This document shows, in pieces, positions 1 to 64,000 of a stretch of 64,000 nucleotides of DNA. Location of the stretch: contig CANIWM010000001.1 in the NCBI GenBank assembly GCA_947471505.1, positions 1 to 64,000 on the forward strand, written 5' to 3'. The DNA is from Chthoniobacteraceae bacterium. GTDB lineage: Bacteria; Verrucomicrobiota; Verrucomicrobiia; Chthoniobacterales; Chthoniobacteraceae. The notes beneath the pieces are model-generated. The model was given only the letters and a program-made list of their open reading frames with translations. It was not told the DNA's origin and made no database searches. Within the stretch, counting starts at the first letter, position 1, and each line of letters begins with the position of its first letter. Position numbers and translations under genes: made by a program.

Positions 1-234
1 TCCTCGTGGTTTTCTTTTTTCCGGCGTATTCGGCTGCTGCAAAGCTCAATTGTTTGTCCATCGCTGTTTGTGCTTTCCTTAGATCAGCATTTTCGCCCGC
101 TGTCCCGCTATTTTACAGGCGTAGCCGATTTCTTCAGCCTTTCCCTAAAACGTAGCATCTTCCCATTTCTTTCAAAAAATCTGCGAAATATCCGGCGTTT
201 GACGAGCGCAGACAGGTGTGGTTTAACTTCGGGC
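1..234. other. AT-richer leader without a recognised gene
   Basis: This stretch is T-rich and lower in GC than the rest of the window. An open frame runs through it from position 70 into the antitoxin gene, but its residues there look like random translation, so I do not call it. It probably holds the promoter of the toxin-antitoxin pair that follows, but I see no clear -35/-10 pair or operator palindrome. Confidence 0.4.
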
Positions 235-489
235 ATGAGCACCACCGTCGAACACATCAAACAAGAGATTCGCGCACTGGCACCGACAGAGGTAGATGAA
301 CTCCTGCGCGACCTTCAGCAAGAATACGCAATGCCCGAGGACTCCAGCATCGAAGCCGAGTGGGACGCGGAAATCGCCCGCCGGGTGAAGGATGTCGAAG
401 AGGGGAAAGTGGAGCTGATTTCGGGGGGGGAGCTTCGTCGTAGCACGGAATCCTTACTTCGCGAACTCGGTATCGCCCGCTCGAAATGA
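235..489 (+). CDS. Addiction-module antitoxin (small acidic RelB/StbD-like component)
   Basis: This 84-residue acidic protein starts MSTTVEHIKQEIRAL. It has the helical pattern of the putative addiction-module component family, with a conserved-looking WDAEIARRVKDVEEGK segment at about residues 40-57. Proteins of this kind bind and neutralise a partner RelE/ParE toxin and repress their own promoter. The ATG at 235 is preferred over the frame opening at 70 because homology-like sequence begins only there. The stop overlaps the start of the next gene by four bases, the usual translational coupling of antitoxin and toxin. The family call comes from residue pattern and context, not a search. Confidence 0.75.
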   Translation: MSTTVEHIKQEIRALAPTEVDELLRDLQQEYAMPEDSSIEAEWDAEIARRVKDVEEGKVELISGGELRRSTESLLRELGIARSK

Positions 490-818
490 GCGATGATTTT
501 CAAATCCATCCAGCGGCGAAGGATGAGCTTCACGAGGCGATTCGACACTACGCTGCGGTGGATGAAAGCGGGGGGCTCGCCGTGGCTTTCGAGGCGACTT
601 TCTGGCGCCACACGGAAAACATCCTCGCCACCCCGCTGCACTACAATCTCCGCCGCCCACCCACGCGTCGCGTGAATCTCACGCCTCGTTTTGGCGAGAC
701 GTATATCGCCTACATGCTGTGGGCGGAAAAGGTTGTCATCCTCGCCATCGCCCACGCCAAGCGCCGCCCTTACTATTGGAGCAAGCGGATCGGCGAAGCT
801 CGCGAGATATTTCAGTGA
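486..818 (+). CDS. RelE/ParE-family toxin
   Basis: This 110-residue basic protein has the ParE/RelE layout. An N-terminal helix pair (IHPAAKDELHEAIRHYA) is followed by a beta-sheet core ending in RFGETYIAYMLWAEKVVILAIAHAKRRPYYW, matching the usual family ending (Y.i.Y.v....v.ilai.H.rr.P.YW). Family members either block gyrase (ParE) or cleave mRNA on the ribosome (RelE). Which applies here cannot be read from sequence. The gene overlaps the antitoxin stop by four bases, so the two form one operon with antitoxin first. Length is normal for the family and no disruption is visible. Confidence 0.8.
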   Translation: MSDDFQIHPAAKDELHEAIRHYAAVDESGGLAVAFEATFWRHTENILATPLHYNLRRPPTRRVNLTPRFGETYIAYMLWAEKVVILAIAHAKRRPYYWSKRIGEAREIFQ

Positions 819-887
819 TAAAAGCGGGCCGTTTTACAAACTCCTGCTTGAAGTCTCCCGCTCCGAAGCGCGATACCTTAGCGAGCA

Positions 888-2039
888 ATGCGCATTCTTG
901 ACCGCTACGTTCTGCGGAATTTCATCGAACCATTTCTCCTCTGCGTGGCGGCCTTTATCGGGCTGCTCATCATCGCGGACTTGTTCGACAACGCGGAGGA
1001 CTTCATCAAAGCGAAGGCTTCGTTCAAAGTCGTGGCCGGGTTCTATTTGCGGCAGATGCCCCATTTTATCCTGCTGTCTATGCCGCTCGGGCTGTTGCTG
1101 GGGCTGCTGTTTAGCCTCAGCAAAATGTCGCGCTCGAATGAGATCATCTCGATGCTCACGGCGGGGCGGAGTGTGATGCGGGTGCTTGCGCCGCTCATCA
1201 TGTGCGGGGTGCTGGCGTCGGGCGCGTGTTTGTGGCTGAACTACGAGCTTGCGCCGCATTCCGAGGCGGTGAGTAAGGCGGACTTGGAGCGAATCAAAAA
1301 CGCGAAAAAGGCCGAGCAAGCGGGGAACGCCGTGTCGCTGCTGGTGAAGGACCGCCGCACGAACCGGCTGTGGTATGCGCGCCGCATCCGCCCGGCGCAG
1401 AACGCGCTCGACGATGTACACATCTCCCAGCTCGACGCCGATGGGCACCCCCGCACGCGCTGGTATGCGGCTGGAGCGATCTACGAGCCGCGCAATCGCA
1501 CTTGGGTGCTGAATTACGGGCGGATGGTGACGTTCACTGCGGACGGCGATGTGATCGCCATCCGCGATTGGTCGTCGAAAGATGCGGCGAAAAACTTCGA
1601 GAGTATCACCGGATGGAGCGAGACTCCACAGCGCCTCGCCAGCGCGCTGATGCAGGCCGAGCAGCTCTCGGTGCCGGAGCTGGAGAACTACCTTGCACTG
1701 AACTCGGACTTCCCCGCCGCGCAACTCGCGCCCTTTAACACGCACTGGCATCACCGCTGGGCGCTGCCGATTTCCTGCCTCGCCGTGGTCTTCATGGCCG
1801 CGCCGATGGGTATCGTGTTTTCGCGCCGCGCGGTGCTTGCATCGGTGGCGGGGTGCATCGGGATTTTCTTCGTGTTCCTGATGACGATGTTCTTTTTCCT
1901 CTCGCTGGGGAAAGGCGCGCACCTCCAGCCTTGGGTGGCGGCGTGGGCACCGGTCATCGGGCTCTTTTTCATCGGCTGCTACTTGCTGTATCTACGCTCG
2001 ACGAACCGGGATTTCCCGAGACTCTTCTTTTTGAAATGA
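888..2039 (+). CDS. lptF: LptF/LptG-family permease (YjgP/YjgQ), first copy
   Basis: This 383-residue membrane protein starts MRILDRYVLRNFIEPFLLC, the typical opening of the YjgP/YjgQ family. Three hydrophobic segments lie in the first 110 residues. A periplasmic beta-jellyroll region (about 120-280) follows, then three more membrane segments (about 295-375), the arrangement of LptF/LptG. With LptB and LptC these proteins extract lipopolysaccharide from the inner membrane and pass it to the Lpt bridge. A second copy lies at 2526-3638 and one unknown gene sits between them. Its stop overlaps the next start (ATGA), so the three genes are probably one operon. Which copy is F and which is G is assigned by order only. 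Confidence 0.85.
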   Translation: MRILDRYVLRNFIEPFLLCVAAFIGLLIIADLFDNAEDFIKAKASFKVVAGFYLRQMPHFILLSMPLGLLLGLLFSLSKMSRSNEIISMLTAGRSVMRVLAPLIMCGVLASGACLWLNYELAPHSEAVSKADLERIKNAKKAEQAGNAVSLLVKDRRTNRLWYARRIRPAQNALDDVHISQLDADGHPRTRWYAAGAIYEPRNRTWVLNYGRMVTFTADGDVIAIRDWSSKDAAKNFESITGWSETPQRLASALMQAEQLSVPELENYLALNSDFPAAQLAPFNTHWHHRWALPISCLAVVFMAAPMGIVFSRRAVLASVAGCIGIFFVFLMTMFFFLSLGKGAHLQPWVAAWAPVIGLFFIGCYLLYLRSTNRDFPRLFFLK

Positions 2040-2524
2040 ACACCGACTGGACGATCCAAGGCCGCTCCCACACCTGCGCTGCGACGGGCCGCCCATTTGA
2101 AGACGGCGAGTATTTTTACACGCTGCTCTACTATGAAAAGGCGGAGTTTCGCCGCGAGGATGTCTGCGAGGAGTCTTACAAAAGCCGCAACGAAAACGTG
2201 CAGCCGTTCTCCCACTGGCGCTCGAAATATGAGGCCTCACCCGCAGTCATCGAGACGGTGAGCAAGCAGACCGCCGAAGATTTGCTCCGCAAATACATGG
2301 AGGAAAATGCGACCGACTTTGCCAACGCGCGCTACATCCTCGCGCTCATGCTGGAGCGCAAGCGCATCCTCAAGGAACGCGAAGTGAAGCGCGGCGACGA
2401 CGGAACGCTCACCCGCATCTACGAGCACGCGAAGACCGGCGAAATCTTCGTAATCCCCGACCCCGAGCTGCGGCTCGACCAAGTCGCCGAAGTCCAACAA
2501 CAAGTCGCCTCCCAACTCGGCTGA
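2036..2524 (+). CDS. Conserved unknown protein between the two Lpt permeases
   Basis: This 162-residue soluble protein has no signal peptide or membrane segment. The start is the ATG at 2036 that overlaps the lptF stop. The longer upstream frame would run inside lptF. The N-terminal half carries CAATGRPFEDGEYFYTLLYY and a second Cys in REDVCEESY, which resembles a small treble-clef or half zinc ribbon, though only two Cys are visible. The C-terminal half is helical and charged (RYILALMLERKRILKEREV), then ends in a small beta part with VIPDPEL. I do not recognise a named family. The tight coupling (four-base overlap upstream, one base before lptG) suggests a job tied to LPS export or its regulation. 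That link is inference from position. Confidence 0.75.
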   Translation: MNTDWTIQGRSHTCAATGRPFEDGEYFYTLLYYEKAEFRREDVCEESYKSRNENVQPFSHWRSKYEASPAVIETVSKQTAEDLLRKYMEENATDFANARYILALMLERKRILKEREVKRGDDGTLTRIYEHAKTGEIFVIPDPELRLDQVAEVQQQVASQLG

Positions 2525-2525
2525 T

Positions 2526-3638
2526 ATGCGCATCATAGACCGCTACCTCACGCGCCAGATTCTCGTCACCGCGCTCTTCGCCATCACGGTGCTCACCGTC
2601 GTGCTCGTGCTCGGCAACGTCTTCAAAAAGCTGTTCGATCAATTTGCCAATCCGCCGCCGGACATCTTCTTCGCCATCATTGCATACGTCGTGCCGTTCT
2701 CGCTCACGTTCACGATCCCGTGGGGCTTCCTCACTGCGGTGCTGCTCGTCTTTGGGCGCATGTCGGCGGAGAACGAGATCACCGCGCTTCGCTCCAGCGG
2801 CGTCAGCATCCCGAGGCTTTGCGTGCCCGTCGCCATCCTCGCGATCCTCTTCGCGTCCGTGTGCGCCTACATCAATCTGGAGGTCGCACCGCGAGCGCAG
2901 GAGAAGATGAAGAACGCGATTTTCAACCTCGCCACGAACAACCCCATCGCCGTCTTCGGCAACGACAAAATCATAGACGTCTTCCCCGGCCAGAAAATCT
3001 ACGTGGAGAAAAACGACAAGGAGAACATCGAGAACATGATCGTCTATATTCACGATAAAGAGGGCAACCTCAACGAAGTCACCGTCGCCGGCAGCGGCTC
3101 GCTGAAAGTCAAAGAGATGCCCGTCAACGGCGAGAAGCAGAAGCAACTCGTCCTCGGCTACAAAGACCTCCGCTACGAGCAAGTCATGGGAAACACCGAC
3201 GACCCGAAGAACCGCTTCGACCGTCGTGGCATAAAAAGCGGCATCGTCGCCAGCGAAGGCGAAATCGTCATGTCGCTCCAAGCGCTCTACGAGAAAAAGA
3301 AGAAGACCGGCGGCATCGGGATGCTCACCGTCGAGCAACTGCTCGACGACGATAAGCCGGAAGCCGCCGTAGAGCTCAACAAGCGGCTCTCCCTCGCGCT
3401 CGCCACCATCGCATTTGCCCTGCTCGCCGTGCCGCTGGGAATCACCGCGCAGCGAAAAGAAACGTCCGTCGGCTTCGCAATCAGCCTCGGCATTGCGATG
3501 CTCTACTTCGTCATCCTCATCGCCGCCGACATGACCCGCAACAGGCCGCACCTGCACCCCGCGATGCTCGTGTGGCTACCCAACGCGATCTTCCTCAGCA
3601 TCGGCGCATATCGGTTTGCGCAGCTTGCGAAGCGGTAG
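2526..3638 (+). CDS. lptG: LptF/LptG-family permease, second copy
   Basis: This 370-residue protein opens MRIIDRYLTRQILVTALFAITVLTVVLVLGNVF, the same family signature as the protein at 888-2039. It has three N-terminal membrane helices, a periplasmic jellyroll (about residues 120-270), and three C-terminal helices including LATIAFALLAVPLGITAQRKE, the conserved PLG segment of the family. It would pair with the first copy to form the LPS-extracting LptFG heterodimer. It starts one base after the unknown gene's stop. No terminator is obvious before the convergent eda gene, whose stop lies three bases beyond. Confidence 0.85.
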   Translation: MRIIDRYLTRQILVTALFAITVLTVVLVLGNVFKKLFDQFANPPPDIFFAIIAYVVPFSLTFTIPWGFLTAVLLVFGRMSAENEITALRSSGVSIPRLCVPVAILAILFASVCAYINLEVAPRAQEKMKNAIFNLATNNPIAVFGNDKIIDVFPGQKIYVEKNDKENIENMIVYIHDKEGNLNEVTVAGSGSLKVKEMPVNGEKQKQLVLGYKDLRYEQVMGNTDDPKNRFDRRGIKSGIVASEGEIVMSLQALYEKKKKTGGIGMLTVEQLLDDDKPEAAVELNKRLSLALATIAFALLAVPLGITAQRKETSVGFAISLGIAMLYFVILIAADMTRNRPHLHPAMLVWLPNAIFLSIGAYRFAQLAKR

Positions 3639-3641
3639 AGG

Positions 3642-4307
3642 CTACGCCGACGCTGGCGGCAAGAGCCCGCGCGCTTTTTTCACGGCGGAGACGTATTTCG
3701 CGGCGAGCTTGGTGATTTGGGAGAAGTCGCCGTTGTCGAGCAGAGCTTGGTTCACGAGTTGCGAGCCAGCGCCGACGGCTACGCAGCCGGCCTTGATGTA
3801 TTCGCCGACGTTCTCCGGGGTCACGCCGCCGGTGGGGATGATTTGCAGCGCAGGCAGGGGCGCGAGCAGCGATTTCACGTAGCCGGGGCCGAGCGTCTCT
3901 GCGGGGAAGAGCTTGATGAAATCTGCGCCCAGCTCGTGCGCGGTGAACGCTTCCGTCGGCGTCATCGCTCCCATTATCACCGGCACGCCGTAGCGATGCG
4001 CGAGCAGGATTACCTCGGGGCGCACGATGGGCGTGACGATGTATTCCGCCCCCGCAAGCAGCGCGGCGCGGGCCGTCTCGGCATCGAGCACGCTGCCGAC
4101 GCCCATGCAAATGCTGTCGCCGAGCGCCCGCTTTGTATCGCGGATAATGTTGAGCGCGCCGGGCGTGGTCATGGTCACTTCCACCGCCGGGATGCCGCCG
4201 GCTACGAGTGCTTTGGCTGCTTCGATGAGCTTCGCGCCGGTGTGCGAGCGGAGGATGGCGATGATGCCGGATTCAGTGAGACGACGGGAAATGGTGAGTT
4301 TGTTCAT
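3642..4307 (-). CDS. eda: KDPG/KHG aldolase
   Basis: This 221-residue class I aldolase splits 2-keto-3-deoxy-6-phosphogluconate into pyruvate and glyceraldehyde-3-phosphate (Entner-Doudoroff pathway, hexuronate catabolism). Family landmarks are visible: SGIIAILRS near the N-terminus, VEVTMTTP with the catalytic Glu, IVTPIVRPEVI, the Schiff-base Lys in ADFIKLFPAE, and the phosphate-binding IIPTGGVTPENVGEYIKAGCVAVGAGS. Length is normal. No edd or sugar-acid genes lie beside it, so its substrate source is not shown here. It is transcribed towards lptG. Confidence 0.92.
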   Translation of the reverse strand: MNKLTISRRLTESGIIAILRSHTGAKLIEAAKALVAGGIPAVEVTMTTPGALNIIRDTKRALGDSICMGVGSVLDAETARAALLAGAEYIVTPIVRPEVILLAHRYGVPVIMGAMTPTEAFTAHELGADFIKLFPAETLGPGYVKSLLAPLPALQIIPTGGVTPENVGEYIKAGCVAVGAGSQLVNQALLDNGDFSQITKLAAKYVSAVKKARGLLPPASA

Positions 4308-4334
4308 GCTGGTTCCGGGTAACCGCTGGTGAAA

Positions 4335-6098
4335 TCATTTCTTGGAGGCTTCGCGCTTCGCCGCCAGTGCGGCCTCCACTTTGCCGAGCGGCAGGCAGTT
4401 CACCACGTCGTCGCGCGTCAGCCAGCCTTTGCGCGCTGCGCAGATTCCAAAGGACACGTACGCAAGCTGCGAGGTGTGGTGCGCGTCGGGGTTGACGGAC
4501 GTTTTTACGCCCTTCGCCTTCGCGGCTGCCCAGTGCCGCCAGTCCATGTCGAGGCGGCGCGGATTTGCGTTCAGCTCGATGATGGTGCCCGTCGCCGCTG
4601 CTGCGTCAATGATGGCCCCGATGTTCACGGAGTACGCATCGCGCTGGAGCAGCAGCCGCCCGGTGAGGTGCCCTAGCATGGTCACGTGCTTGTTCTCCAT
4701 CGCGCGGATGATGCGCGCCGTCATCTCTGCCTCCGTGAGCTGGAACGACGAGTGGACGCTGGCCACCACGTAGTCGAGCTGCGCCATAATCTCGTCGGGG
4801 AAATCCAGCGTCCCGTCCTTCAAAATATCCACCTCGCTCCCGCTAAAGATGCGGAACTCGCCCGCATACTCCTCGTTCAGCGCGCGAATCTCCGCGACCT
4901 GCGCGAGTAGTCGTGCCTCGTCGAGGCCGCGCGCTTGCACAGACGACTTCGAGTGGTCCGCGATGCCGAGATAGTCCATCCCCAATTCCCGTGCCGCCTC
5001 CGCCATTTCGCGCAGCGTGTTGCGCCCGTCGCTCTCCTTCGTGTGATTATGAAAACACCCGCGCAAGTTTTGCAGCTCCACCAGCCGAGGCAGCGTGTGC
5101 GCCTCCGCTGCCGCGAACTCGCCGTGATTCTCCCGCAGCTCCGACTCGATGAAATCAAGGCCCAGCGCCCGATACAGCTCCGCCTCATCACGAATCTCCG
5201 GCACGGGCTGCGGCGTCACCTTCGGCGATTCGTCCACGCCCAGCCGATACTCATTCAGCGTCCAGCCGCGCGAGAGCGCCCGCTGGCGCATCACGATATT
5301 GTGCTCCTTCGAGCCGGTGAAATAGTTTAGCGCAAATGCGAACTGATCGTCCGTCACCACGCGCAAATCCGCCTGAATCCCGCTCTTGAGCCGCACCGAA
5401 GATTTCGTCGCCCCGTGCGCCATGATGCTCTCCACCATCTCGTGTTTTACAAAGAACTCGCTCACCGACTCCGGCGATTTTGTGGAAACCAAGAAGTCCA
5501 AATCCCCGCACGTCTCCCGCCGCCGCCGGAAGCTCCCGCACGCCTCCACGCGGATGACTTCCGGCAGCGAGCGCAAGTCTTCGCGCAGCGTCTCCGCGTC
5601 CGACGCCACATCGCCGATGCGGAAGCGGCCCGCGTGCTTCTTCACATCCTCCATCGCCTTCAAAATGTTCGCCGCCGTCTTCTCGCCAAAGCCCTTCAGC
5701 CGAGCCACACGCCCATCTTTGCACCCTGCCTCCAGCGCCTCCACCGTCGTGATGTCGAGCTGCTTCCACACGGCCTGAATCTTCTTCGGCCCCATGCCCA
5801 CGATGCCGAACATCCCGAAAATTCCGGGTGGGAACTCCAATTTGAGGATGTTGTAATACGAGCAGTTTCCCGTGAGGACGATCTCCGTGATGCGCTCGGC
5901 GATGTTCTTCCCGACCCCTTCGATCTCCGCCACTTTCCCCTCGCCGACGACCTGCGCCAAGCTGCCCGAGAACGTTTCAATCCCACGCGCCGCATTTTGA
6001 TACGCGCGAATCTTGAAAATGTTCTCGCCCTTCAGCTCGAGCATCGTCGCGATGTGTTCGAGGATTTCCGCTACTTGATCTTTAGTCACTTCAGCCAT
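4335..6098 (-). CDS. polX: DNA polymerase X / 3'-5' exonuclease with PHP domain
   Basis: This 587-residue protein has the standard bacterial PolX architecture. A helix-hairpin-helix 8-kDa-like domain (about 1-90) contains KIRAYQNAARGIE. A HhH region follows with VAEIEGVGKNIAERI and VARLKGFGEKTAANIL. The polymerase X palm carries ACGSFRRRRETCGDLDFLV, whose GS motif and DxD bind nucleotide and metal. The C-terminal PHP phosphoesterase domain (about 335-580) begins GCFHNHTKESDGRN and continues with IADHSKSS and NANPRRLDMDWRHW. Such enzymes fill short gaps in base excision repair, and the PHP part supplies 3'-5' exonuclease or phosphatase activity. Only 27 bases separate it from eda, so the two may be co-transcribed, with no evident functional link. 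Confidence 0.93.
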   Translation of the reverse strand: MAEVTKDQVAEILEHIATMLELKGENIFKIRAYQNAARGIETFSGSLAQVVGEGKVAEIEGVGKNIAERITEIVLTGNCSYYNILKLEFPPGIFGMFGIVGMGPKKIQAVWKQLDITTVEALEAGCKDGRVARLKGFGEKTAANILKAMEDVKKHAGRFRIGDVASDAETLREDLRSLPEVIRVEACGSFRRRRETCGDLDFLVSTKSPESVSEFFVKHEMVESIMAHGATKSSVRLKSGIQADLRVVTDDQFAFALNYFTGSKEHNIVMRQRALSRGWTLNEYRLGVDESPKVTPQPVPEIRDEAELYRALGLDFIESELRENHGEFAAAEAHTLPRLVELQNLRGCFHNHTKESDGRNTLREMAEAARELGMDYLGIADHSKSSVQARGLDEARLLAQVAEIRALNEEYAGEFRIFSGSEVDILKDGTLDFPDEIMAQLDYVVASVHSSFQLTEAEMTARIIRAMENKHVTMLGHLTGRLLLQRDAYSVNIGAIIDAAAATGTIIELNANPRRLDMDWRHWAAAKAKGVKTSVNPDAHHTSQLAYVSFGICAARKGWLTRDDVVNCLPLGKVEAALAAKREASKK

Positions 6099-6144
6099 GC
6101 GGCAAAGTTACGCATTCCGAGCAACACCGCGCCAGCAGCGATTC

Positions 6145-6936
6145 TTAGCCGAGCGTAAACCTCGGGCTGATCGTCTTTTGCTCCGCCACGAAAACCTCCA
6201 CCGCGTCCTCCGCCGCTCCCGTGCTTGCCACGCTTTTGCGCACGGCGGACGCGGCGAGCTCGGGCGAATTGCAGTCGCGGCTCAGGTGACCGAGCACGGT
6301 TCGCTTTAGATTTCCGCCGACCATTCCCGCGACGACGCTTGCCGCTGCGGCGTTGGAAAGATGGCCGTGGCGGGACATGATGCGCTGCTTCGTGGACCAC
6401 GGGCGCTTCGTGTCGTTTTGCAGGAGGTGCTCGTCGTGGTTTGCTTCGATGACGAGTGTTTGCGCCTGCTTTACCCGCTCGCACGCGAGTTTCGTGGCAA
6501 AGCCAAGGTCGGTGAGGAAGCCGAGCGCAGCCGGACCGTGATGGAGAACAAAACCGACCGGATCCATCGCATCATGCGGCACGCTGAAGGTCTGCACCGC
6601 GATGTCTTTAATGGTGAAATCCGAACCTGTGATGAACGTGCGCCAATCCTTCGCTAGGCTGGGAGACTGCCGCTTTAGCGCTTCCGCGGTGAGCGCGTTG
6701 GCATACACGGGCGTTTGGAATTGGCGGCACCAAACATCCAGCCCACCCGCGTGGTCGCCGTGCTCGTGTGTGAGGAGGATGCCGTCGAGCTCCAGCGGAT
6801 TTACGCCGCACAATGCAAGACGCTGTTTGATTTGAAGGCAGCTCAATCCGCCATCGATCAAGACGCGCGTTTTCGGCGTCTCCACGAGCGCGCAATTCCC
6901 CGCGCTTCCACTACCGAGGATGGTGAGATGAAACAT
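6145..6936 (-). CDS. MBL-fold metallo-hydrolase (YycJ/WalJ-like)
   Basis: This metallo-beta-lactamase-fold protein of 263 residues begins MFHLTILGSGSAGNCALVE. It carries the metal motif LLTHEHGDHAGGL (HxHxDH), a GSDFTIKDIAVQTFSVPHDAMDPVGFVL segment typical of the YycJ branch, and further His ligands in EANHDEHLL and VLGHLSRDCNSPE. The HLSRDCN ending is characteristic of the YycJ/VicX group, linked to DNA exonuclease or ribonuclease activity. I chose ATG 6936 over 6954 because the GAGAG element lies at a sensible distance and MFHLTILGSGS is the usual family start. Substrate is unknown. Confidence 0.85.
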   Translation of the reverse strand: MFHLTILGSGSAGNCALVETPKTRVLIDGGLSCLQIKQRLALCGVNPLELDGILLTHEHGDHAGGLDVWCRQFQTPVYANALTAEALKRQSPSLAKDWRTFITGSDFTIKDIAVQTFSVPHDAMDPVGFVLHHGPAALGFLTDLGFATKLACERVKQAQTLVIEANHDEHLLQNDTKRPWSTKQRIMSRHGHLSNAAAASVVAGMVGGNLKRTVLGHLSRDCNSPELAASAVRKSVASTGAAEDAVEVFVAEQKTISPRFTLG

Positions 6937-7059
6937 CGCGCGCACTCTCGCCATGCAGCCGCCGAGTGTCGAGCGTGGGAACGAATTTTGTGGGCGAATA
7001 AAACGAACAAAGAATTATTTCGGCGGTTTGCGTTCTGCGTGATTTACTGCGCGGACTTT

Positions 7060-8934
7060 ATGGCCAAACGCATTTCTCGAAAAGACATGGCGAAGCTGTC
7101 GTTCCGTGACTTTTTGCGCACGGCGCGAGGGCCGTATGGGCGGCTGTTTGGATATATGAAGCCCTACATGGGGCGGTTTTGGGCGGGGATTATTTTCGGC
7201 ATCTGCTTTGCGGCGGCGAATGGGGCGCTGGTGTTTGTGTTCAAAAATGTGGGCGACCTCGTGCTCACGGGTGCGCCGGGGGACCGGGCGGACCACATCG
7301 CCAAGCTCCCGGAGTATCTCCGCGAGTGGGCGGCACCGGGGCCGGATGGACGCTCGCCTCTCCGAGTCGTGCTGACGATCTGCCTGCTGGTGCCAGCGGT
7401 GATGGCGGTGCGCGGGGTGTTTTCCTATCTGAATGCGTACTGCGTGCTGTGGGTGTCGCAGCGGGTGTTGGATGACATTCGTCAGCAGGTTTATCGGCAC
7501 ACGCTTGGGCAGGCGATGGAGTTTTTTAACCGGCAAAAGGCGGGCGACTTGGTGCAGACGGTCTTTAACCAAACGCGCATGGCGCAGCAGGCGCTCACGA
7601 GCATCGCGGCGGACATCGTGAAGCAGCCGGTGACGATTATTAGCGCGGTAGGGATGATGGTGTGGTTCGACCCGATGTTCACCGTCGCAGCGTTGCTGCT
7701 CTTCCCTCTCTGCCTTTTGCCAGTGCTGCTCGTGAGCAAAAAAGTGCGCAAGAGCGCGGCCCGCGAAGAGGATGAGGCGGGGCAGATGATGGTGCTCATG
7801 CACGAGGCTTTTGGCGGCATCCGCGTGGTGAAAACGCACGCCCGCGAGGACTACGAGGCGGACCGTTTTAATGCGGCGAATCAAGCGATGCTGCGCTTTG
7901 TGATGAAGTGGCGAAAGGCCATGGAACTCACCGGCCCAGCAGTGGAGACCGTGGCCTCGTTGGGCATCAGCGCTGCGCTTTTCTATGCGTGGAAGAAGCC
8001 GCTGCCGAACGGGACGATGCTGGCGCTGGTCGGCGCGCTGGTGCTGATTTATCCGTCGTTCAAGGCACTGAGCCGCATCCAGCTCATGATGCAAAAGTGC
8101 CTCGCCTCCACGTCGAAGATTTTCGAGCTGCTCGACCACGCGCCCGCCATTCAAGACGCGCCCGACGCCGTCGCGCTGGAGCAAGTGCGCGGCGACATCC
8201 GCTTTGAGGACGTGACGTTTACCTACTCTGGCACGACCGAGCCAGCCGTGAACCACGTCTCCTTGCACATCCCGGCAGGCACGACATGCGCGCTCGTCGG
8301 CGAGAGCGGCAGTGGAAAGAGCACGCTCTTCGCGCTGCTCCAGCGGCTCTACGAAGGCGAGCAGGGCTCGGTGAAAATTGACGGCTACGACCTGCGGAAG
8401 ATCACCCAGCCTTCCCTTCGCGCGAACGTCGCCACGGTCAGTCAGGATGTATTCCTTTTCCACGACAGCATCCGGCAAAATATCCGCTACGGGCGACTGG
8501 AGGCCACGCAGAAAGAAATCGAACACGCCGCGCAAATGGCCTATGCGCACGACTTCATCGCCGCGCAGCCGCAGGGCTATGAGACCGTCATCGGCGACAA
8601 AGGCTGCAACCTCTCAGGTGGCCAGCAGCAGCGCCTCAGTATCGCGCGAGCGTTGCTCAAAGATGCGCCCATTCTCCTGCTTGATGAAGCCACGAGTGCG
8701 CTCGACACCGAGAGCGAGCGGCGCATTCAGGAAGCACTGGAGACACTCTCCAAAGGCCGCACCGTCATCGCTATCGCCCACCGCCTTTCCACGATCCTTA
8801 AGGCAGACCAGATCGTCGTCATGGACCATGGCAGCATCAAGGCCGTGGGCAAACACGCCGACCTCTACGAACGCTCCCCCGAATACCGCCGCCTCTACGA
8901 TCTCCAGTTTAATTCACACCAAGCTGCCGCATGA
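7060..8934 (+). CDS. MsbA-type ABC exporter (permease fused to ATPase)
   Basis: This 624-residue half-transporter has an N-terminal six-helix exporter domain (about residues 30-345) and a C-terminal ATPase (about 375-615). The ATPase has Walker A GESGSGKST, signature LSGGQQQRLSIARALL, Walker B ILLLDEATSALD and the H-loop IAHRLST. The closest functional types are lipid A/lipid flippases such as MsbA or multidrug exporters. With LPS transport genes nearby, a lipid role is plausible but unproven. Start 7060 is chosen because upstream in-frame sequence overlaps the divergent hydrolase and looks non-coding. ATG 7087 is an alternative. The periplasmic loop near residues 65-100 is longer than usual. 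Its stop overlaps the next start (ATGA). Confidence 0.9.
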   Translation: MAKRISRKDMAKLSFRDFLRTARGPYGRLFGYMKPYMGRFWAGIIFGICFAAANGALVFVFKNVGDLVLTGAPGDRADHIAKLPEYLREWAAPGPDGRSPLRVVLTICLLVPAVMAVRGVFSYLNAYCVLWVSQRVLDDIRQQVYRHTLGQAMEFFNRQKAGDLVQTVFNQTRMAQQALTSIAADIVKQPVTIISAVGMMVWFDPMFTVAALLLFPLCLLPVLLVSKKVRKSAAREEDEAGQMMVLMHEAFGGIRVVKTHAREDYEADRFNAANQAMLRFVMKWRKAMELTGPAVETVASLGISAALFYAWKKPLPNGTMLALVGALVLIYPSFKALSRIQLMMQKCLASTSKIFELLDHAPAIQDAPDAVALEQVRGDIRFEDVTFTYSGTTEPAVNHVSLHIPAGTTCALVGESGSGKSTLFALLQRLYEGEQGSVKIDGYDLRKITQPSLRANVATVSQDVFLFHDSIRQNIRYGRLEATQKEIEHAAQMAYAHDFIAAQPQGYETVIGDKGCNLSGGQQQRLSIARALLKDAPILLLDEATSALDTESERRIQEALETLSKGRTVIAIAHRLSTILKADQIVVMDHGSIKAVGKHADLYERSPEYRRLYDLQFNSHQAAA

Positions 8935-9386
8935 AAACACTCCTCGCACTCATCCTTCTCGCCACCTCGCTACCCGCGAAAGAAATCGCGAAAAGGATCA
9001 CCAACAGACAGTTTGAAGATGGCACTTGGAGTTCCAAGGAAACGGACCCGGAGAAACGCCGAGCCATCGAGCGTTTCTACGTCCTCGGCTCCAAGACGCC
9101 ATACCAGACCATCCTCTACCAACTCGACGAAGACATGAACCCCATGTCCGGCATTTACTACAACGCCCGGAACCAAGTCTTTCAGAAATGCACCTACAAA
9201 CTCGACGGTGGCAACCCGCCTCGCGTCATCCAAGAGGTGGTCTATAACGCGCAAGGCGTCCTCACCGGCACGAACAACAACATTTACGGAACGCGCGACG
9301 GACGTTCTACCCTCCTCAGCGTGGACCGCTACGACGCGAACGGAAACCTCATCCCTCGCGCAAAAGTGACCGGGCGGAAGCGGTAA
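8931..9386 (+). CDS. Small secreted protein of unknown function
   Basis: This 151-residue protein begins with a signal peptide, MKTLLALILLATSLPAKE. The mature part has short Tyr/Asp/Asn-rich beta-type segments (YQTILYQLDEDMNPMSGIYYN, YKLDGGNPPRVIQEVVYNAQGVL, DRYDANGNLI) that resemble the repeating hairpins of YD or MORN-like proteins, but too few for a firm call. It overlaps the ABC exporter stop by four bases and is probably translated from the same mRNA. The link to export is positional only. Its stop codon lies at the edge of a large inverted repeat. Confidence 0.65.
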   Translation: MKTLLALILLATSLPAKEIAKRITNRQFEDGTWSSKETDPEKRRAIERFYVLGSKTPYQTILYQLDEDMNPMSGIYYNARNQVFQKCTYKLDGGNPPRVIQEVVYNAQGVLTGTNNNIYGTRDGRSTLLSVDRYDANGNLIPRAKVTGRKR

Positions 9387-9547
9387 TTCCAATGAGCTTT
9401 CAGGTTGAGGCAAAGGCGCGCAGGATTTTTTGCCGCTGGCAAGGCGCGATGAAGGAGCATAGTCGCTGCACTACGTGACTGAATCGCAACGCAGCCAGTG
9501 GCAAAAAAGACCAGCGAATTTGCCTCAACTTGAAAGCGAATTGGAAT
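9386..9547. repeat. 162-bp imperfect hairpin repeat (MITE/REP-like) filling a convergent gap
   Basis: The outer 29 bases (9386-9414) and the last 29 (9519-9547) are inverted copies matching at 26 of 29 positions when I align them by eye. Inside, a second pair (TTTTTTGCCGCTGG on the left, CCAGTGGCAAAAAA on the right) is also inverted, so nearly the whole element can fold into one long stem with a short loop near 9465. It spans the space between two convergent genes and shares the stop codon of the first, so it may act as a bidirectional terminator. I found no second copy in this window. Its structure suggests a dispersed miniature element. Confidence 0.75.
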
Positions 9548-9552
9548 AAGGC

Positions 9553-10278
9553 TCACCGCGCAATATAAGCCTCCCACTCGGGCGGCAGCGGAGCGCGCTC
9601 TACACCATCCGCGATGCGGCCCTCGAACGCTGGGTTAAACTTCGTGCTCGTCCCATAGACCATGATCGTATCCACCGAGCCTTCCGAGCGCAGCGCATGG
9701 GCCACGCCCGCCGGGATGACGACGCCCGCATTGTTCGGCCCGCGCTGGTCGTCGCCTTCGATGATGAACCGCATTACCCTCCGTGGCATCCCCGCGCGCT
9801 CATCCACGAGCAACATTTCCACATTTCCCGCGACGAAGAACATCGCATCCCACTGCTCCAGATCGTAAGGCCGGAGCGCGTAATTTTTTGGCTCCTCTAT
9901 ATAGAGACGCTGAAACCAAGCCTCCGGAGAAGTCCCGTCTGGGATGGATGGCGGGTGAATGTGAAAGCCCTTCGCCGTCGTCGCAAACATCCGAGCTGTC
10001 GCCCACTGCTTCGGCCAAAGTCCGATGGCGTTCAGCATCCCGTCTTCCATCCGCGCAAACTCTCCGAAAAAACCCCGGTGCCGCTGAGGAAAGACGCGCC
10101 GTGCAAACAGTTCCACACCCGGAATCCAAGCCGCATCCAGCTCCTCGCGCTTGGCGATGAGTTCCCCAGCATCCACACCGCTCGTCGCCAGCCGGTCGGC
10201 GAGCGATTTCTGCGAGTAGTCACGTTGGCCCAGCATCGCGCGGGCGTTTGAGTTCAGGCCATTCCAAAGATCAGACAT
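9553..10278 (-). CDS. Cupin-type protein, possibly RmlC-like sugar epimerase family
   Basis: This 241-residue protein starts MSDLWNGLNSNARAM. ATG 10278 is used because the longer frame adds only unlike residues. The C-terminal half has a cupin/RmlC pattern: WDAMFFVAGNVEMLLVDERAG, a strand with VMRFIIEGDDQRGPNNAGVVIPAGVAHALRSEG, then VDTIMVYGTSTKFNP. The IPAGVAHA segment matches dTDP-4-dehydrorhamnose 3,5-epimerase-like proteins. The N-terminal catalytic His motif of true RmlC is not clear, although GFHIHPPSIPDG could supply metal-binding His residues. Substrate is unknown, and no other nucleotide-sugar genes are adjacent. Confidence 0.55.
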   Translation of the reverse strand: MSDLWNGLNSNARAMLGQRDYSQKSLADRLATSGVDAGELIAKREELDAAWIPGVELFARRVFPQRHRGFFGEFARMEDGMLNAIGLWPKQWATARMFATTAKGFHIHPPSIPDGTSPEAWFQRLYIEEPKNYALRPYDLEQWDAMFFVAGNVEMLLVDERAGMPRRVMRFIIEGDDQRGPNNAGVVIPAGVAHALRSEGSVDTIMVYGTSTKFNPAFEGRIADGVERAPLPPEWEAYIAR

Positions 10279-10500
10279 GCCGCGCACTGTAGAAGCCCGC
10301 GTGCCGAAGCTCACTCCTTTTTTCGTCCAACGTGGAACGATAGACGTTTTTCGGGCGGGAACCCAAGGTCGTCCGCGCTTCGAGAAAAACCGTGGACATT
10401 CCCTGTTCCATGAATAGTCTGCCGCCCCTTTTTCTGGGGCGTTCGGAGGGCGATTCTCGCCTTTTTATCGCTGCCGGATGGGCACTTTTTTCACATACAC
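10279..10500. promoter_or_regulatory. Divergent gap upstream of yajC with a small GC hairpin
   Basis: This 222-base gap separates two divergent genes and should hold the yajC-secDF promoter. At 10423-10441 there is a six-pair hairpin, CGCCCC-loop-GGGGCG, with a T-rich seven-base loop. It lies about 60 bases before the yajC start and could sit in the mRNA leader. The T-run is in the loop, not after the stem, so it is not a standard terminator. No confident promoter boxes are seen. Confidence 0.4.
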
Positions 10501-10833
10501 ATGACTAGCTTTCTTTTCTCGATTCTCGCAGAGGCACCGATACCTGAGCCGCCAAAGCCGCAGGCCAGCATCGCCGATAGCATCCCGATGATGCTGATGA
10601 TGGTGGTCGTCTTCTGGCTCTTCCTCATCCGCCCACAGCAGAAGCGCCAGAAAGAGATGAACAACCGCATCGCCGCGCTGAAGACCGGCGACCGCGTCGT
10701 CACGACCGGCGGCATCCACGGCACTGTCAGCAACGTCAAAGACGGCCCGACGCTCGTGCTGAAGGTGGACGATTCCACGAAGCTCACGGTGGATAAATCC
10801 TCCATCGCAAACGTCCTCCCGAAAGAAGCCTGA
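10501..10833 (+). CDS. yajC: Preprotein translocase subunit YajC
   Basis: This 110-residue protein has one membrane segment (IPMMLMMVVVFWLFLIRPQQKRQKEMNNRIAALKTGDRVVTTGGIHGTV). The FLIRPQQKRQKE sequence just after the helix and the TGDRVVTTGGI.G.V motif are the family signatures. YajC associates with SecDF and supports protein export by SecYEG. It lies 13 bases upstream of secDF in the common yajC-secD-secF order. Length is normal and the start is unambiguous. Confidence 0.95.
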   Translation: MTSFLFSILAEAPIPEPPKPQASIADSIPMMLMMVVVFWLFLIRPQQKRQKEMNNRIAALKTGDRVVTTGGIHGTVSNVKDGPTLVLKVDDSTKLTVDKSSIANVLPKEA

Positions 10834-10846
10834 TCCTTTTCCTATT

Positions 10847-13267
10847 ATGCTGTCACCAGTCGTCATCACTTTTTGCGTGGGATTCCTCATCCTCGTCCTT
10901 TTCGTGTGGTATCTCGCGTCCTCTGTAGAGCGGAACAAGCGCATCCTTGGAACGCTACTCACGATTTTCGTCACAGCACTGTGCGTCTATTCCGCGTTTC
11001 CGCCGTTCGATGAGTTCACGGATAAAGACGGCGTGAAAACCCGCACCGTCGTCGGCAAAATCCAGCAAGGCATTGACCTCAAAGGCGGCATGTCGTGGCA
11101 GATTCGGCTCATGCCTTCGCCCGATAAGGACGGGAATACTAAGACCATCACCCAAGCGATGATCGACCAAGCGATTGAGACCTTCCGCAAGCGCGTGGAC
11201 GACGGCGGCGTGAGTGAGCCGCTCATCGCTCCAGCGGGACCAGCAGAGACCGGGCGCATCCTCATCCAACTCCCCGGCGTAGATGAAAAATCCGTAGCCA
11301 AGAACCGTGAGAAGATCGAAAAGGTTGCGAAGCTAGAGTTCAAAATGGTTCACCCCGACAGCCAGCGCGCCCTCATGGGAATCGAAAGCGGAACGCAGGT
11401 GATGGACCCCTCTTACGAAGTTAAAATCCTGAAGCATGAGAGCAAAGACAAGCTCGGAAACAAGACGAGTTCCGAGGAGAAATTGCTCGTGAAGCGTGAG
11501 GCCGACATCCCCGGCTCGATGGTCACGCAGGCGTATCCCTACTTCGGCGAGAAGGGTTGGGAGATCATCCTCAACTTCAACTCGGAAGGCGCAAAACTCT
11601 TCGGCGAGCTGACGACGAAGTATGTCGGCAATCGGTTTGCCATCATGCTGGATAACGAAGTCCACAGCGCGCCCAATATCAACGAGCCCATCAACGGAGG
11701 CCGCGCCAACATCAGCGGCGGCTCCATTGACGAACAAGAGGCTCGCAACCTCTCCAGCATCCTTGAAAATCCCCTCGAAAACCCTGTGAAGATCGAGTCG
11801 CAGAGCGAAACCTCCGCCTCGCTCGGCCAAGACGCCATTAAGAGCGGCATCAGCTCCGGCTTGCTTGCGTCGGCGATCACCGTCTTCCTCGTTCTCCTTT
11901 ACTACCGCTTCGCCGGACTCGTCGCGAATCTGGCGCTCGTCGTCTTCATCGCCATGCTCTTCGGCTCGATGGGCATGTTTAACGCCGTCCTCACCCTCCC
12001 CGGCATCGCGGGCATATTGCTCACGCTCGGTATGGCCATTGATGCGAACGTGCTCATCTACGAGCGCCTCCGTGAAGAACAAGCTGCGGGCAAATCTCTC
12101 ACCACCGCACTCAGCGCCGCATACGACAAAGCGTTCTCCGCGATTTTCGACTCGAACCTCACCACACTCATCACCGCCGTCATCCTTTACTGGAAGGCGA
12201 CCGGTCCGGTGAAAGGGTTCGCTGTCTCGCTCATCATCGGCGTCATCGCCTCGATGTTCACCGCGCTCGTAGTCACGCGCAATTTGTTCGAGTGGGTGAT
12301 GAATAAAGGCATCCTCAAAACCATCACGATGTCGAACATCATCCCCGCGACGAACTTCAACTTCATGGGCAAGCGGAAGACCGCCATCACGATCTCCATC
12401 GTCGTCATTGTTGCCTCGATGGGCATCTTCGGCGCACGCGGCGGGAAGAACTTCGGTGTGGACTTCAAGGGGGGCGACCGGCTCGTCCTCCGCGCCGAGG
12501 GCACCCGCCCGCAACTCGACCCCGTGCGCGATGCGCTGAAAGAAATCAACTTTGGCGAAGCGTCCGTGCAGACAGAAAAGTCCGCGCAAGCCGAGTTCCT
12601 TGTCGTCCGCGATGCAGAAGGCTCCGCCGAGAAAATCGAAGCGCACCTGAAGGAAAAATTCCCCGAAGCCAAGTTCGTGAAGCAGAGCAAAGAGACCATC
12701 GGCTCGCTCGTCGGCGATGAACTCGCAAAGAGCTCCATCGCCGCGCTGCTCCTCGGAATGGTCGGCATCTTGATCTACCTCACCGTGCGGTTCGAGTTCT
12801 CGTTCGCCATCGGCGCGCTCGTCGCGCTCATCCACGATGTCGCCATCACGATTGGCGTCTTCGCATTGCTGGGGCGGGAACTTTCGCTCGTCACCGTCGG
12901 CGCGATTTTGACCATCGCCGGATATTCGGTGAACGACACCATCGTTGTCTTCGACCGCATCCGCGAAAACATCAAGGCGGGCAAAGGCGGCTCCATCGCG
13001 AACATCATGAACGTCTCGGTGAACGAAACGCTGAGCCGAACCGTCCTTACCGGCGGCGTCACGCTCATCACCACGCTCATCCTCTTCTTCATGGGCGGCC
13101 CTGTGCTGAACGACTTTGCGCTTTGTATGCTCATCGGCATCTTGGTGGGAACCTACTCGTCCATCTACATCGCTTCGCCCATCGTCCTCTGGTGGTCTGG
13201 CCGTGGTGGACGCGACCTGAAGAGCGAAGTGAGCAAGAGCGACGAGAAGGCTATCGTGCCCGCGTAG
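10847..13267 (+). CDS. secDF: Fused SecD-SecF protein-export membrane protein
   Basis: This 806-residue protein joins SecD and SecF in one chain. The SecD half has an N-terminal helix, IQQGIDLKGGMSW, the periplasmic P1 domain, and the membrane block with GMAIDANVLIYERLREE. The SecF half begins near residue 490 with its own first helix, then NFGVDFKGGDRLVLRAEG and ends with the TVGAILTIAGYSVNDTIVVFDRIREN block. The proton-motive-force-driven pump pulls exported proteins across the inner membrane after SecA. Twelve membrane helices are expected. Fused SecDF occurs in several phyla and is not an assembly artefact here, since the frame is continuous. It ends three bases before a convergent gene. 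Confidence 0.95.
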   Translation: MLSPVVITFCVGFLILVLFVWYLASSVERNKRILGTLLTIFVTALCVYSAFPPFDEFTDKDGVKTRTVVGKIQQGIDLKGGMSWQIRLMPSPDKDGNTKTITQAMIDQAIETFRKRVDDGGVSEPLIAPAGPAETGRILIQLPGVDEKSVAKNREKIEKVAKLEFKMVHPDSQRALMGIESGTQVMDPSYEVKILKHESKDKLGNKTSSEEKLLVKREADIPGSMVTQAYPYFGEKGWEIILNFNSEGAKLFGELTTKYVGNRFAIMLDNEVHSAPNINEPINGGRANISGGSIDEQEARNLSSILENPLENPVKIESQSETSASLGQDAIKSGISSGLLASAITVFLVLLYYRFAGLVANLALVVFIAMLFGSMGMFNAVLTLPGIAGILLTLGMAIDANVLIYERLREEQAAGKSLTTALSAAYDKAFSAIFDSNLTTLITAVILYWKATGPVKGFAVSLIIGVIASMFTALVVTRNLFEWVMNKGILKTITMSNIIPATNFNFMGKRKTAITISIVVIVASMGIFGARGGKNFGVDFKGGDRLVLRAEGTRPQLDPVRDALKEINFGEASVQTEKSAQAEFLVVRDAEGSAEKIEAHLKEKFPEAKFVKQSKETIGSLVGDELAKSSIAALLLGMVGILIYLTVRFEFSFAIGALVALIHDVAITIGVFALLGRELSLVTVGAILTIAGYSVNDTIVVFDRIRENIKAGKGGSIANIMNVSVNETLSRTVLTGGVTLITTLILFFMGGPVLNDFALCMLIGILVGTYSSIYIASPIVLWWSGRGGRDLKSEVSKSDEKAIVPA

Positions 13268-13269
13268 GG

Positions 13270-13737
13270 CTACTGCCCGAGCTGCTTGCGCAGCCCCGTC
13301 ACCATCCGCTGAATGTAGCCGTATTTCGATCTCGGCTGGAGCACTCGTAGGCTGACTGCGGCGCTGCCCCATTCGATGATCTCGATGTCCACGAACCGCA
13401 CACCCCACGCGTTCATCTCGCGGCGAGTGGACTTGTAAATATCAATGGTCTTTTTCCCAACGAGCGCGCTGCCGTAGTCCTCGATCACGAAGTCCTCGCC
13501 CGTCTCTACGATGCGGAAGCGCGTGCCGAGGGGCATCCAGCTCCAGTCCGACGCCGCGCTGTGGGCTGCGGAAAGTCGCCCGCCGATGCCGTTGGCCCGC
13601 CCGCCCGGCTCACTGTGATGATAGGCGGTGGTGCGCACCTTCATCCGGGCACCCGACGAGGGCTTCACCGCGTTCCCTCCCGTAGAAGAGCAAGCGCCCA
13701 AAAGCGATAGAATGAGGAGGGCGGAAGTGGTGCGCAT
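13270..13737 (-). CDS. 3D-domain (Asp-Asp-Asp, double-psi-barrel) lipoprotein
   Basis: This 155-residue protein begins MRTTSALLILSLLGACSSTGG, a lipoprotein signal with lipobox LLGAC. ATG 13737 gives the cleanest signal peptide, with a longer start five codons upstream. The mature domain has VRTTAYHHSE, PLGTRFRIVETGEDFVIEDYGSALVGKKTIDIYKSTRREMNAWG. This fits the 3D family, where VxDxG and D.Y acidic residues form the active groove seen in MltA- and RlpA-like lytic transglycosylases. It may cut or bind peptidoglycan. It is convergent with secDF. Confidence 0.75.
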   Translation of the reverse strand: MRTTSALLILSLLGACSSTGGNAVKPSSGARMKVRTTAYHHSEPGGRANGIGGRLSAAHSAASDWSWMPLGTRFRIVETGEDFVIEDYGSALVGKKTIDIYKSTRREMNAWGVRFVDIEIIEWGSAAVSLRVLQPRSKYGYIQRMVTGLRKQLGQ

Positions 13738-13854
13738 GAGTTCTAGGAGCATTAAATGAAAGTTCTCTGCTCAATGGCGTAGCGGGCTGGGCTGGCTTTG
13801 GGAAATGGAAATTGCGACTCGCAAACCCGCGCCTCTCGCGTAGTTGTTTCCGCC

Positions 13855-15870
13855 ATGCGTGTCTGTATTCTCTTTCTCGCCACTCTCTGCTGCTCACTCC
13901 GTGCGAACCACGGCGCAAACGTCTTCGATCCGCTCGGCACTTATATCCCGGCGCTCTCGTTCACCGAATCCGCCGCGCAAGCCATTGTCGGCTCGGGAGA
14001 CAATCGCGAGACCGTGGATAATTACTCCGGCTCTTTCCAAATCCTCGTGGAAAGCGGCGACCTCGCCACGCTCACGGGCGCTTCCATCGTCCGCATCCGC
14101 ATCGGCACTTTCCTTTTGGATAAAACGCTCGCCGATGCGCCCGATTACGTCCTCGGCGGGGACCACGCGACGTTCACCATCCTCGATGGCGCGGACCCCA
14201 TCGGCACGGTGAAGGCGAAGTGGCGCGGCGAGAAGCTGACCATCACCGGTTCCCTCAAGTCCCGCATCATTCCACAGGCCGCGAACAGCTTTCACATCCC
14301 GCTCCTCACTGAAGACGACCGCTATTTCATCAGCGAAGCGTCCGACGTGTCGCTCATCTTTGGCGATACTTCCGGTAGCCGGAAGATGGAAGTCGCGGGG
14401 AAATCCACCTTTAAAAGTGTCCGCATTGGCACCGTTGACAATCCCGCCTACGAGGACGACCTGTGGGCCGTCTCCGTCGTCGGCGCGCTCGACTTCACTC
14501 CGCCAAAAATGAAGCTCCTCTCGCCGGGCGCGAAGACCAGCGCCGCGCCCCAGCGCTACTCGCTCAGCACTTCCCCGGACGTGGAAGTCGTCACCGTCCA
14601 GCTCAATGGCACTCCGGCCAGCGACCCGCTGCTCGGCGACATCCCCGACCCGCTGCCCGCCAAGCCCACGGCGCGCCTTTGGGGCGGCGTTCTCTACCTC
14701 CAAAACGGATCGAACGCCGTCCGCTTCACCGCCATTGACCGCAGCGGCAACTCCACCTCAACCACCTTCAACCTCGAACACGACTTCCGCTCCGGCCTTT
14801 ACTCCGGGATCCTCGACACCGGCACCAGCGATATGACCCGCACGCTCGTCATCAAAGTCGAGCCCGGCGGTGCATTCACTGGCACCCTTCAACTCGGGCT
14901 GGAGAAACTCCGCTTCAGCGGAACCTTTAACGCCCAGGGCGACTCCGCTTTTACCATCCCCCGAAAAAATGGCGGCGTCTCGCTCGACTGCACCTTCTCC
15001 CTGGAGCAAAACGAAGACGATTTCGTCGAAGAGCCCGACCCGAAGCCCACCGTCCTCACCGCCACCATCAACGATGAATTCGGCTCCTACACCATCGACG
15101 CATCGCGCGCCGTCTTCGATTCCGAAAACGTCCAGCCCCAGCTCATCTCCGGCTACTACACTGCCCGCATCGCCCCCGACCCATTACTCGGAGGCGCCGG
15201 CGCACCAGAAGGAATCGGCTACATAACGATGAAAGTCGGCAAGCTCGGAACCATCAGCGCACTGGGGAAACTGGCCGATGGCACTCCATTTACCACCGCA
15301 GGCCCGCTCGGCGGCGATGGACGATTCCTCGTCTCCGCACAACTCTACAGACCAGCCGACGGACTCCTTCAAGGTTTCATCACCTTCACTGCCGCCGAAG
15401 ACTTCGGCAGCACTTGCGAAGGCACGCTCCGCTGGGTCCAACCCCTCGGTGCCACAAAAGCCAGCGGCCTTTTCCCCAACGGCTTCAACGCCGAATGCCC
15501 CGTCACCGGCGGCATATACCGGCCCGGTCGCCGCGTGGTGGACCTCGACACGACCGAAGATTTTACCTCTCTCGGCTACACCGAAGCACAGGTCAGCCTT
15601 CTCCTCGGTGAGTTCGGCGATACGGCCCTCGTCGGCTCCTTCGACATCGATTATAGAGGCAACGTCCGCATCGTGAACCCCATCCCTGCCGACCGGGTAA
15701 AACTCACCATCAAAAACAAAACCGGCATCTTCACCGGCACCGCCCAAGGCACCGGGCACACCTCACCCGCCAAGAAGATCTTCGGCGTCATTGTCGGCCA
15801 AGAGGGACGTGGAGAAGGAACCTTTACCAGCAAGACTGACAGCGGCACCGCGACCATCGAAGCACGATGA
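13855..15870 (+). CDS. Large secreted protein with C-terminal two-part beta module
   Basis: This 671-residue protein has a signal peptide, MRVCILFLATLCCSLRANHGA. ATG 13855 is chosen for that reason. It is rich in short Gly-centred beta repeats and contains no known catalytic motif. From about residue 310 it has a region GLYSGILDT...GGAFTGTLQLG, then GYYTARIAPD...PEGIGYITMKVGKLGTISALGKLADGTPFT and LQGFITF...GTLRWVQP...TGGIYRPGRR. The same order of motifs occurs in the protein at 26383-28839, so the two share a C-terminal module (see findings). A surface or outer-membrane location is likely. Its stop overlaps the xer gene start by four bases. Confidence 0.7.
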   Translation: MRVCILFLATLCCSLRANHGANVFDPLGTYIPALSFTESAAQAIVGSGDNRETVDNYSGSFQILVESGDLATLTGASIVRIRIGTFLLDKTLADAPDYVLGGDHATFTILDGADPIGTVKAKWRGEKLTITGSLKSRIIPQAANSFHIPLLTEDDRYFISEASDVSLIFGDTSGSRKMEVAGKSTFKSVRIGTVDNPAYEDDLWAVSVVGALDFTPPKMKLLSPGAKTSAAPQRYSLSTSPDVEVVTVQLNGTPASDPLLGDIPDPLPAKPTARLWGGVLYLQNGSNAVRFTAIDRSGNSTSTTFNLEHDFRSGLYSGILDTGTSDMTRTLVIKVEPGGAFTGTLQLGLEKLRFSGTFNAQGDSAFTIPRKNGGVSLDCTFSLEQNEDDFVEEPDPKPTVLTATINDEFGSYTIDASRAVFDSENVQPQLISGYYTARIAPDPLLGGAGAPEGIGYITMKVGKLGTISALGKLADGTPFTTAGPLGGDGRFLVSAQLYRPADGLLQGFITFTAAEDFGSTCEGTLRWVQPLGATKASGLFPNGFNAECPVTGGIYRPGRRVVDLDTTEDFTSLGYTEAQVSLLLGEFGDTALVGSFDIDYRGNVRIVNPIPADRVKLTIKNKTGIFTGTAQGTGHTSPAKKIFGVIVGQEGRGEGTFTSKTDSGTATIEAR

Positions 15871-16751
15871 GCGACCCGCTCGCCGAACAATTCCTCGAAC
15901 ACCTCGAAGTCGAGCGCAACGTCAGCCCCCGCACCCTCATCAACTACCGCCACGCCCTCACCACCTTCCGCGAGAAACTCCCCCAGCCCGCGTGGAGTGA
16001 ACTCCGCCCCGATCACTTCCGCCGCTACCTTTTCGAGCGGATGAAACTCGGCATCGCCAAGCCCACCATCCGCCTCCACTTCGCGGCCCTGCGCACCTTC
16101 TACCGCTTCCTCATTGAGCGCCACGGCCTCGCCGATAACCCGCTCAAACAAGTTCAACTCCCCAAGCTCGACAAAAAACTCCCCGTCGTCCTCAACCCCA
16201 AACAAATAGACGCCCTCCTCGCCGCCCCGCACAAAATGCAGAAAAGCGCCAAAGCCCCCGCATGGATGCCCAAGCGCGACGCCGCCATTTTGGAACTCTT
16301 CTACAGCAGCGGCCTCCGCATCGCCGAACTGGCCGCCCTCGATGTCCCGAGCATAGACACCTACAACGAAACCGTCCGCGTCCTCGGCAAAGGGCGCAAA
16401 GAACGCATCGTCCCCGTCGGCAGCCTCGCCCTCGAAGCCATCCAGCAATACCGCCACGCCGCCGCCGTGAAGACCGGCCCTCTCTTCATCAACAAAAGCC
16501 GCAAACGCCTCTCCATCCGCTCCGTCTGGCTCTCGCTCAAACGCTACCTCGACCACGCCGGCATCCCCGCCAACATCTCCCCGCACAAACTCCGCCACAG
16601 CTTCGCCACCCACCTCCTCGACGCCGGGGCCGACCTCCGCAGCGTGCAGACCCTCCTCGGCCACGCCTCACTTTCCACCACCCAAATCTACACCCACGTC
16701 ACCGTCGAGCGGCTCAAGCGCGCCTACGACGACGCCCACCCGCGAGCGTAA
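15867..16751 (+). CDS. xerC: Tyrosine recombinase XerC/XerD
   Basis: This 294-residue protein has the two-domain layout of chromosome-dimer-resolving recombinases. The N-terminal SAM-like DNA-binding domain (about 1-90) has NVSPRTLINYRHALTTF. The catalytic domain has all expected residues: Arg in SSGLRIAEL, Lys in GKGRKERIVP, His-x-x-Arg in SPHKLRHSFATHLL, His in LLGHASLSTTQIYTH, and the nucleophile Tyr in IYTHV. It acts at dif sites at the terminus. A phage-type integrase is less likely, because the size and motifs match XerC/D and no phage genes surround it. Whether it is C or D is not decidable here. It overlaps the upstream secreted-protein gene by four bases, an odd partner. Confidence 0.85.
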   Translation: MSDPLAEQFLEHLEVERNVSPRTLINYRHALTTFREKLPQPAWSELRPDHFRRYLFERMKLGIAKPTIRLHFAALRTFYRFLIERHGLADNPLKQVQLPKLDKKLPVVLNPKQIDALLAAPHKMQKSAKAPAWMPKRDAAILELFYSSGLRIAELAALDVPSIDTYNETVRVLGKGRKERIVPVGSLALEAIQQYRHAAAVKTGPLFINKSRKRLSIRSVWLSLKRYLDHAGIPANISPHKLRHSFATHLLDAGADLRSVQTLLGHASLSTTQIYTHVTVERLKRAYDDAHPRA

Positions 16752-16793
16752 AAGGATTTGAGCCGCGTGCCAAAGCGAGAGACTGTGTGCGCT

Positions 16794-17990
16794 ATGAACG
16801 ACACCACACCAACTCGCCACACGCCGCCGCAACCGCCAGCGCGTGTCGTCGTGGGCATGTCGGGCGGCGTGGACTCATCCGTGGCGGCGTATCTTTTGAA
16901 GGAGCAGGGCTACGAAGTCATCGGCGTGACGATGAAAGTGTGGCCGCAAGACTGCATGTCGCGCGCGGAGGATAAATGCTGCGGCCCGCAGGCCATCGCC
17001 GATGCTCGCAGCGTCGCGCACGGGCTGGGCATCCCGCATTACGTCGTGGATGAGTCGGTGAACTTCGAGCGCGCGGTGATTGACTACTTTGCCGAGGAAT
17101 ACAAAGCCGGGCGCACTCCAAACCCCTGCGTGATGTGCAATGAGAAGGTGAAGTTTGGAAACCTCTGGGGGAAGGCGAAGGCCATCGGCGCGGACTTCAT
17201 CGCCACGGGCCACTACGCCATCGCCGACCATTTGCCCGAGCGCACCGTGCTGCGCAAAGGGCGCGACCCGCGCAAGGACCAGTCGTATTTTCTCTTCTCG
17301 CTCCGGCAGGCGCAGCTCCAGCGCGTCATCCTCCCGCTCGGAGCGATGGAGAAGACGGAGATTCGCGCCATCGCGCGGCAGATGGGGATGAAGACGGCGG
17401 ACAAGCAGGACAGCCAGGAGATTTGTTTCGTGCCGGGGAATGACTACAAGGCGTTCCTGAAATCGCACATGGGCGAGGGCGAGTTTCACCCCGGTCGCAT
17501 CCGCGATAAATCGGGGCGCGACTACGGCCCGCACGAGGGCATCGAGATGTTCACCATCGGCCAGCGCAAAGGCTTACCGGGCGGCTCGTCCTCGCCGCGC
17601 TACGTCGTGGATATTGACCCGGCGACGGCCAGCGTGATCGTGGGCGAGGCGGAGGATTTGTGGTGCGACGAGTTCACCGTGGCGAACAGCATTTGGCACT
17701 GCGACGCCTCCGCGCCTTTCGACGTGACGGTGAAAATCCGCTACAGCCATCCCGGTGCCGAAGCGACCGTCTTCCCCGGCGAGCGCGGCGAAGCAGTCAT
17801 CAAACTCCGCGAGCCCCAGCGCGCCGTGACGCCCGGCCAAGCCGCCGTGTGCTATCGCGGCGACGAGTCCCTCGGCGGCGGCTGGATCGAGCGGCAGCGC
17901 GCCATCAATCCCGCGACAATGATCCCGAAGACCGCCGAGGATGAGGACGAGTTCGTGGCGCTCGAAGGCGGGTGCGGGGCGAAGCGGTAG
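16794..17990 (+). CDS. mnmA: tRNA-specific 2-thiouridylase MnmA
   Basis: This 398-residue enzyme thiolates U34 of tRNA-Glu, -Gln and -Lys. It has the PP-loop GMSGGVDSSVAAYLL, the family KVWPQDC segment, the first catalytic Cys in TPNPCVMCNEKVKFG, ATGHYA, the KDQSYFLF motif, the second catalytic Cys in DSQEICFVPG, and the C-terminal beta-barrel with EIVF-like FTIGQRKGLPGG. ATG 16794 is used. A TTG twelve codons upstream opens the frame but adds no family sequence. It lies 42 bases after xerC and is convergent with the DUF1501 gene. Confidence 0.95.
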   Translation: MNDTTPTRHTPPQPPARVVVGMSGGVDSSVAAYLLKEQGYEVIGVTMKVWPQDCMSRAEDKCCGPQAIADARSVAHGLGIPHYVVDESVNFERAVIDYFAEEYKAGRTPNPCVMCNEKVKFGNLWGKAKAIGADFIATGHYAIADHLPERTVLRKGRDPRKDQSYFLFSLRQAQLQRVILPLGAMEKTEIRAIARQMGMKTADKQDSQEICFVPGNDYKAFLKSHMGEGEFHPGRIRDKSGRDYGPHEGIEMFTIGQRKGLPGGSSSPRYVVDIDPATASVIVGEAEDLWCDEFTVANSIWHCDASAPFDVTVKIRYSHPGAEATVFPGERGEAVIKLREPQRAVTPGQAAVCYRGDESLGGGWIERQRAINPATMIPKTAEDEDEFVALEGGCGAKR

Positions 17991-17995
17991 CGCGG

Positions 17996-19372
17996 CTACA
18001 CCATGATCTCCTTCAGCACCGTCCCACTCACATCCGTCAGCCGGAAGTCCCGTCCGGCGTAGCGATACGTCAGCTTCTCGTGGTCGAGGCCGAGCGTGGC
18101 GAGGATGGTCGCGTGGAGGTCGTGGATTTGCACTTTGTTCTCCACGGCTTCGTAGCCGTAATCGTCCGTCGAGCCATAGCTCATGCCGCCTTTGATTCCG
18201 CCGCCCGCCATCCAGAGCGTGAAGCCTTTGTTGTTATGGTCGCGCCCGTCGCCGCCTTGCGCGTGTGGCGTGCGGCCAAACTCTCCGCTCCACACGACCA
18301 GCGTGTCTTTCAAAAGCCCGCGCTGTTTCAAATCGGTGAGCAACCCGGCGATGGGCGTATCTACAGCGGCAGCGTTGCCCGCGAGCGTCGTGGAGAGGTT
18401 AAAGTGGTGGTCCCAATTTCCATGTGTCACTTCCACAAAGCGCACGCCGCTCTCGATGAATTTGCGCGCCAGCAGGCACTTGCGGCCCATGTCGTCCGTC
18501 GCGCCGCCGCCGATGCCGTAGAGCTTTTTCGTCGCGTCGGTTTCTTTCGTGATGTCCATCGCGGCGGGCATCTGGCTCTGCATTTTGAAGGCGAGTTCGT
18601 AGCTCTCGATGACGCCTTCAATCTCTGGGTTGTAGCGATCGCGGCGCAGCGCCTCGCGGTTCAGCGTCTGGATGAGTTCCAGCTCGGCGCGCTGTGCGGT
18701 GGGGTTCAGCGTGCTCTCGATGTTGCGGACTTGCGCGCCGTTCACGCTGCGGTTTTCGCTGCCCACTTTTGTCGCCTGATAAATCGCGGGCAGAAACGCG
18801 CTGCCGTAGTTTTGCGCCCCGCCGAAGCCCTGCGAGGGCGTGATGGTGATGAAGCCCGGCAGGTTCTCGTTCGCCGTGCCGAGCCCATAAAGCGACCACG
18901 CGCCGAGCGACGGACGGACGAACTGCGAGTTGCCCGTGTGCAAGTTTACCATCGCCTGCGGATGCGCCGGGACGTTCGTCTGCATGGAGCGCACGAGGCA
19001 CATATCGTCCGCGTGCTGCGCGACGCCGGGGAACAGCTCCGACATCCACAAGCCGCTCTTCCCGTGCTGCGCAAATTTCCACTTCGAGCCGAGCAGCGTC
19101 GTGCCGGGCCGCTTGCCGGATTTACCCGTGTCGGCGGTGAGCTTCGGCTTGTAGTCAAACGTATCCACATGCGACGGCCCGCCGCGCATACACAGGAAAA
19201 TCACCCGCTTTGCCTTCGCGGGAAAATGGGACGCCTTCGGTGCCAGCGGCCCCGTTTCCGCAGCGCCCGCGAGGCCCGAAAATGCCAGCCAGCCAAAGCC
19301 GCACGAGAGTGTAGAGAGCACGTCGCGCCGGGTGAGAAGAGGAGTGATATGTCCGCAAGAATTAGAGTTCAT
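17996..19372 (-). CDS. DUF1501 protein with Tat signal (first copy)
   Basis: This 458-residue protein begins with a twin-arginine-type leader, LLTRRDVLSTLSCGFGWLAFSGLAGA. It continues with the DUF1501 hallmarks AKRVIFLCMRGGPSHVDTFDYKP, FITITPSQGFGGAQNYGSAFLPAIYQ, ESGVRFVEVTHGNWDHH, VVWSGEFGRTPHAQGGDGRDHN and WMAGGGIKGGMSYGSTDDYGY. The fold resembles alkaline phosphatase/sulfatase, but the biochemical role is not established. The family is abundant in PVC bacteria, normally paired with a DUF1549/DUF1553 cytochrome-type protein. No such partner lies here. ATG 19372 is chosen because the longer frame overlaps the mogA/moaB-type gene and has no signal peptide. Confidence 0.88.
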   Translation of the reverse strand: MNSNSCGHITPLLTRRDVLSTLSCGFGWLAFSGLAGAAETGPLAPKASHFPAKAKRVIFLCMRGGPSHVDTFDYKPKLTADTGKSGKRPGTTLLGSKWKFAQHGKSGLWMSELFPGVAQHADDMCLVRSMQTNVPAHPQAMVNLHTGNSQFVRPSLGAWSLYGLGTANENLPGFITITPSQGFGGAQNYGSAFLPAIYQATKVGSENRSVNGAQVRNIESTLNPTAQRAELELIQTLNREALRRDRYNPEIEGVIESYELAFKMQSQMPAAMDITKETDATKKLYGIGGGATDDMGRKCLLARKFIESGVRFVEVTHGNWDHHFNLSTTLAGNAAAVDTPIAGLLTDLKQRGLLKDTLVVWSGEFGRTPHAQGGDGRDHNNKGFTLWMAGGGIKGGMSYGSTDDYGYEAVENKVQIHDLHATILATLGLDHEKLTYRYAGRDFRLTDVSGTVLKEIMV

Positions 19373-19394
19373 AGTCGTCGCTTTGGAACAGTCG

Positions 19395-19889
19395 CTATTT
19401 CGAAAAGTTGCGCAGCCGCTCCCAACCGAGGTGGTCCAGGCACTCGATAATCGCCGGGAGCAAAAGCGGGAGGCATTCGCCGATGGCGCGGGGGTTGCCG
19501 GGTAGGTTGATGATGAGCGTTTTCCCGCGAGTCCCCGCCGTCGAGCGGCTGAGGATGGAAGTCGGCACTTTTGCGAACGACTGCACGCGCATGATCTCGC
19601 CAAAGCCCGGAAGCTCTCGCTCCAGCACCGCCCGCGTGGCCTCTGGCGTGACATCGCGCGGCGATGGCCCTGTGCCGCCCGTGGTGACGACCAGCGCCGT
19701 CTCGCCCGCGTCGCAAACTTCCCGCAAGATGCGCTCGATTTCCGCGCGCTCGTCGGGGATGAGCACGCGCTGCCACTCGATAGCCGTCGCGACGTGCTCA
19801 GCAAAAAACTGCTCTATCGCAGGCCCGCTGCGGTCTTCGTAAATCCCCGCCGCCGCGCGGTCGCTGAGAGTGATGCGGGCGAACTTCAT
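19395..19889 (-). CDS. mogA: MogA/MoaB-family molybdopterin adenylyltransferase
   Basis: This 164-residue protein adenylates molybdopterin before molybdate insertion. Family motifs are ITLSDRAAAGIYEDRSGP at the start, LVVTTGGTGPSPRDVTPEAT and ILSRSTAGTRGKTLIINLPGNPRAIGECL. The TGGTG loop binds the pterin phosphate. Its start overlaps the moaC stop (ATGA), so moaC and this gene form one minus-strand operon. MogA versus MoaB cannot be separated by eye. No molybdoenzyme or other moa gene lies in the window. Confidence 0.9.
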   Translation of the reverse strand: MKFARITLSDRAAAGIYEDRSGPAIEQFFAEHVATAIEWQRVLIPDERAEIERILREVCDAGETALVVTTGGTGPSPRDVTPEATRAVLERELPGFGEIMRVQSFAKVPTSILSRSTAGTRGKTLIINLPGNPRAIGECLPLLLPAIIECLDHLGWERLRNFSK

Positions 19890-20338
19890 TCCTTGCGTTT
19901 CTCCGTCACGCGGATGCCGCCAATCGTCATCCCATTATCCACGGCCTTGCACATGTCGTAAATCGTCAACGCCGCCACGCTGGCCGCCGTCAGCGCCTCC
20001 ATCTCCACGCCCGTCTTCGCCGTTGTCCGCGCCGTCGTGCGGATGCGCACCGCTTCCGCTTCGATGAAAAACTCCACGTCCACCGAATCGAGCGGCAGCG
20101 AGTGGCAGAGCGGGATCAGCTCATCGCACCGCTTCGCCGCCAAGATCCCCGCGATGCGCGCCACGGCGAGCACATCACCCTTCGGCAAAGCCTGCGCCCG
20201 CAGCGCCTCCACCGTTGCCGCCGCGCAATACACAAACCCTTCTGCGCACGCCACGCGCCGCTGCACGGGCTTGTGCCCGACATCTACCATGCGGGCCGTG
20301 CCGGTTTCATCGAGATGGCTAAAAGTGGCGTCGGACAT
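19886..20338 (-). CDS. moaC: Cyclic pyranopterin monophosphate synthase MoaC
   Basis: This 150-residue protein converts the MoaA product into cyclic pyranopterin monophosphate, the first committed step of molybdenum cofactor synthesis. It has MVDVGHKPVQRRVACAEG at the N-terminus, GDVLAVARIAGILAAKRCDELIPLCHSLPLDSVDV, and the conserved GVEMEALTAASVAALTIYDMCKA stretch. ATG 20338 gives the usual length. It is divergent from the DltA-like gene with 81 bases between, where both promoters must lie. Confidence 0.93.
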   Translation of the reverse strand: MSDATFSHLDETGTARMVDVGHKPVQRRVACAEGFVYCAAATVEALRAQALPKGDVLAVARIAGILAAKRCDELIPLCHSLPLDSVDVEFFIEAEAVRIRTTARTTAKTGVEMEALTAASVAALTIYDMCKAVDNGMTIGGIRVTEKRKE

Positions 20339-20419
20339 GGGTGCGACGTTGGCGAGCCGCTGCGAATTTGGCGAGAGCAGAGCTTGAGTTTTACCGTCGA
20401 GTTTACCGATGCTCGCGCC

Positions 20420-21883
20420 ATGCACCTTCTCGATCAGATTGCGGAATGGGTCCGCTCCACGCCGGAAAAACTCGCGCACATCAGCCACGAACGCCGCATG
20501 ACGTACGGCGAACTCGGTGCGCGCTCGGATGCCGTCGCCGCTTGGCTGGATGCGGAGTTGGGCGAGCGGCGCGTGCCCGTCGCCATCCTCGGGCACAAAG
20601 AGCCGGAGATGCTCATCACCTTTCTCGCGGCGGTGAAAACGGGGCGTCCGTATGTGCCGATTGATGTCTCGACGCCGACGGCGCGCGTGGAGCGGGTGAT
20701 GGAAGTTTCCGAGGCGGGCGTGCTCCTCACGCCGGAAAAAGTGGCGGCGATCCCGGCGGGCGGGAGCTACGAGGCGGCGCGGCGTGTGGGGGAAAGCGAC
20801 CCGTTTTACGTCCTCTTCACCAGCGGCAGCACGGGCGAGCCGAAGGGCGTCGTCATCACGCTGGCAAACCTCGATCACTATCTCGGCTGGATGCGCGGGG
20901 CGCATGAGTTCGCGCCCGGCGGCGAGGTGTTCCTGAACCACGCGCCGTTCACTTTCGATCTCAGCGTGCATGATATTTACCTCGCGCTGAGTACGGGCGG
21001 GACGATCTTTTCGCTCACGAAAGAAACGGCGGCAGACTTCCGCCAGCTCTTCGAGGCGCTGCGGACTTGCGGGGCGACGCAGTGGATGTCCACGCCGTCT
21101 TTCGCGCAGATGTGCATGATCGAGCGCGGGTTCTCGGCGGCGATGTTGCCTGCGATGAAACGCTTCTTTTTCTGCGGCGAGACGATGGCTCCCGAGACGG
21201 GCGCGCAAATGTTGGAGCGCTTCCCCGGCGTGGAAGTGTGGAATACGTACGGCCCCACCGAGGCGACCGTCGCGGTAACGAGTGTGCCCGTGACGCGCGA
21301 GCTGATCGCGGAGTGGAACCCGCTGCCCATCGGGCGCGTGATGCCCGGCACGCAGATCATCATCCGGGGTGAAAACGGCCAGCCTGTCCCGGCTGGCGAG
21401 CGCGGCGAGATCGTCATCGCCGGGCCAAATGTGAGCCCCGGCTACCTGCGCCGCCCGGACCTCACGGAGAAAGCGTTCGCGCCACACGAGGCGACGCGCT
21501 GCTACCGCACGGGCGATTGGGGCCGCGACCGCGATGGGATGATTTTCTGCGAGGGGCGGATGGATAATCAGATCAAACTCCACGGCCACCGCATCGAGCT
21601 TGGCGACATGGAGGCGAATCTCCGCGACCTCGACGAGATCGCCGATGCCGTCGTGCTGCCCGTGAAAAAAGGCGACCGTGTGGACAGCGTGGCCGCGTTC
21701 GTCGTGCTGAGCGGGCCGAAGCAAGGCAGCGACTTCGAGCAAGCGGCGAAGCTCAAAACGAAACTCGGCGAGCGCCTGCCGCCCTACATGGTGCCACGCA
21801 AATTCGTCTTCCTCGACAGCTTCCCCATGAACGCGAACGGCAAAGCCGACCGCAAGCAGCTCGCGGCGATGATTGGGCAATGA
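20420..21883 (+). CDS. DltA-like adenylation enzyme (D-alanine-carrier ligase family)
   Basis: This 487-residue AMP-forming ligase has the adenylation core motifs: FTSGSTGEPKGVVIT (A3), NTYGPTEATVAVTSVP (A5), YRTGDWGRDRDG (A7), GRMDNQIKLHGHRIELGDMEANL (A8) and NANGKADRKQL (A10 Lys). The short N-terminus, VEVWNTYGPTEATVAVT segment and length fit D-alanine--poly(phosphoribitol) ligase DltA. No dltB, dltC or dltD lies nearby. In an LPS-bearing bacterium it may instead load an amino acid on a standalone carrier protein for another product. ATG 20420 is preferred over a longer frame that would overlap moaC on the other strand. Confidence 0.8.
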   Translation: MHLLDQIAEWVRSTPEKLAHISHERRMTYGELGARSDAVAAWLDAELGERRVPVAILGHKEPEMLITFLAAVKTGRPYVPIDVSTPTARVERVMEVSEAGVLLTPEKVAAIPAGGSYEAARRVGESDPFYVLFTSGSTGEPKGVVITLANLDHYLGWMRGAHEFAPGGEVFLNHAPFTFDLSVHDIYLALSTGGTIFSLTKETAADFRQLFEALRTCGATQWMSTPSFAQMCMIERGFSAAMLPAMKRFFFCGETMAPETGAQMLERFPGVEVWNTYGPTEATVAVTSVPVTRELIAEWNPLPIGRVMPGTQIIIRGENGQPVPAGERGEIVIAGPNVSPGYLRRPDLTEKAFAPHEATRCYRTGDWGRDRDGMIFCEGRMDNQIKLHGHRIELGDMEANLRDLDEIADAVVLPVKKGDRVDSVAAFVVLSGPKQGSDFEQAAKLKTKLGERLPPYMVPRKFVFLDSFPMNANGKADRKQLAAMIGQ

Positions 21884-21890
21884 CGCGAGT

Positions 21891-23150
21891 TCACAGCTCC
21901 CGACTCAGCCACTCGACGACGTAGTCTAGCTCTTCGTCGGTTATCGTGAATGGCGGGAGGAGGCTGAGGATGTGGGAGGCGGGGCCGTCGGCGAGCATGA
22001 TGATGCCGGCGCGAAGGGCGCGCTGGATGATCGAGATGGCGCGCTCGGTGTCGGGTTTTCCGTCGGCTTTTACGAGCGCGATGCCGAGCATGAGACCGGT
22101 GCCGCGAATCTCGTGGTGGGTGATGCGGCGGAGAGCGGAGGTGAGGCGTGCGCTTTTCTCCCGCACGGTGGCGCTGATTGCGGGGTCGGCGTGCGCTTTG
22201 ATAGAAGCGAGTGCCATGGCGCAGCCTACGGGGTGGCCGAGGAAGGTGCTGGTGTGGAGGGCTTCGCCGTGGGTCTCGGGCCAAGCGTTCATGATGTGCT
22301 GTGGACCGATGCAGGCGCTGAGCGGGAAGCCGCCAGTGAGGGCTTTGCCGAGGCAGATGAGGTCGGGGATGGTGGCGGTGTGATCGCACGCGAAGAGGGG
22401 GCCGGTGCGGTGGAAACCGGTGAGGATTTCATCGGCGATGAGGAGCAGCCCGTGCGTGTCGCAAAAGGCGCGGAGCATGGGGAGAAAATCGGGCGGTGGA
22501 AGGACGCAGCCGCCGCGTCCCTGGATGGGCTCGACGAGAATCGCGCCGATGTTCTTTTCCAAAAGAGCGCGGTTGAGTTCGTCGGAGTTGGAGGGGTAGG
22601 GGAGGACGACGGCGAGGTCGGCGAGCTGGGGGCGGAAGGGGGCCTGAAAAAATGGGAGCCCGCCTGCTGCGAGCGCGCCGAGGCCGAGGCCGTGGTAGCC
22701 GCCGCGAAATACGATGACGCCCGGCTTTCCGGTGTGAAGGAGGGTGGTTTTGAGGGCGGCTTCGACAGCGTCGGAGCCGGAGTTGCCGAGGATGACTTTG
22801 GCGGGGCCGCGCTTCCAACGCTCGAAGGTGATGGTGGAGAGTTGTTCGCAGAGTTCGGCTTTGGCTTCGGTGGGGTGGACGTCGCCCATGGCGTGGACGA
22901 GGCGGGCGGCTTGGGCCGTCATCGCCGCAGCGGTCGCGCCGTGGCCGAGCGAGGCGACGCCAAATGCGGAGGTGAGGTCGAGGAAGCGGTTGCCGTCGGC
23001 GTCCCAGACGTTCACGCCGTGTGCGCGCTCCCAAAAAATGGGCCACTCGGGAGAGGTGAAGGTGACGTTGCGCGACTCAGCGCGACGCAGCCGTGCGGCG
23101 AGAGAGAGGGACCGAGGGCCGGGGATGGGCGTGTGGAGTTCAGGTAGCAT
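21891..23150 (-). CDS. Class III PLP-dependent aminotransferase
   Basis: This 419-residue enzyme has the fold-type I class III motifs. These are NVWDADGNRFLDLTSAFGVASLGH, the cofactor phosphate loop ILGNSGSDAVEAALK, YHGLGLG, GAILVEPIQGRGGC, LLIADEILTGFHRTG with the PLP-binding Asp, and the PLP Lys in ICLGKALTGGFPLSA. Related enzymes act on acetylornithine, 4-aminobutyrate, diaminobutyrate or aminomutase substrates. Specificity is not readable here and no pathway genes are adjacent. It is convergent with the DltA-like gene and three bases from the downstream lipoprotein's upstream end. Confidence 0.85.
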   Translation of the reverse strand: MLPELHTPIPGPRSLSLAARLRRAESRNVTFTSPEWPIFWERAHGVNVWDADGNRFLDLTSAFGVASLGHGATAAAMTAQAARLVHAMGDVHPTEAKAELCEQLSTITFERWKRGPAKVILGNSGSDAVEAALKTTLLHTGKPGVIVFRGGYHGLGLGALAAGGLPFFQAPFRPQLADLAVVLPYPSNSDELNRALLEKNIGAILVEPIQGRGGCVLPPPDFLPMLRAFCDTHGLLLIADEILTGFHRTGPLFACDHTATIPDLICLGKALTGGFPLSACIGPQHIMNAWPETHGEALHTSTFLGHPVGCAMALASIKAHADPAISATVREKSARLTSALRRITHHEIRGTGLMLGIALVKADGKPDTERAISIIQRALRAGIIMLADGPASHILSLLPPFTITDEELDYVVEWLSREL

Positions 23151-23153
23151 GGT

Positions 23154-23525
23154 TCACGGCACGCGGCGGTCTAGGAGGATCACTTTTTCGCTAAAATCCG
23201 CCGGCCGTTCCCGCTTGGGCTGGGCGAGCTTGAGCTGATCGGCGGAGAGAAATACGAGCAACGACTTCGCGATGATGCGCGTAGGGCCAAGCTGGAAATC
23301 GAGGTCGATGTGGAGCGGGGCGGTATTCGGGTGGATCAAGTAAGTACCTCTGCCGCGCTCGTAGCCCGCAATCACCGTGAGCTTGCCGCCTTTTTCAAAG
23401 ACCATGATCGTCCGGGTGCCATCCGCCTCGCGCCCTTCCCACGCGCCGAGCAGCCGAGCCGTCGGGTCGTAGCCGCACCCGGCGAAAAGCAGAGCCGCAA
23501 TAAAAGTGAACACGCGCACAAACAT
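23154..23525 (-). CDS. Small lipoprotein of unknown function
   Basis: This 123-residue protein starts MFVRVFTFIAALLFAGCGYDP, a lipoprotein signal with lipobox FAGC. The mature part reads LLGAWEGREADGTRTIMVFEKGGKLTVIAGYERGRGTYLIHPNTAPLHIDL, resembling small beta-barrel domains of the lipocalin-like or TIGR03067 type (weight-like G.W....DG....). It lies three bases upstream of the aminotransferase gene on the same strand and may be co-transcribed with it. No function is assigned. Confidence 0.65.
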   Translation of the reverse strand: MFVRVFTFIAALLFAGCGYDPTARLLGAWEGREADGTRTIMVFEKGGKLTVIAGYERGRGTYLIHPNTAPLHIDLDFQLGPTRIIAKSLLVFLSADQLKLAQPKRERPADFSEKVILLDRRVP

Positions 23526-23613
23526 CGTGCGCCGAGTTAGCGGACACGCAAAGGCGAGTCGAGCGCGGCTTCGCGGTTGTGCTTCGTGCGCCGCCTGCTA
23601 ACACGTCTCCGCA

Positions 23614-24312
23614 ATGACGCCTACAAATCAGGGTTCCATCCGTCTTTTTCGGGTCTTCGGCATCACGGTCTTTCTCCATTGGTCGTGGTTTGCCGTGGCG
23701 GCGTACGAGTTTCAGACTCGGTACGGCATCTTTGCTTCGCACGCGTACTCGTCGGTTCTTTGGAACGTCTTCGAGTATCTCGGGCTATTCGCCATCGTCT
23801 TGCTCCATGAGTTCGGCCACTCGCTCGCGTGCCGGCAGGTTGGCGGACAGGCGGACCGGATCGTCCTTTGGCCGCTCGGCGGCGTCGCCTACGTCGCCCC
23901 GCCGCAGCGTCCAGGCGCGATGCTGTGGAGCATTGCTGCGGGGCCCCTGGTGAATGTGGCGCTCTTTCCAGTCTTCGTAATTGCTGGGAAGCTTACGGCA
24001 GATAATCCCGCGGTCCCATTCGATGTCGCGCTGCTCTTGTTCAACCTTGGGAGCATCAACACCATGCTGCTTATCTTTAATATGCTGCCCGTCTATCCGC
24101 TAGACGGCGGGCAAATCCTCCGCTCCCTGCTGTGGTTCGCGATTGGGCCGGTGAAAAGCTTGCTCGTGGCGACGTCGATTGGGTTTATCGGGGTCGCTGG
24201 GTTGGCGTATTGGGCGATCACTGCGGAGTCCATCTGGCTCGGGATTATGGCTTTTTTCATGTTCGTGAACTGCCGCGCCGCGTGGACGCGCGCACGGGCG
24301 ATGTCTCCGTAA
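23614..24312 (+). CDS. Site-2 protease family membrane metallopeptidase (M50)
   Basis: This 232-residue integral membrane protein has the M50 zinc motif LLHEFGHSLACR and the second motif NMLPVYPLDGGQILRSLL, whose Asp completes the metal site. Opening residues IRLFRVFGITVFLHWSWFAVA and WPLGGVAYV are typical of the short SpoIVFB/YwhC-like branch, without PDZ or CBS domains. About six membrane segments are seen. It may cleave membrane-bound regulators, but its substrate is unknown. It starts 88 bases from a divergent lipoprotein gene. Confidence 0.88.
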   Translation: MTPTNQGSIRLFRVFGITVFLHWSWFAVAAYEFQTRYGIFASHAYSSVLWNVFEYLGLFAIVLLHEFGHSLACRQVGGQADRIVLWPLGGVAYVAPPQRPGAMLWSIAAGPLVNVALFPVFVIAGKLTADNPAVPFDVALLLFNLGSINTMLLIFNMLPVYPLDGGQILRSLLWFAIGPVKSLLVATSIGFIGVAGLAYWAITAESIWLGIMAFFMFVNCRAAWTRARAMSP

Positions 24313-24390
24313 AGTTGTGAAATTGCAGAAAATACATCTTTGAGGCTTGTAGCTTCGTGTACATTCGGAACGTATTTAATTTCACATCTG

Positions 24391-25377
24391 ATGTCCGAGC
24401 TACCGAATCACCATCCATCCATCACAAAACGCGCACTCATTCGCCTGCGCCAATGGTTTGATTCCGATTACTTCCCCGGCGGTCCCGAGGCCGCCAGAGC
24501 AAAGCCCGACCGCTTCGAGTGGGCCCGCGCCATCCCGTTTATCTTCATCCATGCGGGCTGTCTTTTCCTGCCGCTCGTGGGCTGGAGTTGGGCTGCCGTA
24601 GCCGTCGCCGCCGCGCTTTACTTGCTGCGAATGTTCGCGATCACCGGGTTTTATCACCGCTATTTTTCGCACCGGACGTTCCAGACCAGCCGCGTGGCGC
24701 AGTTCATCTTTGCGGCGTGGGGGAATACGGCGGTGCAGCGCGGCGCGCTCTGGTGGGCGGCGGTCCATCGGCATCACCACAAGCACTCCGACGATGAGCA
24801 CGACGCGCATTCGCCGAGGCAGCGCGGCTTTTGGTGGGCGCACATCGGCTGGATGACGACGTCGAAGAACTTTCCCACGGACTACAACACGATCCGGGAC
24901 CTCGCGAAGTATCCCGAGTTGGTTTTCCTGAACCGTTTCGACCTCATCGTGCCCGCGATTTTTGGCGTCTCGCTGTATGGCTTTGGCGCGCTGCTGAACT
25001 ACGTCTGGCCGCAACTCGGCACATCGGGCGGGCAGATTTTTATCTGGGGCTTTTTTGTCAGCACCGTGTTCTTGCTCCACGGCACCTTATTCATCAATTC
25101 GCTCGCGCACGTCTGGGGCCGCAAACGTTTTAATACGGAAGACGACAGCCGCAACAGCCTGCTGCTCGCGCTCATCACCCTCGGCGAAGGCTGGCACAAT
25201 AACCACCACCGCTACATGGCCGCGGCTCGGCAGGGCTTTTTCTGGTGGGAAATTGACGTTACTTTCTACGTGCTGAAAGTCTTCTCTTGGCTCGGCATCA
25301 TCTGGGACCTGAAGCCCGTGCCGAAGTCCATCTACGCTGAAGTCAGCGCGCAGGGACCGGCGGCAGAGTCGAAGTGA
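24391..25377 (+). CDS. Acyl-CoA/acyl-lipid fatty acid desaturase (delta-9 type)
   Basis: This 328-residue membrane di-iron enzyme has all three His boxes: HRYFSHRTF, HRHHHKHSDDEHDAHSPRQRGFWWAHIGW, and GEGWHNNHHRYMAAARQGFFWWEID. The HxxxxH/HxxHH/HxxHH arrangement and following FWWEID are typical of stearoyl-CoA desaturase-type enzymes. It introduces a cis double bond in membrane fatty acids using oxygen and reduced ferredoxin or cytochrome. ATG 24391 is chosen because the preceding residues have no family resemblance. Its stop overlaps the GTG start of queA by four bases. Confidence 0.92.
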   Translation: MSELPNHHPSITKRALIRLRQWFDSDYFPGGPEAARAKPDRFEWARAIPFIFIHAGCLFLPLVGWSWAAVAVAAALYLLRMFAITGFYHRYFSHRTFQTSRVAQFIFAAWGNTAVQRGALWWAAVHRHHHKHSDDEHDAHSPRQRGFWWAHIGWMTTSKNFPTDYNTIRDLAKYPELVFLNRFDLIVPAIFGVSLYGFGALLNYVWPQLGTSGGQIFIWGFFVSTVFLLHGTLFINSLAHVWGRKRFNTEDDSRNSLLLALITLGEGWHNNHHRYMAAARQGFFWWEIDVTFYVLKVFSWLGIIWDLKPVPKSIYAEVSAQGPAAESK

Positions 25378-26345
25378 GCCTCGCGCTGTCCGACTACGAC
25401 TTCACGCTTCCCGACGACCGCATCGCGCGCCACCCCGCCGCGCGCCGCGACGAATCGCGGATGATGGTCCTCCATCGCGCCACTGGCACGATCGAGCACC
25501 GCACGTTCGGCGACTTCCCCAGCTACCTTCGGGAAAGCGACCTCGTCGTGCTCAACGACACGCGCGTCATCCCCGCACGAGCCTTCAGCGACGACCGCAA
25601 AATCGAGCTGCTCTTCCTCGAACCCGCCGGACCCAGCGCGTGGATGTGCATGGTGAAGCCGGGGCGAAAAATGCGCGAGGGAGCCGAACTCACCGTCGGC
25701 GGCGTGCGCGGAGTCGTCGCCAGCATTTGCCCAGACGGAGAACGCATCATCTCGTTCGACGGCCTAGTGGACCTCGACCGCGTCGGCGAACTGCCGCTTC
25801 CGCCCTACTTCGACCGACGACCCGAGGACGAAGACGATGAACGCTACCAGACCGTCTATGCGCGCAATCGCGGCGCAGTCGCCGCGCCCACGGCAGGGCT
25901 CCACTTCACCCCCGAGATACTCGCGCGAATTCCCCACGCATTCCTCACGCTCCACGTCGGCGCGGGCACTTTCCGCCCCGTGCAAGTGGACGACATCACG
26001 CAGCATCGGATGCACTTCGAGCGATACGCCATCTCCGCCGAGACTGCCGCTACCGCCAACGCCGCCAGCCGCATCGTCGCCGTCGGCACCACCTCCGCGC
26101 GCGTGCTGGAGTCCATCGGGCGGCCCTTCGCCGCACGCGAAGGGCGGACGGACATCTTCATCCACCCGCCCTACCAACCGCGCGCCGTGGACGTGCTGCT
26201 CACCAATTTCCACCTCCCAAAAAGCACGCTCCTCATGCTCGTCAGCGCATTCGCCGGGCGCGACTTCATCCTCCGCGCCTACGCCGAAGCCATCGCGAGC
26301 GGCTACCGCTTTTACAGCTACGGCGACTGTATGTTGATTGTCTGA
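25374..26345 (+). CDS. queA: S-adenosylmethionine:tRNA ribosyltransferase-isomerase QueA
   Basis: This 323-residue enzyme forms epoxyqueuosine in tRNA from the preQ1 base. Landmarks are LSDYDFTLPDDRIARHPAARRDESRMMVL, DLVVLNDTRVIPAR, PLPPYFDRRPEDEDDERYQTVYA, GAVAAPTAGLHFT, THVGAGTFRPV-like TLHVGAGTFRPVQV, and LLTNFHLPKSTLLMLVSAFAG. The GTG at 25374 is the start that gives the full N-terminus and it overlaps the desaturase stop. Slightly shorter than the 340-350 typical length. In many bacteria queA sits beside tgt-yajC-secDF, but here it is about 12 kb away. Confidence 0.95.
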   Translation: MSLALSDYDFTLPDDRIARHPAARRDESRMMVLHRATGTIEHRTFGDFPSYLRESDLVVLNDTRVIPARAFSDDRKIELLFLEPAGPSAWMCMVKPGRKMREGAELTVGGVRGVVASICPDGERIISFDGLVDLDRVGELPLPPYFDRRPEDEDDERYQTVYARNRGAVAAPTAGLHFTPEILARIPHAFLTLHVGAGTFRPVQVDDITQHRMHFERYAISAETAATANAASRIVAVGTTSARVLESIGRPFAAREGRTDIFIHPPYQPRAVDVLLTNFHLPKSTLLMLVSAFAGRDFILRAYAEAIASGYRFYSYGDCMLIV

Positions 26346-26382
26346 GTTTGACCACGCCAACGACGTCCAAGCCCAGATTGGA

Positions 26383-28839
26383 TTACCGCCCGAGATTGAG
26401 CTGCGGAGAGATGCCCACAGCTCCGTTGCCGTTGCCGGGCTGCTGGGCCGGTGGCGTGGTGACTACGGTCGCGCCGGGTGTGATCTTCACGGTGCCTGTC
26501 TGTGTCTGCCCTGCGAAGACACCTGTGGCGACGCTTTGGTTGGGCAGGAGGACGCCTTGGAAGCTGCGCATCTCGCCATCATACGGGTGCTCGAACGTGC
26601 CGGTAAATGTGCCGGAGGTCGGGTAGAGTGTGAGCTTGGATACGTTGCCTTTTGGCAGCTCCACGCGGTTGTTTTTATCGATGGTGAAGTTGCGCGTGAT
26701 GTTGCTGGTGAGGTTCCCGCCTTGGAAGGTGATGGTGGCGTCGCTGGTGTCGGCGTTGAGCACGCGCTCGCGCTTTGCGGGCGGTGTGTAGGCTCCGCCA
26801 GTTGCGTTCACGGTGGTGTAGAAGCCTTCGGCAAACTTGGTCGCTCCATCGTCTGGCGGGCGATACCATTTCAGGTCGCCAGCAGCCGTCACGTCGGTCG
26901 TCCCGGCGAGGGTGACGATGCCCTGCACTCGCGCGTCTTTTGGCGAGAGCCAAAGCGGGATGCCAGTCGCGGTGTCGGTGCCGGAGAGCGTGGAGCCGTA
27001 GGTGAACTTGCTGCCGTCGCCGAGGAGTCCCTGGATGCTGACGCCGCCCCATTCTTTCACCGTCATGCGCATGAAGCCCGCGCCTTCTGGCAGGCCACTA
27101 TTCGACTGACCGGCGGTGGTCGTATTCGTCGGAGCGGGGAGCGTCATGGTGTAAAGTCCGGCGAGTTCCGTCATGCGCGCTTTGGTGACTTCGTTCGTCG
27201 TCGTCGCAGCGCTGTAAGTGCCGTCATCGCGGGAGAAGCTGAAGTCGAACTTCACATTGCTGGGCGAACCGCTCGCTGCGGCATTGTTATTTCCGCCGCC
27301 GGGTCCTCCCCCACCGCCGTTGTTGCCGCCGGTATTTGTCTGGGCTCCCGCGACGAGGCTGGCGGTCACTTCCATGTAAAGGCCCGAGGGAGTCGTTCCA
27401 CGAAACTTCCCGTCTGCACCCAACTCGCCCGTGACCACGTAGCTCTCGTTGCCGATGGAGATTCTGGCGGTGAACTTCCCGCCTTTATTCGCCAGTAATT
27501 TGAACGCGCCTGCGATGTCGCCGTCCGCATTTTTAATGAGCCCGCTGTTCACGCCAGAGAGTGATTGCTGGAAGTCAGGCAGCGTTTGGAAAGTGCCCGT
27601 TTTTATCGTGGTCGTCTTCGTGTTCTTCGGGTGCGACGCGGTGAGGGTGTAGCTGTATCGCGTGTTGGGGATGAGGTCTTGCAGGTCGAAGGAGATTGCC
27701 ACATTTCGCCCATCCTGCGGGACGGCAGCGAGGCGGGTGACGGTGGTTGTTTTCTCCCCGATGGTCACCGCGAGGGTGAGGTCCACTTTCGCGCCGTGCG
27801 CGGTAACGGTGGCGGTGAGGTTTGCAGTCTCCCTCTTGACGGTCACCTCCGGTTTTACCGTGGGCGCTTGAGGAAGAGTAAAGGTCAGGTCCGCCGTGGC
27901 TGTCGCGCCCACGGAGTTCGTCGCAGTTACTTTATAGTGATACGTCTGCGCGATCAGGCCAGTGAGGTGAACGACGGTCGCCACGGGCTTCTTCACGCCG
28001 GTCTGCGAGGAGGGGACTTTCTCCGCCACGGTGACGGTGCTGCCGTAGGCGGGGGCCGCCGTACCGAAGTCCGCCTTCACCGTAGTCTCCGCGCCCTGCG
28101 CGTCCACCGTCAGCGTGATGTCTGCGGTGCTCTCCGTGATGACATCCACCGTCGGAGTGACGAGGATGAGGGGCTTTTTCGCGGGCATGACGAAGGTCAA
28201 ATCCGCCGTAGCCGCGTCCGGCACGGTGCCGTTCTTCGCAGTGATCTTGTAGTGGTAAGTCGCCCCAAGCTTGAGCCCCGTGATGGGGAAAGTGGTCACC
28301 TCATCCACGGCGGTCGCACCCACTTTTGCCGTCGCCGTTTTCCCATACTGGTCCGTTTCGCCATAGACGAGCGTCACGGTCGTCTCACTCCCGTTCCCCG
28401 TGATGAGCGCGTTGATATTTGCGCTCCCGTCGAGGACTTGAGTCGCAGTCACCGTGCCGATGATCGGCGGTGCGGATGCGGGGATTTCGATTAACAGGTC
28501 TGCCGATTCCGCCGCTGGTGCCACCGTGTTATTCGCCACGACTTTGCAGAGGTATTTTTCCCCAAACGTCAGACGCGTCAGCGAAAACGAGAACGGCGAA
28601 TCCGCCGTCACGCCGTCCTGATTAAGAGTTCTCGTGAGGATGATTGCCGGATCCGTCAGCGTCCGAAGCGTGAGCGTCAGCGTCGTAGCTTTACCATTTC
28701 CCGTCACAGTCCCCGAGACTGTGGCTCGTGCCCCCGGCAGTTCCGTGCGAGCCACCCCGGCGAGCGTCGGCGGCAAGTCTTGGGCGAAAAGAAACGCTGG
28801 CAGGAGAAAAGCAGCGATGGCGAAAAGGAGTGATTTCAT
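26383..28839 (-). CDS. Large secreted fibronectin-III-like repeat protein with shared C-terminal module
   Basis: This 818-residue protein begins with signal peptide MKSLLFAIAAFLLPAFLFAQ. Residues of about 25-430 hold four or five fibronectin-III-like repeats, each ending with a pattern such as GLKLGATYHYKITAKNGTVPDAATADLTFVMP. A Gly/Asn-rich linker (NTGGNNGGGGGPGGGNNNAA) follows at about 510-530. The C-terminal half has the two-part beta module also seen in 13855-15870: GLYTMTL...PEGAGFMRMTVKEWGGVSIQGLLGDGSKFTYG, GIVTL...GDLKWYRP and TGGAYTPPAKRERVL. A surface adhesion or matrix role is likely but unproven. It is convergent with queA. Confidence 0.72.
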   Translation of the reverse strand: MKSLLFAIAAFLLPAFLFAQDLPPTLAGVARTELPGARATVSGTVTGNGKATTLTLTLRTLTDPAIILTRTLNQDGVTADSPFSFSLTRLTFGEKYLCKVVANNTVAPAAESADLLIEIPASAPPIIGTVTATQVLDGSANINALITGNGSETTVTLVYGETDQYGKTATAKVGATAVDEVTTFPITGLKLGATYHYKITAKNGTVPDAATADLTFVMPAKKPLILVTPTVDVITESTADITLTVDAQGAETTVKADFGTAAPAYGSTVTVAEKVPSSQTGVKKPVATVVHLTGLIAQTYHYKVTATNSVGATATADLTFTLPQAPTVKPEVTVKRETANLTATVTAHGAKVDLTLAVTIGEKTTTVTRLAAVPQDGRNVAISFDLQDLIPNTRYSYTLTASHPKNTKTTTIKTGTFQTLPDFQQSLSGVNSGLIKNADGDIAGAFKLLANKGGKFTARISIGNESYVVTGELGADGKFRGTTPSGLYMEVTASLVAGAQTNTGGNNGGGGGPGGGNNNAAASGSPSNVKFDFSFSRDDGTYSAATTTNEVTKARMTELAGLYTMTLPAPTNTTTAGQSNSGLPEGAGFMRMTVKEWGGVSIQGLLGDGSKFTYGSTLSGTDTATGIPLWLSPKDARVQGIVTLAGTTDVTAAGDLKWYRPPDDGATKFAEGFYTTVNATGGAYTPPAKRERVLNADTSDATITFQGGNLTSNITRNFTIDKNNRVELPKGNVSKLTLYPTSGTFTGTFEHPYDGEMRSFQGVLLPNQSVATGVFAGQTQTGTVKITPGATVVTTPPAQQPGNGNGAVGISPQLNLGR

Positions 28840-28996
28840 TGAAAGAAAAGGTGTCGGGCGAGCGTATCCTCCTCCATGCGACAGTTACTTCAACCATTTG
28901 TTCACCCAAGGTTGCCAATTATTTCCACATTTTAAGCGTGAACATTTCAGCCACTTCACTTGTCCTACCGCGCCGAGTCCGCCTATAAACCAATAA
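28840..28996. promoter_or_regulatory. Divergent gap between secreted protein and moxR
   Basis: This 157-base gap lies between two divergently transcribed genes and must hold both promoters. It is AT-richer than the flanking genes. I see no convincing palindrome or conserved promoter box. Confidence 0.35.
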
Positions 28997-30013
<1,017 letters not shown>

Positions 30014-30014
30014 A

Positions 30015-30035
30015 ACGGGATGCGGGATGCGGGAT
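30015..30035. repeat. Heptamer tandem repeat (GCGGGAT), left side of an inserted gene
   Basis: Directly after the moxR stop lie about three copies of GCGGGAT (first copy ACGGGAT). Degenerate copies follow up to about 30060. The same heptamer occurs in inverted orientation, five exact copies, at 30981-31015. The two sets bracket the unrelated gene at 30142-30876. Confidence 0.8.
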
Positions 30036-30141
30036 ACATGAGGCGAGATGCGCGGGACGGGTTGCGTGAAAACAAACGTTCCCGCGCGCGGTCATGTCAT
30101 GCGTGCAGCGCAAAAACAACAATAGCTGGAGATTGCCGCAA

Positions 30142-30876
30142 ATGACCGTTACCGCTCGCGCAAGTAAACCTTCCATAGCTCGGCTGTTCAACCACTGCGC
30201 CGCGAAAATCGGGCCGTCTCAAATACGCAACAACGTGCCCAACGATCCGGGAAGCGCTGGATACGATGACGTGTTGCGAAAGATTTTGACCGCCGGTTCG
30301 CTTCCGAGCAGGCAGCAGTTCGAAGCTGATTGGTCCGACTTGTCGGAAACATTTCTGTCACTTGGTGGCCGAGTCCGCGGCAACGACAAAGCGCAATTCC
30401 GGCGTTTTCGACTGTTTGGGTTCTCAATTGCTTTGGATGCTACCGATCGCGATTTCAGTATGGGATTCTCGGCACCATTCCTAAGTGTGGTGGTTGGCTG
30501 CCTGCTTACAGACGTAACGAAATTGAGCGACCAAAAAGCGTATTCGACTGTAAGGGCGGCACTCGCTGAACTCGAGATCCCGCATCCATATAGGCAAAGA
30601 GAAGAGCTACCTTTTTTGACCCTCGGAATTCTCATCGCGTCACGGCTTTGTGGAGCTCCATATCAGTCGCTCGAACCTCTCGTCAGCCGTCTATTTTCGG
30701 AGATCAAAGACGCAGAATCCCATGCCCTCGGTCAATCAAGCCCCGAAATTTTTTGGGCTTCCGGCGTTGGCGCAAGCATGATGCGCGACGAGTGGCAGGA
30801 ATTGATTCGCGAACACCTGTCTGATTCGCCGCCGGCCTCGGAGTTGAATTGGCTCGTCACGGAACTACTCAAATGA
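30142..30876 (+). CDS. Unrecognised accessory gene inserted between moxR and DUF58
   Basis: This 244-residue soluble protein starts MTVTARASKPSIARLFNH. ATG 30142 has a GGAG about eleven bases upstream. A start at 30094 is possible but lacks one. It is visibly lower in GC and uses more A/T-ending codons than its neighbours. It has no signal peptide. A central hydrophobic stretch is FSMGFSAPFLSVVVGCLLTDVT, and the C-terminus is helical. I do not recognise a family. A DUF-type protein of polymorphic immunity or unknown cytosolic role is possible. Its composition and bracketing by inverted heptamer repeats indicate acquisition into an existing operon. Confidence 0.6.
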   Translation: MTVTARASKPSIARLFNHCAAKIGPSQIRNNVPNDPGSAGYDDVLRKILTAGSLPSRQQFEADWSDLSETFLSLGGRVRGNDKAQFRRFRLFGFSIALDATDRDFSMGFSAPFLSVVVGCLLTDVTKLSDQKAYSTVRAALAELEIPHPYRQREELPFLTLGILIASRLCGAPYQSLEPLVSRLFSEIKDAESHALGQSSPEIFWASGVGASMMRDEWQELIREHLSDSPPASELNWLVTELLK

Positions 30877-30977
30877 ACGATCCTCACGAATCCGTAGTTT
30901 CTCGATTCGCGCTATGCACTTGGGGTTGCTCGCATCGACCGCGCGCCAATTCGCGTCTTTCCTCGAACCCTGTGCTG

Positions 30978-31912
<935 letters not shown>

Positions 31913-33928
31913 ATGACTTATCTCCAGCCGTGGTCCCTGTGGCTCCTTTCGCTTTGCCTCCTGCCGATCATCATCCACATGCTCAACCGGCTCCGTTACA
32001 AAACGGTGCAGTGGGCGGCGATGTACTTCCTCCTCAAAGCCAACAAAGCTGCGACGAAGCGTGCAAAGCTCCGGCAGTACATCCTCCTGCTGTTCCGCGC
32101 GCTGGCCGTGCTCTTTCTCATCTGGGCCATGATGCGGCCGAAGACTGGTGGGTTTCTCGGCAAGTCGGCGGGCGGTGCGCCGGAGGTCATCATCGTCATG
32201 CTCGACCGGTCCGCCAGCATGGAGGCGCGGGTTTCCAGCGACCGGCAGGATACCAAACGCCAGCAGGCCATCGCGCTGCTTACGGAAGCGGCGAAGGACA
32301 GCATCGGCAGCCGCTTCGTCTTCATCGAAAACGTCCTCCGCGCCCCGCTGGAAGTCGCCGATTTGAAGACCCTCGCGACCCTCCAAACCGCCGAGGCCAC
32401 CGATACCGCCGCCGACATCCCCGCGATGTTCCGCACGGCGCTGGCGTATCTCGTTAAAAACAAACCCGGCAGCGCGGAAATCTGGCTCGCGAGTGATTTG
32501 CAGACCAGCAATTGGCGCGACGTGAGCACCGAGTGGCAGGACATTGCGGCGCGATTGACCGGCCTGCCCGAAACGCAAATCCGCCTGCTCGACCTCTCCT
32601 CCGGGCCCGGCACGAATCTCTCCATCGCGGTGAAGGCCGCTGAGTTTCGCCCGTCAAAAACTGCGCCGGAAAAAGGCACGTTCGCCGTCTCGCTGGAAAC
32701 TCGTAGCGGTGGCGCGACCGGCACGTTCCCGCTCAAAATCACTCGCGATGGTGCCACGAGCCAGACCGACCTCGTGCTCAACTCCGCCATCCGCCGCGAA
32801 GCGATAAAATACGACATCGCCAAGCTCCCCGAAGGCGGCGGCTGGGGAAAATACGAGCTCCCCGCCGATGAAAACCTCGGGGACAACGCCGCCTATTTTA
32901 CCTACCGCACACCGGTCCCGCTCCACGCGGCAATCGTGAGTGACCTTCCCGCAGCCAAGCGCATCGCCTTCGCTGCCGCGCCCGATAAAACGCGCACCGA
33001 CCGCACCGCCGAACTCATCCCGCCGGCTCGCACTGCCGACATCAAATGGAAAGACGCCGCGCTTATCGTCTGGCAAGGCCCGCCGCCCACAGACGCTGTC
33101 GCCAAGCAGCTCCAGGCATTCGTGGAAAGTGGCGGCGTCCTTCTGGCGTTCCCCGCTGGCGGCGATAGCGGCAACGGCCCGCTCGGCATTACATGGGGCG
33201 CAGCCGAGAACGGCAAAGAACCCTTCCGAGTAGTGAGTTGGGACGAACTCGACGGCCCGCTCGCCCGCACCGACAACGGCACGTCGCTCCCGCTCGCCCG
33301 CCTCGAATTTGCCCGCCGTCAGGTCGGTCGCATCGCCAGCGAAACCGCCCACGTCTATGGAGTCTTCGCCGACGGTCAGCCGTTTCTGATCGGACAACAA
33401 ATCGGCTCCGGCCACATCTTCGCTTGCGCCACCGCGCCCGACCCGGAGTGGGGCAGCTTCAGCGACGGCTTCGTCCTCCTGCCCATGATGCAACGCCTGC
33501 TCGCCCAAGGCGGCACGCGCCTCGCGCCGCCCGCGCTCGCAATCGCCGGCGACTGGCAACCTTCCGCCGACGACACATGGACCGCCGTAGAAACCGACCG
33601 CCGACGCGATCCACGCTGGCACGCTGGCGTTTACAAGAAAGCCGACCGCCTCATCGCCCTCAACCGCGCCGAAGCCGAGGATGCGCCCGATTACCTCAAC
33701 GCCGACGCCATTAAAAAGCTGCTCCCCAACGCCAAACTCGACGTGCTCACCGGCGCGCTCACGATGAAAGCCGACCGCCTCACCAGCGAAATCTGGCCCA
33801 TCATGATCATGGCGACGATGCTCTTCATGACCCTCGAAATGTTGCTCGCAACCAGCAAAGCGCTCATCCCGCAGAAACCGAAACCCAAGGTCCCCGCAGC
33901 GGCAAAACGTGAGGAGGTGGCAGCGTGA
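31913..33928 (+). CDS. BatA-like membrane protein with VWA and glutamine-amidotransferase-like regions
   Basis: This 671-residue protein opens MTYLQPWSLWLLSLCLLPIIIHMLNRLRYKTVQWAAMYFLL, the N-terminal BatA domain (aerotolerance regulator type). A second membrane helix ends near residue 75. A VWA domain follows with IIVMLDRSASMEARVS (MIDAS) and IWLASDLQTSNW. The central-to-C-terminal part (about 320-550) resembles the periplasmic amidotransferase-like region of large PVC/Bacteroidetes VWA proteins, and a last membrane segment (IMIMATMLFMTLEMLLAT) is near the end. Its ATG directly follows the DUF58 stop. A role in envelope stress with MoxR is inferred from context. Confidence 0.85.
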   Translation: MTYLQPWSLWLLSLCLLPIIIHMLNRLRYKTVQWAAMYFLLKANKAATKRAKLRQYILLLFRALAVLFLIWAMMRPKTGGFLGKSAGGAPEVIIVMLDRSASMEARVSSDRQDTKRQQAIALLTEAAKDSIGSRFVFIENVLRAPLEVADLKTLATLQTAEATDTAADIPAMFRTALAYLVKNKPGSAEIWLASDLQTSNWRDVSTEWQDIAARLTGLPETQIRLLDLSSGPGTNLSIAVKAAEFRPSKTAPEKGTFAVSLETRSGGATGTFPLKITRDGATSQTDLVLNSAIRREAIKYDIAKLPEGGGWGKYELPADENLGDNAAYFTYRTPVPLHAAIVSDLPAAKRIAFAAAPDKTRTDRTAELIPPARTADIKWKDAALIVWQGPPPTDAVAKQLQAFVESGGVLLAFPAGGDSGNGPLGITWGAAENGKEPFRVVSWDELDGPLARTDNGTSLPLARLEFARRQVGRIASETAHVYGVFADGQPFLIGQQIGSGHIFACATAPDPEWGSFSDGFVLLPMMQRLLAQGGTRLAPPALAIAGDWQPSADDTWTAVETDRRRDPRWHAGVYKKADRLIALNRAEAEDAPDYLNADAIKKLLPNAKLDVLTGALTMKADRLTSEIWPIMIMATMLFMTLEMLLATSKALIPQKPKPKVPAAAKREEVAA

Positions 33929-33989
33929 ACCCTTCCGCTCGACAAAACTATTGCGTGAACCTCACTGCATCTTCCGCTACAACTCCGCT

Positions 33990-34208
33990 ATGACAACCGC
34001 ATATCCGACTGACACACGCACGGCACCCGCCGCTGCCGTTGAGATGGCGCGTGAGGCGCTACAGAAGTATCCATTTTGCTTTTGGTTTCAGTCGCCGAAT
34101 ACGCCGCTGCACACCATCGGGCAGGTGGAGATGGTCGTCCGTCGGCTTCGGCAGCATGGGAATCGTGCGGCTTGGAACGCAGCCTACCAAATCGAGCAAT
34201 GCCTTTAA
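33990..34208 (+). CDS. Small protein paired with an AbiEii-like nucleotidyltransferase
   Basis: This 72-residue protein begins MTTAYPTDTRTAPAAAVEMAREALQKYPFCFWF and ends QVEMVVRRLRQHGNRAAWNAAYQIEQCL. It has no membrane segment. Its last ten bases overlap the next gene's start, which argues for a two-gene cassette. Such short proteins are often found directly upstream of AbiEii/AbiGii-type nucleotidyltransferases and could be the antitoxin-side partner. That pairing is inference from context and general memory, not a search. Confidence 0.6.
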   Translation: MTTAYPTDTRTAPAAAVEMAREALQKYPFCFWFQSPNTPLHTIGQVEMVVRRLRQHGNRAAWNAAYQIEQCL

Positions 34209-34981
34209 CACCATTCCAGAGTGAAGTGCTTCGCGTGATTGCCGCGAATCGTAGGATGGAGAGTCATATCGCGGGAGGAATCGCCCTGAATGCTGACCCG
34301 GCGTCGGCGCGTCTGAGCAACGACATTGATATTTTTCACGACGAAATCGCAGCAGTGGCCATCGCCAGCGAGGCCGATCTTTTGAGTCTTCGCTCAGCCG
34401 GTTACTCAGTGGAACGGCTGGTTTGGCAAGACACATTCCGCCGTGCATCGGTGGAACGCGACGGCGGCTCGGTCAAAATTGACTGGGCACACGATTCCGC
34501 GTGGCGGTTTTTCCCCGTTGAACCGGACCCGATCCTCGTGTGGCGGCTCCATAGATTCGACGCACTCGCCAACAAGACGCTGGCTATGAGCGCACGCAAT
34601 GAAACGCGCGACCTCGTGGATCTGGTGTCAAATCAACAAGTGATGCCGCTCCACGCTGTGGTGTGGGGAGCTTGCTCAAAAGACCCAGGCTTCACTCCCG
34701 CGTTGTTGCTCGAACTGATGCGGCGGAACGCGAAGATTGATCCTGATGCACTAGTGGACATGGGTGTGCTGATGACACCGGTAGAGCTGAAGCTGAAATG
34801 GCTTAACCTCGCAGAGGAAACCGAAATTGAAATTACAAGGGCGGCAAAAGCCGGGACCGAAATAGGCGTCGTCTTCCTCGCCCCCGATGGCTCGGTAAAA
34901 TGGTTCGACACGCCCGGAGCGACGATTCACCGCGCTACACTCGGCGGCGTGATCCCGCGGCTGAGCGGCGTGCATTACTAA
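34199..34981 (+). CDS. AbiEii/AbiGii-type nucleotidyltransferase-fold protein
   Basis: This 260-residue protein has the nucleotidyltransferase pattern MESHIAGGIALNADPASARLSNDIDIFHD: a GG loop followed by a D-x-D pair, as in the AbiEii toxin family of type IV toxin-antitoxin systems. Related proteins add nucleotides to tRNA or proteins. The remainder has LVWRLHRFDALANKTLAMSARNETRDLVDLVS, which matches the second conserved region (K.L....R...D..DL). ATG 34199 overlaps the small upstream gene. It sits three bases before the large VWA gene, so the cassette is embedded in the operon. Confidence 0.78.
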   Translation: MPLTPFQSEVLRVIAANRRMESHIAGGIALNADPASARLSNDIDIFHDEIAAVAIASEADLLSLRSAGYSVERLVWQDTFRRASVERDGGSVKIDWAHDSAWRFFPVEPDPILVWRLHRFDALANKTLAMSARNETRDLVDLVSNQQVMPLHAVVWGACSKDPGFTPALLLELMRRNAKIDPDALVDMGVLMTPVELKLKWLNLAEETEIEITRAAKAGTEIGVVFLAPDGSVKWFDTPGATIHRATLGGVIPRLSGVHY

Positions 34982-34984
34982 CCC

Positions 34985-37189
34985 ATGACCGAAGGCTGGC
35001 AATTCAACACCGCACCGTGGGCTCTCGCCACATCCGCCGCATTCCTCGCGGCGAGCGTCTGGTTTTTCTTTCGCTCGCTGAAGCGCGAGGGATCGGACGG
35101 CTGGCACATTGCGCTGCACGTCCTCCGGTTGGTCATCGCCGTCGCTGTCGCAATCACACTGCTGAAGCCAGAGCGCGTCGTGCTCGCGAAGCATTCCGAG
35201 CAACCACGTGTCGTCGTGATGTGGGACGGCTCGGGCAGCATGAAAACGAAGGACGTGCTAACCGGCGACAAGGACACGTCAACTCGCGAAGCGTGGCTCA
35301 AACAGCAGGTGGATGCGAAATTCTGGGAGCCGCTAACGAAGCGCTACAACGTCACCATCGAACCGTTTTCCACACCGCCCGAAGACACCAAAACGCTTGA
35401 TGTAGAAACGCAAATCGGCAGCGACCTCAACACCCCGCTCGACCGCGCGCTCAAGCAATACAGCGACCTGCGGGCCGTCGTGATGCTGACCGACGGCGAC
35501 CGCAATCTCGGCGAAAACCCCATCACCGCCGCCACCGCTCTCGCGCGGAAGGAAGTGCCGATTTACACCGTCGGCGTCGGCAGCGAAACGTATCTGCCGG
35601 ATGTCGAAGTCCTCAGCGTCCTCGCGCCCAGCTACGCCCTCATCAACGAGCGCGTGAGTGTCGTCGTCACCCTGCAAAACCGCCTGCCGCGCGAAGTCAA
35701 AACCACCGTGAACATCAGCGGCCCCGGCGGCGCGACGGGCTCGAAAAAGATCACGCTCCCTGCGATGGCACAGATGCAGGAGATGATCGTCTTCACACCG
35801 CAGAATGAAGGCGCGGGCGATTTCAAAGTGAGCATCCCGCTCGAGCGAGAAGACGTCTTCCCGCTCAACAACGAGCGCACATTTCCCCTCGCCGTGCGCA
35901 AGGAAACGCTGAAGGTCCTTGTCGTCGATTCACAGCCGCGCTGGGAGTTCCGTTACCTCCGCAATGCGCTCATGCGCGACCCGAGCGTGGTCGTGAACAC
36001 CGTCCTTTATCACCCGCAAATCGGCATTGGCGAAGGCGTCGGCTACCTGCCGGAGTTCCCCACGAAAAAGGAAGATTTGCAGGGCTACGATGTGGTCTTC
36101 CTCGGCGATGTCGGTGTCGGACAAGGCATGCTCTCGCCCGAACAAGCGCAGATGCTCGCCGGCCTCGTCACGCAGCAGGCCAGCGGCCTCGTCTTTCTCC
36201 CCGGCCCGCTCGGTCGGCAGAAATCGCTCGAAGGCACAGCGCTCGCCGACCTCATCCCTGTCGAGACTGATTACACCAAAGGCATCGGAATCGTCAGCGG
36301 TGCGGAAGCGCGACTCGAACTGTCCACACGCGGCCTCAACCACTGGCTCACGATGCTCGCGACGGACCCTAGCGCGAACCAAGCCGTGTGGCGCGGACTG
36401 CCCGGGTTTTACTGGTACGCGCCGGTAGTGAAAGCGAAAGGTGGCGCGGAGGTTTTGGCGGTCCACGAAGCCGCGCGCAATCAAAGCGGCCGCATCCCGT
36501 TGCTCGTCACACGTGCCGCTGGAAACGGCAAGGTTCTCTACATGGGGACCGACGCTGCATGGCGCTGGCGCAAAGGCGTGGAGGACACGTATCACTACCG
36601 CTTTTGGGGCCAGGTCGTCCGCTGGATGTCCCACCAGCGCCACCTCGCGCAGGAGGAAGGCATCCGCTTCTTCTACACGCCCGAGCAGCCACGCCGCGGC
36701 GACAAGGTGCGGCTCAATGCGACGGTCATGGACAAGCTCGGCGTGCCCGTTACGACCGGAAAAGTCACCGTCACCGCCAAGGCTCCCGACGGCACCACCG
36801 AAACCATAGAGCTCCTCAACGAAGACCCCGAATGGGGCGTCTATTCCGGTCCGTTCGTCCCGCGCGAAGGCGGCAAATACGAACTCGAAATCGCGAGCGA
36901 AACCGCCGATCGCCGGATGAAGGCCTCGCTCGATGTCTCGGTGCCCACTTTGGAAAAAGAAGGCCTGCCCGCAAAGCTCGACGTGCTCCGCGAAATCAGC
37001 GCACTCACGCAAGGCAAGTTCCACACACCCGCCGAACTCTCGCAACTCGTGAACAGCCTCTCGCTCCTCCCCGAGCGCAAGCCCGACGAGCTCCGCCTCC
37101 GCCTCTGGTGCCACCCGTTTTGGTGCGCCGGATTGCTCGCCGCGTTCGTCGCATATTGGGTCGGGCGCAAGCTCGGCGGGCTAATCTAA
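34985..37189 (+). CDS. Large VWA / glutamine-amidotransferase-like membrane protein
   Basis: This 734-residue protein has two N-terminal membrane helices (about 12-31 and 42-61). A VWA domain follows (PRVVVMWDGSGSMKTKD, MIDAS; AVVMLTDGDRNLGENP; VPIYTVGVGSET). An Ig-like region (about 215-300) comes next, then a class I glutamine-amidotransferase-like fold (TLKVLVVDSQPRWEFRYLRNALMRDP to GKVLYMGTDAAWRWRKG) without an obvious catalytic Cys triad. Near the C-terminus another helix ends the chain (FWCAGLLAAFVAYWVG). It is the last gene of the MoxR/DUF58/Bat-like operon. The family occurs widely in PVC bacteria and its role is thought to be envelope-related. Confidence 0.82.
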   Translation: MTEGWQFNTAPWALATSAAFLAASVWFFFRSLKREGSDGWHIALHVLRLVIAVAVAITLLKPERVVLAKHSEQPRVVVMWDGSGSMKTKDVLTGDKDTSTREAWLKQQVDAKFWEPLTKRYNVTIEPFSTPPEDTKTLDVETQIGSDLNTPLDRALKQYSDLRAVVMLTDGDRNLGENPITAATALARKEVPIYTVGVGSETYLPDVEVLSVLAPSYALINERVSVVVTLQNRLPREVKTTVNISGPGGATGSKKITLPAMAQMQEMIVFTPQNEGAGDFKVSIPLEREDVFPLNNERTFPLAVRKETLKVLVVDSQPRWEFRYLRNALMRDPSVVVNTVLYHPQIGIGEGVGYLPEFPTKKEDLQGYDVVFLGDVGVGQGMLSPEQAQMLAGLVTQQASGLVFLPGPLGRQKSLEGTALADLIPVETDYTKGIGIVSGAEARLELSTRGLNHWLTMLATDPSANQAVWRGLPGFYWYAPVVKAKGGAEVLAVHEAARNQSGRIPLLVTRAAGNGKVLYMGTDAAWRWRKGVEDTYHYRFWGQVVRWMSHQRHLAQEEGIRFFYTPEQPRRGDKVRLNATVMDKLGVPVTTGKVTVTAKAPDGTTETIELLNEDPEWGVYSGPFVPREGGKYELEIASETADRRMKASLDVSVPTLEKEGLPAKLDVLREISALTQGKFHTPAELSQLVNSLSLLPERKPDELRLRLWCHPFWCAGLLAAFVAYWVGRKLGGLI

Positions 37190-37310
37190 AGACTGCTCCG
37201 CACCAACCCCGTCCAATGGTCCACGGCCGCAAGGAAATACAGCCCTAGCATGGCAAGGGAGGGGCAAAACGTAGTGTTTTCGCGAGGGCCGCTTATTGTG
37301 GAAATCCGCG

Positions 37311-37937
<627 letters not shown>

Positions 37938-38069
37938 ATTATTAGGGACGGGAGATTGGGGAATGGATGGGCGGATTGCAAGTGCGGCGGCTCGAAGGTT
38001 TTGGGGTGGTGCATTTTTCGCGAAGCGTGCGTTGCGTCCCGCGTCGCGCCTGCTAGGGACTTGTCCGCG

Positions 38070-38840
38070 ATGGCGATCTCGTCTTTTTACATCCTCGCAG
38101 CCGATCAAAGCGGCGGGCTCATTTATGCGTTCGAACACTGCACGCTGCCGGGGAAACTCGTACTGCTCGCACTGTTCTTCGCGTCGTTGCTTTCGTGGAC
38201 GGTGATGTGGACGAAGTTCCGGCAACTCCGGCGCTCGCAGGCCCGACGGGAGGATTTTCTGAGTGCGTTTCGAGGCAACCGTCAGCCGCTCAATCTCTAT
38301 GAAGCGCAGGAGTTGTTTCGAGGAACGCCGGTTTTCTCGGTGTACCAAGATGGGTGCGAGGAGCTGTGCTTGCAGATGCTCGGCTCGGCTGAGGTGGATG
38401 AAACTTTCGCCGCACGGCTGGAGACTGCGGTGCTAATTTCTCCCGCGCAGATGGGCGTAGTGAAGACTGCGCTGGAGCGCTCGGTAGGCGAAAGTGCTCT
38501 GGCTCTGGAGTCTCGCATGGTGCTGCTCTCGACGGTGGTGAGCGGTGCGCCGTTCCTCGGCCTGCTGGGGACGGTGTGGGGCGTGATGGAGACGTTTGGC
38601 GATGTGGGGCAGGCCGGAAAGGCGAACCTCGCGACGATGGCTCCGGGCGTCTCTGCGGCGCTGATCACCACGGTGATGGGTCTTCTCGTGGCGATCCCGG
38701 CGATGTTCGGGCACAATTATCTCATCAGCTCGCTGCGCGGAATGGTCGTGGAGTTGGAGCTTTTCGCCGCGGAGTTGGCGAGCGTCTTCGAGCACAAATA
38801 CGTGGACCACCACGCGCCCCGCCGGGAGCCCACGCCATGA
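38070..38840 (+). CDS. exbB: ExbB/TolQ/MotA-family proton channel protein
   Basis: This 256-residue membrane protein has a first helix ([22 protein letters not shown]), a cytoplasmic domain, and two C-terminal helices with [25 protein letters not shown] and [26 protein letters not shown]. These are the signature segments of ExbB/TolQ. It forms a five-fold proton channel with the ExbD/TolR product and powers TonB-dependent uptake or Tol-type envelope functions. The stop overlaps the exbD start by four bases. ATG 38070 is chosen by fit to the family. Confidence 0.9.
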
Positions 38841-39256
38841 AGCGCAAGTTCTCCGACCGCCATCAACTCGCCACGGTGAGCGAACTGAACGTCACCCCGC
38901 TGCTCGACCTCGCTTTCGTGCTGCTGATCATTTTCATGATCACCACGCCGCTCATCGAAAACAGCACCGACCTCGTGCTGCCCAGCGGCGACCCGCAGGG
39001 GAGCCCCGTGAATACGGACAAAGTGCTGGCGGTCTCCATCCTCGCCGACGGAACCCTCACCATAAACGCGCAGCCCGCGACGCTCGACGACGTGGAATCC
39101 GTGCTGGCCGCACAAGTCTCCAAAGACCCGCAAACCGCCGTGCTCATCCGCGCACACAAAGACAACAGCGTGCAAAAACTGACCGACGTAATGGAGACAG
39201 TGAAGCGGGCCGGCGTGAAAAAAGTCGGCATCGGCAACACGCCAAAAGCAGAATAG
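38837..39256 (+). CDS. exbD: ExbD/TolR-family protein
   Basis: This 139-residue protein has one membrane helix after a short basic cytoplasmic start: SELNVTPLLDLAFVLLIIFMITTPLI. The NVTPLLDLAFVLLIIFM block contains the proton-relay Asp. The periplasmic part has AQPATLDDVESVLAAQV and AVLIRAHKDNSVQKLTDVMETVKRAG, typical ExbD. It works with the ExbB homologue and, by position, with the TonB-like protein six bases downstream. Assignment to ExbD rather than TolR rests on the TonB neighbour. Confidence 0.9.
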   Translation: MKRKFSDRHQLATVSELNVTPLLDLAFVLLIIFMITTPLIENSTDLVLPSGDPQGSPVNTDKVLAVSILADGTLTINAQPATLDDVESVLAAQVSKDPQTAVLIRAHKDNSVQKLTDVMETVKRAGVKKVGIGNTPKAE

Positions 39257-39262
39257 CGCCCG

Positions 39263-40075
39263 ATGTATTCCGACCCACTAGCGCCCGAGCGTGAAAAAGG
39301 AGACCGTTTCTGGGGGACGTTCCTCATCGTGCTGCTCTTGCACGGAGGCGTCATCGGCGGCGGTCTCTACGTCTCTCGCGTGCTTTTCCCTTATCGCCCT
39401 GTGGAGCAAATCACATGGCTCAACGGCGGCGAAGTCCCTGCCAGCCAAGCACCGGAGCCCGCGCAGCCCGAGATGAAAGACGAGCCGCCTCAGCCGCCCG
39501 AGCCACCGCCACAAGAGCAGAAAACGCCCGGCGATATCGTAGCGCCCACGCCTACTCCGACTCCTACTCCTGTTCCAAAACCAACCACGCCGAAACCCAC
39601 GACCCCAAAGCCCAAGCTCACGCCGACGCCCATCAAGCCCGCCGTGAAAACGACTCCACGCCCGACCGAGCGAAAGCCCGCCGAGACACCGTCTCCTCAG
39701 CGTGAAGGCTCTGCTCCACAAAACGGCACCAAGTCCGGCCCCGGCGCTGCGAACGGGACTGGCACGAGTGCGGTCATCGCGGAGCAAACGAAGCGTTACT
39801 TCGACCTCATCCACGGGGATTTTGAAGCGCTGTGGAAGCAACCTCTCGCCGCAGAAGATGCAAATGCCGGAGCACAACGGGGCGTCATTCGATTTCGTGT
39901 CGCCGCCGATGGCGCAGTGCTCTGGGCGCGCGTCGCGAGGTCGAGCGGGAGCCGGATTGTGGACGATTCGTTGGAAGCGGTGTGCCGCCAGTTGACACGT
40001 CTTCCTCCCCCCTCGCCCGCGATTCAGATCGGTGGCTTTTTCGAAGGCTCCATCGAGATGGTACTCAATCGCTAA
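39263..40075 (+). CDS. tonB: TonB-like energy transducer
   Basis: This 270-residue protein has an N-terminal membrane helix (FWGTFLIVLLLHGGVIGGGLYV) and a long Pro/Thr-rich periplasmic spacer (PTPTPTPTPVPKPTTPKPTTPKPK). A C-terminal TonB domain follows (AQRGVIRFRVAADGAVLWARVARSSGSRIVDDSLEAVCRQLTRLPPPS). It probably transfers energy from the ExbB-ExbD complex to outer-membrane receptors or, alternatively, works as a TolA-like protein. It closes the three-gene operon. No TonB-dependent receptor lies within the window. Confidence 0.85.
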   Translation: MYSDPLAPEREKGDRFWGTFLIVLLLHGGVIGGGLYVSRVLFPYRPVEQITWLNGGEVPASQAPEPAQPEMKDEPPQPPEPPPQEQKTPGDIVAPTPTPTPTPVPKPTTPKPTTPKPKLTPTPIKPAVKTTPRPTERKPAETPSPQREGSAPQNGTKSGPGAANGTGTSAVIAEQTKRYFDLIHGDFEALWKQPLAAEDANAGAQRGVIRFRVAADGAVLWARVARSSGSRIVDDSLEAVCRQLTRLPPPSPAIQIGGFFEGSIEMVLNR

Positions 40076-40081
40076 AACGCG

Positions 40082-40966
40082 CTACGGACGCGCCTTGCTC
40101 GCAGTTTCCGTTGGAAACTCCGTGGGCACCGGAGTCGTCACTTTTCCCGTAGCAGCCCACTCGGTCCCGCGACGGAATGTGACGGCGAAGCCCACGCAAT
40201 TTACTGAAGTGGTGTCGTGCCCGAGCGCGGTGTGAAAAACGCGGCCTTTGCCGTAATCAATCGCCATCAAAAGTGGCTCATCTTCGCCGGTTCCACCTTT
40301 GTCCGGGGAGGACTTTGCGCTCGCCAGCACCGTCACATTTTTCGCGGGCCCCCGCAGACGGTCGTAGAGTTCATCCGCCGTGTGCAGCCATTTTGCAGGG
40401 ATGCCGGCCATGATGGGGTGCGTCGGAGCTTGCGCCGTCATCACGTATTCGTGTTTGGCGCCATGACTTCCGCCACGGCCCGGCGTGGTGTCGGGCGTCC
40501 ATTTATTATCCCGCAAACGGAGGTAAGGGCCGCTCTTCTCCGAGCGCCCGCCCCAGCCGCCGAGGCCGATCATTTCATTGTAGGCGAGCCATTCTGGGAA
40601 CGAATTATTCGCCGCATGAACAGGGACAAAGCCGCCGCCGCCGCTCACATATTTCTCAAAAGCAGCGCGCACATCCTCGGGCCAGAGCTTCCCATTGTAG
40701 TTACTCACGACGACTTGGTAGTCCGCAAACTTCGGCTTCCACGCAGCCCATTTGTCGTCGGTCGCTTTATTGTCCGGCGCAGTGGATACGTCCACTTTGC
40801 ACAAGCCGCCCTCTTCCAAAATCGCCTTCAAAACCGGCGAAGTCTGCACCCAGTTGTGGTTGTTCTGCCCATCTACGAGCAAGACTTTGAGAGGCTCCGC
40901 GTGGGCTACGATGGTTCCGATAGAGAGAAGAAGGATGGCGTTTTTCATAAAATGCAGCGTCTTCAT
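40082..40966 (-). CDS. Secreted ThuA-domain protein
   Basis: This 294-residue protein has a signal peptide ending IGTIVAHA. A ThuA (trehalose-utilisation, amidotransferase-like) domain follows: [91 protein letters not shown] and [14 protein letters not shown]. The family is common in PVC bacteria next to sugar dehydrogenases and DUF1080 proteins and is presumed to act on sugars. The start may be the internal ATG at 40948, which gives a shorter signal. It is convergent with tonB. Confidence 0.82.
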
Positions 40967-41004
40967 CGCAAGAATTCGCGAATGGCGCAAGCGAGCAAAT
41001 GCGA

Positions 41005-41712
41005 CTACGCTTCGAGGTAGAGAATCCGCGCGCAGTTCAAACAAGTCGTCACCTCTTTTGCCGCCTTGACGGAGTGGACGATGTGCGTCTGAGCCTTCAC
41101 ATGGCACCCTTGGCATGTTTCGTTGGAGAGCGCGGCCACGGCGAGCCCGTCCTTGCGCTCAAAGAGACGGCGATAGTCGTCGAGAAGCTCTTCGTCCACA
41201 GCAGCGGCAAGTTTGTCCCGGTCGGCCTGGACCTCGATGACTTGGGCCTCCAGCGCTATCGCCTTTGCGTCAATATCGGCGGTTTGACGCTGGACGAGCG
41301 CGCGGGTGTCGGCGGTGTCTTTTTCCGCCGCAGCGATGACGGGTTTTTGCGCCTCAGCGGCTTCCATCCACGCCAACTCCTTATCTTCAATTCCGGCAAT
41401 TTCTTTTCTCAGGCTCTCGATCGCGTGATCGTAGGCTTGGTATTCGTCGTTCTTTTTGGTGCCGAGCTTCTGCTGCTCATACTTGCCGATCCGGTCTTCG
41501 CGGGCGCGGACTTCGTTCTCAAGTTCCTTGCGCTTCACTTCGATTTCTTTGGCTTTCAGACGAGCTGCATCGAGCGCCGCAGAAGCCGTGGTGAGACGCG
41601 CTTCCATCGCCTTTTTTTCCAGCGGAGCGTTCTTAAGTTCGAGCTTTAATTGGCGCAACTTGCGGTCGCGATCTTGGATGACGAGGAGTTGAGTTACAGC
41701 GGGCAGAATCAT
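41005..41712 (-). CDS. Coiled-coil protein with C4 zinc ribbon
   Basis: This 235-residue protein is a long helical hairpin (about residues 10-190, rich in heptad-like Lys/Glu/Ala/Leu), ending in a zinc ribbon with Cys pairs in [13 protein letters not shown] and [14 protein letters not shown]. This fits the DUF164/zf-RING_7 group related to chlamydial CdsZ. The group is linked to nucleic-acid or flagellar/secretion roles in different organisms. The role here is unknown. It is followed by the ThuA gene 39 bases downstream on the same strand. Confidence 0.8.
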
Positions 41713-41771
41713 TACATGTGAACTTGGGCGGGAAGCCGCGAGCCGTCAACGCCCAAGCCCTTCTCGGGTAC

Positions 41772-41803
41772 AAAAAACCGCCCGCTAGTTTCCCAGCGGG
41801 CGG
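41772..41803 (-). terminator. Rho-independent terminator of the DUF1501 gene
   Basis: A perfect nine-pair stem CCGCCCGCT/AGCGGGCGG (41778-41786 with 41795-41803) encloses an eight-base loop. On the minus strand it is followed by a run of six Ts (the A-run at 41772-41777). It lies 26 bases beyond the stop of the DUF1501 gene at 41829. Confidence 0.9.
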
Positions 41804-41828
41804 CTTCTGTAAGTCTGTGTCGCTCGGT

Positions 41829-43262
41829 TTAGCCGATGAGCGCTTTCACGACCTTGCCGTAGTTATCGGTGAGGCGGAAGTCGCGGCCATTGTAGCGATA
41901 GGTGAGCTTCTCGTGGTCAAAGCCGAGGAGCGCGAGCTGTGTGGCGTGCAAGTCGTGGATGTGAACTTTGTTCTCCACGGCTTTCGAGCCGAACTCGTCT
42001 GTTGCGCCGTAGGCTTGGCCGCCTTTGACGCCGCCGCCTGCCATCCATGCCACCATCGCGCGTCCGTTATGGTCGCGGCCCGCAGCGTCGTTGCCGTTGC
42101 GATCTTTGGTGACGGTGCGGCCAAATTCGCCGCCCCAGATGATGAGGGTTTGGTCGAGCAGACCGCGCTGACGAAGGTCATTGATGAGTGCTGCAGCAGG
42201 CGTGTCGATCGCACCTGCGGTGCGTGGCAAGCCAGTTTCGATGCCGCCGTGCATGTCCCAGCCACCGTGTTCGACTTGGACGAAGCGGACGCCGCGTTCC
42301 ACGAGGCGGCGTGCGACGAGGAGCTTGGAGCCCATATCGGTTTTGCCGTACATCGTCTGGATGTCTTCGGGTTCTTTGCTCACGTCGAAGGCGTCGGTCG
42401 CTTCACTCTGCATCTTGAACGCCATTTCAAATGCCTCGATACGGGCTTCGAGCTGCGCATCTTTTTGAAGTGCCTTGGCGTGCTCTTTGTTCAGCTCTTT
42501 CACGAGGTCGAGTTGGCGGCGTTGGCGCTCCTGCGGGCTGAATTGATTGCGGATGTTCAGAATCACGTCGTCGAGATTCATCCCACGGCTGTAGTTGACG
42601 TTCACGCCTTGGAAGACGCCGGGCAGGAACGAAGCCTGACGCCATTCTGGGCGACCACCGATGGTGATGAAGCCAGGCATGTTTTGGTTATCCGTTCCGA
42701 GGCCATACACACTCCACGAGCCAAACGATGGCTTAGGAAGCTGGAGCGAACCCGTGTTCATGAAACGCTGGGCGACTTCGTGTGCTGGAACGTCGGTCCA
42801 CAGCGAACGAATGACGGCGATATCGTCGGCGACTTCGCCGAGTTTCGGGAAGACTTCCGAGATTTCGAGGCCGGACTTGCCGCACTTTGGAAATTTGAAC
42901 GGCGAGCCGAATGCGAGGCCGTCGTGACCGGGGATAGATTTGTTGTCGTATTTCGTCAGCTCGGGCTTCGGGTCAAACGTATCGACTTGCGTCGGACCGC
43001 CTGATGCGAAGATGTGGATGACGTGCTTCGCTTTGGCCGGAAAGTGCGGCTGTTTCGGCAGGAGCGGGTTCAAGCTCGCGCTTCCTGGAGCGAGCGCGGC
43101 AGCACCTTCAGCAAACGGGTTAATGCCAAATAGTGCGGCGAGACTCATCGCGCCGAAGCCCATGCCGGTGCGCGAAAGGAATTGGCGACGCGTGAAGATC
43201 ACATCGTCAAGCGATGGCGAATGTTCACGGATGAATTTTTCTGTGGGACGTTGCGGTATCAT
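41829..43262 (-). CDS. DUF1501 protein with Tat signal (second copy)
   Basis: This 477-residue protein begins MIPQRPTEKFIREHSPS and has a twin-arginine leader, FTRRQFLSRTGMGFGAMSLAALFGINPFAEGAAA. It shows the DUF1501 motifs AKHVIHIFASGGPTQVDTFDPKP, FITIGGRPEWRQASFLPGVFQGVNVNYSRGM, RGVRFVQVEHGGWDMHG, IIWGGEFGRTVTKDRNGNDAAGRDHNG and WMAGGGVKGGQAYGATDEFGSKAVENK. An upstream ATG at 43316 would add 18 residues without family likeness. No DUF1549/DUF1553 partner is adjacent. Instead a sulfatase is divergent. A strong terminator follows the gene. Confidence 0.88.
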   Translation of the reverse strand: MIPQRPTEKFIREHSPSLDDVIFTRRQFLSRTGMGFGAMSLAALFGINPFAEGAAALAPGSASLNPLLPKQPHFPAKAKHVIHIFASGGPTQVDTFDPKPELTKYDNKSIPGHDGLAFGSPFKFPKCGKSGLEISEVFPKLGEVADDIAVIRSLWTDVPAHEVAQRFMNTGSLQLPKPSFGSWSVYGLGTDNQNMPGFITIGGRPEWRQASFLPGVFQGVNVNYSRGMNLDDVILNIRNQFSPQERQRRQLDLVKELNKEHAKALQKDAQLEARIEAFEMAFKMQSEATDAFDVSKEPEDIQTMYGKTDMGSKLLVARRLVERGVRFVQVEHGGWDMHGGIETGLPRTAGAIDTPAAALINDLRQRGLLDQTLIIWGGEFGRTVTKDRNGNDAAGRDHNGRAMVAWMAGGGVKGGQAYGATDEFGSKAVENKVHIHDLHATQLALLGFDHEKLTYRYNGRDFRLTDNYGKVVKALIG

Positions 43263-43661
43263 TGTTTTTGTTTTTGCGGTTAGTTTATGTGACGAAATCA
43301 GTTTTGTAGTTGCCATAGAGGAAATAGCCCTGCAAGCGGTCTTTTAGAGTTTTATTTCAAAAAAGCCGAAGCCTGGCAGTGCAAGAAATGCACCATAATT
43401 TACAGAATCACTCCCAAGACGCCCCATTCTCCGACGGATAAAGGCGCCTCTATCGGCGGCAGTTTCGAGGCATCTGACGGGGTCAGTCGTGCGAGTGCCG
43501 CGAAGCGCATCTACCTCGGCGAGGAGTCTGCCTCCCATAACGGATACACACTGGTTATATCGACACGGTCGGAATCTCACAGGCTCCTCCCTCACGGCCC
43601 CATACGAGATCATCGTCCCTATTACGGCCGTTCCGCGGTATTACGCCCGATCCACTCAACC
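43263..43661. promoter_or_regulatory. 399-base divergent intergenic region, no gene seen
   Basis: This gap lies between the DUF1501 gene (minus strand) and the sulfatase gene (plus strand). It must contain both promoters. A short minus-strand open frame at 43344-43613 has no recognisable sequence and I leave it out. The part next to DUF1501 is AT-richer, including a purine/pyrimidine-skewed T-rich tract near 43263-43280. No clear operator or riboswitch fold was seen. Confidence 0.4.
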
Positions 43662-45239
43662 ATGAAAACTCTTCTCACCACCTTTGCACTCATCGCGACT
43701 CTGTGCGCTAAGACCTGTGCTGCTGACAAACCAAACATCATCGTCGTGCTTGTGGACGACATGGGCTTTTCCGACATCGGCTGCTACGGCTCGGAAATCC
43801 CGACGCCGAATCTCGACGCGCTCGCGGCGGGCGGCCTGCGGTTCACGCAGTTTTATAATACGGGTCGCTGCTGCCCGACGCGCGCCGCTCTGCTCACGGG
43901 CGTCTATTCGCATCAGGCGGGCGTGGGACACATGGTGGAAGACAAAGGTGTCCCGGGATATCGGGGCCGACTGAATGACCAATGCGCGACGTTTGCCGAG
44001 GTGCTGAAACCCGCCGGATATTTCACGGCGATGACGGGAAAATGGCACGTCGGACAAAACTCAGGAGTGACTCCATGGGGACGCGGTTTTGATCGCAGTC
44101 TGAACGCGGCGGCGGGCGGCTTTTACATGGCGGGCTCGCCGAGATCGGAGCTGTTCCTCAACGGCGAAGCGCTCAAGGAAGGCGATGCGCGCATCCCGAA
44201 GGATTGGTATTCCACGGACCTGTGGACGACGTTCGGGCTGAAGTTCATCGACGAAGCAAAAGAGGCAAAGAAGCCGTTTTTCCTCTACCTCGCGCACAAT
44301 GCCCCCCATTTCCCGCTCCAAGCTCCGGCGGATGAGATCGCGAAGTTTCGCGGCAAATACAAAGAGGGTTGGGACACGCTGCGGCTTCAACGCCATGCGA
44401 AGCAGATCGAAATGGGCATCGTGGATCAAGCATGGCCGGCCGCGCCGCGGCCGGAAGCGATCAAAGCGTGGGAGAGCCTGAGCGAGGCGGACAAGGACCG
44501 CTTCGACAATCTCATGGCCGTCTATGCAGCCGTCGTCGCGCACATGGATAAAGCGATGGGCGAACTCGTCGCCGGACTGAAAGAGCGCGGCGTGCTCGAC
44601 AACACGCTCATCCTTTTCATGAGCGACAACGGCGGCAACGCCGAGTCGGGACCGGGCGGAAAGAACACTGGCAATCCGAGCCTGACCAATTCCAGTTGGT
44701 TCTGCGGCGAAAGCTGGGCGTTCCTGCAAAATACACCGTTCCGACGATACAAACACTTCAACCACGAAGGCGGCATCGCGACGCCGCTCATCGCACATTG
44801 GCCCGCCGGCATCGCGGCAAAAAACGAACTTCGCAAACAGCCCGCGCACTTGATCGACATCATGGCGACGTGTGTGGACGCGGCAGGCGCGACACCGCTC
44901 AAAGAACTCAACGGCAAACCCATTCTGCCCTTGGAAGGGCGGAGTCTTCTTCCCGCGTTTGCTGGCAAACCCATCGAACGCGATGCGATATTTTGGGAGC
45001 ACGAAGGCAACGCAGCGGTGCGGGCCGGAGACATGAAACTCGTGCGATTCGGACGCAACGGAAAATGGGAACTCTACGACCTCGCAAAGGATCGCACCGA
45101 GCAAAACGATCTCGCGACCGCACAACCCGACAAAGCAAAGGAACTCACCGCGAAGTGGGAAGCATGGGCCGAGCGCGCACAGGTAAAGCCGTATCCCGGC
45201 GTTGGCTCGGGCAAAAAGAAGGGTGCCGGGGCGGAGTGA
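43662..45239 (+). CDS. Secreted arylsulfatase
   Basis: This 525-residue type I sulfatase starts with signal peptide MKTLLTTFALIATLCAKTCAA. It has PNIIVVLVDDMGFSDIGCYG with metal Asp residues and the formylglycine motif GRCCPTRAALLTG (C-x-P-x-R, first Cys modified). Further motifs are GKWHVG, and LFMSDNGGNAESG with metal Asp/Asn. The enzyme hydrolyses sulfate esters. Substrate is unknown, with polysaccharides or aryl sulfates usual in PVC bacteria. An anaerobic or FGE maturase must be encoded elsewhere. Length and motifs are normal. The Lys/Gly-rich tail GSGKKKGAGAE is unusual. Confidence 0.92.
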   Translation: MKTLLTTFALIATLCAKTCAADKPNIIVVLVDDMGFSDIGCYGSEIPTPNLDALAAGGLRFTQFYNTGRCCPTRAALLTGVYSHQAGVGHMVEDKGVPGYRGRLNDQCATFAEVLKPAGYFTAMTGKWHVGQNSGVTPWGRGFDRSLNAAAGGFYMAGSPRSELFLNGEALKEGDARIPKDWYSTDLWTTFGLKFIDEAKEAKKPFFLYLAHNAPHFPLQAPADEIAKFRGKYKEGWDTLRLQRHAKQIEMGIVDQAWPAAPRPEAIKAWESLSEADKDRFDNLMAVYAAVVAHMDKAMGELVAGLKERGVLDNTLILFMSDNGGNAESGPGGKNTGNPSLTNSSWFCGESWAFLQNTPFRRYKHFNHEGGIATPLIAHWPAGIAAKNELRKQPAHLIDIMATCVDAAGATPLKELNGKPILPLEGRSLLPAFAGKPIERDAIFWEHEGNAAVRAGDMKLVRFGRNGKWELYDLAKDRTEQNDLATAQPDKAKELTAKWEAWAERAQVKPYPGVGSGKKKGAGAE

Positions 45240-45299
45240 CGGGGAGCGAAACCCTTGCGATCACCGCGTCTTTTTCCGCAGTGACGTAACAATTTCCCG

Positions 45300-46229
45300 C
45301 TAAAGTAACGCAACGGCATGGGCCGCTGCGGCACTCGCCAGTCCCCCGAGATTGTAGCCGCCTTCAAGCATGCTCACCACGCGTCCACCTGCGGTCTTTT
45401 CCGCGATGGCTCGGACGATGGCAGTGAGATCGCTGAAGTCTTTGTCGGTGAGCGTGAAGTTCCCCAGCGGGTCGCCCTGCCGCGAATCGAAGCCAGCGCT
45501 GATCATCACGAGCTCCGGACGAAAGCTTTCCATCGCGGGAACCAGCTTCTTTTCAAAAGCACCGATGATTTCCACGCGACCGCTTCCCGCCGGGAACGGG
45601 CAATTCAAAGTCGTGCCCTTTCCTGCCCCAACACCCGTTTCATTCGCGGCACCGGTCCCAGGGTACCACGGTGACTGATGGGTGCTAAAAAAGAACACGC
45701 TGCCGTCCTCGTAAAAAATATCCTGCGTGCCGTTCCCGTGATGCACATCCCAATCGACAATCAGCACACGCCCGATTCCGAGCCGTCGTTGCGCATGTCG
45801 CGCGGCGATGGCCACGTTGTTCAAAACACAAAAGCCCATTCCTTTGACAGCGTTCGCGTGGTGTCCCGGCGGACGCACAAGACAGAATGCCGTCTTTGCC
45901 TCGCCCTTCACCACTGCATCCGTCGCGGCAATCGCGCATCCGGCAGCCGCCGTCGCCGCGTCCCACGATTCGGGACCAATGTTCGTGTCTCCCGTGCTGA
46001 GATGATCGTAGCCACCGAGAATCTCGCGCTCGGCGAGGTCAAGGTAGCGCGGCACGTGCGCGAGTTCGAGGTCCTCTCGATTCACCGCCCGCGGGCCGAT
46101 GGCCTTTGCTTTTGCAATAACTCCCGCAGCGTCCAGCGCCGCATAAACAGCGCTGTAGCGCGCCGGTTGTTCGGGATGCCCTTTGCCGGGATTATGTGTC
46201 TTGCACGCGGGATCGGTGGCGAAAATCAT
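45300..46229 (-). CDS. Histone-deacetylase-family (acetoin utilisation/AcuC-like) hydrolase
   Basis: This 309-residue protein has the class II HDAC-like motifs [85 protein letters not shown], and [15 protein letters not shown]. Zinc ligands are the Asp and His of DWDVHHG and the Asp of GFDSRQGDP. Bacterial members deacetylate acetyl-lysine proteins or acetylpolyamines. It stands alone on the minus strand. Confidence 0.9.
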
Positions 46230-46339
46230 AGCTTCCTTATCGTCCGAGTTTCTTCTTGAGCAATCCTAAGGTCGCTATTCGCTTCGCCGAGTGACGAGCA
46301 TGTGGTCGGTTTTCTTGATGAGAAAGGGGGCGATTCGGC

Positions 46340-46396
46340 TCACGGCGCCGGTGTGACAACTTTATAAAACCGCGCGCCGCTTCTGGGTGGGCGGAC
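46340..46396 (-). pseudogene. Relic copy of the C-terminal tail of the CotH-type protein
   Basis: Read on the minus strand, these bases encode RSGARFYKVVTPAP followed by a stop, closely matching GTGARFYRIVTPAP and the stop at the end of the large gene at 46625-51421. The similarity covers about 57 bases and ends where the small gene at 46403 begins. It looks like the remains of a tandem duplicate or a truncated paralogue. No start codon or further upstream homology is present. Confidence 0.6.
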
Positions 46397-46402
46397 GAAC
46401 AT

Positions 46403-46597
46403 TTAGCAACTCGCCGATATTGCCGCTGCCCACAGAATTAGAAGCCATCCAGCAGTACCCAAAAGCACCACCGCGATAACTAGGCGTTTCCACGACATCC
46501 GCTCACCGCCGGAGAACAGCCCTATCACCCAAGCAAGAACCATCACCACAGCGACCACCCACAGAAGAATCCCGGAAGCAAGTAGCAAGTCTATCAT
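46403..46597 (-). CDS. Small two-helix membrane protein
   Basis: This 64-residue protein starts MIDLLLASGILLWVVAVVMVLAWVIGLFSGGERMSWKRLVIAVVLLGTAGWLLILWAAAISASC. It has two membrane segments with a short basic loop (GGERMSWKR), suggesting both ends outside. No family is recognised. It lies between the relic tail and the true end of the CotH-type gene, and is on the same strand 27 bases beyond it. Coding is likely because of the clean hydrophobic pattern, but the gene is short. Confidence 0.5.
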   Translation of the reverse strand: MIDLLLASGILLWVVAVVMVLAWVIGLFSGGERMSWKRLVIAVVLLGTAGWLLILWAAAISASC

Positions 46598-46624
46598 CGC
46601 AGAAGGTCCTATATCTCAACCGAC

Positions 46625-49600
46625 TCACGGCGCAGGCGTGACTATTCTATAAAAGCGCGCGCCGGTTCCGGGCGTCGGGTCGGCGAATGTCTGCGGACCG
46701 CTTGCCACGGGCGCGATGATTGCGCCGAGCGGCGTCCACGTAGCGAGGTCGGGCGAGGTGAAGACGCGGTAGGTTTTTCCGGCCGCTCCGGGGAATGTGC
46801 CGGTGATGCTGCCGTCGCCGTTTTTTACGGTGCTCGAAATCACGAAGCGGCTTGCGGGGTTGCCGGAATCGGTGCCGGCGAGCCATTCGGCGAGGTTGCT
46901 CTGGCCGTCGCCATCGGCGTCGGTGGGAACGCTGCCGGGATTTGGCGCGAAGGCAAACCAGCGGACTGCTTCTGGCACTCCGGGTGCCTCGGTGCTGCCG
47001 ACGATGAAATGCAACGATGCGCCGGAGCCGTCGGCGGCGAGGGGCCACGGGGCTGTGTCGTTGTAGGTGACCTCTTGAATCGTGCTGTTGCCCGCGTCGT
47101 CGAGCGCGACGCGTTCGCCGCCGTCGCTGAGATTCGTGTCGTTCGCAAACTCGCCCGCGATTCGGAATCCCGCGCCGAACGCCGCGGTAAATGCGGCGGT
47201 GTTTCGGACGACGAAGATGCGTTCGCCGGGCGCGAGCGTGGAGGCGGTGAATGTAAACTCGACGCCGTCGCTGAAGTGAATGCCCGTGAGGTCGAGCGTC
47301 ACGGACGTGCTCGTGTTTTGCAGTTCGATGAACTCCGCGAGACCATCGCCGGGCGGGTGATAGTGCAGCTCGGTGATGCGCAGATGCTGCTGCGCCGGGC
47401 TCGGCGTGGCGGGAAGTGTGATGCTCGCTATCGTGGTTCCGGTGACGTTTTTGAGCGCGAGCGTTTCGCCGAGATTGTTAAGGTGACCGGACGCGTCGCC
47501 GGTGACGAGTCGTCGTTCTGCGCCGCGCGGTCCGGTCGTGCGCTGGCGGAATGCGTAGCGGTTTGGCGTGACGTAAATACTCTCGCCGGGGAGCACAACG
47601 GTGCCGCCTTTGAACGTAAATGTGACGCCGCCGCTGAGTATCCAGCCGCTCATATCCACGGATGCGGTGCCGGTGTTTCGCAGCTCAATGAACTCCTGAT
47701 CCTGGAAACCGCTCGCGGGATTCGCCTCGATGTCGCCAAACGTGATTACGGGCGCAGAGGGCTGGCTGGCTGGGATTCCCGCGCTGCCGACTCCGGTCGA
47801 GAAGTTCAGCGTCTCGGGTGCCGCGTGAGTGGTCATGAGATAGCCGGTGCGCGGCGCGAGGTATTCATTTTTGATGCGGTCCATCGCTTGCGTGAGCGTG
47901 ACGATTCCGCCGCCGCTCCAATTGAAATGCGAGTTCGCGCCCCACTTCGCGCGGTCGGCGTCCACGTCGGCCTGGAGCAGGGGCTTGAGCACGTCCATGC
48001 GGTTTTGAAACCAGTTCGTCGCAAGAAATTGATCGCTCATCGCCCGGATGCGACGCACGAGCATGGCGCGGGTGCGCGGATTGCCGACGATGGCCTCCTG
48101 CAAGCGGTTGAACTTGTTCGCCTGCAACTGCCACGGGCGCACGCCGAGGAACGGATGGCTCGCGCATGCTGGAGTGGACGGCGAGTTTTGCGAATAGACG
48201 ATCGTGTCGGTGTTCAACGCGTCGGGCCCGAGGCTGAGGTCGAGATCCCACGGGATGAACATCCATTCGCGCGAGCCGTCGCTGTCGCGATACATGAAGT
48301 AGTTTTTGTTCGATGCGTCGATGTTCTGTGTGATGGCGACGCCCGCCATGAAGTTCACGACTTGCGGCACATCGAGGTTGTCAAAGAGCCACGTCTCCAG
48401 CGCAGTGCCGGTGAGTCCCATCGCGGTGACGAGCGCGTCGAGGTCGGTGTAGCCTTCATCGAGCCGCGTCTTTTTGTCGAAAGCGGACGCCACTGTGAAA
48501 TCGCACGCGCCGTGGTCGCCGACGGCTTTGTAGTAAGAGCCGTCAGGGTCAAGACCGTAGCGTCCGAGGAAGTCGCCGTCGGGCTGCTCGACGTAGAGGG
48601 CCACGGAATAAAACGCCCCGTTTTGCCGGACGTGGACGGGAAAGATCTCCGGCGTCGCGAGACCGGTGGCGCGGTACATTTCGCTCACCACCTGCGCGCG
48701 AACGTAGCTTTTGTCGGTAAACGTCGTGTTCAGGTCGAATTCGTCCACGCGGCCCTGGGTGGCGCGCAGGCGGAACTTGTGACCTTTGTTGAACTCCACT
48801 TTGTAGCTCTTTTTCGGCCAGCCGATGGACGTGTTGCCTCGGATGCGCGTGAAGCAGTTGTCGTAAAACTCGCCGTCGTAAAACATCTCGCAACGCGTGC
48901 CGGTGATGAGTTCCGCAGCCGCCGCATTTTCGACAAAGCGGTGGATGACCGGCAGTGGCGACGTGATGCCGGGGTCCGCAATCACCGTACCTTCGTACTC
49001 CGGCGATTCCGTAATGAGACGACGCGGCGCACGAGTGGTGCGCCCTTCAGAAGTGACGGCGGTGACGTTCCAGCGGACCATCTGCCCCGCAGCCGCGCCG
49101 AGCGACGCGGGGATGGTTCCGACGAAAAAACCGTCGCCCGCGACCGTGTCGCCATTCAGCCCGTCGTCGTGCATCGCGACGGTCTGCTCGGCACCGTACA
49201 TCAGCCGATACCGCAGCGTGGCGCTGGCGATCGTATTTACCGCGGCGGTAGTCTGGTCAGGGCGAATACGCGCCGTGACATTGATGGCCTGTCCCGCCGT
49301 CGGCGCGAGTGGAAGATGCGAAAGCTGGCTGATCAGCGCACCGCGCGGCTCCAGCGGCGCGACGTTCGGCTGACCGGGCGTCGGCACCGGGAAGAACGCT
49401 GTCTGCGTCCCGGCATTTTGCAGGCCGAAGCTCATATTGGTCTCGGCGGGGTAGTGCGGAAAAGTCTGCCCCGCAGTGAACACAAGCGGCGTGTTGAAGC
49501 GATGTACAATTGTGACGCCGTCTGGCGCGACGAGCGCGAGGTCCTCGCCATCCACATCGATCTGGAAATTCGTATGCAACGGCTGCCCCGCGACACGGCG

Positions 49601-51421
49601 GTTTTTCCCGCTCGCCCACACGAGCAGGTATTGTCCGCCGTTGATCGTCACTGCCGGGAAGCGCCATTTCACGAGGTTCGTGGGGACATCGGTGAGGTAG
49701 TAGCCGTTCAGATTCACCGCAGCGCCGGTGCCGTTATATAGCTCGATCCAGTCCGACGAATCGCGGTCCTCGTCTTCGATTCCGCCTACGTTGTCCGCCA
49801 TGTATTCGTTGATGACGAGCGCCGTCGGCGGCGTTGGCGGCGCAGCGTTTGTGATGTCGAGGCCTGCCGAACCCGCAGCGAAAAGATTGTAGATTTCACC
49901 CGCAGACAACGACCGGTTCCACAGCGCCACATCGTCGATGAGCCCCTGCCAGTGACTGTCCGTCGAAGCCCCTACAATTTTCGCCCCGATGCTCAGCGCT
50001 TGCGGCGGAGTGAAAAGCGCGCCGCTGTAAGCCGTGGACGCCACTTGCAGTCCGTTGCGATACACGCGGAGATTTGTGCCATCCGCCGTGCAGGCCACGT
50101 GCTGCCACGAACCCGTCGGGAAAACGCCCGCTTCCTTCGCGCTCGGATTTCCACTCGTCAGCCCGATGTAATTGCTCAGCTCCCCCGTTCCCGAATCCAG
50201 GCCGAAATGAAACTCCCCGTACCAGTTTTTCACGATGCTCGCCCATACCGGACGCGAATCCGCCCACACCCACGCAGAGATGGCGTAGTTCGCCGCAGTC
50301 TTCGGGAAGTTCGGCACGATCACGTGTTCGCTCGTCGAGCCCGCCGCAAACCGCAGCGCACCGCCCACTTTCCCCGCCGTCCAATACGCATTCGTCGCAG
50401 CGGAGAAATTCGTCAGCGTCCCGCTATTGTGCTGCCCCGAAGTATCCGCCGCCGTCCCGCCCATTGTTTCATCAAAGCGCCAGTAGCCCGCGAGATTTTG
50501 CAAAATCCCGCTCCCCGCCGGAGCCAGCGGCAGCACCGTTGCCAGCGTCGCCGCGCTGCTCGTCGCCGAGCCCTGGGGATTCGTCACCACCACGTCGTAA
50601 TTCGCCGCATCGCCCGCCGTCACCGGCGAAATCGTGTATGTCGCCGACGTCGCGCCTCCGATGGGCACCGTGCCCTTCCGCCATTGATACGTCAGCGGCA
50701 CACCGCCCGCCACGACCGAAAACGTCGCCGTCCCGCCAATCGGCTGAGTCTGCGAACGCGGGGCCGTGCCGATCACCGGCGGCGACGCCACTTCCTCCGT
50801 GAGCGCCACCGCAGAAATCGCCGGATTCCCCGACAAATCCGCCAGCCCCCGATCCAGCCGCAGGTCGATGCCATCCGCATCCGCCACCGTGCGCAGCCGC
50901 AGCACCCGATTGTAAGGGCTGCCCACCGGGACCAGCCAATCGTTCTTCGCCATCACCCCATCCACCAGCACATCCATCACGCGACCACCCGACGGCGCAA
51001 ACGCATCCAGCGCGAGAATCTCGATGATGTAAGTCTTCCCCGCAGTCGCCGCGAGTTTCATCACAAAAAAGCCCGAGCCCCCATGCAGCCCGCCCTTGCT
51101 GAGCGAGTCCCGCGCCGCCTGCTCCGGCACCCCCGTCCACGTAAAACCGCCAATCGCATAAGTCAGCGGAGCCGTCGTGAAAGTGATCCCCGTCGCCGCA
51201 TCATTCACGCCGAGATTGCCCGTCAGCGTAGCCCCGAGAAGCGTCACCGTTGGCGCATTCGCCACGCTGTTTCCGAAGTTCCACCCCTTACTCGTCGCAT
51301 TGCGATAGCTAAGGAAATCCGTAGCAAACCCCCAAACCGCCGTATCCGAAACCACCTCCACAGCCCACGACGCGCTGGAGCTACAAAACAGAAGTGCTGC
51401 GAGGAAAAGAAGACGTTTCAT
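46625..51421 (-). CDS. Giant secreted CotH / LamG / lamin-tail protein
   Basis: This 1598-residue protein has signal peptide MKRLLFLAALLFCSSSASWA. In order it shows an Ig-like domain (about 212-295, YQWRKGTVPIGG), a LamG/concanavalin-like domain (330-514, SAWVWADSRPVWASIVKN), a lamin-tail domain (535-647, LVINEYMADNVGGIEDEDRDSSDWIELYNG) and a CotH kinase-like domain (about 847-1075, IRGNTSIGWPKKSYKVEFNKG and MFIPWDLDLSLG). Two more lamin-tail domains (1227-1335, 1354-1457) and a thrombospondin-3-like segment (DADGDGQSNLAEWLAGTD) complete it. CotH kinases phosphorylate secreted proteins in spore-formers. Here the architecture suggests a surface or extracellular role. ATG 51421 gives the signal peptide. 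A frame extends 57 codons upstream without support. Confidence 0.85.
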   Translation of the reverse strand: MKRLLFLAALLFCSSSASWAVEVVSDTAVWGFATDFLSYRNATSKGWNFGNSVANAPTVTLLGATLTGNLGVNDAATGITFTTAPLTYAIGGFTWTGVPEQAARDSLSKGGLHGGSGFFVMKLAATAGKTYIIEILALDAFAPSGGRVMDVLVDGVMAKNDWLVPVGSPYNRVLRLRTVADADGIDLRLDRGLADLSGNPAISAVALTEEVASPPVIGTAPRSQTQPIGGTATFSVVAGGVPLTYQWRKGTVPIGGATSATYTISPVTAGDAANYDVVVTNPQGSATSSAATLATVLPLAPAGSGILQNLAGYWRFDETMGGTAADTSGQHNSGTLTNFSAATNAYWTAGKVGGALRFAAGSTSEHVIVPNFPKTAANYAISAWVWADSRPVWASIVKNWYGEFHFGLDSGTGELSNYIGLTSGNPSAKEAGVFPTGSWQHVACTADGTNLRVYRNGLQVASTAYSGALFTPPQALSIGAKIVGASTDSHWQGLIDDVALWNRSLSAGEIYNLFAAGSAGLDITNAAPPTPPTALVINEYMADNVGGIEDEDRDSSDWIELYNGTGAAVNLNGYYLTDVPTNLVKWRFPAVTINGGQYLLVWASGKNRRVAGQPLHTNFQIDVDGEDLALVAPDGVTIVHRFNTPLVFTAGQTFPHYPAETNMSFGLQNAGTQTAFFPVPTPGQPNVAPLEPRGALISQLSHLPLAPTAGQAINVTARIRPDQTTAAVNTIASATLRYRLMYGAEQTVAMHDDGLNGDTVAGDGFFVGTIPASLGAAAGQMVRWNVTAVTSEGRTTRAPRRLITESPEYEGTVIADPGITSPLPVIHRFVENAAAAELITGTRCEMFYDGEFYDNCFTRIRGNTSIGWPKKSYKVEFNKGHKFRLRATQGRVDEFDLNTTFTDKSYVRAQVVSEMYRATGLATPEIFPVHVRQNGAFYSVALYVEQPDGDFLGRYGLDPDGSYYKAVGDHGACDFTVASAFDKKTRLDEGYTDLDALVTAMGLTGTALETWLFDNLDVPQVVNFMAGVAITQNIDASNKNYFMYRDSDGSREWMFIPWDLDLSLGPDALNTDTIVYSQNSPSTPACASHPFLGVRPWQLQANKFNRLQEAIVGNPRTRAMLVRRIRAMSDQFLATNWFQNRMDVLKPLLQADVDADRAKWGANSHFNWSGGGIVTLTQAMDRIKNEYLAPRTGYLMTTHAAPETLNFSTGVGSAGIPASQPSAPVITFGDIEANPASGFQDQEFIELRNTGTASVDMSGWILSGGVTFTFKGGTVVLPGESIYVTPNRYAFRQRTTGPRGAERRLVTGDASGHLNNLGETLALKNVTGTTIASITLPATPSPAQQHLRITELHYHPPGDGLAEFIELQNTSTSVTLDLTGIHFSDGVEFTFTASTLAPGERIFVVRNTAAFTAAFGAGFRIAGEFANDTNLSDGGERVALDDAGNSTIQEVTYNDTAPWPLAADGSGASLHFIVGSTEAPGVPEAVRWFAFAPNPGSVPTDADGDGQSNLAEWLAGTDSGNPASRFVISSTVKNGDGSITGTFPGAAGKTYRVFTSPDLATWTPLGAIIAPVASGPQTFADPTPGTGARFYRIVTPAP

Positions 51422-51603
51422 TGTCGGATGACCGACACCCCTACGCCATCTCCATCGCAGAGCAAAGCCGCAAAGTAAGAGCGGCCTTGCCGGACAGCAG
51501 GCTGGGCGCCTTTTTCGGTTTTTAGAGGAATTCCATAATTTCCGGAGAATACTCGGGCGCTGGCATCTCCGCTGCTTTTCTCCATTTCGCAACTCCAGCC
51601 AAC

Positions 51604-53121
51604 ATGCTCAAGTTTCTAAAAAAGCTATTCACCAAAAACGGCAGAAACGCCAACACGCAAGATCCTTCGACCGCCATCTCGGAAACTCCAACATCGCGGC
51701 ACTCCGGTTCCCACGGCGGTGTCGAGGTTGCGCCGTTGTCGCTCCGGGCAATCCTTGATAAACTCCCTGCCGACCTGAAGTCCACCGTCAACGAGATGCC
51801 CGCGTCCGACGTGAAAGTCGTTCTTCCCGTCGCCGCGATCATGAAGCAGCTCCCGAGCGGTGCAGTTCGGATGTCCCTCGCCAGCCTCTACCGGCAGGCC
51901 CCTAGCGGAACATTTCGATCCACAAACATTGAAGATAAACGCCTCGTCGATGTTCCCCTCTCGGAAATCTTCAAAACCATCAATCCCTCCGCCCTCAAAC
52001 GCCGCGATGACCAACGCCGTTACTCAGTACCGACGGACGCAGTCGGCTTGTTTGACGAAATCCATAACCGCAACGTCACGAGCCCTCAATCCTCTGCCGC
52101 CCAGATCCCTCCGCAAGCGCCGATCCCCGAGCAAAAGCTCCGGATGCCAAGTCAGCCCGTCGTCGCTCCGACTCCCCGTCAAGCCGCGCCTCCGCCCGCC
52201 CCGGTCGCAGAAGCACCGGTGCCGCTCAACCTGACCAGCGAACTCTCATTACTCCTAGTCGAGGTTGCCGCCACTTGGCCGGAAGCGCATCGCAACGCAC
52301 TTTCCATCCTTTCTGGCGACACTCGAATCGTGCTACCCGCATCAGAAATCGGACCTTTGCTCCAAAAAGGGAAAGTCGTATTTCCATGGAGCCAGCTCAA
52401 GCTCCGCCTCCTCCCGATCCCCACCTCCACTATCGGTATCCCGGATGACACCCAACTCTCCCTTCCGCTGAAAATCGTCGCTCCGGCGTTCGTCGCAGCG
52501 ACGGGCGCAAAACGACGGGGCGCCCAAGCAGACACCTCGCTCCCCGACTTCTTCGGCCCCACCGCAGGGCAATTACCGACGCCAACGCCCAAGGCAGCCG
52601 CTCCGACTCCCGCTCCAGTCGCACACCCCGCTCCTGCTGCAAAATTGGCGCCTCCGCCCGTTCAACTCCCCACGGCTCCAGCAATCACACCGGAACCACA
52701 GGTCAACATTACCTCATCCCCTTCAGGAAGGATGCCGATCACTCTGCGCGAGCTATTCAACCTCCCGGACAAGACCAATTGGGCGCCAAACGAACTCGTC
52801 AAACTCACCTGCTCCCTAGCAGGCATCGCCGGAGTCGTCGTCGCCCTTGAAGAAGGCCTCGTCGTCGCGCAGCAACTCCCAGAAGGCCTCTCCTCAGAGA
52901 CCTTCGCAGCCTTCATGCCGCAAGTATTCAGCCGCATGGACCGCTACACTGGAGAGATGCAGCTCGGGGAAACTCACGACATCACCCTCAACACCGAGAG
53001 CGGTGCAATCCGCATGTTCCGCAACGGCAAAGTCTTCTTCGCCGCACTCGGCAAATGCGGAGAGAGCCTCCCCAATCGCCTGCATCTCGTCTGCAACGAA
53101 CTGGCCAGCCAAAACAGCTAA
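51604..53121 (+). CDS. Polarity-module protein: duplicated unknown domain plus roadblock domain
   Basis: This 505-residue cytosolic protein has three parts. Residues of about 38-120 and 205-300 look like two copies of one small beta/alpha unit, each with a V-V-L-P-x-x-x-I segment (VKVVLPVAAIMKQLPSG, TRIVLPASEIGPLLQKG), then a PS-centred turn and a VPL or LPL strand. Pro/Ala-rich linkers separate them. The C-terminal 110 residues (LTCSLAGIAGVVVALEEGLVVAQQLPEGLSSETFAAFMPQVFSRM) form a roadblock/LC7 domain as in MglB. The next genes encode an MglA GTPase and another roadblock protein, so this is likely a regulator or scaffold of that GTPase. The duplicated unit is not one I can name. Confidence 0.75.
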   Translation: MLKFLKKLFTKNGRNANTQDPSTAISETPTSRHSGSHGGVEVAPLSLRAILDKLPADLKSTVNEMPASDVKVVLPVAAIMKQLPSGAVRMSLASLYRQAPSGTFRSTNIEDKRLVDVPLSEIFKTINPSALKRRDDQRRYSVPTDAVGLFDEIHNRNVTSPQSSAAQIPPQAPIPEQKLRMPSQPVVAPTPRQAAPPPAPVAEAPVPLNLTSELSLLLVEVAATWPEAHRNALSILSGDTRIVLPASEIGPLLQKGKVVFPWSQLKLRLLPIPTSTIGIPDDTQLSLPLKIVAPAFVAATGAKRRGAQADTSLPDFFGPTAGQLPTPTPKAAAPTPAPVAHPAPAAKLAPPPVQLPTAPAITPEPQVNITSSPSGRMPITLRELFNLPDKTNWAPNELVKLTCSLAGIAGVVVALEEGLVVAQQLPEGLSSETFAAFMPQVFSRMDRYTGEMQLGETHDITLNTESGAIRMFRNGKVFFAALGKCGESLPNRLHLVCNELASQNS

Positions 53122-53145
53122 CCAACCCGCTTACCAAACACAACC

Positions 53146-53745
53146 ATGGCAATCATCAATCGCGCAACCAAGGAGCTTCAGCTCAAGATCGTCTATTACG
53201 GCCCTGCAAAGAGCGGTAAAACGACGAATCTCGAGCAAGTCCACGCAAACGTCCAAGTGCCCGACGCATCCGCCAAGGGCAAAATGACCTCGCTCGCCAC
53301 CAGCAGCGACCGCACACTCTTCTTCGACTTCTTCCCTCTTGAGGCTACCACGATCAAGGGTTTCAAAACCAAGTTCTCCCTCTTCACCGTCCCAGGCCAA
53401 GTGATCTACAACGCCACACGGCAAATCGTCCTTCGCGGCGTGGACGGCATCGTCTTCGTAGCCGACAGCCAATACGACAAAATGGCCGAGAACATCGAGA
53501 CCTTCGGGCACATGGTGGACAACCTCAAGTCCCTCAACCTGAACCTCGAAGACATCCCCTACGTCATCCAGTACAACAAGCGCGACACCCCCGACGCCGC
53601 GCCCATCGAGTATCTGGAATACGTGCTCAATAACCGCGACATCCAAGTCCCATACTTCGAGGGCGTCGCCAGCAAAACAGAGGGCGTTTTCGAGACACTC
53701 AACATGATCACGAAAATGCTCATCCACAAATATCTGAACAAGTAA
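53146..53745 (+). CDS. mglA: MglA-like small GTPase
   Basis: This 199-residue protein starts MAIINRATKELQLKIVYYGPAKSGKTTNLEQVH, with P-loop GPAKSGKTT. It continues with FDFFPLEATTIKGFKTKFSLFTVPGQVIYNATRQIVLRGVDGIVFVADSQ, where the TVPGQ is the switch II region, and then the nucleotide motif YNKRDTPD (NKxD). This matches MglA, the Ras-like switch that sets cell polarity and motility in Myxococcus and is found in many phyla. It is regulated by roadblock-type MglB. It lies between two roadblock genes, consistent with a complete module. No motility genes are in the window. Confidence 0.93.
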   Translation: MAIINRATKELQLKIVYYGPAKSGKTTNLEQVHANVQVPDASAKGKMTSLATSSDRTLFFDFFPLEATTIKGFKTKFSLFTVPGQVIYNATRQIVLRGVDGIVFVADSQYDKMAENIETFGHMVDNLKSLNLNLEDIPYVIQYNKRDTPDAAPIEYLEYVLNNRDIQVPYFEGVASKTEGVFETLNMITKMLIHKYLNK

Positions 53746-53755
53746 CTCTACGACC

Positions 53756-54244
53756 ATGGCATTTCCTCAACTCCTAGAAGAAGACATGAACTTTTTCGAC
53801 GCCGTCCTCAAAGACGTCGTCAGAAAAAGTGAAGCGATGCTCGCGATGCTCGTAGAGAAAGCGGGCTACCTCATCCACCAATCCGGCTCCACGGAATCCG
53901 TGGACACCGTCACCCTCGCGACGCTCGGCTCCAACGCCTTCAACGCCACCGCCTTCATGGCCCAACTCGTCAACGAGCACAACTTCGCCAGCATGTATCA
54001 GCAAGGCGAGACCTACAGCACGCTCATCCTCAACATCGACGAAAACCTCCTTCTCGTCCTCATCTTCGGAACCCAGCAGACCGTCGGCTCCATGAAATAC
54101 TACGCCGCCCCAGCCGTAAAACAGCTCGCCGAGCAGCTCAAAGTCGCCTCCGCCCGAGGCCACATGGGCCTAGACCTCTGCGACATGGACCCACAAGACG
54201 TCCAAGCCCTCTTCCAGCGCAACGGCTCCCCCGCCAACGCATAG
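53756..54244 (+). CDS. mglB: Roadblock/LC7-domain protein (MglB-like)
   Basis: This 162-residue protein has a single roadblock/LC7 domain: LKDVVRKSEAMLAMLVEKAGYLIHQSG, ATLGSNAFNATAFMAQLVNE, ETYSTLILNIDENLLLVLIFGTQQTVGSMKYYAAPAVKQLAEQL. MglB acts as the GTPase-activating protein of MglA and forms asymmetric dimers at the cell pole. It starts 11 bases after mglA, and a strong terminator follows. A C-terminal helix after residue 135 resembles the tail that binds MglA. The two other module members contain a P-loop or an additional roadblock domain. Confidence 0.88.
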   Translation: MAFPQLLEEDMNFFDAVLKDVVRKSEAMLAMLVEKAGYLIHQSGSTESVDTVTLATLGSNAFNATAFMAQLVNEHNFASMYQQGETYSTLILNIDENLLLVLIFGTQQTVGSMKYYAAPAVKQLAEQLKVASARGHMGLDLCDMDPQDVQALFQRNGSPANA

Positions 54245-54267
54245 CGAACCCAAAAAAACAATCCTAC

Positions 54268-54304
54268 CGCCCTCGGTTGTCCTACCAGCCGAGGGCGTTT
54301 TTTT
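54268..54304 (+). terminator. Rho-independent terminator of the MglA module
   Basis: A perfect nine-pair stem CGCCCTCGG/CCGAGGGCG (54268-54276 with 54289-54297) is followed directly by seven Ts. It lies 24 bases after the mglB stop and separates the module from alaS. Confidence 0.95.
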
Positions 54305-54360
54305 GCCTACACCACAAACGGCGTATCGTTCGCATGGTCGCGCTTCGAGCGTGGTTGAAA

Positions 54361-54505
54361 AGCGCGGCAATCGCGTCGTGGCTCACGCGGCCCTCCGCGT
54401 GAATCTCCAGCCGCGAAGCGCACGCTTTCTGGTGGGACGCTCTTTTGATCTGGGCTTCGCGTGAAACGGTTTCACGCGGAGGCGTAGTGAGCCACGACTG
54501 CGCTT
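54361..54505. repeat. Long imperfect inverted repeat upstream of alaS
   Basis: The left arm at about 54361-54402 and the right arm at 54471-54505 are inverted copies (shared TCGTGGCTCA and CTCCGCGTGAA blocks). Inside the right half there is a perfect ten-pair palindrome, CGCGTGAAAC-G-GTTTCACGCG (54458-54478). The whole 145-base stretch can fold into a branched hairpin. It lies between a terminator and the alaS start, so it may be a mobile miniature element or part of the alaS leader. I found no second copy. Confidence 0.65.
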
Positions 54506-54548
54506 TACCTTTGCCGGGTGCCATGTAGTTTCCGCGCTCTTTTTCTAT

Positions 54549-58195
<3,647 letters not shown>

Positions 58196-58199
<4 letters not shown>

Positions 58200-59311
58200 G
58201 GCAGGAAAGACCGTTCGCTCGGCCACGTCTTGAGCCGAAAGAAGTCGGCCAGCGTCGCCGCGACATCCGCGAAACTCGTGCGCGTGCCGAGCGGCACCGC
58301 CGCGCCACCGTGCATCACGAGCAGCGGCACATCCTCGCGTGTGTGGTCCGTGCCGGGATGCGTCGGGTCGTTGCCGTGATCGGCGGTGATGATGATGAGG
58401 TCGTCCGCATTAAACACGAGCGTCGCCAGCCAAGCGTCGAACTCCACGAGACACCGCGCGTAGCCCGCGACATCGCGGCGATGGCCGAAGAGCATGTCGA
58501 AATCTACGAGGTTCGCAAACATCAGCCCGCTGTGCGTGGGCCACAGGCGCTCGATAGCCGCCATGCCCTCCGCATTACTCGCTGTCGGCGTGCTGGTCGT
58601 GATCCCGCAGCCTGCAAAGATGTCGCTGATTTTCCCCACGCCATGAACCGCGTGCCCTTCCTCCTCAAGCGCCACAAGCACCGTGCGCGGCGGGAGCATC
58701 GCGTAATCATGCCGCCCGGCAGTGCGCTTGAACGCTCCGGGCTCGCCGACAAACGGACGCGCAATCACCCGCCCGACGCGCAGCGGATCGCAGTGGCGAC
58801 GCGCGATTTCGCACAGCGCATAGAGCCTCGCCAGCGGGAAGACGCCTTCGTGTGCGGCGATCTGCATCACGCTATCCGCGCTCGTATAAAGGATCGGCTT
58901 GCCCGTGCGGACGTGCTCCGCGCCGAGTTCATCCAGCACGACAGTCCCGCTGCGAGGAAAGTTACCGATGAACTCCACGCCCGCCTCCGCCTCAATCGCG
59001 CGCACCACGGAATCCGGGAACCGCTCAAACGTCGCAAAGGGCACCTCCAGCTCCGCGCCCGCGATTTCCCAATGCCCCGTCGTGGTATCCTTCCCCGCAG
59101 AGCGCTCCCGCATTTTCCCCCACGATGCGCGCGGAGTGCCGGGGCGGCCAAGGATCGCCGCCAGCCCGAGCCCCTCAAGCGTCGGCAGCGAAAAGCCCGG
59201 CGTGCGCTCGTAAATGTGGCCGAGCGTGTGCGAGCCCACGTCGCCATAGCGGGCGGCATCCGGCGCAGCGCCGCAGCCGACAGAATCGAGGACAAGAAGT
59301 AATGCACGCAT
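58196..59311 (-). CDS. deoB: Phosphopentomutase
   Basis: This 371-residue enzyme interconverts (deoxy)ribose 1- and 5-phosphate. It starts MRALLLVLDSVGCGAAPDAARYGDVGSHTLGHIYE, with the metal Asp and the phosphate-accepting region DVGSHTLGH. It continues with GKDTTTGHWEIAG (family motif), GKISDIFAGCGITTSTPTASNAEGM, LVDFDMLFGHRRDVAGY, LIIITADHGNDPTHPGTDHTREDVPLLVM. All expected alkaline-phosphatase-superfamily metal ligands are visible. Slightly shorter than the usual 390-410. Its stop codon and that of alaS overlap at the palindromic CTAG (58196-58199). ATG 59311 is chosen by family match. Confidence 0.93.
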
Positions 59312-59396
59312 CGTGGTGACACGGTAGCGGGCGAAAATATGCGCGCCCATCAATTTGTCCGTGCTTCCACGCCCGTTCTCCCCCTACGCTCCGCGC

Positions 59397-62081
59397 ATGA
59401 TCTCCGACGACCACAGCGAACCACTCGCCGCCCACACTCCAGAACATCAACGCCTCGCGACCGAATCACGGCGCGAGGGAAACTGGAAGCGTTGGGGGCC
59501 GTATCTCAGCGAGCGCCAGTGGGGCACGGTGCGCGAGGACTACTCGGACTCCGGCGACGCGTGGCGTTACTTCCCGCACGACCACGCCCATCTCCGCACT
59601 TACCGCTGGGGCGAGGACGGGCTGCTGGGCATCTGCGACCGGCAGGCGCGGCTGTGTTTTTCGTTGGCGCTTTGGAATGAGCGCGACTCGCTCTTAAAGG
59701 AACGCCTCTTCGGCCTCGCGAATGGCGAGGGGCCGCACGGCGAAGATGTGAAAGAGGCTTACTGGTATCTCGATGCCACGCCCACTTCCTCCTACCTCCG
59801 CGCGCTCTATAAGTACCCGCAGCGCGCATTCCCCTACCAATGGCTCCGCGAGGAAAATGGACGCCGTGGGCCAAAGGATCGCGAGTTCGAGCTGTGGGAT
59901 ACGGACGCTTTTGCGGAGGACCGTTACTTCGATGTCTTCGCGGAATACGCGAAGGCTTCGGAGGAGGATATTTTGATCCGCATCACCGTGGCCAATCGCG
60001 GCCCGGAGGCGGCGCGCATCCACGTTCTGCCGACGCTGTGGTTTCGCAATACGTGGAGCTGGACGAAGGATGGCGAGCGCCCGTTCCTCCGCGCGCTAGG
60101 GCCGCAGACGGTGGAGGCGTCGCACACTTCGCTGGGCGATTACCGGCTTGTACTGGAGAAGGAAGCGCCGCTTCTTTTCACCGAAAACGAGACGAACGTG
60201 AACGCGCTCTACGGCTCCGCGAATCCGCAGCCATTCGTGAAGGACGCCTTTCATCGGGCGGTCGTTCACGGCGATTCCGGCGCGGTGAACCCCGCACTCA
60301 CGGGCACGAAATGCGCAGCGCACTACACGCTGGATGTGCCAGCAGGTGGCGAAATCGTCCTGCGGCTGCGACTCGGCGGCACGCTGGAATTGGCATCGCA
60401 GGGTTTCGAGGATTTCGAGAAAGTCTTCGCCGCACGCATCGAGGAAGCGCGTCTTTTCGCCGCGACGAAATGCGCGGCGGGCCTCGACGACGAGCAACGC
60501 AACATCATCCGCCAAGCCTACGCTTCGCTGCTGTGGTCGAAGCAATTTTACCACTACGACGTGAAGACTTGGCTCGCCGGAGACCCCGCACAACCAGCGC
60601 CACCCGCCGCCCGCAAACGCGGGCGCAATGCCGACTGGGGGCACCTCTACAATGGCGACATCATCTCCATGCCGGACAAATGGGAATACCCGTGGTACGC
60701 CGCATGGGACCTCGCTTTTCACATGATCCCGATGTGCCGCATAGACCCCGAGTTTGCGAAAGGGCAGCTCATGCTCCTCCTCCGCGAATGGTATCTGCGG
60801 CCCGACGGCGCGCTGCCCGCGTACGAGTGGAACTTCGGCGACGTGAACCCGCCCGTCCACGCATGGGCCTGCTGGCGTGTGTATAAAATCACCGGTACTC
60901 GCGGCGAGCGCGACACGCTGTTCCTCGAACGGTGCTTTCAGAAATTGCTCATCAATTTCACATGGTGGGTGAACCGCAAAGACGCGCGCGGGCAGCATCT
61001 CTTCGGCGGCGGCTTCCTCGGCATGGACAACATCGGCCTTTTCGACCGCAGCAAGCCGCTCCCCAGCGGCAAGACGCTGGAGCAAGCCGACGGCACCGCA
61101 TGGATGGCGTTCTACTGCGTCACCATGCTTTCGATGGCCGTAGAGCTTGCCCGCACACGCCCCGCCTACGAGGACATCGCCAGCAAGTTCTTCGAACACT
61201 TCGTCGCCATCGCCGACGCGATGAACACCCTCGGCGGCAGCGGGCTGTGGGACGAGCAGGATGGTTTTTACTACGACCGACTGCGTGGCGAAGGCGATGA
61301 ATCCACGCCCCTCCGCGTCCGCAGCATGGTCGGCCTCGTGCCGCTCCTCGCCGTGGAAGTGCTGGAGCAAGACACGATCAAACAGCTCCCCGGCTTCCGC
61401 AAACGGATGCGCTGGTTCCTCGACAACCGCCCAGAAATCGGCGCGCACACCAGCTACATGGAGCGCACCACGATAGACGGCGACGAACTGCGCCTCCTCG
61501 CCATCCCCTCGCGGGAACGGCTGGAGCGCGTCCTCCAGCGGATGCTCGATGAGGACGAGTTCCTCTCGCCCTACGGTGTCCGCTCCCTCAGCCGTTCGCT
61601 GGCCAAAGACCCGTTCTCTTTGCACCACGACGGCGGCACCGTCACCGTGGAATACGAAGGCGGCGAGAGCACCGACGGCATGTGGGGCGGCAATAGCAAT
61701 TGGCGCGGCCCCATCTGGTTCCCGCTCAACTACCTGCTCATCGAAGCGCTCGAACGCTACCACCGTTTTTACGGCGACTCGCTGAAACTGGAGTATCCCA
61801 CACGCAGCGGCAACTTCCTCGCGCTCGACGAAATCGCCGCCCGCATCGCCCGCCGCGTCACCCGTATTTTCCTCCCCGATGAAAAGGGCGAGCGCCCCTG
61901 CCATCGCGACGACTCCCTCACGCAGAAACTGGCTACCGATACGCATTGGCGCGAGCTTGTGTGGTTCCACGAATACTTCCACGGCGACACCGGGCGTGGC
62001 CTCGGCGCGAGCCACCAGACAGGCTGGACGGCGCTCATTACCCGCTGCATCAACCTTGTCGGGCGGCGCAAAGAGTTCTGA
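59397..62081 (+). CDS. GH63-like glucosidase (MGH1-type glycosyl hydrolase)
   Basis: This 894-residue cytosolic protein has an N-terminal beta-sandwich (about 40-390) with DYSDSGDAWRYFPHDHAHLRTYRWGEDGLLGI. An (alpha/alpha)6 barrel follows (about 410-890), with RNADWGHLYNGDIISMPDKWEYPWYAAWDLAFHMIP, GALPAYEWNFGDVNPPVHAWACWRVY and TYMERTT-like SYMERTTIDGD. The WDLAFH and VNPPVHAWA segments are typical of mannosyl-oligosaccharide glucosidase-like (GH63) enzymes in bacteria, which hydrolyse or recycle alpha-glucosides such as glucosylglycerate. No signal peptide is present. ATG 59397 is used. The longer frame begins at a weak codon. Family call is by motif memory. Confidence 0.82.
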   Translation: MISDDHSEPLAAHTPEHQRLATESRREGNWKRWGPYLSERQWGTVREDYSDSGDAWRYFPHDHAHLRTYRWGEDGLLGICDRQARLCFSLALWNERDSLLKERLFGLANGEGPHGEDVKEAYWYLDATPTSSYLRALYKYPQRAFPYQWLREENGRRGPKDREFELWDTDAFAEDRYFDVFAEYAKASEEDILIRITVANRGPEAARIHVLPTLWFRNTWSWTKDGERPFLRALGPQTVEASHTSLGDYRLVLEKEAPLLFTENETNVNALYGSANPQPFVKDAFHRAVVHGDSGAVNPALTGTKCAAHYTLDVPAGGEIVLRLRLGGTLELASQGFEDFEKVFAARIEEARLFAATKCAAGLDDEQRNIIRQAYASLLWSKQFYHYDVKTWLAGDPAQPAPPAARKRGRNADWGHLYNGDIISMPDKWEYPWYAAWDLAFHMIPMCRIDPEFAKGQLMLLLREWYLRPDGALPAYEWNFGDVNPPVHAWACWRVYKITGTRGERDTLFLERCFQKLLINFTWWVNRKDARGQHLFGGGFLGMDNIGLFDRSKPLPSGKTLEQADGTAWMAFYCVTMLSMAVELARTRPAYEDIASKFFEHFVAIADAMNTLGGSGLWDEQDGFYYDRLRGEGDESTPLRVRSMVGLVPLLAVEVLEQDTIKQLPGFRKRMRWFLDNRPEIGAHTSYMERTTIDGDELRLLAIPSRERLERVLQRMLDEDEFLSPYGVRSLSRSLAKDPFSLHHDGGTVTVEYEGGESTDGMWGGNSNWRGPIWFPLNYLLIEALERYHRFYGDSLKLEYPTRSGNFLALDEIAARIARRVTRIFLPDEKGERPCHRDDSLTQKLATDTHWRELVWFHEYFHGDTGRGLGASHQTGWTALITRCINLVGRRKEF

Positions 62082-62083
62082 GA

Positions 62084-62614
62084 ATGACGCCCGCAGTCTT
62101 CCTCGACCGCGACGGCACGCTCATGCACGACGCAGGCTACCTCGGCGACCCGGCGGGCGTCGTCGTCTATCCCGGCGTGCCGGCGACGCTCTCGCGATTA
62201 AAAGCGGCGGGCTACCGGCTCATCGTGGTCACGAATCAGAGCGGCATCGGGCGCGGAAAATTCACGGAGGCCGACTATCATTCAGTCGCCGCGTGCCTCG
62301 AAGAATTACTCGGCCCTGGGCTGATCGACGCGACTTACTTCTGCCCCGACCACGCCGACATGCCATCGTCCCGCCGCAAGCCGCAACCGGGAATGCTGCT
62401 GGAGGCGGCACGCGATCACGGACTAGACCTCGCTGCGTCGTGGATGATCGGGGATCGCGAAGGCGACATCCAAGCCGGTGTCGCAGCAGGCGCGCGCTCG
62501 ATCCTTGTCCAGACTGGGATCGGCGCGACAGCATCGCCAGCGGGCGCGGAGTTTGTCGCCAAAGACCTTGCCGACGCCGCCGATTTCATCATACGCCAGA
62601 CCCATGTCCGCTAA
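62084..62614 (+). CDS. gmhB: HAD-family heptose-bisphosphate phosphatase-like (GmhB type)
   Basis: This 176-residue HAD-IIIA phosphatase starts MTPAVFLDRDGTLMHDAGYLGDP, with the catalytic DxD in FLDRDGT. It has VVTNQSGIGRGKFTE (motif II), RKPQPGMLLEAARDHGLDL (Lys motif III) and MIGDREGDIQAGVAAGA (motif IV). GmhB removes the 7-phosphate in ADP-heptose synthesis for LPS core. The zinc loop of typical GmhB (C.HHP....C.CRKP) is only partly present: YFCPDHADMPSSRRKP has one Cys and one His but lacks the C-x-C. Related histidinol- or glucose-type phosphatases are an alternative. It overlaps kdsB by eleven bases. Confidence 0.78.
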   Translation: MTPAVFLDRDGTLMHDAGYLGDPAGVVVYPGVPATLSRLKAAGYRLIVVTNQSGIGRGKFTEADYHSVAACLEELLGPGLIDATYFCPDHADMPSSRRKPQPGMLLEAARDHGLDLAASWMIGDREGDIQAGVAAGARSILVQTGIGATASPAGAEFVAKDLADAADFIIRQTHVR

Positions 62615-63353
62615 AATCGCCGTCGTCATTCCCGCTCGCTTCGCAGCCACTCGCTTCCCCGGAAAGCCGCTCTTCGTCCTCGCGGGAAAACCCATGATCC
62701 AGCACGTCTGGGAGCGCGCCAACCGAGCGAAGGGAATCGAGCGCGTCATCGTCGCCACGGAGGATGAGCGCATCGCGGACGCTTGCGCCCGCTTCGGCGC
62801 AGAGTGCGTGCTCACGTCGGACAAATGCCGCTCCGGCACCGACCGCGTCGCCGAAGTCGCGAAGAAAAAACTCAAGGACTTCACCCACGTCATCAACGTC
62901 CAAGGCGACGAGCCGCTCGTCGATCCCGGCACCGTCGCAAAACTCGCACGCGCCCTCGCAGCGGACTCCAGCGTGAAGATGATCACCTCCGCGAGTGCCT
63001 TCGATCTCGACGACGACATCGCAAATCCCAACGCCGTAAAAGTCGTCATGGACCGAAAAGGCGACGCGCTCTACTTCAGCCGCTCGCCGCTGCCCTACGT
63101 GCGCAACGAGACGCACGGCCTCCGCTTTTTCCGTCACCAAGGCATCTACGGCTACACGATGGAGTTGCTCTTCCAATTCGTGAAATGGAAGCCGACGCTT
63201 CTCGAAATGGCCGAATCGCTGGAGCAGCTCCGCGCTTTAGAAAACGGCGTGAAAATCCGCGTCGTAGAAGTGAAGCACATCAGCCTCGGAGTGGACACGC
63301 CAGCCGATGCCAAAGCCGTCGCCCCGTTGCTCGCGAAGTTGCTCAAACCGTAG
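62604..63353 (+). CDS. kdsB: 3-deoxy-manno-octulosonate cytidylyltransferase (CMP-Kdo synthetase)
   Basis: This 249-residue enzyme activates Kdo as CMP-Kdo for lipid A-core synthesis. Motifs are IAVVIPARFAATRFPGKPLFVLAGKPMIQHVWERA with the nucleotide-binding ARFAATRFPGKPL, VIVATEDERIADAC, CVLTSDKCRSGTDRVAEV (KHR-type T.SGTDR), VINVQGDEPLVDP (metal), LYFSRSPLPYVRN, and YGYTMELLFQFV. Length is normal. It overlaps the phosphatase upstream by eleven bases, so the two LPS sugar genes are coupled. It confirms LPS production together with the lpt genes. Its stop region overlaps the convergent gene by eleven bases. Confidence 0.95.
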   Translation: MSAKIAVVIPARFAATRFPGKPLFVLAGKPMIQHVWERANRAKGIERVIVATEDERIADACARFGAECVLTSDKCRSGTDRVAEVAKKKLKDFTHVINVQGDEPLVDPGTVAKLARALAADSSVKMITSASAFDLDDDIANPNAVKVVMDRKGDALYFSRSPLPYVRNETHGLRFFRHQGIYGYTMELLFQFVKWKPTLLEMAESLEQLRALENGVKIRVVEVKHISLGVDTPADAKAVAPLLAKLLKP

Positions 63354-64000
63354 CGCGGTCCAACAGCTCGCGGAGCTTCGCCGCAGCGGTGACGTTGTTG
63401 TCGCGGATGTAGGTGATGTGCGTCCCTGGGAGGACGTGAAGTTCGAGATTCGCGCCGGGGACTTTTTCCCAGCCAAGTCGGTCGTAAATAGCGTGCGCTT
63501 CGGCATCAATAAAGAGCGTGATGCGTCCCGAATACGGCTGTAAATGATGGCTCATCAGCGTGACGGGATACTCCGCTTGACCTCGTGGATGAAGCACCGG
63601 CGCTGGCGTCTGAGGCTTTCCGAGCACGGACTTTACGAGTGCCGAGATGCTGCTTCGCACGCGAGCGAGGAGGCCCTGTGATTTGATTTCGAGCGTTCGC
63701 TTTTCCTCCTCGGCTCGGAGGTATTCAGCGAGTTCTGCGGGATTCGGCGTGCTGGTATCGAGCATGAGGAGAAGGCCGATCTCCTCGCCAGCGTCGCGAA
63801 GCTGACAAGCGATCTCGTGCGCGCAGATGCCGCCGACGCATTCGCCCGCGATGAGGTAGGGGCCGTGCGGCTGAATCGCCCGAATCTCGCGCAGATAGTC
63901 GGCAGCCATCTCGGCCACCGTGCGATGCGGTTCCTCGCCCGTGCCCGCGCCCCGCGCTTTGAGCCCAAAGATCGGCTGGCCTTCGCCTAAATGACGGGCG
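63343..64000 (-). CDS. C-terminal part of an NRPS/PKS-type thioesterase (incomplete, runs off window)
   Basis: The frame is open from the window edge to the stop at 63343-63345. The readable 218 residues start RHLGEGQPIFGLKARGAGTGEEPHRTVAEMAADYLREIRAIQPHGPYLIAGECVGGICAHEIACQL, the typical entry of an alpha/beta-hydrolase thioesterase domain that releases products from carrier proteins. The nucleophile elbow reads GECVGG, with Cys instead of Ser. Asp in LLLMLDTSTP and the final His in PGTHITYI complete the triad. The upstream part, possibly adenylation and carrier domains, is outside the window. A stand-alone TE is possible. Confidence 0.78.
   Translation of the reverse strand, partial: ARHLGEGQPIFGLKARGAGTGEEPHRTVAEMAADYLREIRAIQPHGPYLIAGECVGGICAHEIACQLRDAGEEIGLLLMLDTSTPNPAELAEYLRAEEEKRTLEIKSQGLLARVRSSISALVKSVLGKPQTPAPVLHPRGQAEYPVTLMSHHLQPYSGRITLFIDAEAHAIYDRLGWEKVPGANLELHVLPGTHITYIRDNNVTAAAKLRELLDRATV

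Follow-up and report, generated by a model that had tools for sequence, protein, structure and literature searches.

A REP-roadblock protein encoded beside mglA recurs across Verrucomicrobiota, often in the neighborhood of pilB

MglA is a small GTPase that acts as a switch for cell polarity in bacteria outside Verrucomicrobiota. In most phyla outside Verrucomicrobiota that we surveyed, the gene pair mglB-mglA stands alone. How the pilus machine reads out the GTP state of MglA is known mainly from Myxococcus, in which the TPR effector SgmX links MglA-GTP to PilB and no contact between MglA and PilB was detected (PMC7519303). MglB has accessory partners in the same organism, as it is stimulated by RomY, a 188-aa protein matching no characterized domain model (PMC9481161), and has a paralogue in MglC (PMC7949163). 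The survey of Wuichet and Sogaard-Andersen defines Group 1 MglA by a P-loop, an arginine finger beside the G2 threonine, a TVPGQ G3 motif, and NKxD; it also reports that Group 1 MglA can be coupled with a pair of roadblock proteins of the MglB type and notes PATAN proteins near Group 1 MglA (PMC4316618).

Here, we analyzed positions 1 to 64,000 of a contig from a Chthoniobacteraceae bacterium (CANIWM010000001.1; hereafter, the window), in which a gene that we call P1 (51604-53121, 505 aa), mglA (53146-53745, 199 aa), and mglB (53756-54244, 162 aa) follow one another on the + strand, separated by 24 nt and 10 nt. An intrinsic terminator on the same strand closes the row (54268-54304). Its hairpin, a 12-pair stem followed by 7 T at 54268-54297, has a folding z-score of −5.8, and none of 200 shuffled sequences folded as well. 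The initial annotation had proposed a three-gene operon with a strong terminator, which these features support. Gene calls were based on open reading frames, and we regard the three coding frames as real because orthologues of P1, MglA, and MglB in relatives (93%, 99%, and lower identity) keep both frame and gene order.

MglA is a Group 1-type small GTPase, matching T. thermophilus MglA (E 7e-60) and M. xanthus MglA (E 2e-57) along its length. Its P-loop has the standard form that had been noted (GPAKSGKT), and the arginine finger (RT), TVPGQ with its catalytic Gln, and NKRD are likewise intact. The mglB product was rightly described as an MglB-like roadblock protein, with matches to M. xanthus MglB (E 6e-13) and Pfam Robl_LC7 (E 3e-7), roadblock homology over its full length, and a score of 53 bits, well under the cut-off of 200, against the NCBIfam Thermus MglB model. 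Homology and intact motifs suggest that MglA acts as the GTP switch, with MglB as its GTPase-activating protein. Both resemble their M. xanthus and T. thermophilus counterparts, down to an acidic, partly conserved C-terminal tail on MglB. Unlike in those systems, however, a multi-domain third gene precedes mglA, and mglB comes after it.

P1 consists of an amphipathic helix, two repeats separated by a linker, a second linker, and a C-terminal roadblock domain, so its earlier description as a roadblock protein with unknown repeats was accurate. The N-terminal helix (MLKFLKKLFTK, 51604-51636) is cationic and predicted to bind membranes; its hydrophobic moment is 0.71 vs. a mean of 0.27 elsewhere in P1, and no later 11-mer equals it. 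Many P1 orthologues keep this pattern, which reads M-F/L-x-F-L-K-x-L-F-x-K in the window's family. The repeats are two copies of one module of ~110 aa, here named REP, recovered by HMM at aa 38–151 (51715-52056, E 4e-32) and aa 209–318 (52228-52557, E 3e-23). The linkers are Pro/Ala-rich and of low complexity, with very low model confidence, as disorder would give. The roadblock/LC7 domain (PF03259) spans aa 388–504 (52765-53115). It matches Robl_LC7 at aa 397–478 (E 5e-7), the only Pfam match in P1, and solved roadblock domains by Foldseek (E down to 4e-8), with its model resembling Ragulator p14 and MglB. In sequence, the nearest relatives among the profile matches listed were Asgard, dynein, and CvnB proteins, and MglB was absent among them. 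A single-sequence search of whole P1 against the PDB returned weak roadblock matches only. We also considered P1 as a second MglB and rejected this, because MglB is a ~160-aa single roadblock protein, whereas P1 is 505 aa long, carries REP twice, and has a roadblock nearest to Asgard and dynein proteins among the matches listed.

REP itself is an undescribed beta-alpha domain. An AlphaFold2 model built from 41 sequences (pLDDT 83, pTM 0.68) contains four strand-helix units, and in the model of complete P1 the two REP copies share their secondary structure. The 41 REP sequences gave no convincing Pfam match (best E 0.04) and REP no match to PDB sequences, and the model gave no significant Foldseek match to PDB folds (best E 2.2). 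Given these empty searches of Pfam and the PDB, we rejected the reading of REP as a known domain, and the template-free monomer model suggests that it may be a new fold. REP modules were also seen at the N-termini of very long coiled-coil proteins (L110 and L111) in MglA-less members of the family.

To place P1 within its phylum, we gathered mglA loci from two sets, 97 related genomes at the level of the order and 388 sampled from the phylum, and searched these loci using HMMs of REP, MglA, MglB, and the roadblock of P1. A P1-type gene, defined for Verrucomicrobiota as one encoding REP and a C-terminal roadblock beside mglA, as the window's P1 does, adjoins mglA in 71 of the 78 loci with enough sequence, and in all 22 Verrucomicrobiota loci of a named-genome set that partly overlaps the first. 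The two genes are colinear in the window's family and its relatives and head-to-head in other classes. Of the seven loci that depart from this, two carry a second type of MglA, and for at least two the genome encodes a REP protein at another site. Across the 388 genomes, 35 contained both REP and MglA, 6 MglA only, 3 REP only, and 344 neither (Fisher p ~4e-40, uncorrected for phylogeny); the MglA count omits four genomes whose MglA-like matches were all weak. P1 orthologues hold frame and place from 93% down to ~40% identity. Because a P1-type gene is nearly always found beside mglA, P1 appears to be a standard, uncharacterized component of the phylum's GTPase switch, and P1-mglA-mglB is best read as the form that the MglA polarity module takes in Verrucomicrobiota. 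The initial annotation had called the first gene unusual; it is instead the norm. Its suggestion of a third component holds, and that component is conserved: the three-gene order recurs in other genomes rather than being absent from other MglAB loci. It also held that P1 was undescribed in the phylum, and we met no description of it in the literature searched; within that literature, MglA in Verrucomicrobia surfaced in PMC4316618 and in unrelated work on globin-roadblock proteins alone. Separately, orphan P1-like roadblock proteins (L102-L109) occur in MglA-less genomes of families f6, f13, and f12.

The claimed novelty of a third gene stands in part. In the Verrucomicrobiota loci, that gene combines REP with a roadblock, but a roadblock-only third gene occurs elsewhere: a small stand-alone roadblock occupies the position of P1 in 5 of 53 loci with enough sequence from other phyla (Planctomycetota, BRC1, and Zipacnadia). 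The two-roadblock systems of PMC4316618 likewise place one MglA beside two roadblock proteins. The portion of that survey considered here does not list Verrucomicrobia among the Group 1 lineages or describe a REP-linker-roadblock architecture. Two of the 53 loci (L204 and L207) encode a REP protein with apparent N-terminal transmembrane segments, judged by eye, upstream of mglA, and one of the two has pilM downstream. In 33 of the 53, including Deltaproteobacteria and Geobacter, mglB lies upstream of mglA. Among other multi-component systems, P1 resembles RomY and MglC in being a second partner of an MglA-MglB system, but it differs from RomY in carrying a roadblock, one nearest to Asgard and dynein proteins among the matches listed. 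The actinobacterial conservons (CvnA-D) also combine a GTPase, a roadblock protein, and extra conserved proteins, and CvnB5 is among the P1 roadblock matches listed. By contrast with conservons, no histidine kinase was seen in the P1 row, and the catalytic motifs of this MglA are of Group 1 type.

In the window's family and in Limisphaerales, P1 usually stands head-to-head with a receiver-DUF4388 (PATAN) gene, followed by a gene for a ~240-aa protein that has no Pfam match. In the window, this pair is missing beside P1 owing to a break in homology to the sister genome at 51477, which leaves 51477-51603 (strand unassigned) as the remainder of the intergenic region between P1 and the receiver gene. 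The pair (REC and Robl2) lies on the same contig at 93.6–95.5 kb, oriented as after an inversion of ~42 kb. Compared with every sampled congener that has sequence at this place, an inversion with breakpoints at 51477 and ~93635 is apparent, and a draft misassembly could produce the same picture. Where the receiver gene is usual, a 1655-aa open reading frame (46625-51592, − strand) with LamG/CotH/lamin-tail-like features, recognized by eye, now runs divergently to P1. On the other side of the trio, alaS (54549-58199, + strand, 1216 aa, no stops) has an in-frame insertion at aa ~530–730 that encodes a REP-associated tyrosine transposase (NCBIfam NF047646, E 2e-20) and is flanked by SAGFQPA..ILPG-type repeats. 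Because two congeners (G006 and G009, 88–95% identity) do not have this stretch, an essential gene appears to have recently acquired a mobile element in frame. The same gene carries tandem 'THPAGQTPSDSPVG' repeats at aa ~312–400, where matches to the AlaS of relatives skip.

Beyond MglA, where P1 has further context, this consists of type IV pilus genes rather than an unrelated system. Six families (f3, f4, f8, f10, f11, and f25) have a colinear row encoding a TPR-MshEN protein, PilB, P1, MglA, and MglB; in f32, PilB comes directly after mglB; and in Limisphaerales, a PilT-family ATPase follows mglB. The best NCBIfam match of the row ATPase is type_IV_pilB (TIGR02538), just below cut-off, with gspE second. 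The presence of this row in many relatives indicates that the module is tied to type IV pili. The trio of the window's family is detached from the TPR-PilB pair, which in the window's own genome lies on contig 2 at ~59–62 kb. In several relatives, TPR-PilB is followed by a decayed MglA that has lost its arginine finger and catalytic Gln, and in some also the P-loop. This pattern is consistent with a past duplication, after which the PilB-adjacent copy would have decayed while a working trio persisted apart. The window's genome also contains a second pair of P1-like and MglA-like genes (contig 26, 31010-33764; L080 5011-7764), of which the MglA-like one reads TVPGR, having lost its catalytic Gln as well as its arginine finger, and lies in a reading frame with a GFA-domain (PF04828) extension. 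We rejected the presence of PilT or PilM as a predictor of MglA, as it did not discriminate: PilT-family matches occur in 95 of the 97 related genomes, with or without MglA. Type IV pili alone therefore do not predict MglA.

One family, f5, departs from this pattern. All eight genomes sampled have a P1-type gene adjacent to mglA, yet a genome-wide search of these eight drafts for MglB consistently returned none. P1 therefore tracks MglA more closely than MglB does. The same eight genomes yielded no convincing PilM, no PilT above cut-off, and no TPR protein, so the output in this lineage must be a different one. Genes for ExbB, ExbD, and TonB follow mglA in f5 and were considered as a link to a gliding motor. 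However, they also occur in pilus-bearing families, after mglB or nearby in the opposite orientation, and are therefore an old neighbor rather than a specific one.

We consider it most probable, at roughly 55%, that P1 is a membrane-attached scaffold or effector that binds MglA and links it to the pilus machine. Several observations favor this reading: P1 adjoins mglA and co-occurs with it across the phylum (71/78 and 22/22 loci; 35/388 genomes with both REP and MglA), it lies in the TPR-PilB-P1-MglA-MglB row, REP proteins stand upstream of mglA even in other phyla (L204 and L207), and f5 keeps P1 and MglA without MglB, along with its missing PilM, PilT, and TPR candidates. Moreover, Myxococcus MglA reaches PilB through SgmX rather than by any direct contact detected. 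We infer binding, membrane attachment, a role in polarity, and the direction of action between P1 and MglA as follows. The roadblock of P1, either by itself or within a roadblock dimer that might include MglB, would bind MglA; the N-terminal helix would anchor P1 at the inner membrane; and the REP modules would dock on a polar landmark or, from the cytoplasm, on the type IV pilus machine, so that MglA-GTP could recruit or activate PilB, the extension ATPase, at a single pole. Such a circuit would work like the MglA-SgmX-PilB link of Myxococcus via an unrelated protein. The proposed role is shared with SgmX, and a TPR protein is also present in the verrucomicrobial row, but P1 itself has no TPR (its Pfam match being Robl_LC7 only), and the TPR protein of the row is ~310 aa with an MshEN domain as opposed to the 1,060 aa of SgmX. 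Counting against this reading are the near-universal presence of PilT with or without MglA, the retention of P1-MglA in f5 with no convincing PilM, no PilT above cut-off, and no TPR protein, the detachment of the trio from TPR-PilB in the window's family, and the orphan P1-like roadblocks.

The f5 genomes also bear on an alternative that we consider rather unlikely, in which P1 regulates the nucleotide cycle of MglA, its roadblock pairing with MglB or acting alone as a co-GAP or exchange factor while REP only positions it. There, P1 is the roadblock partner beside MglA with MglB absent and could therefore supply the GAP function. Roadblock pairs commonly regulate small GTPases, as in Ragulator heterodimers, RomY provides a precedent for stimulating MglB (PMC9481161), and the likeness of the roadblock model to Ragulator p14 and MglB points the same way. 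However, the sequence of this domain is nearer to Asgard, dynein, and CvnB proteins, with MglB not among the matches listed, and a pure regulator has no obvious need for two large conserved REP modules. It is improbable that P1 is a part of the pilus or another machine that is merely co-transcribed with mglAB, its roadblock homodimerizing with no contact to MglA. The row with pilB in many families, REP without MglA on L110 and L111, and orphan P1-like roadblocks without MglA would suit such a part, but P1 stays with MglA in f5 despite the missing pilus candidates, forms a head-to-head pair with mglA in other classes, and follows MglA phylum-wide. Low-complexity Pro/Ala linkers and a Pfam profile empty besides the roadblock might even suggest an artefact, such as a local reading frame or a chance neighbor; this we consider next to impossible, as the survey refutes it: orthologues from 93% to ~40% identity share both frame and location, and a P1-type gene adjoins mglA at 71 of 78 loci.

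Returning to P1 as a scaffold or effector linking MglA to the pilus machine, a bolder version of this reading can be put forward tentatively, at somewhat short of even odds. REP would be a new fold defining a family of proteins that attach to the membrane and dock MglA-type GTPases. P1 would then be the primary MglA partner of the phylum, ancestrally coupling MglA to PilB via the TPR-PilB-P1-MglA-MglB row and retained with MglA where MglB and core pilus genes disappeared from a single lineage. A phylum-wide partner beside MglA, often with PilB, offers a compact, testable alternative to the Myxococcus circuit, and it carries a domain of no described family or fold. The distribution of these genes suggests that a simple roadblock-GTPase pair has been layered upon, from a small additional roadblock gene in Planctomycetota and BRC1 to a fusion of roadblock, REP, and membrane helix in Verrucomicrobiota.
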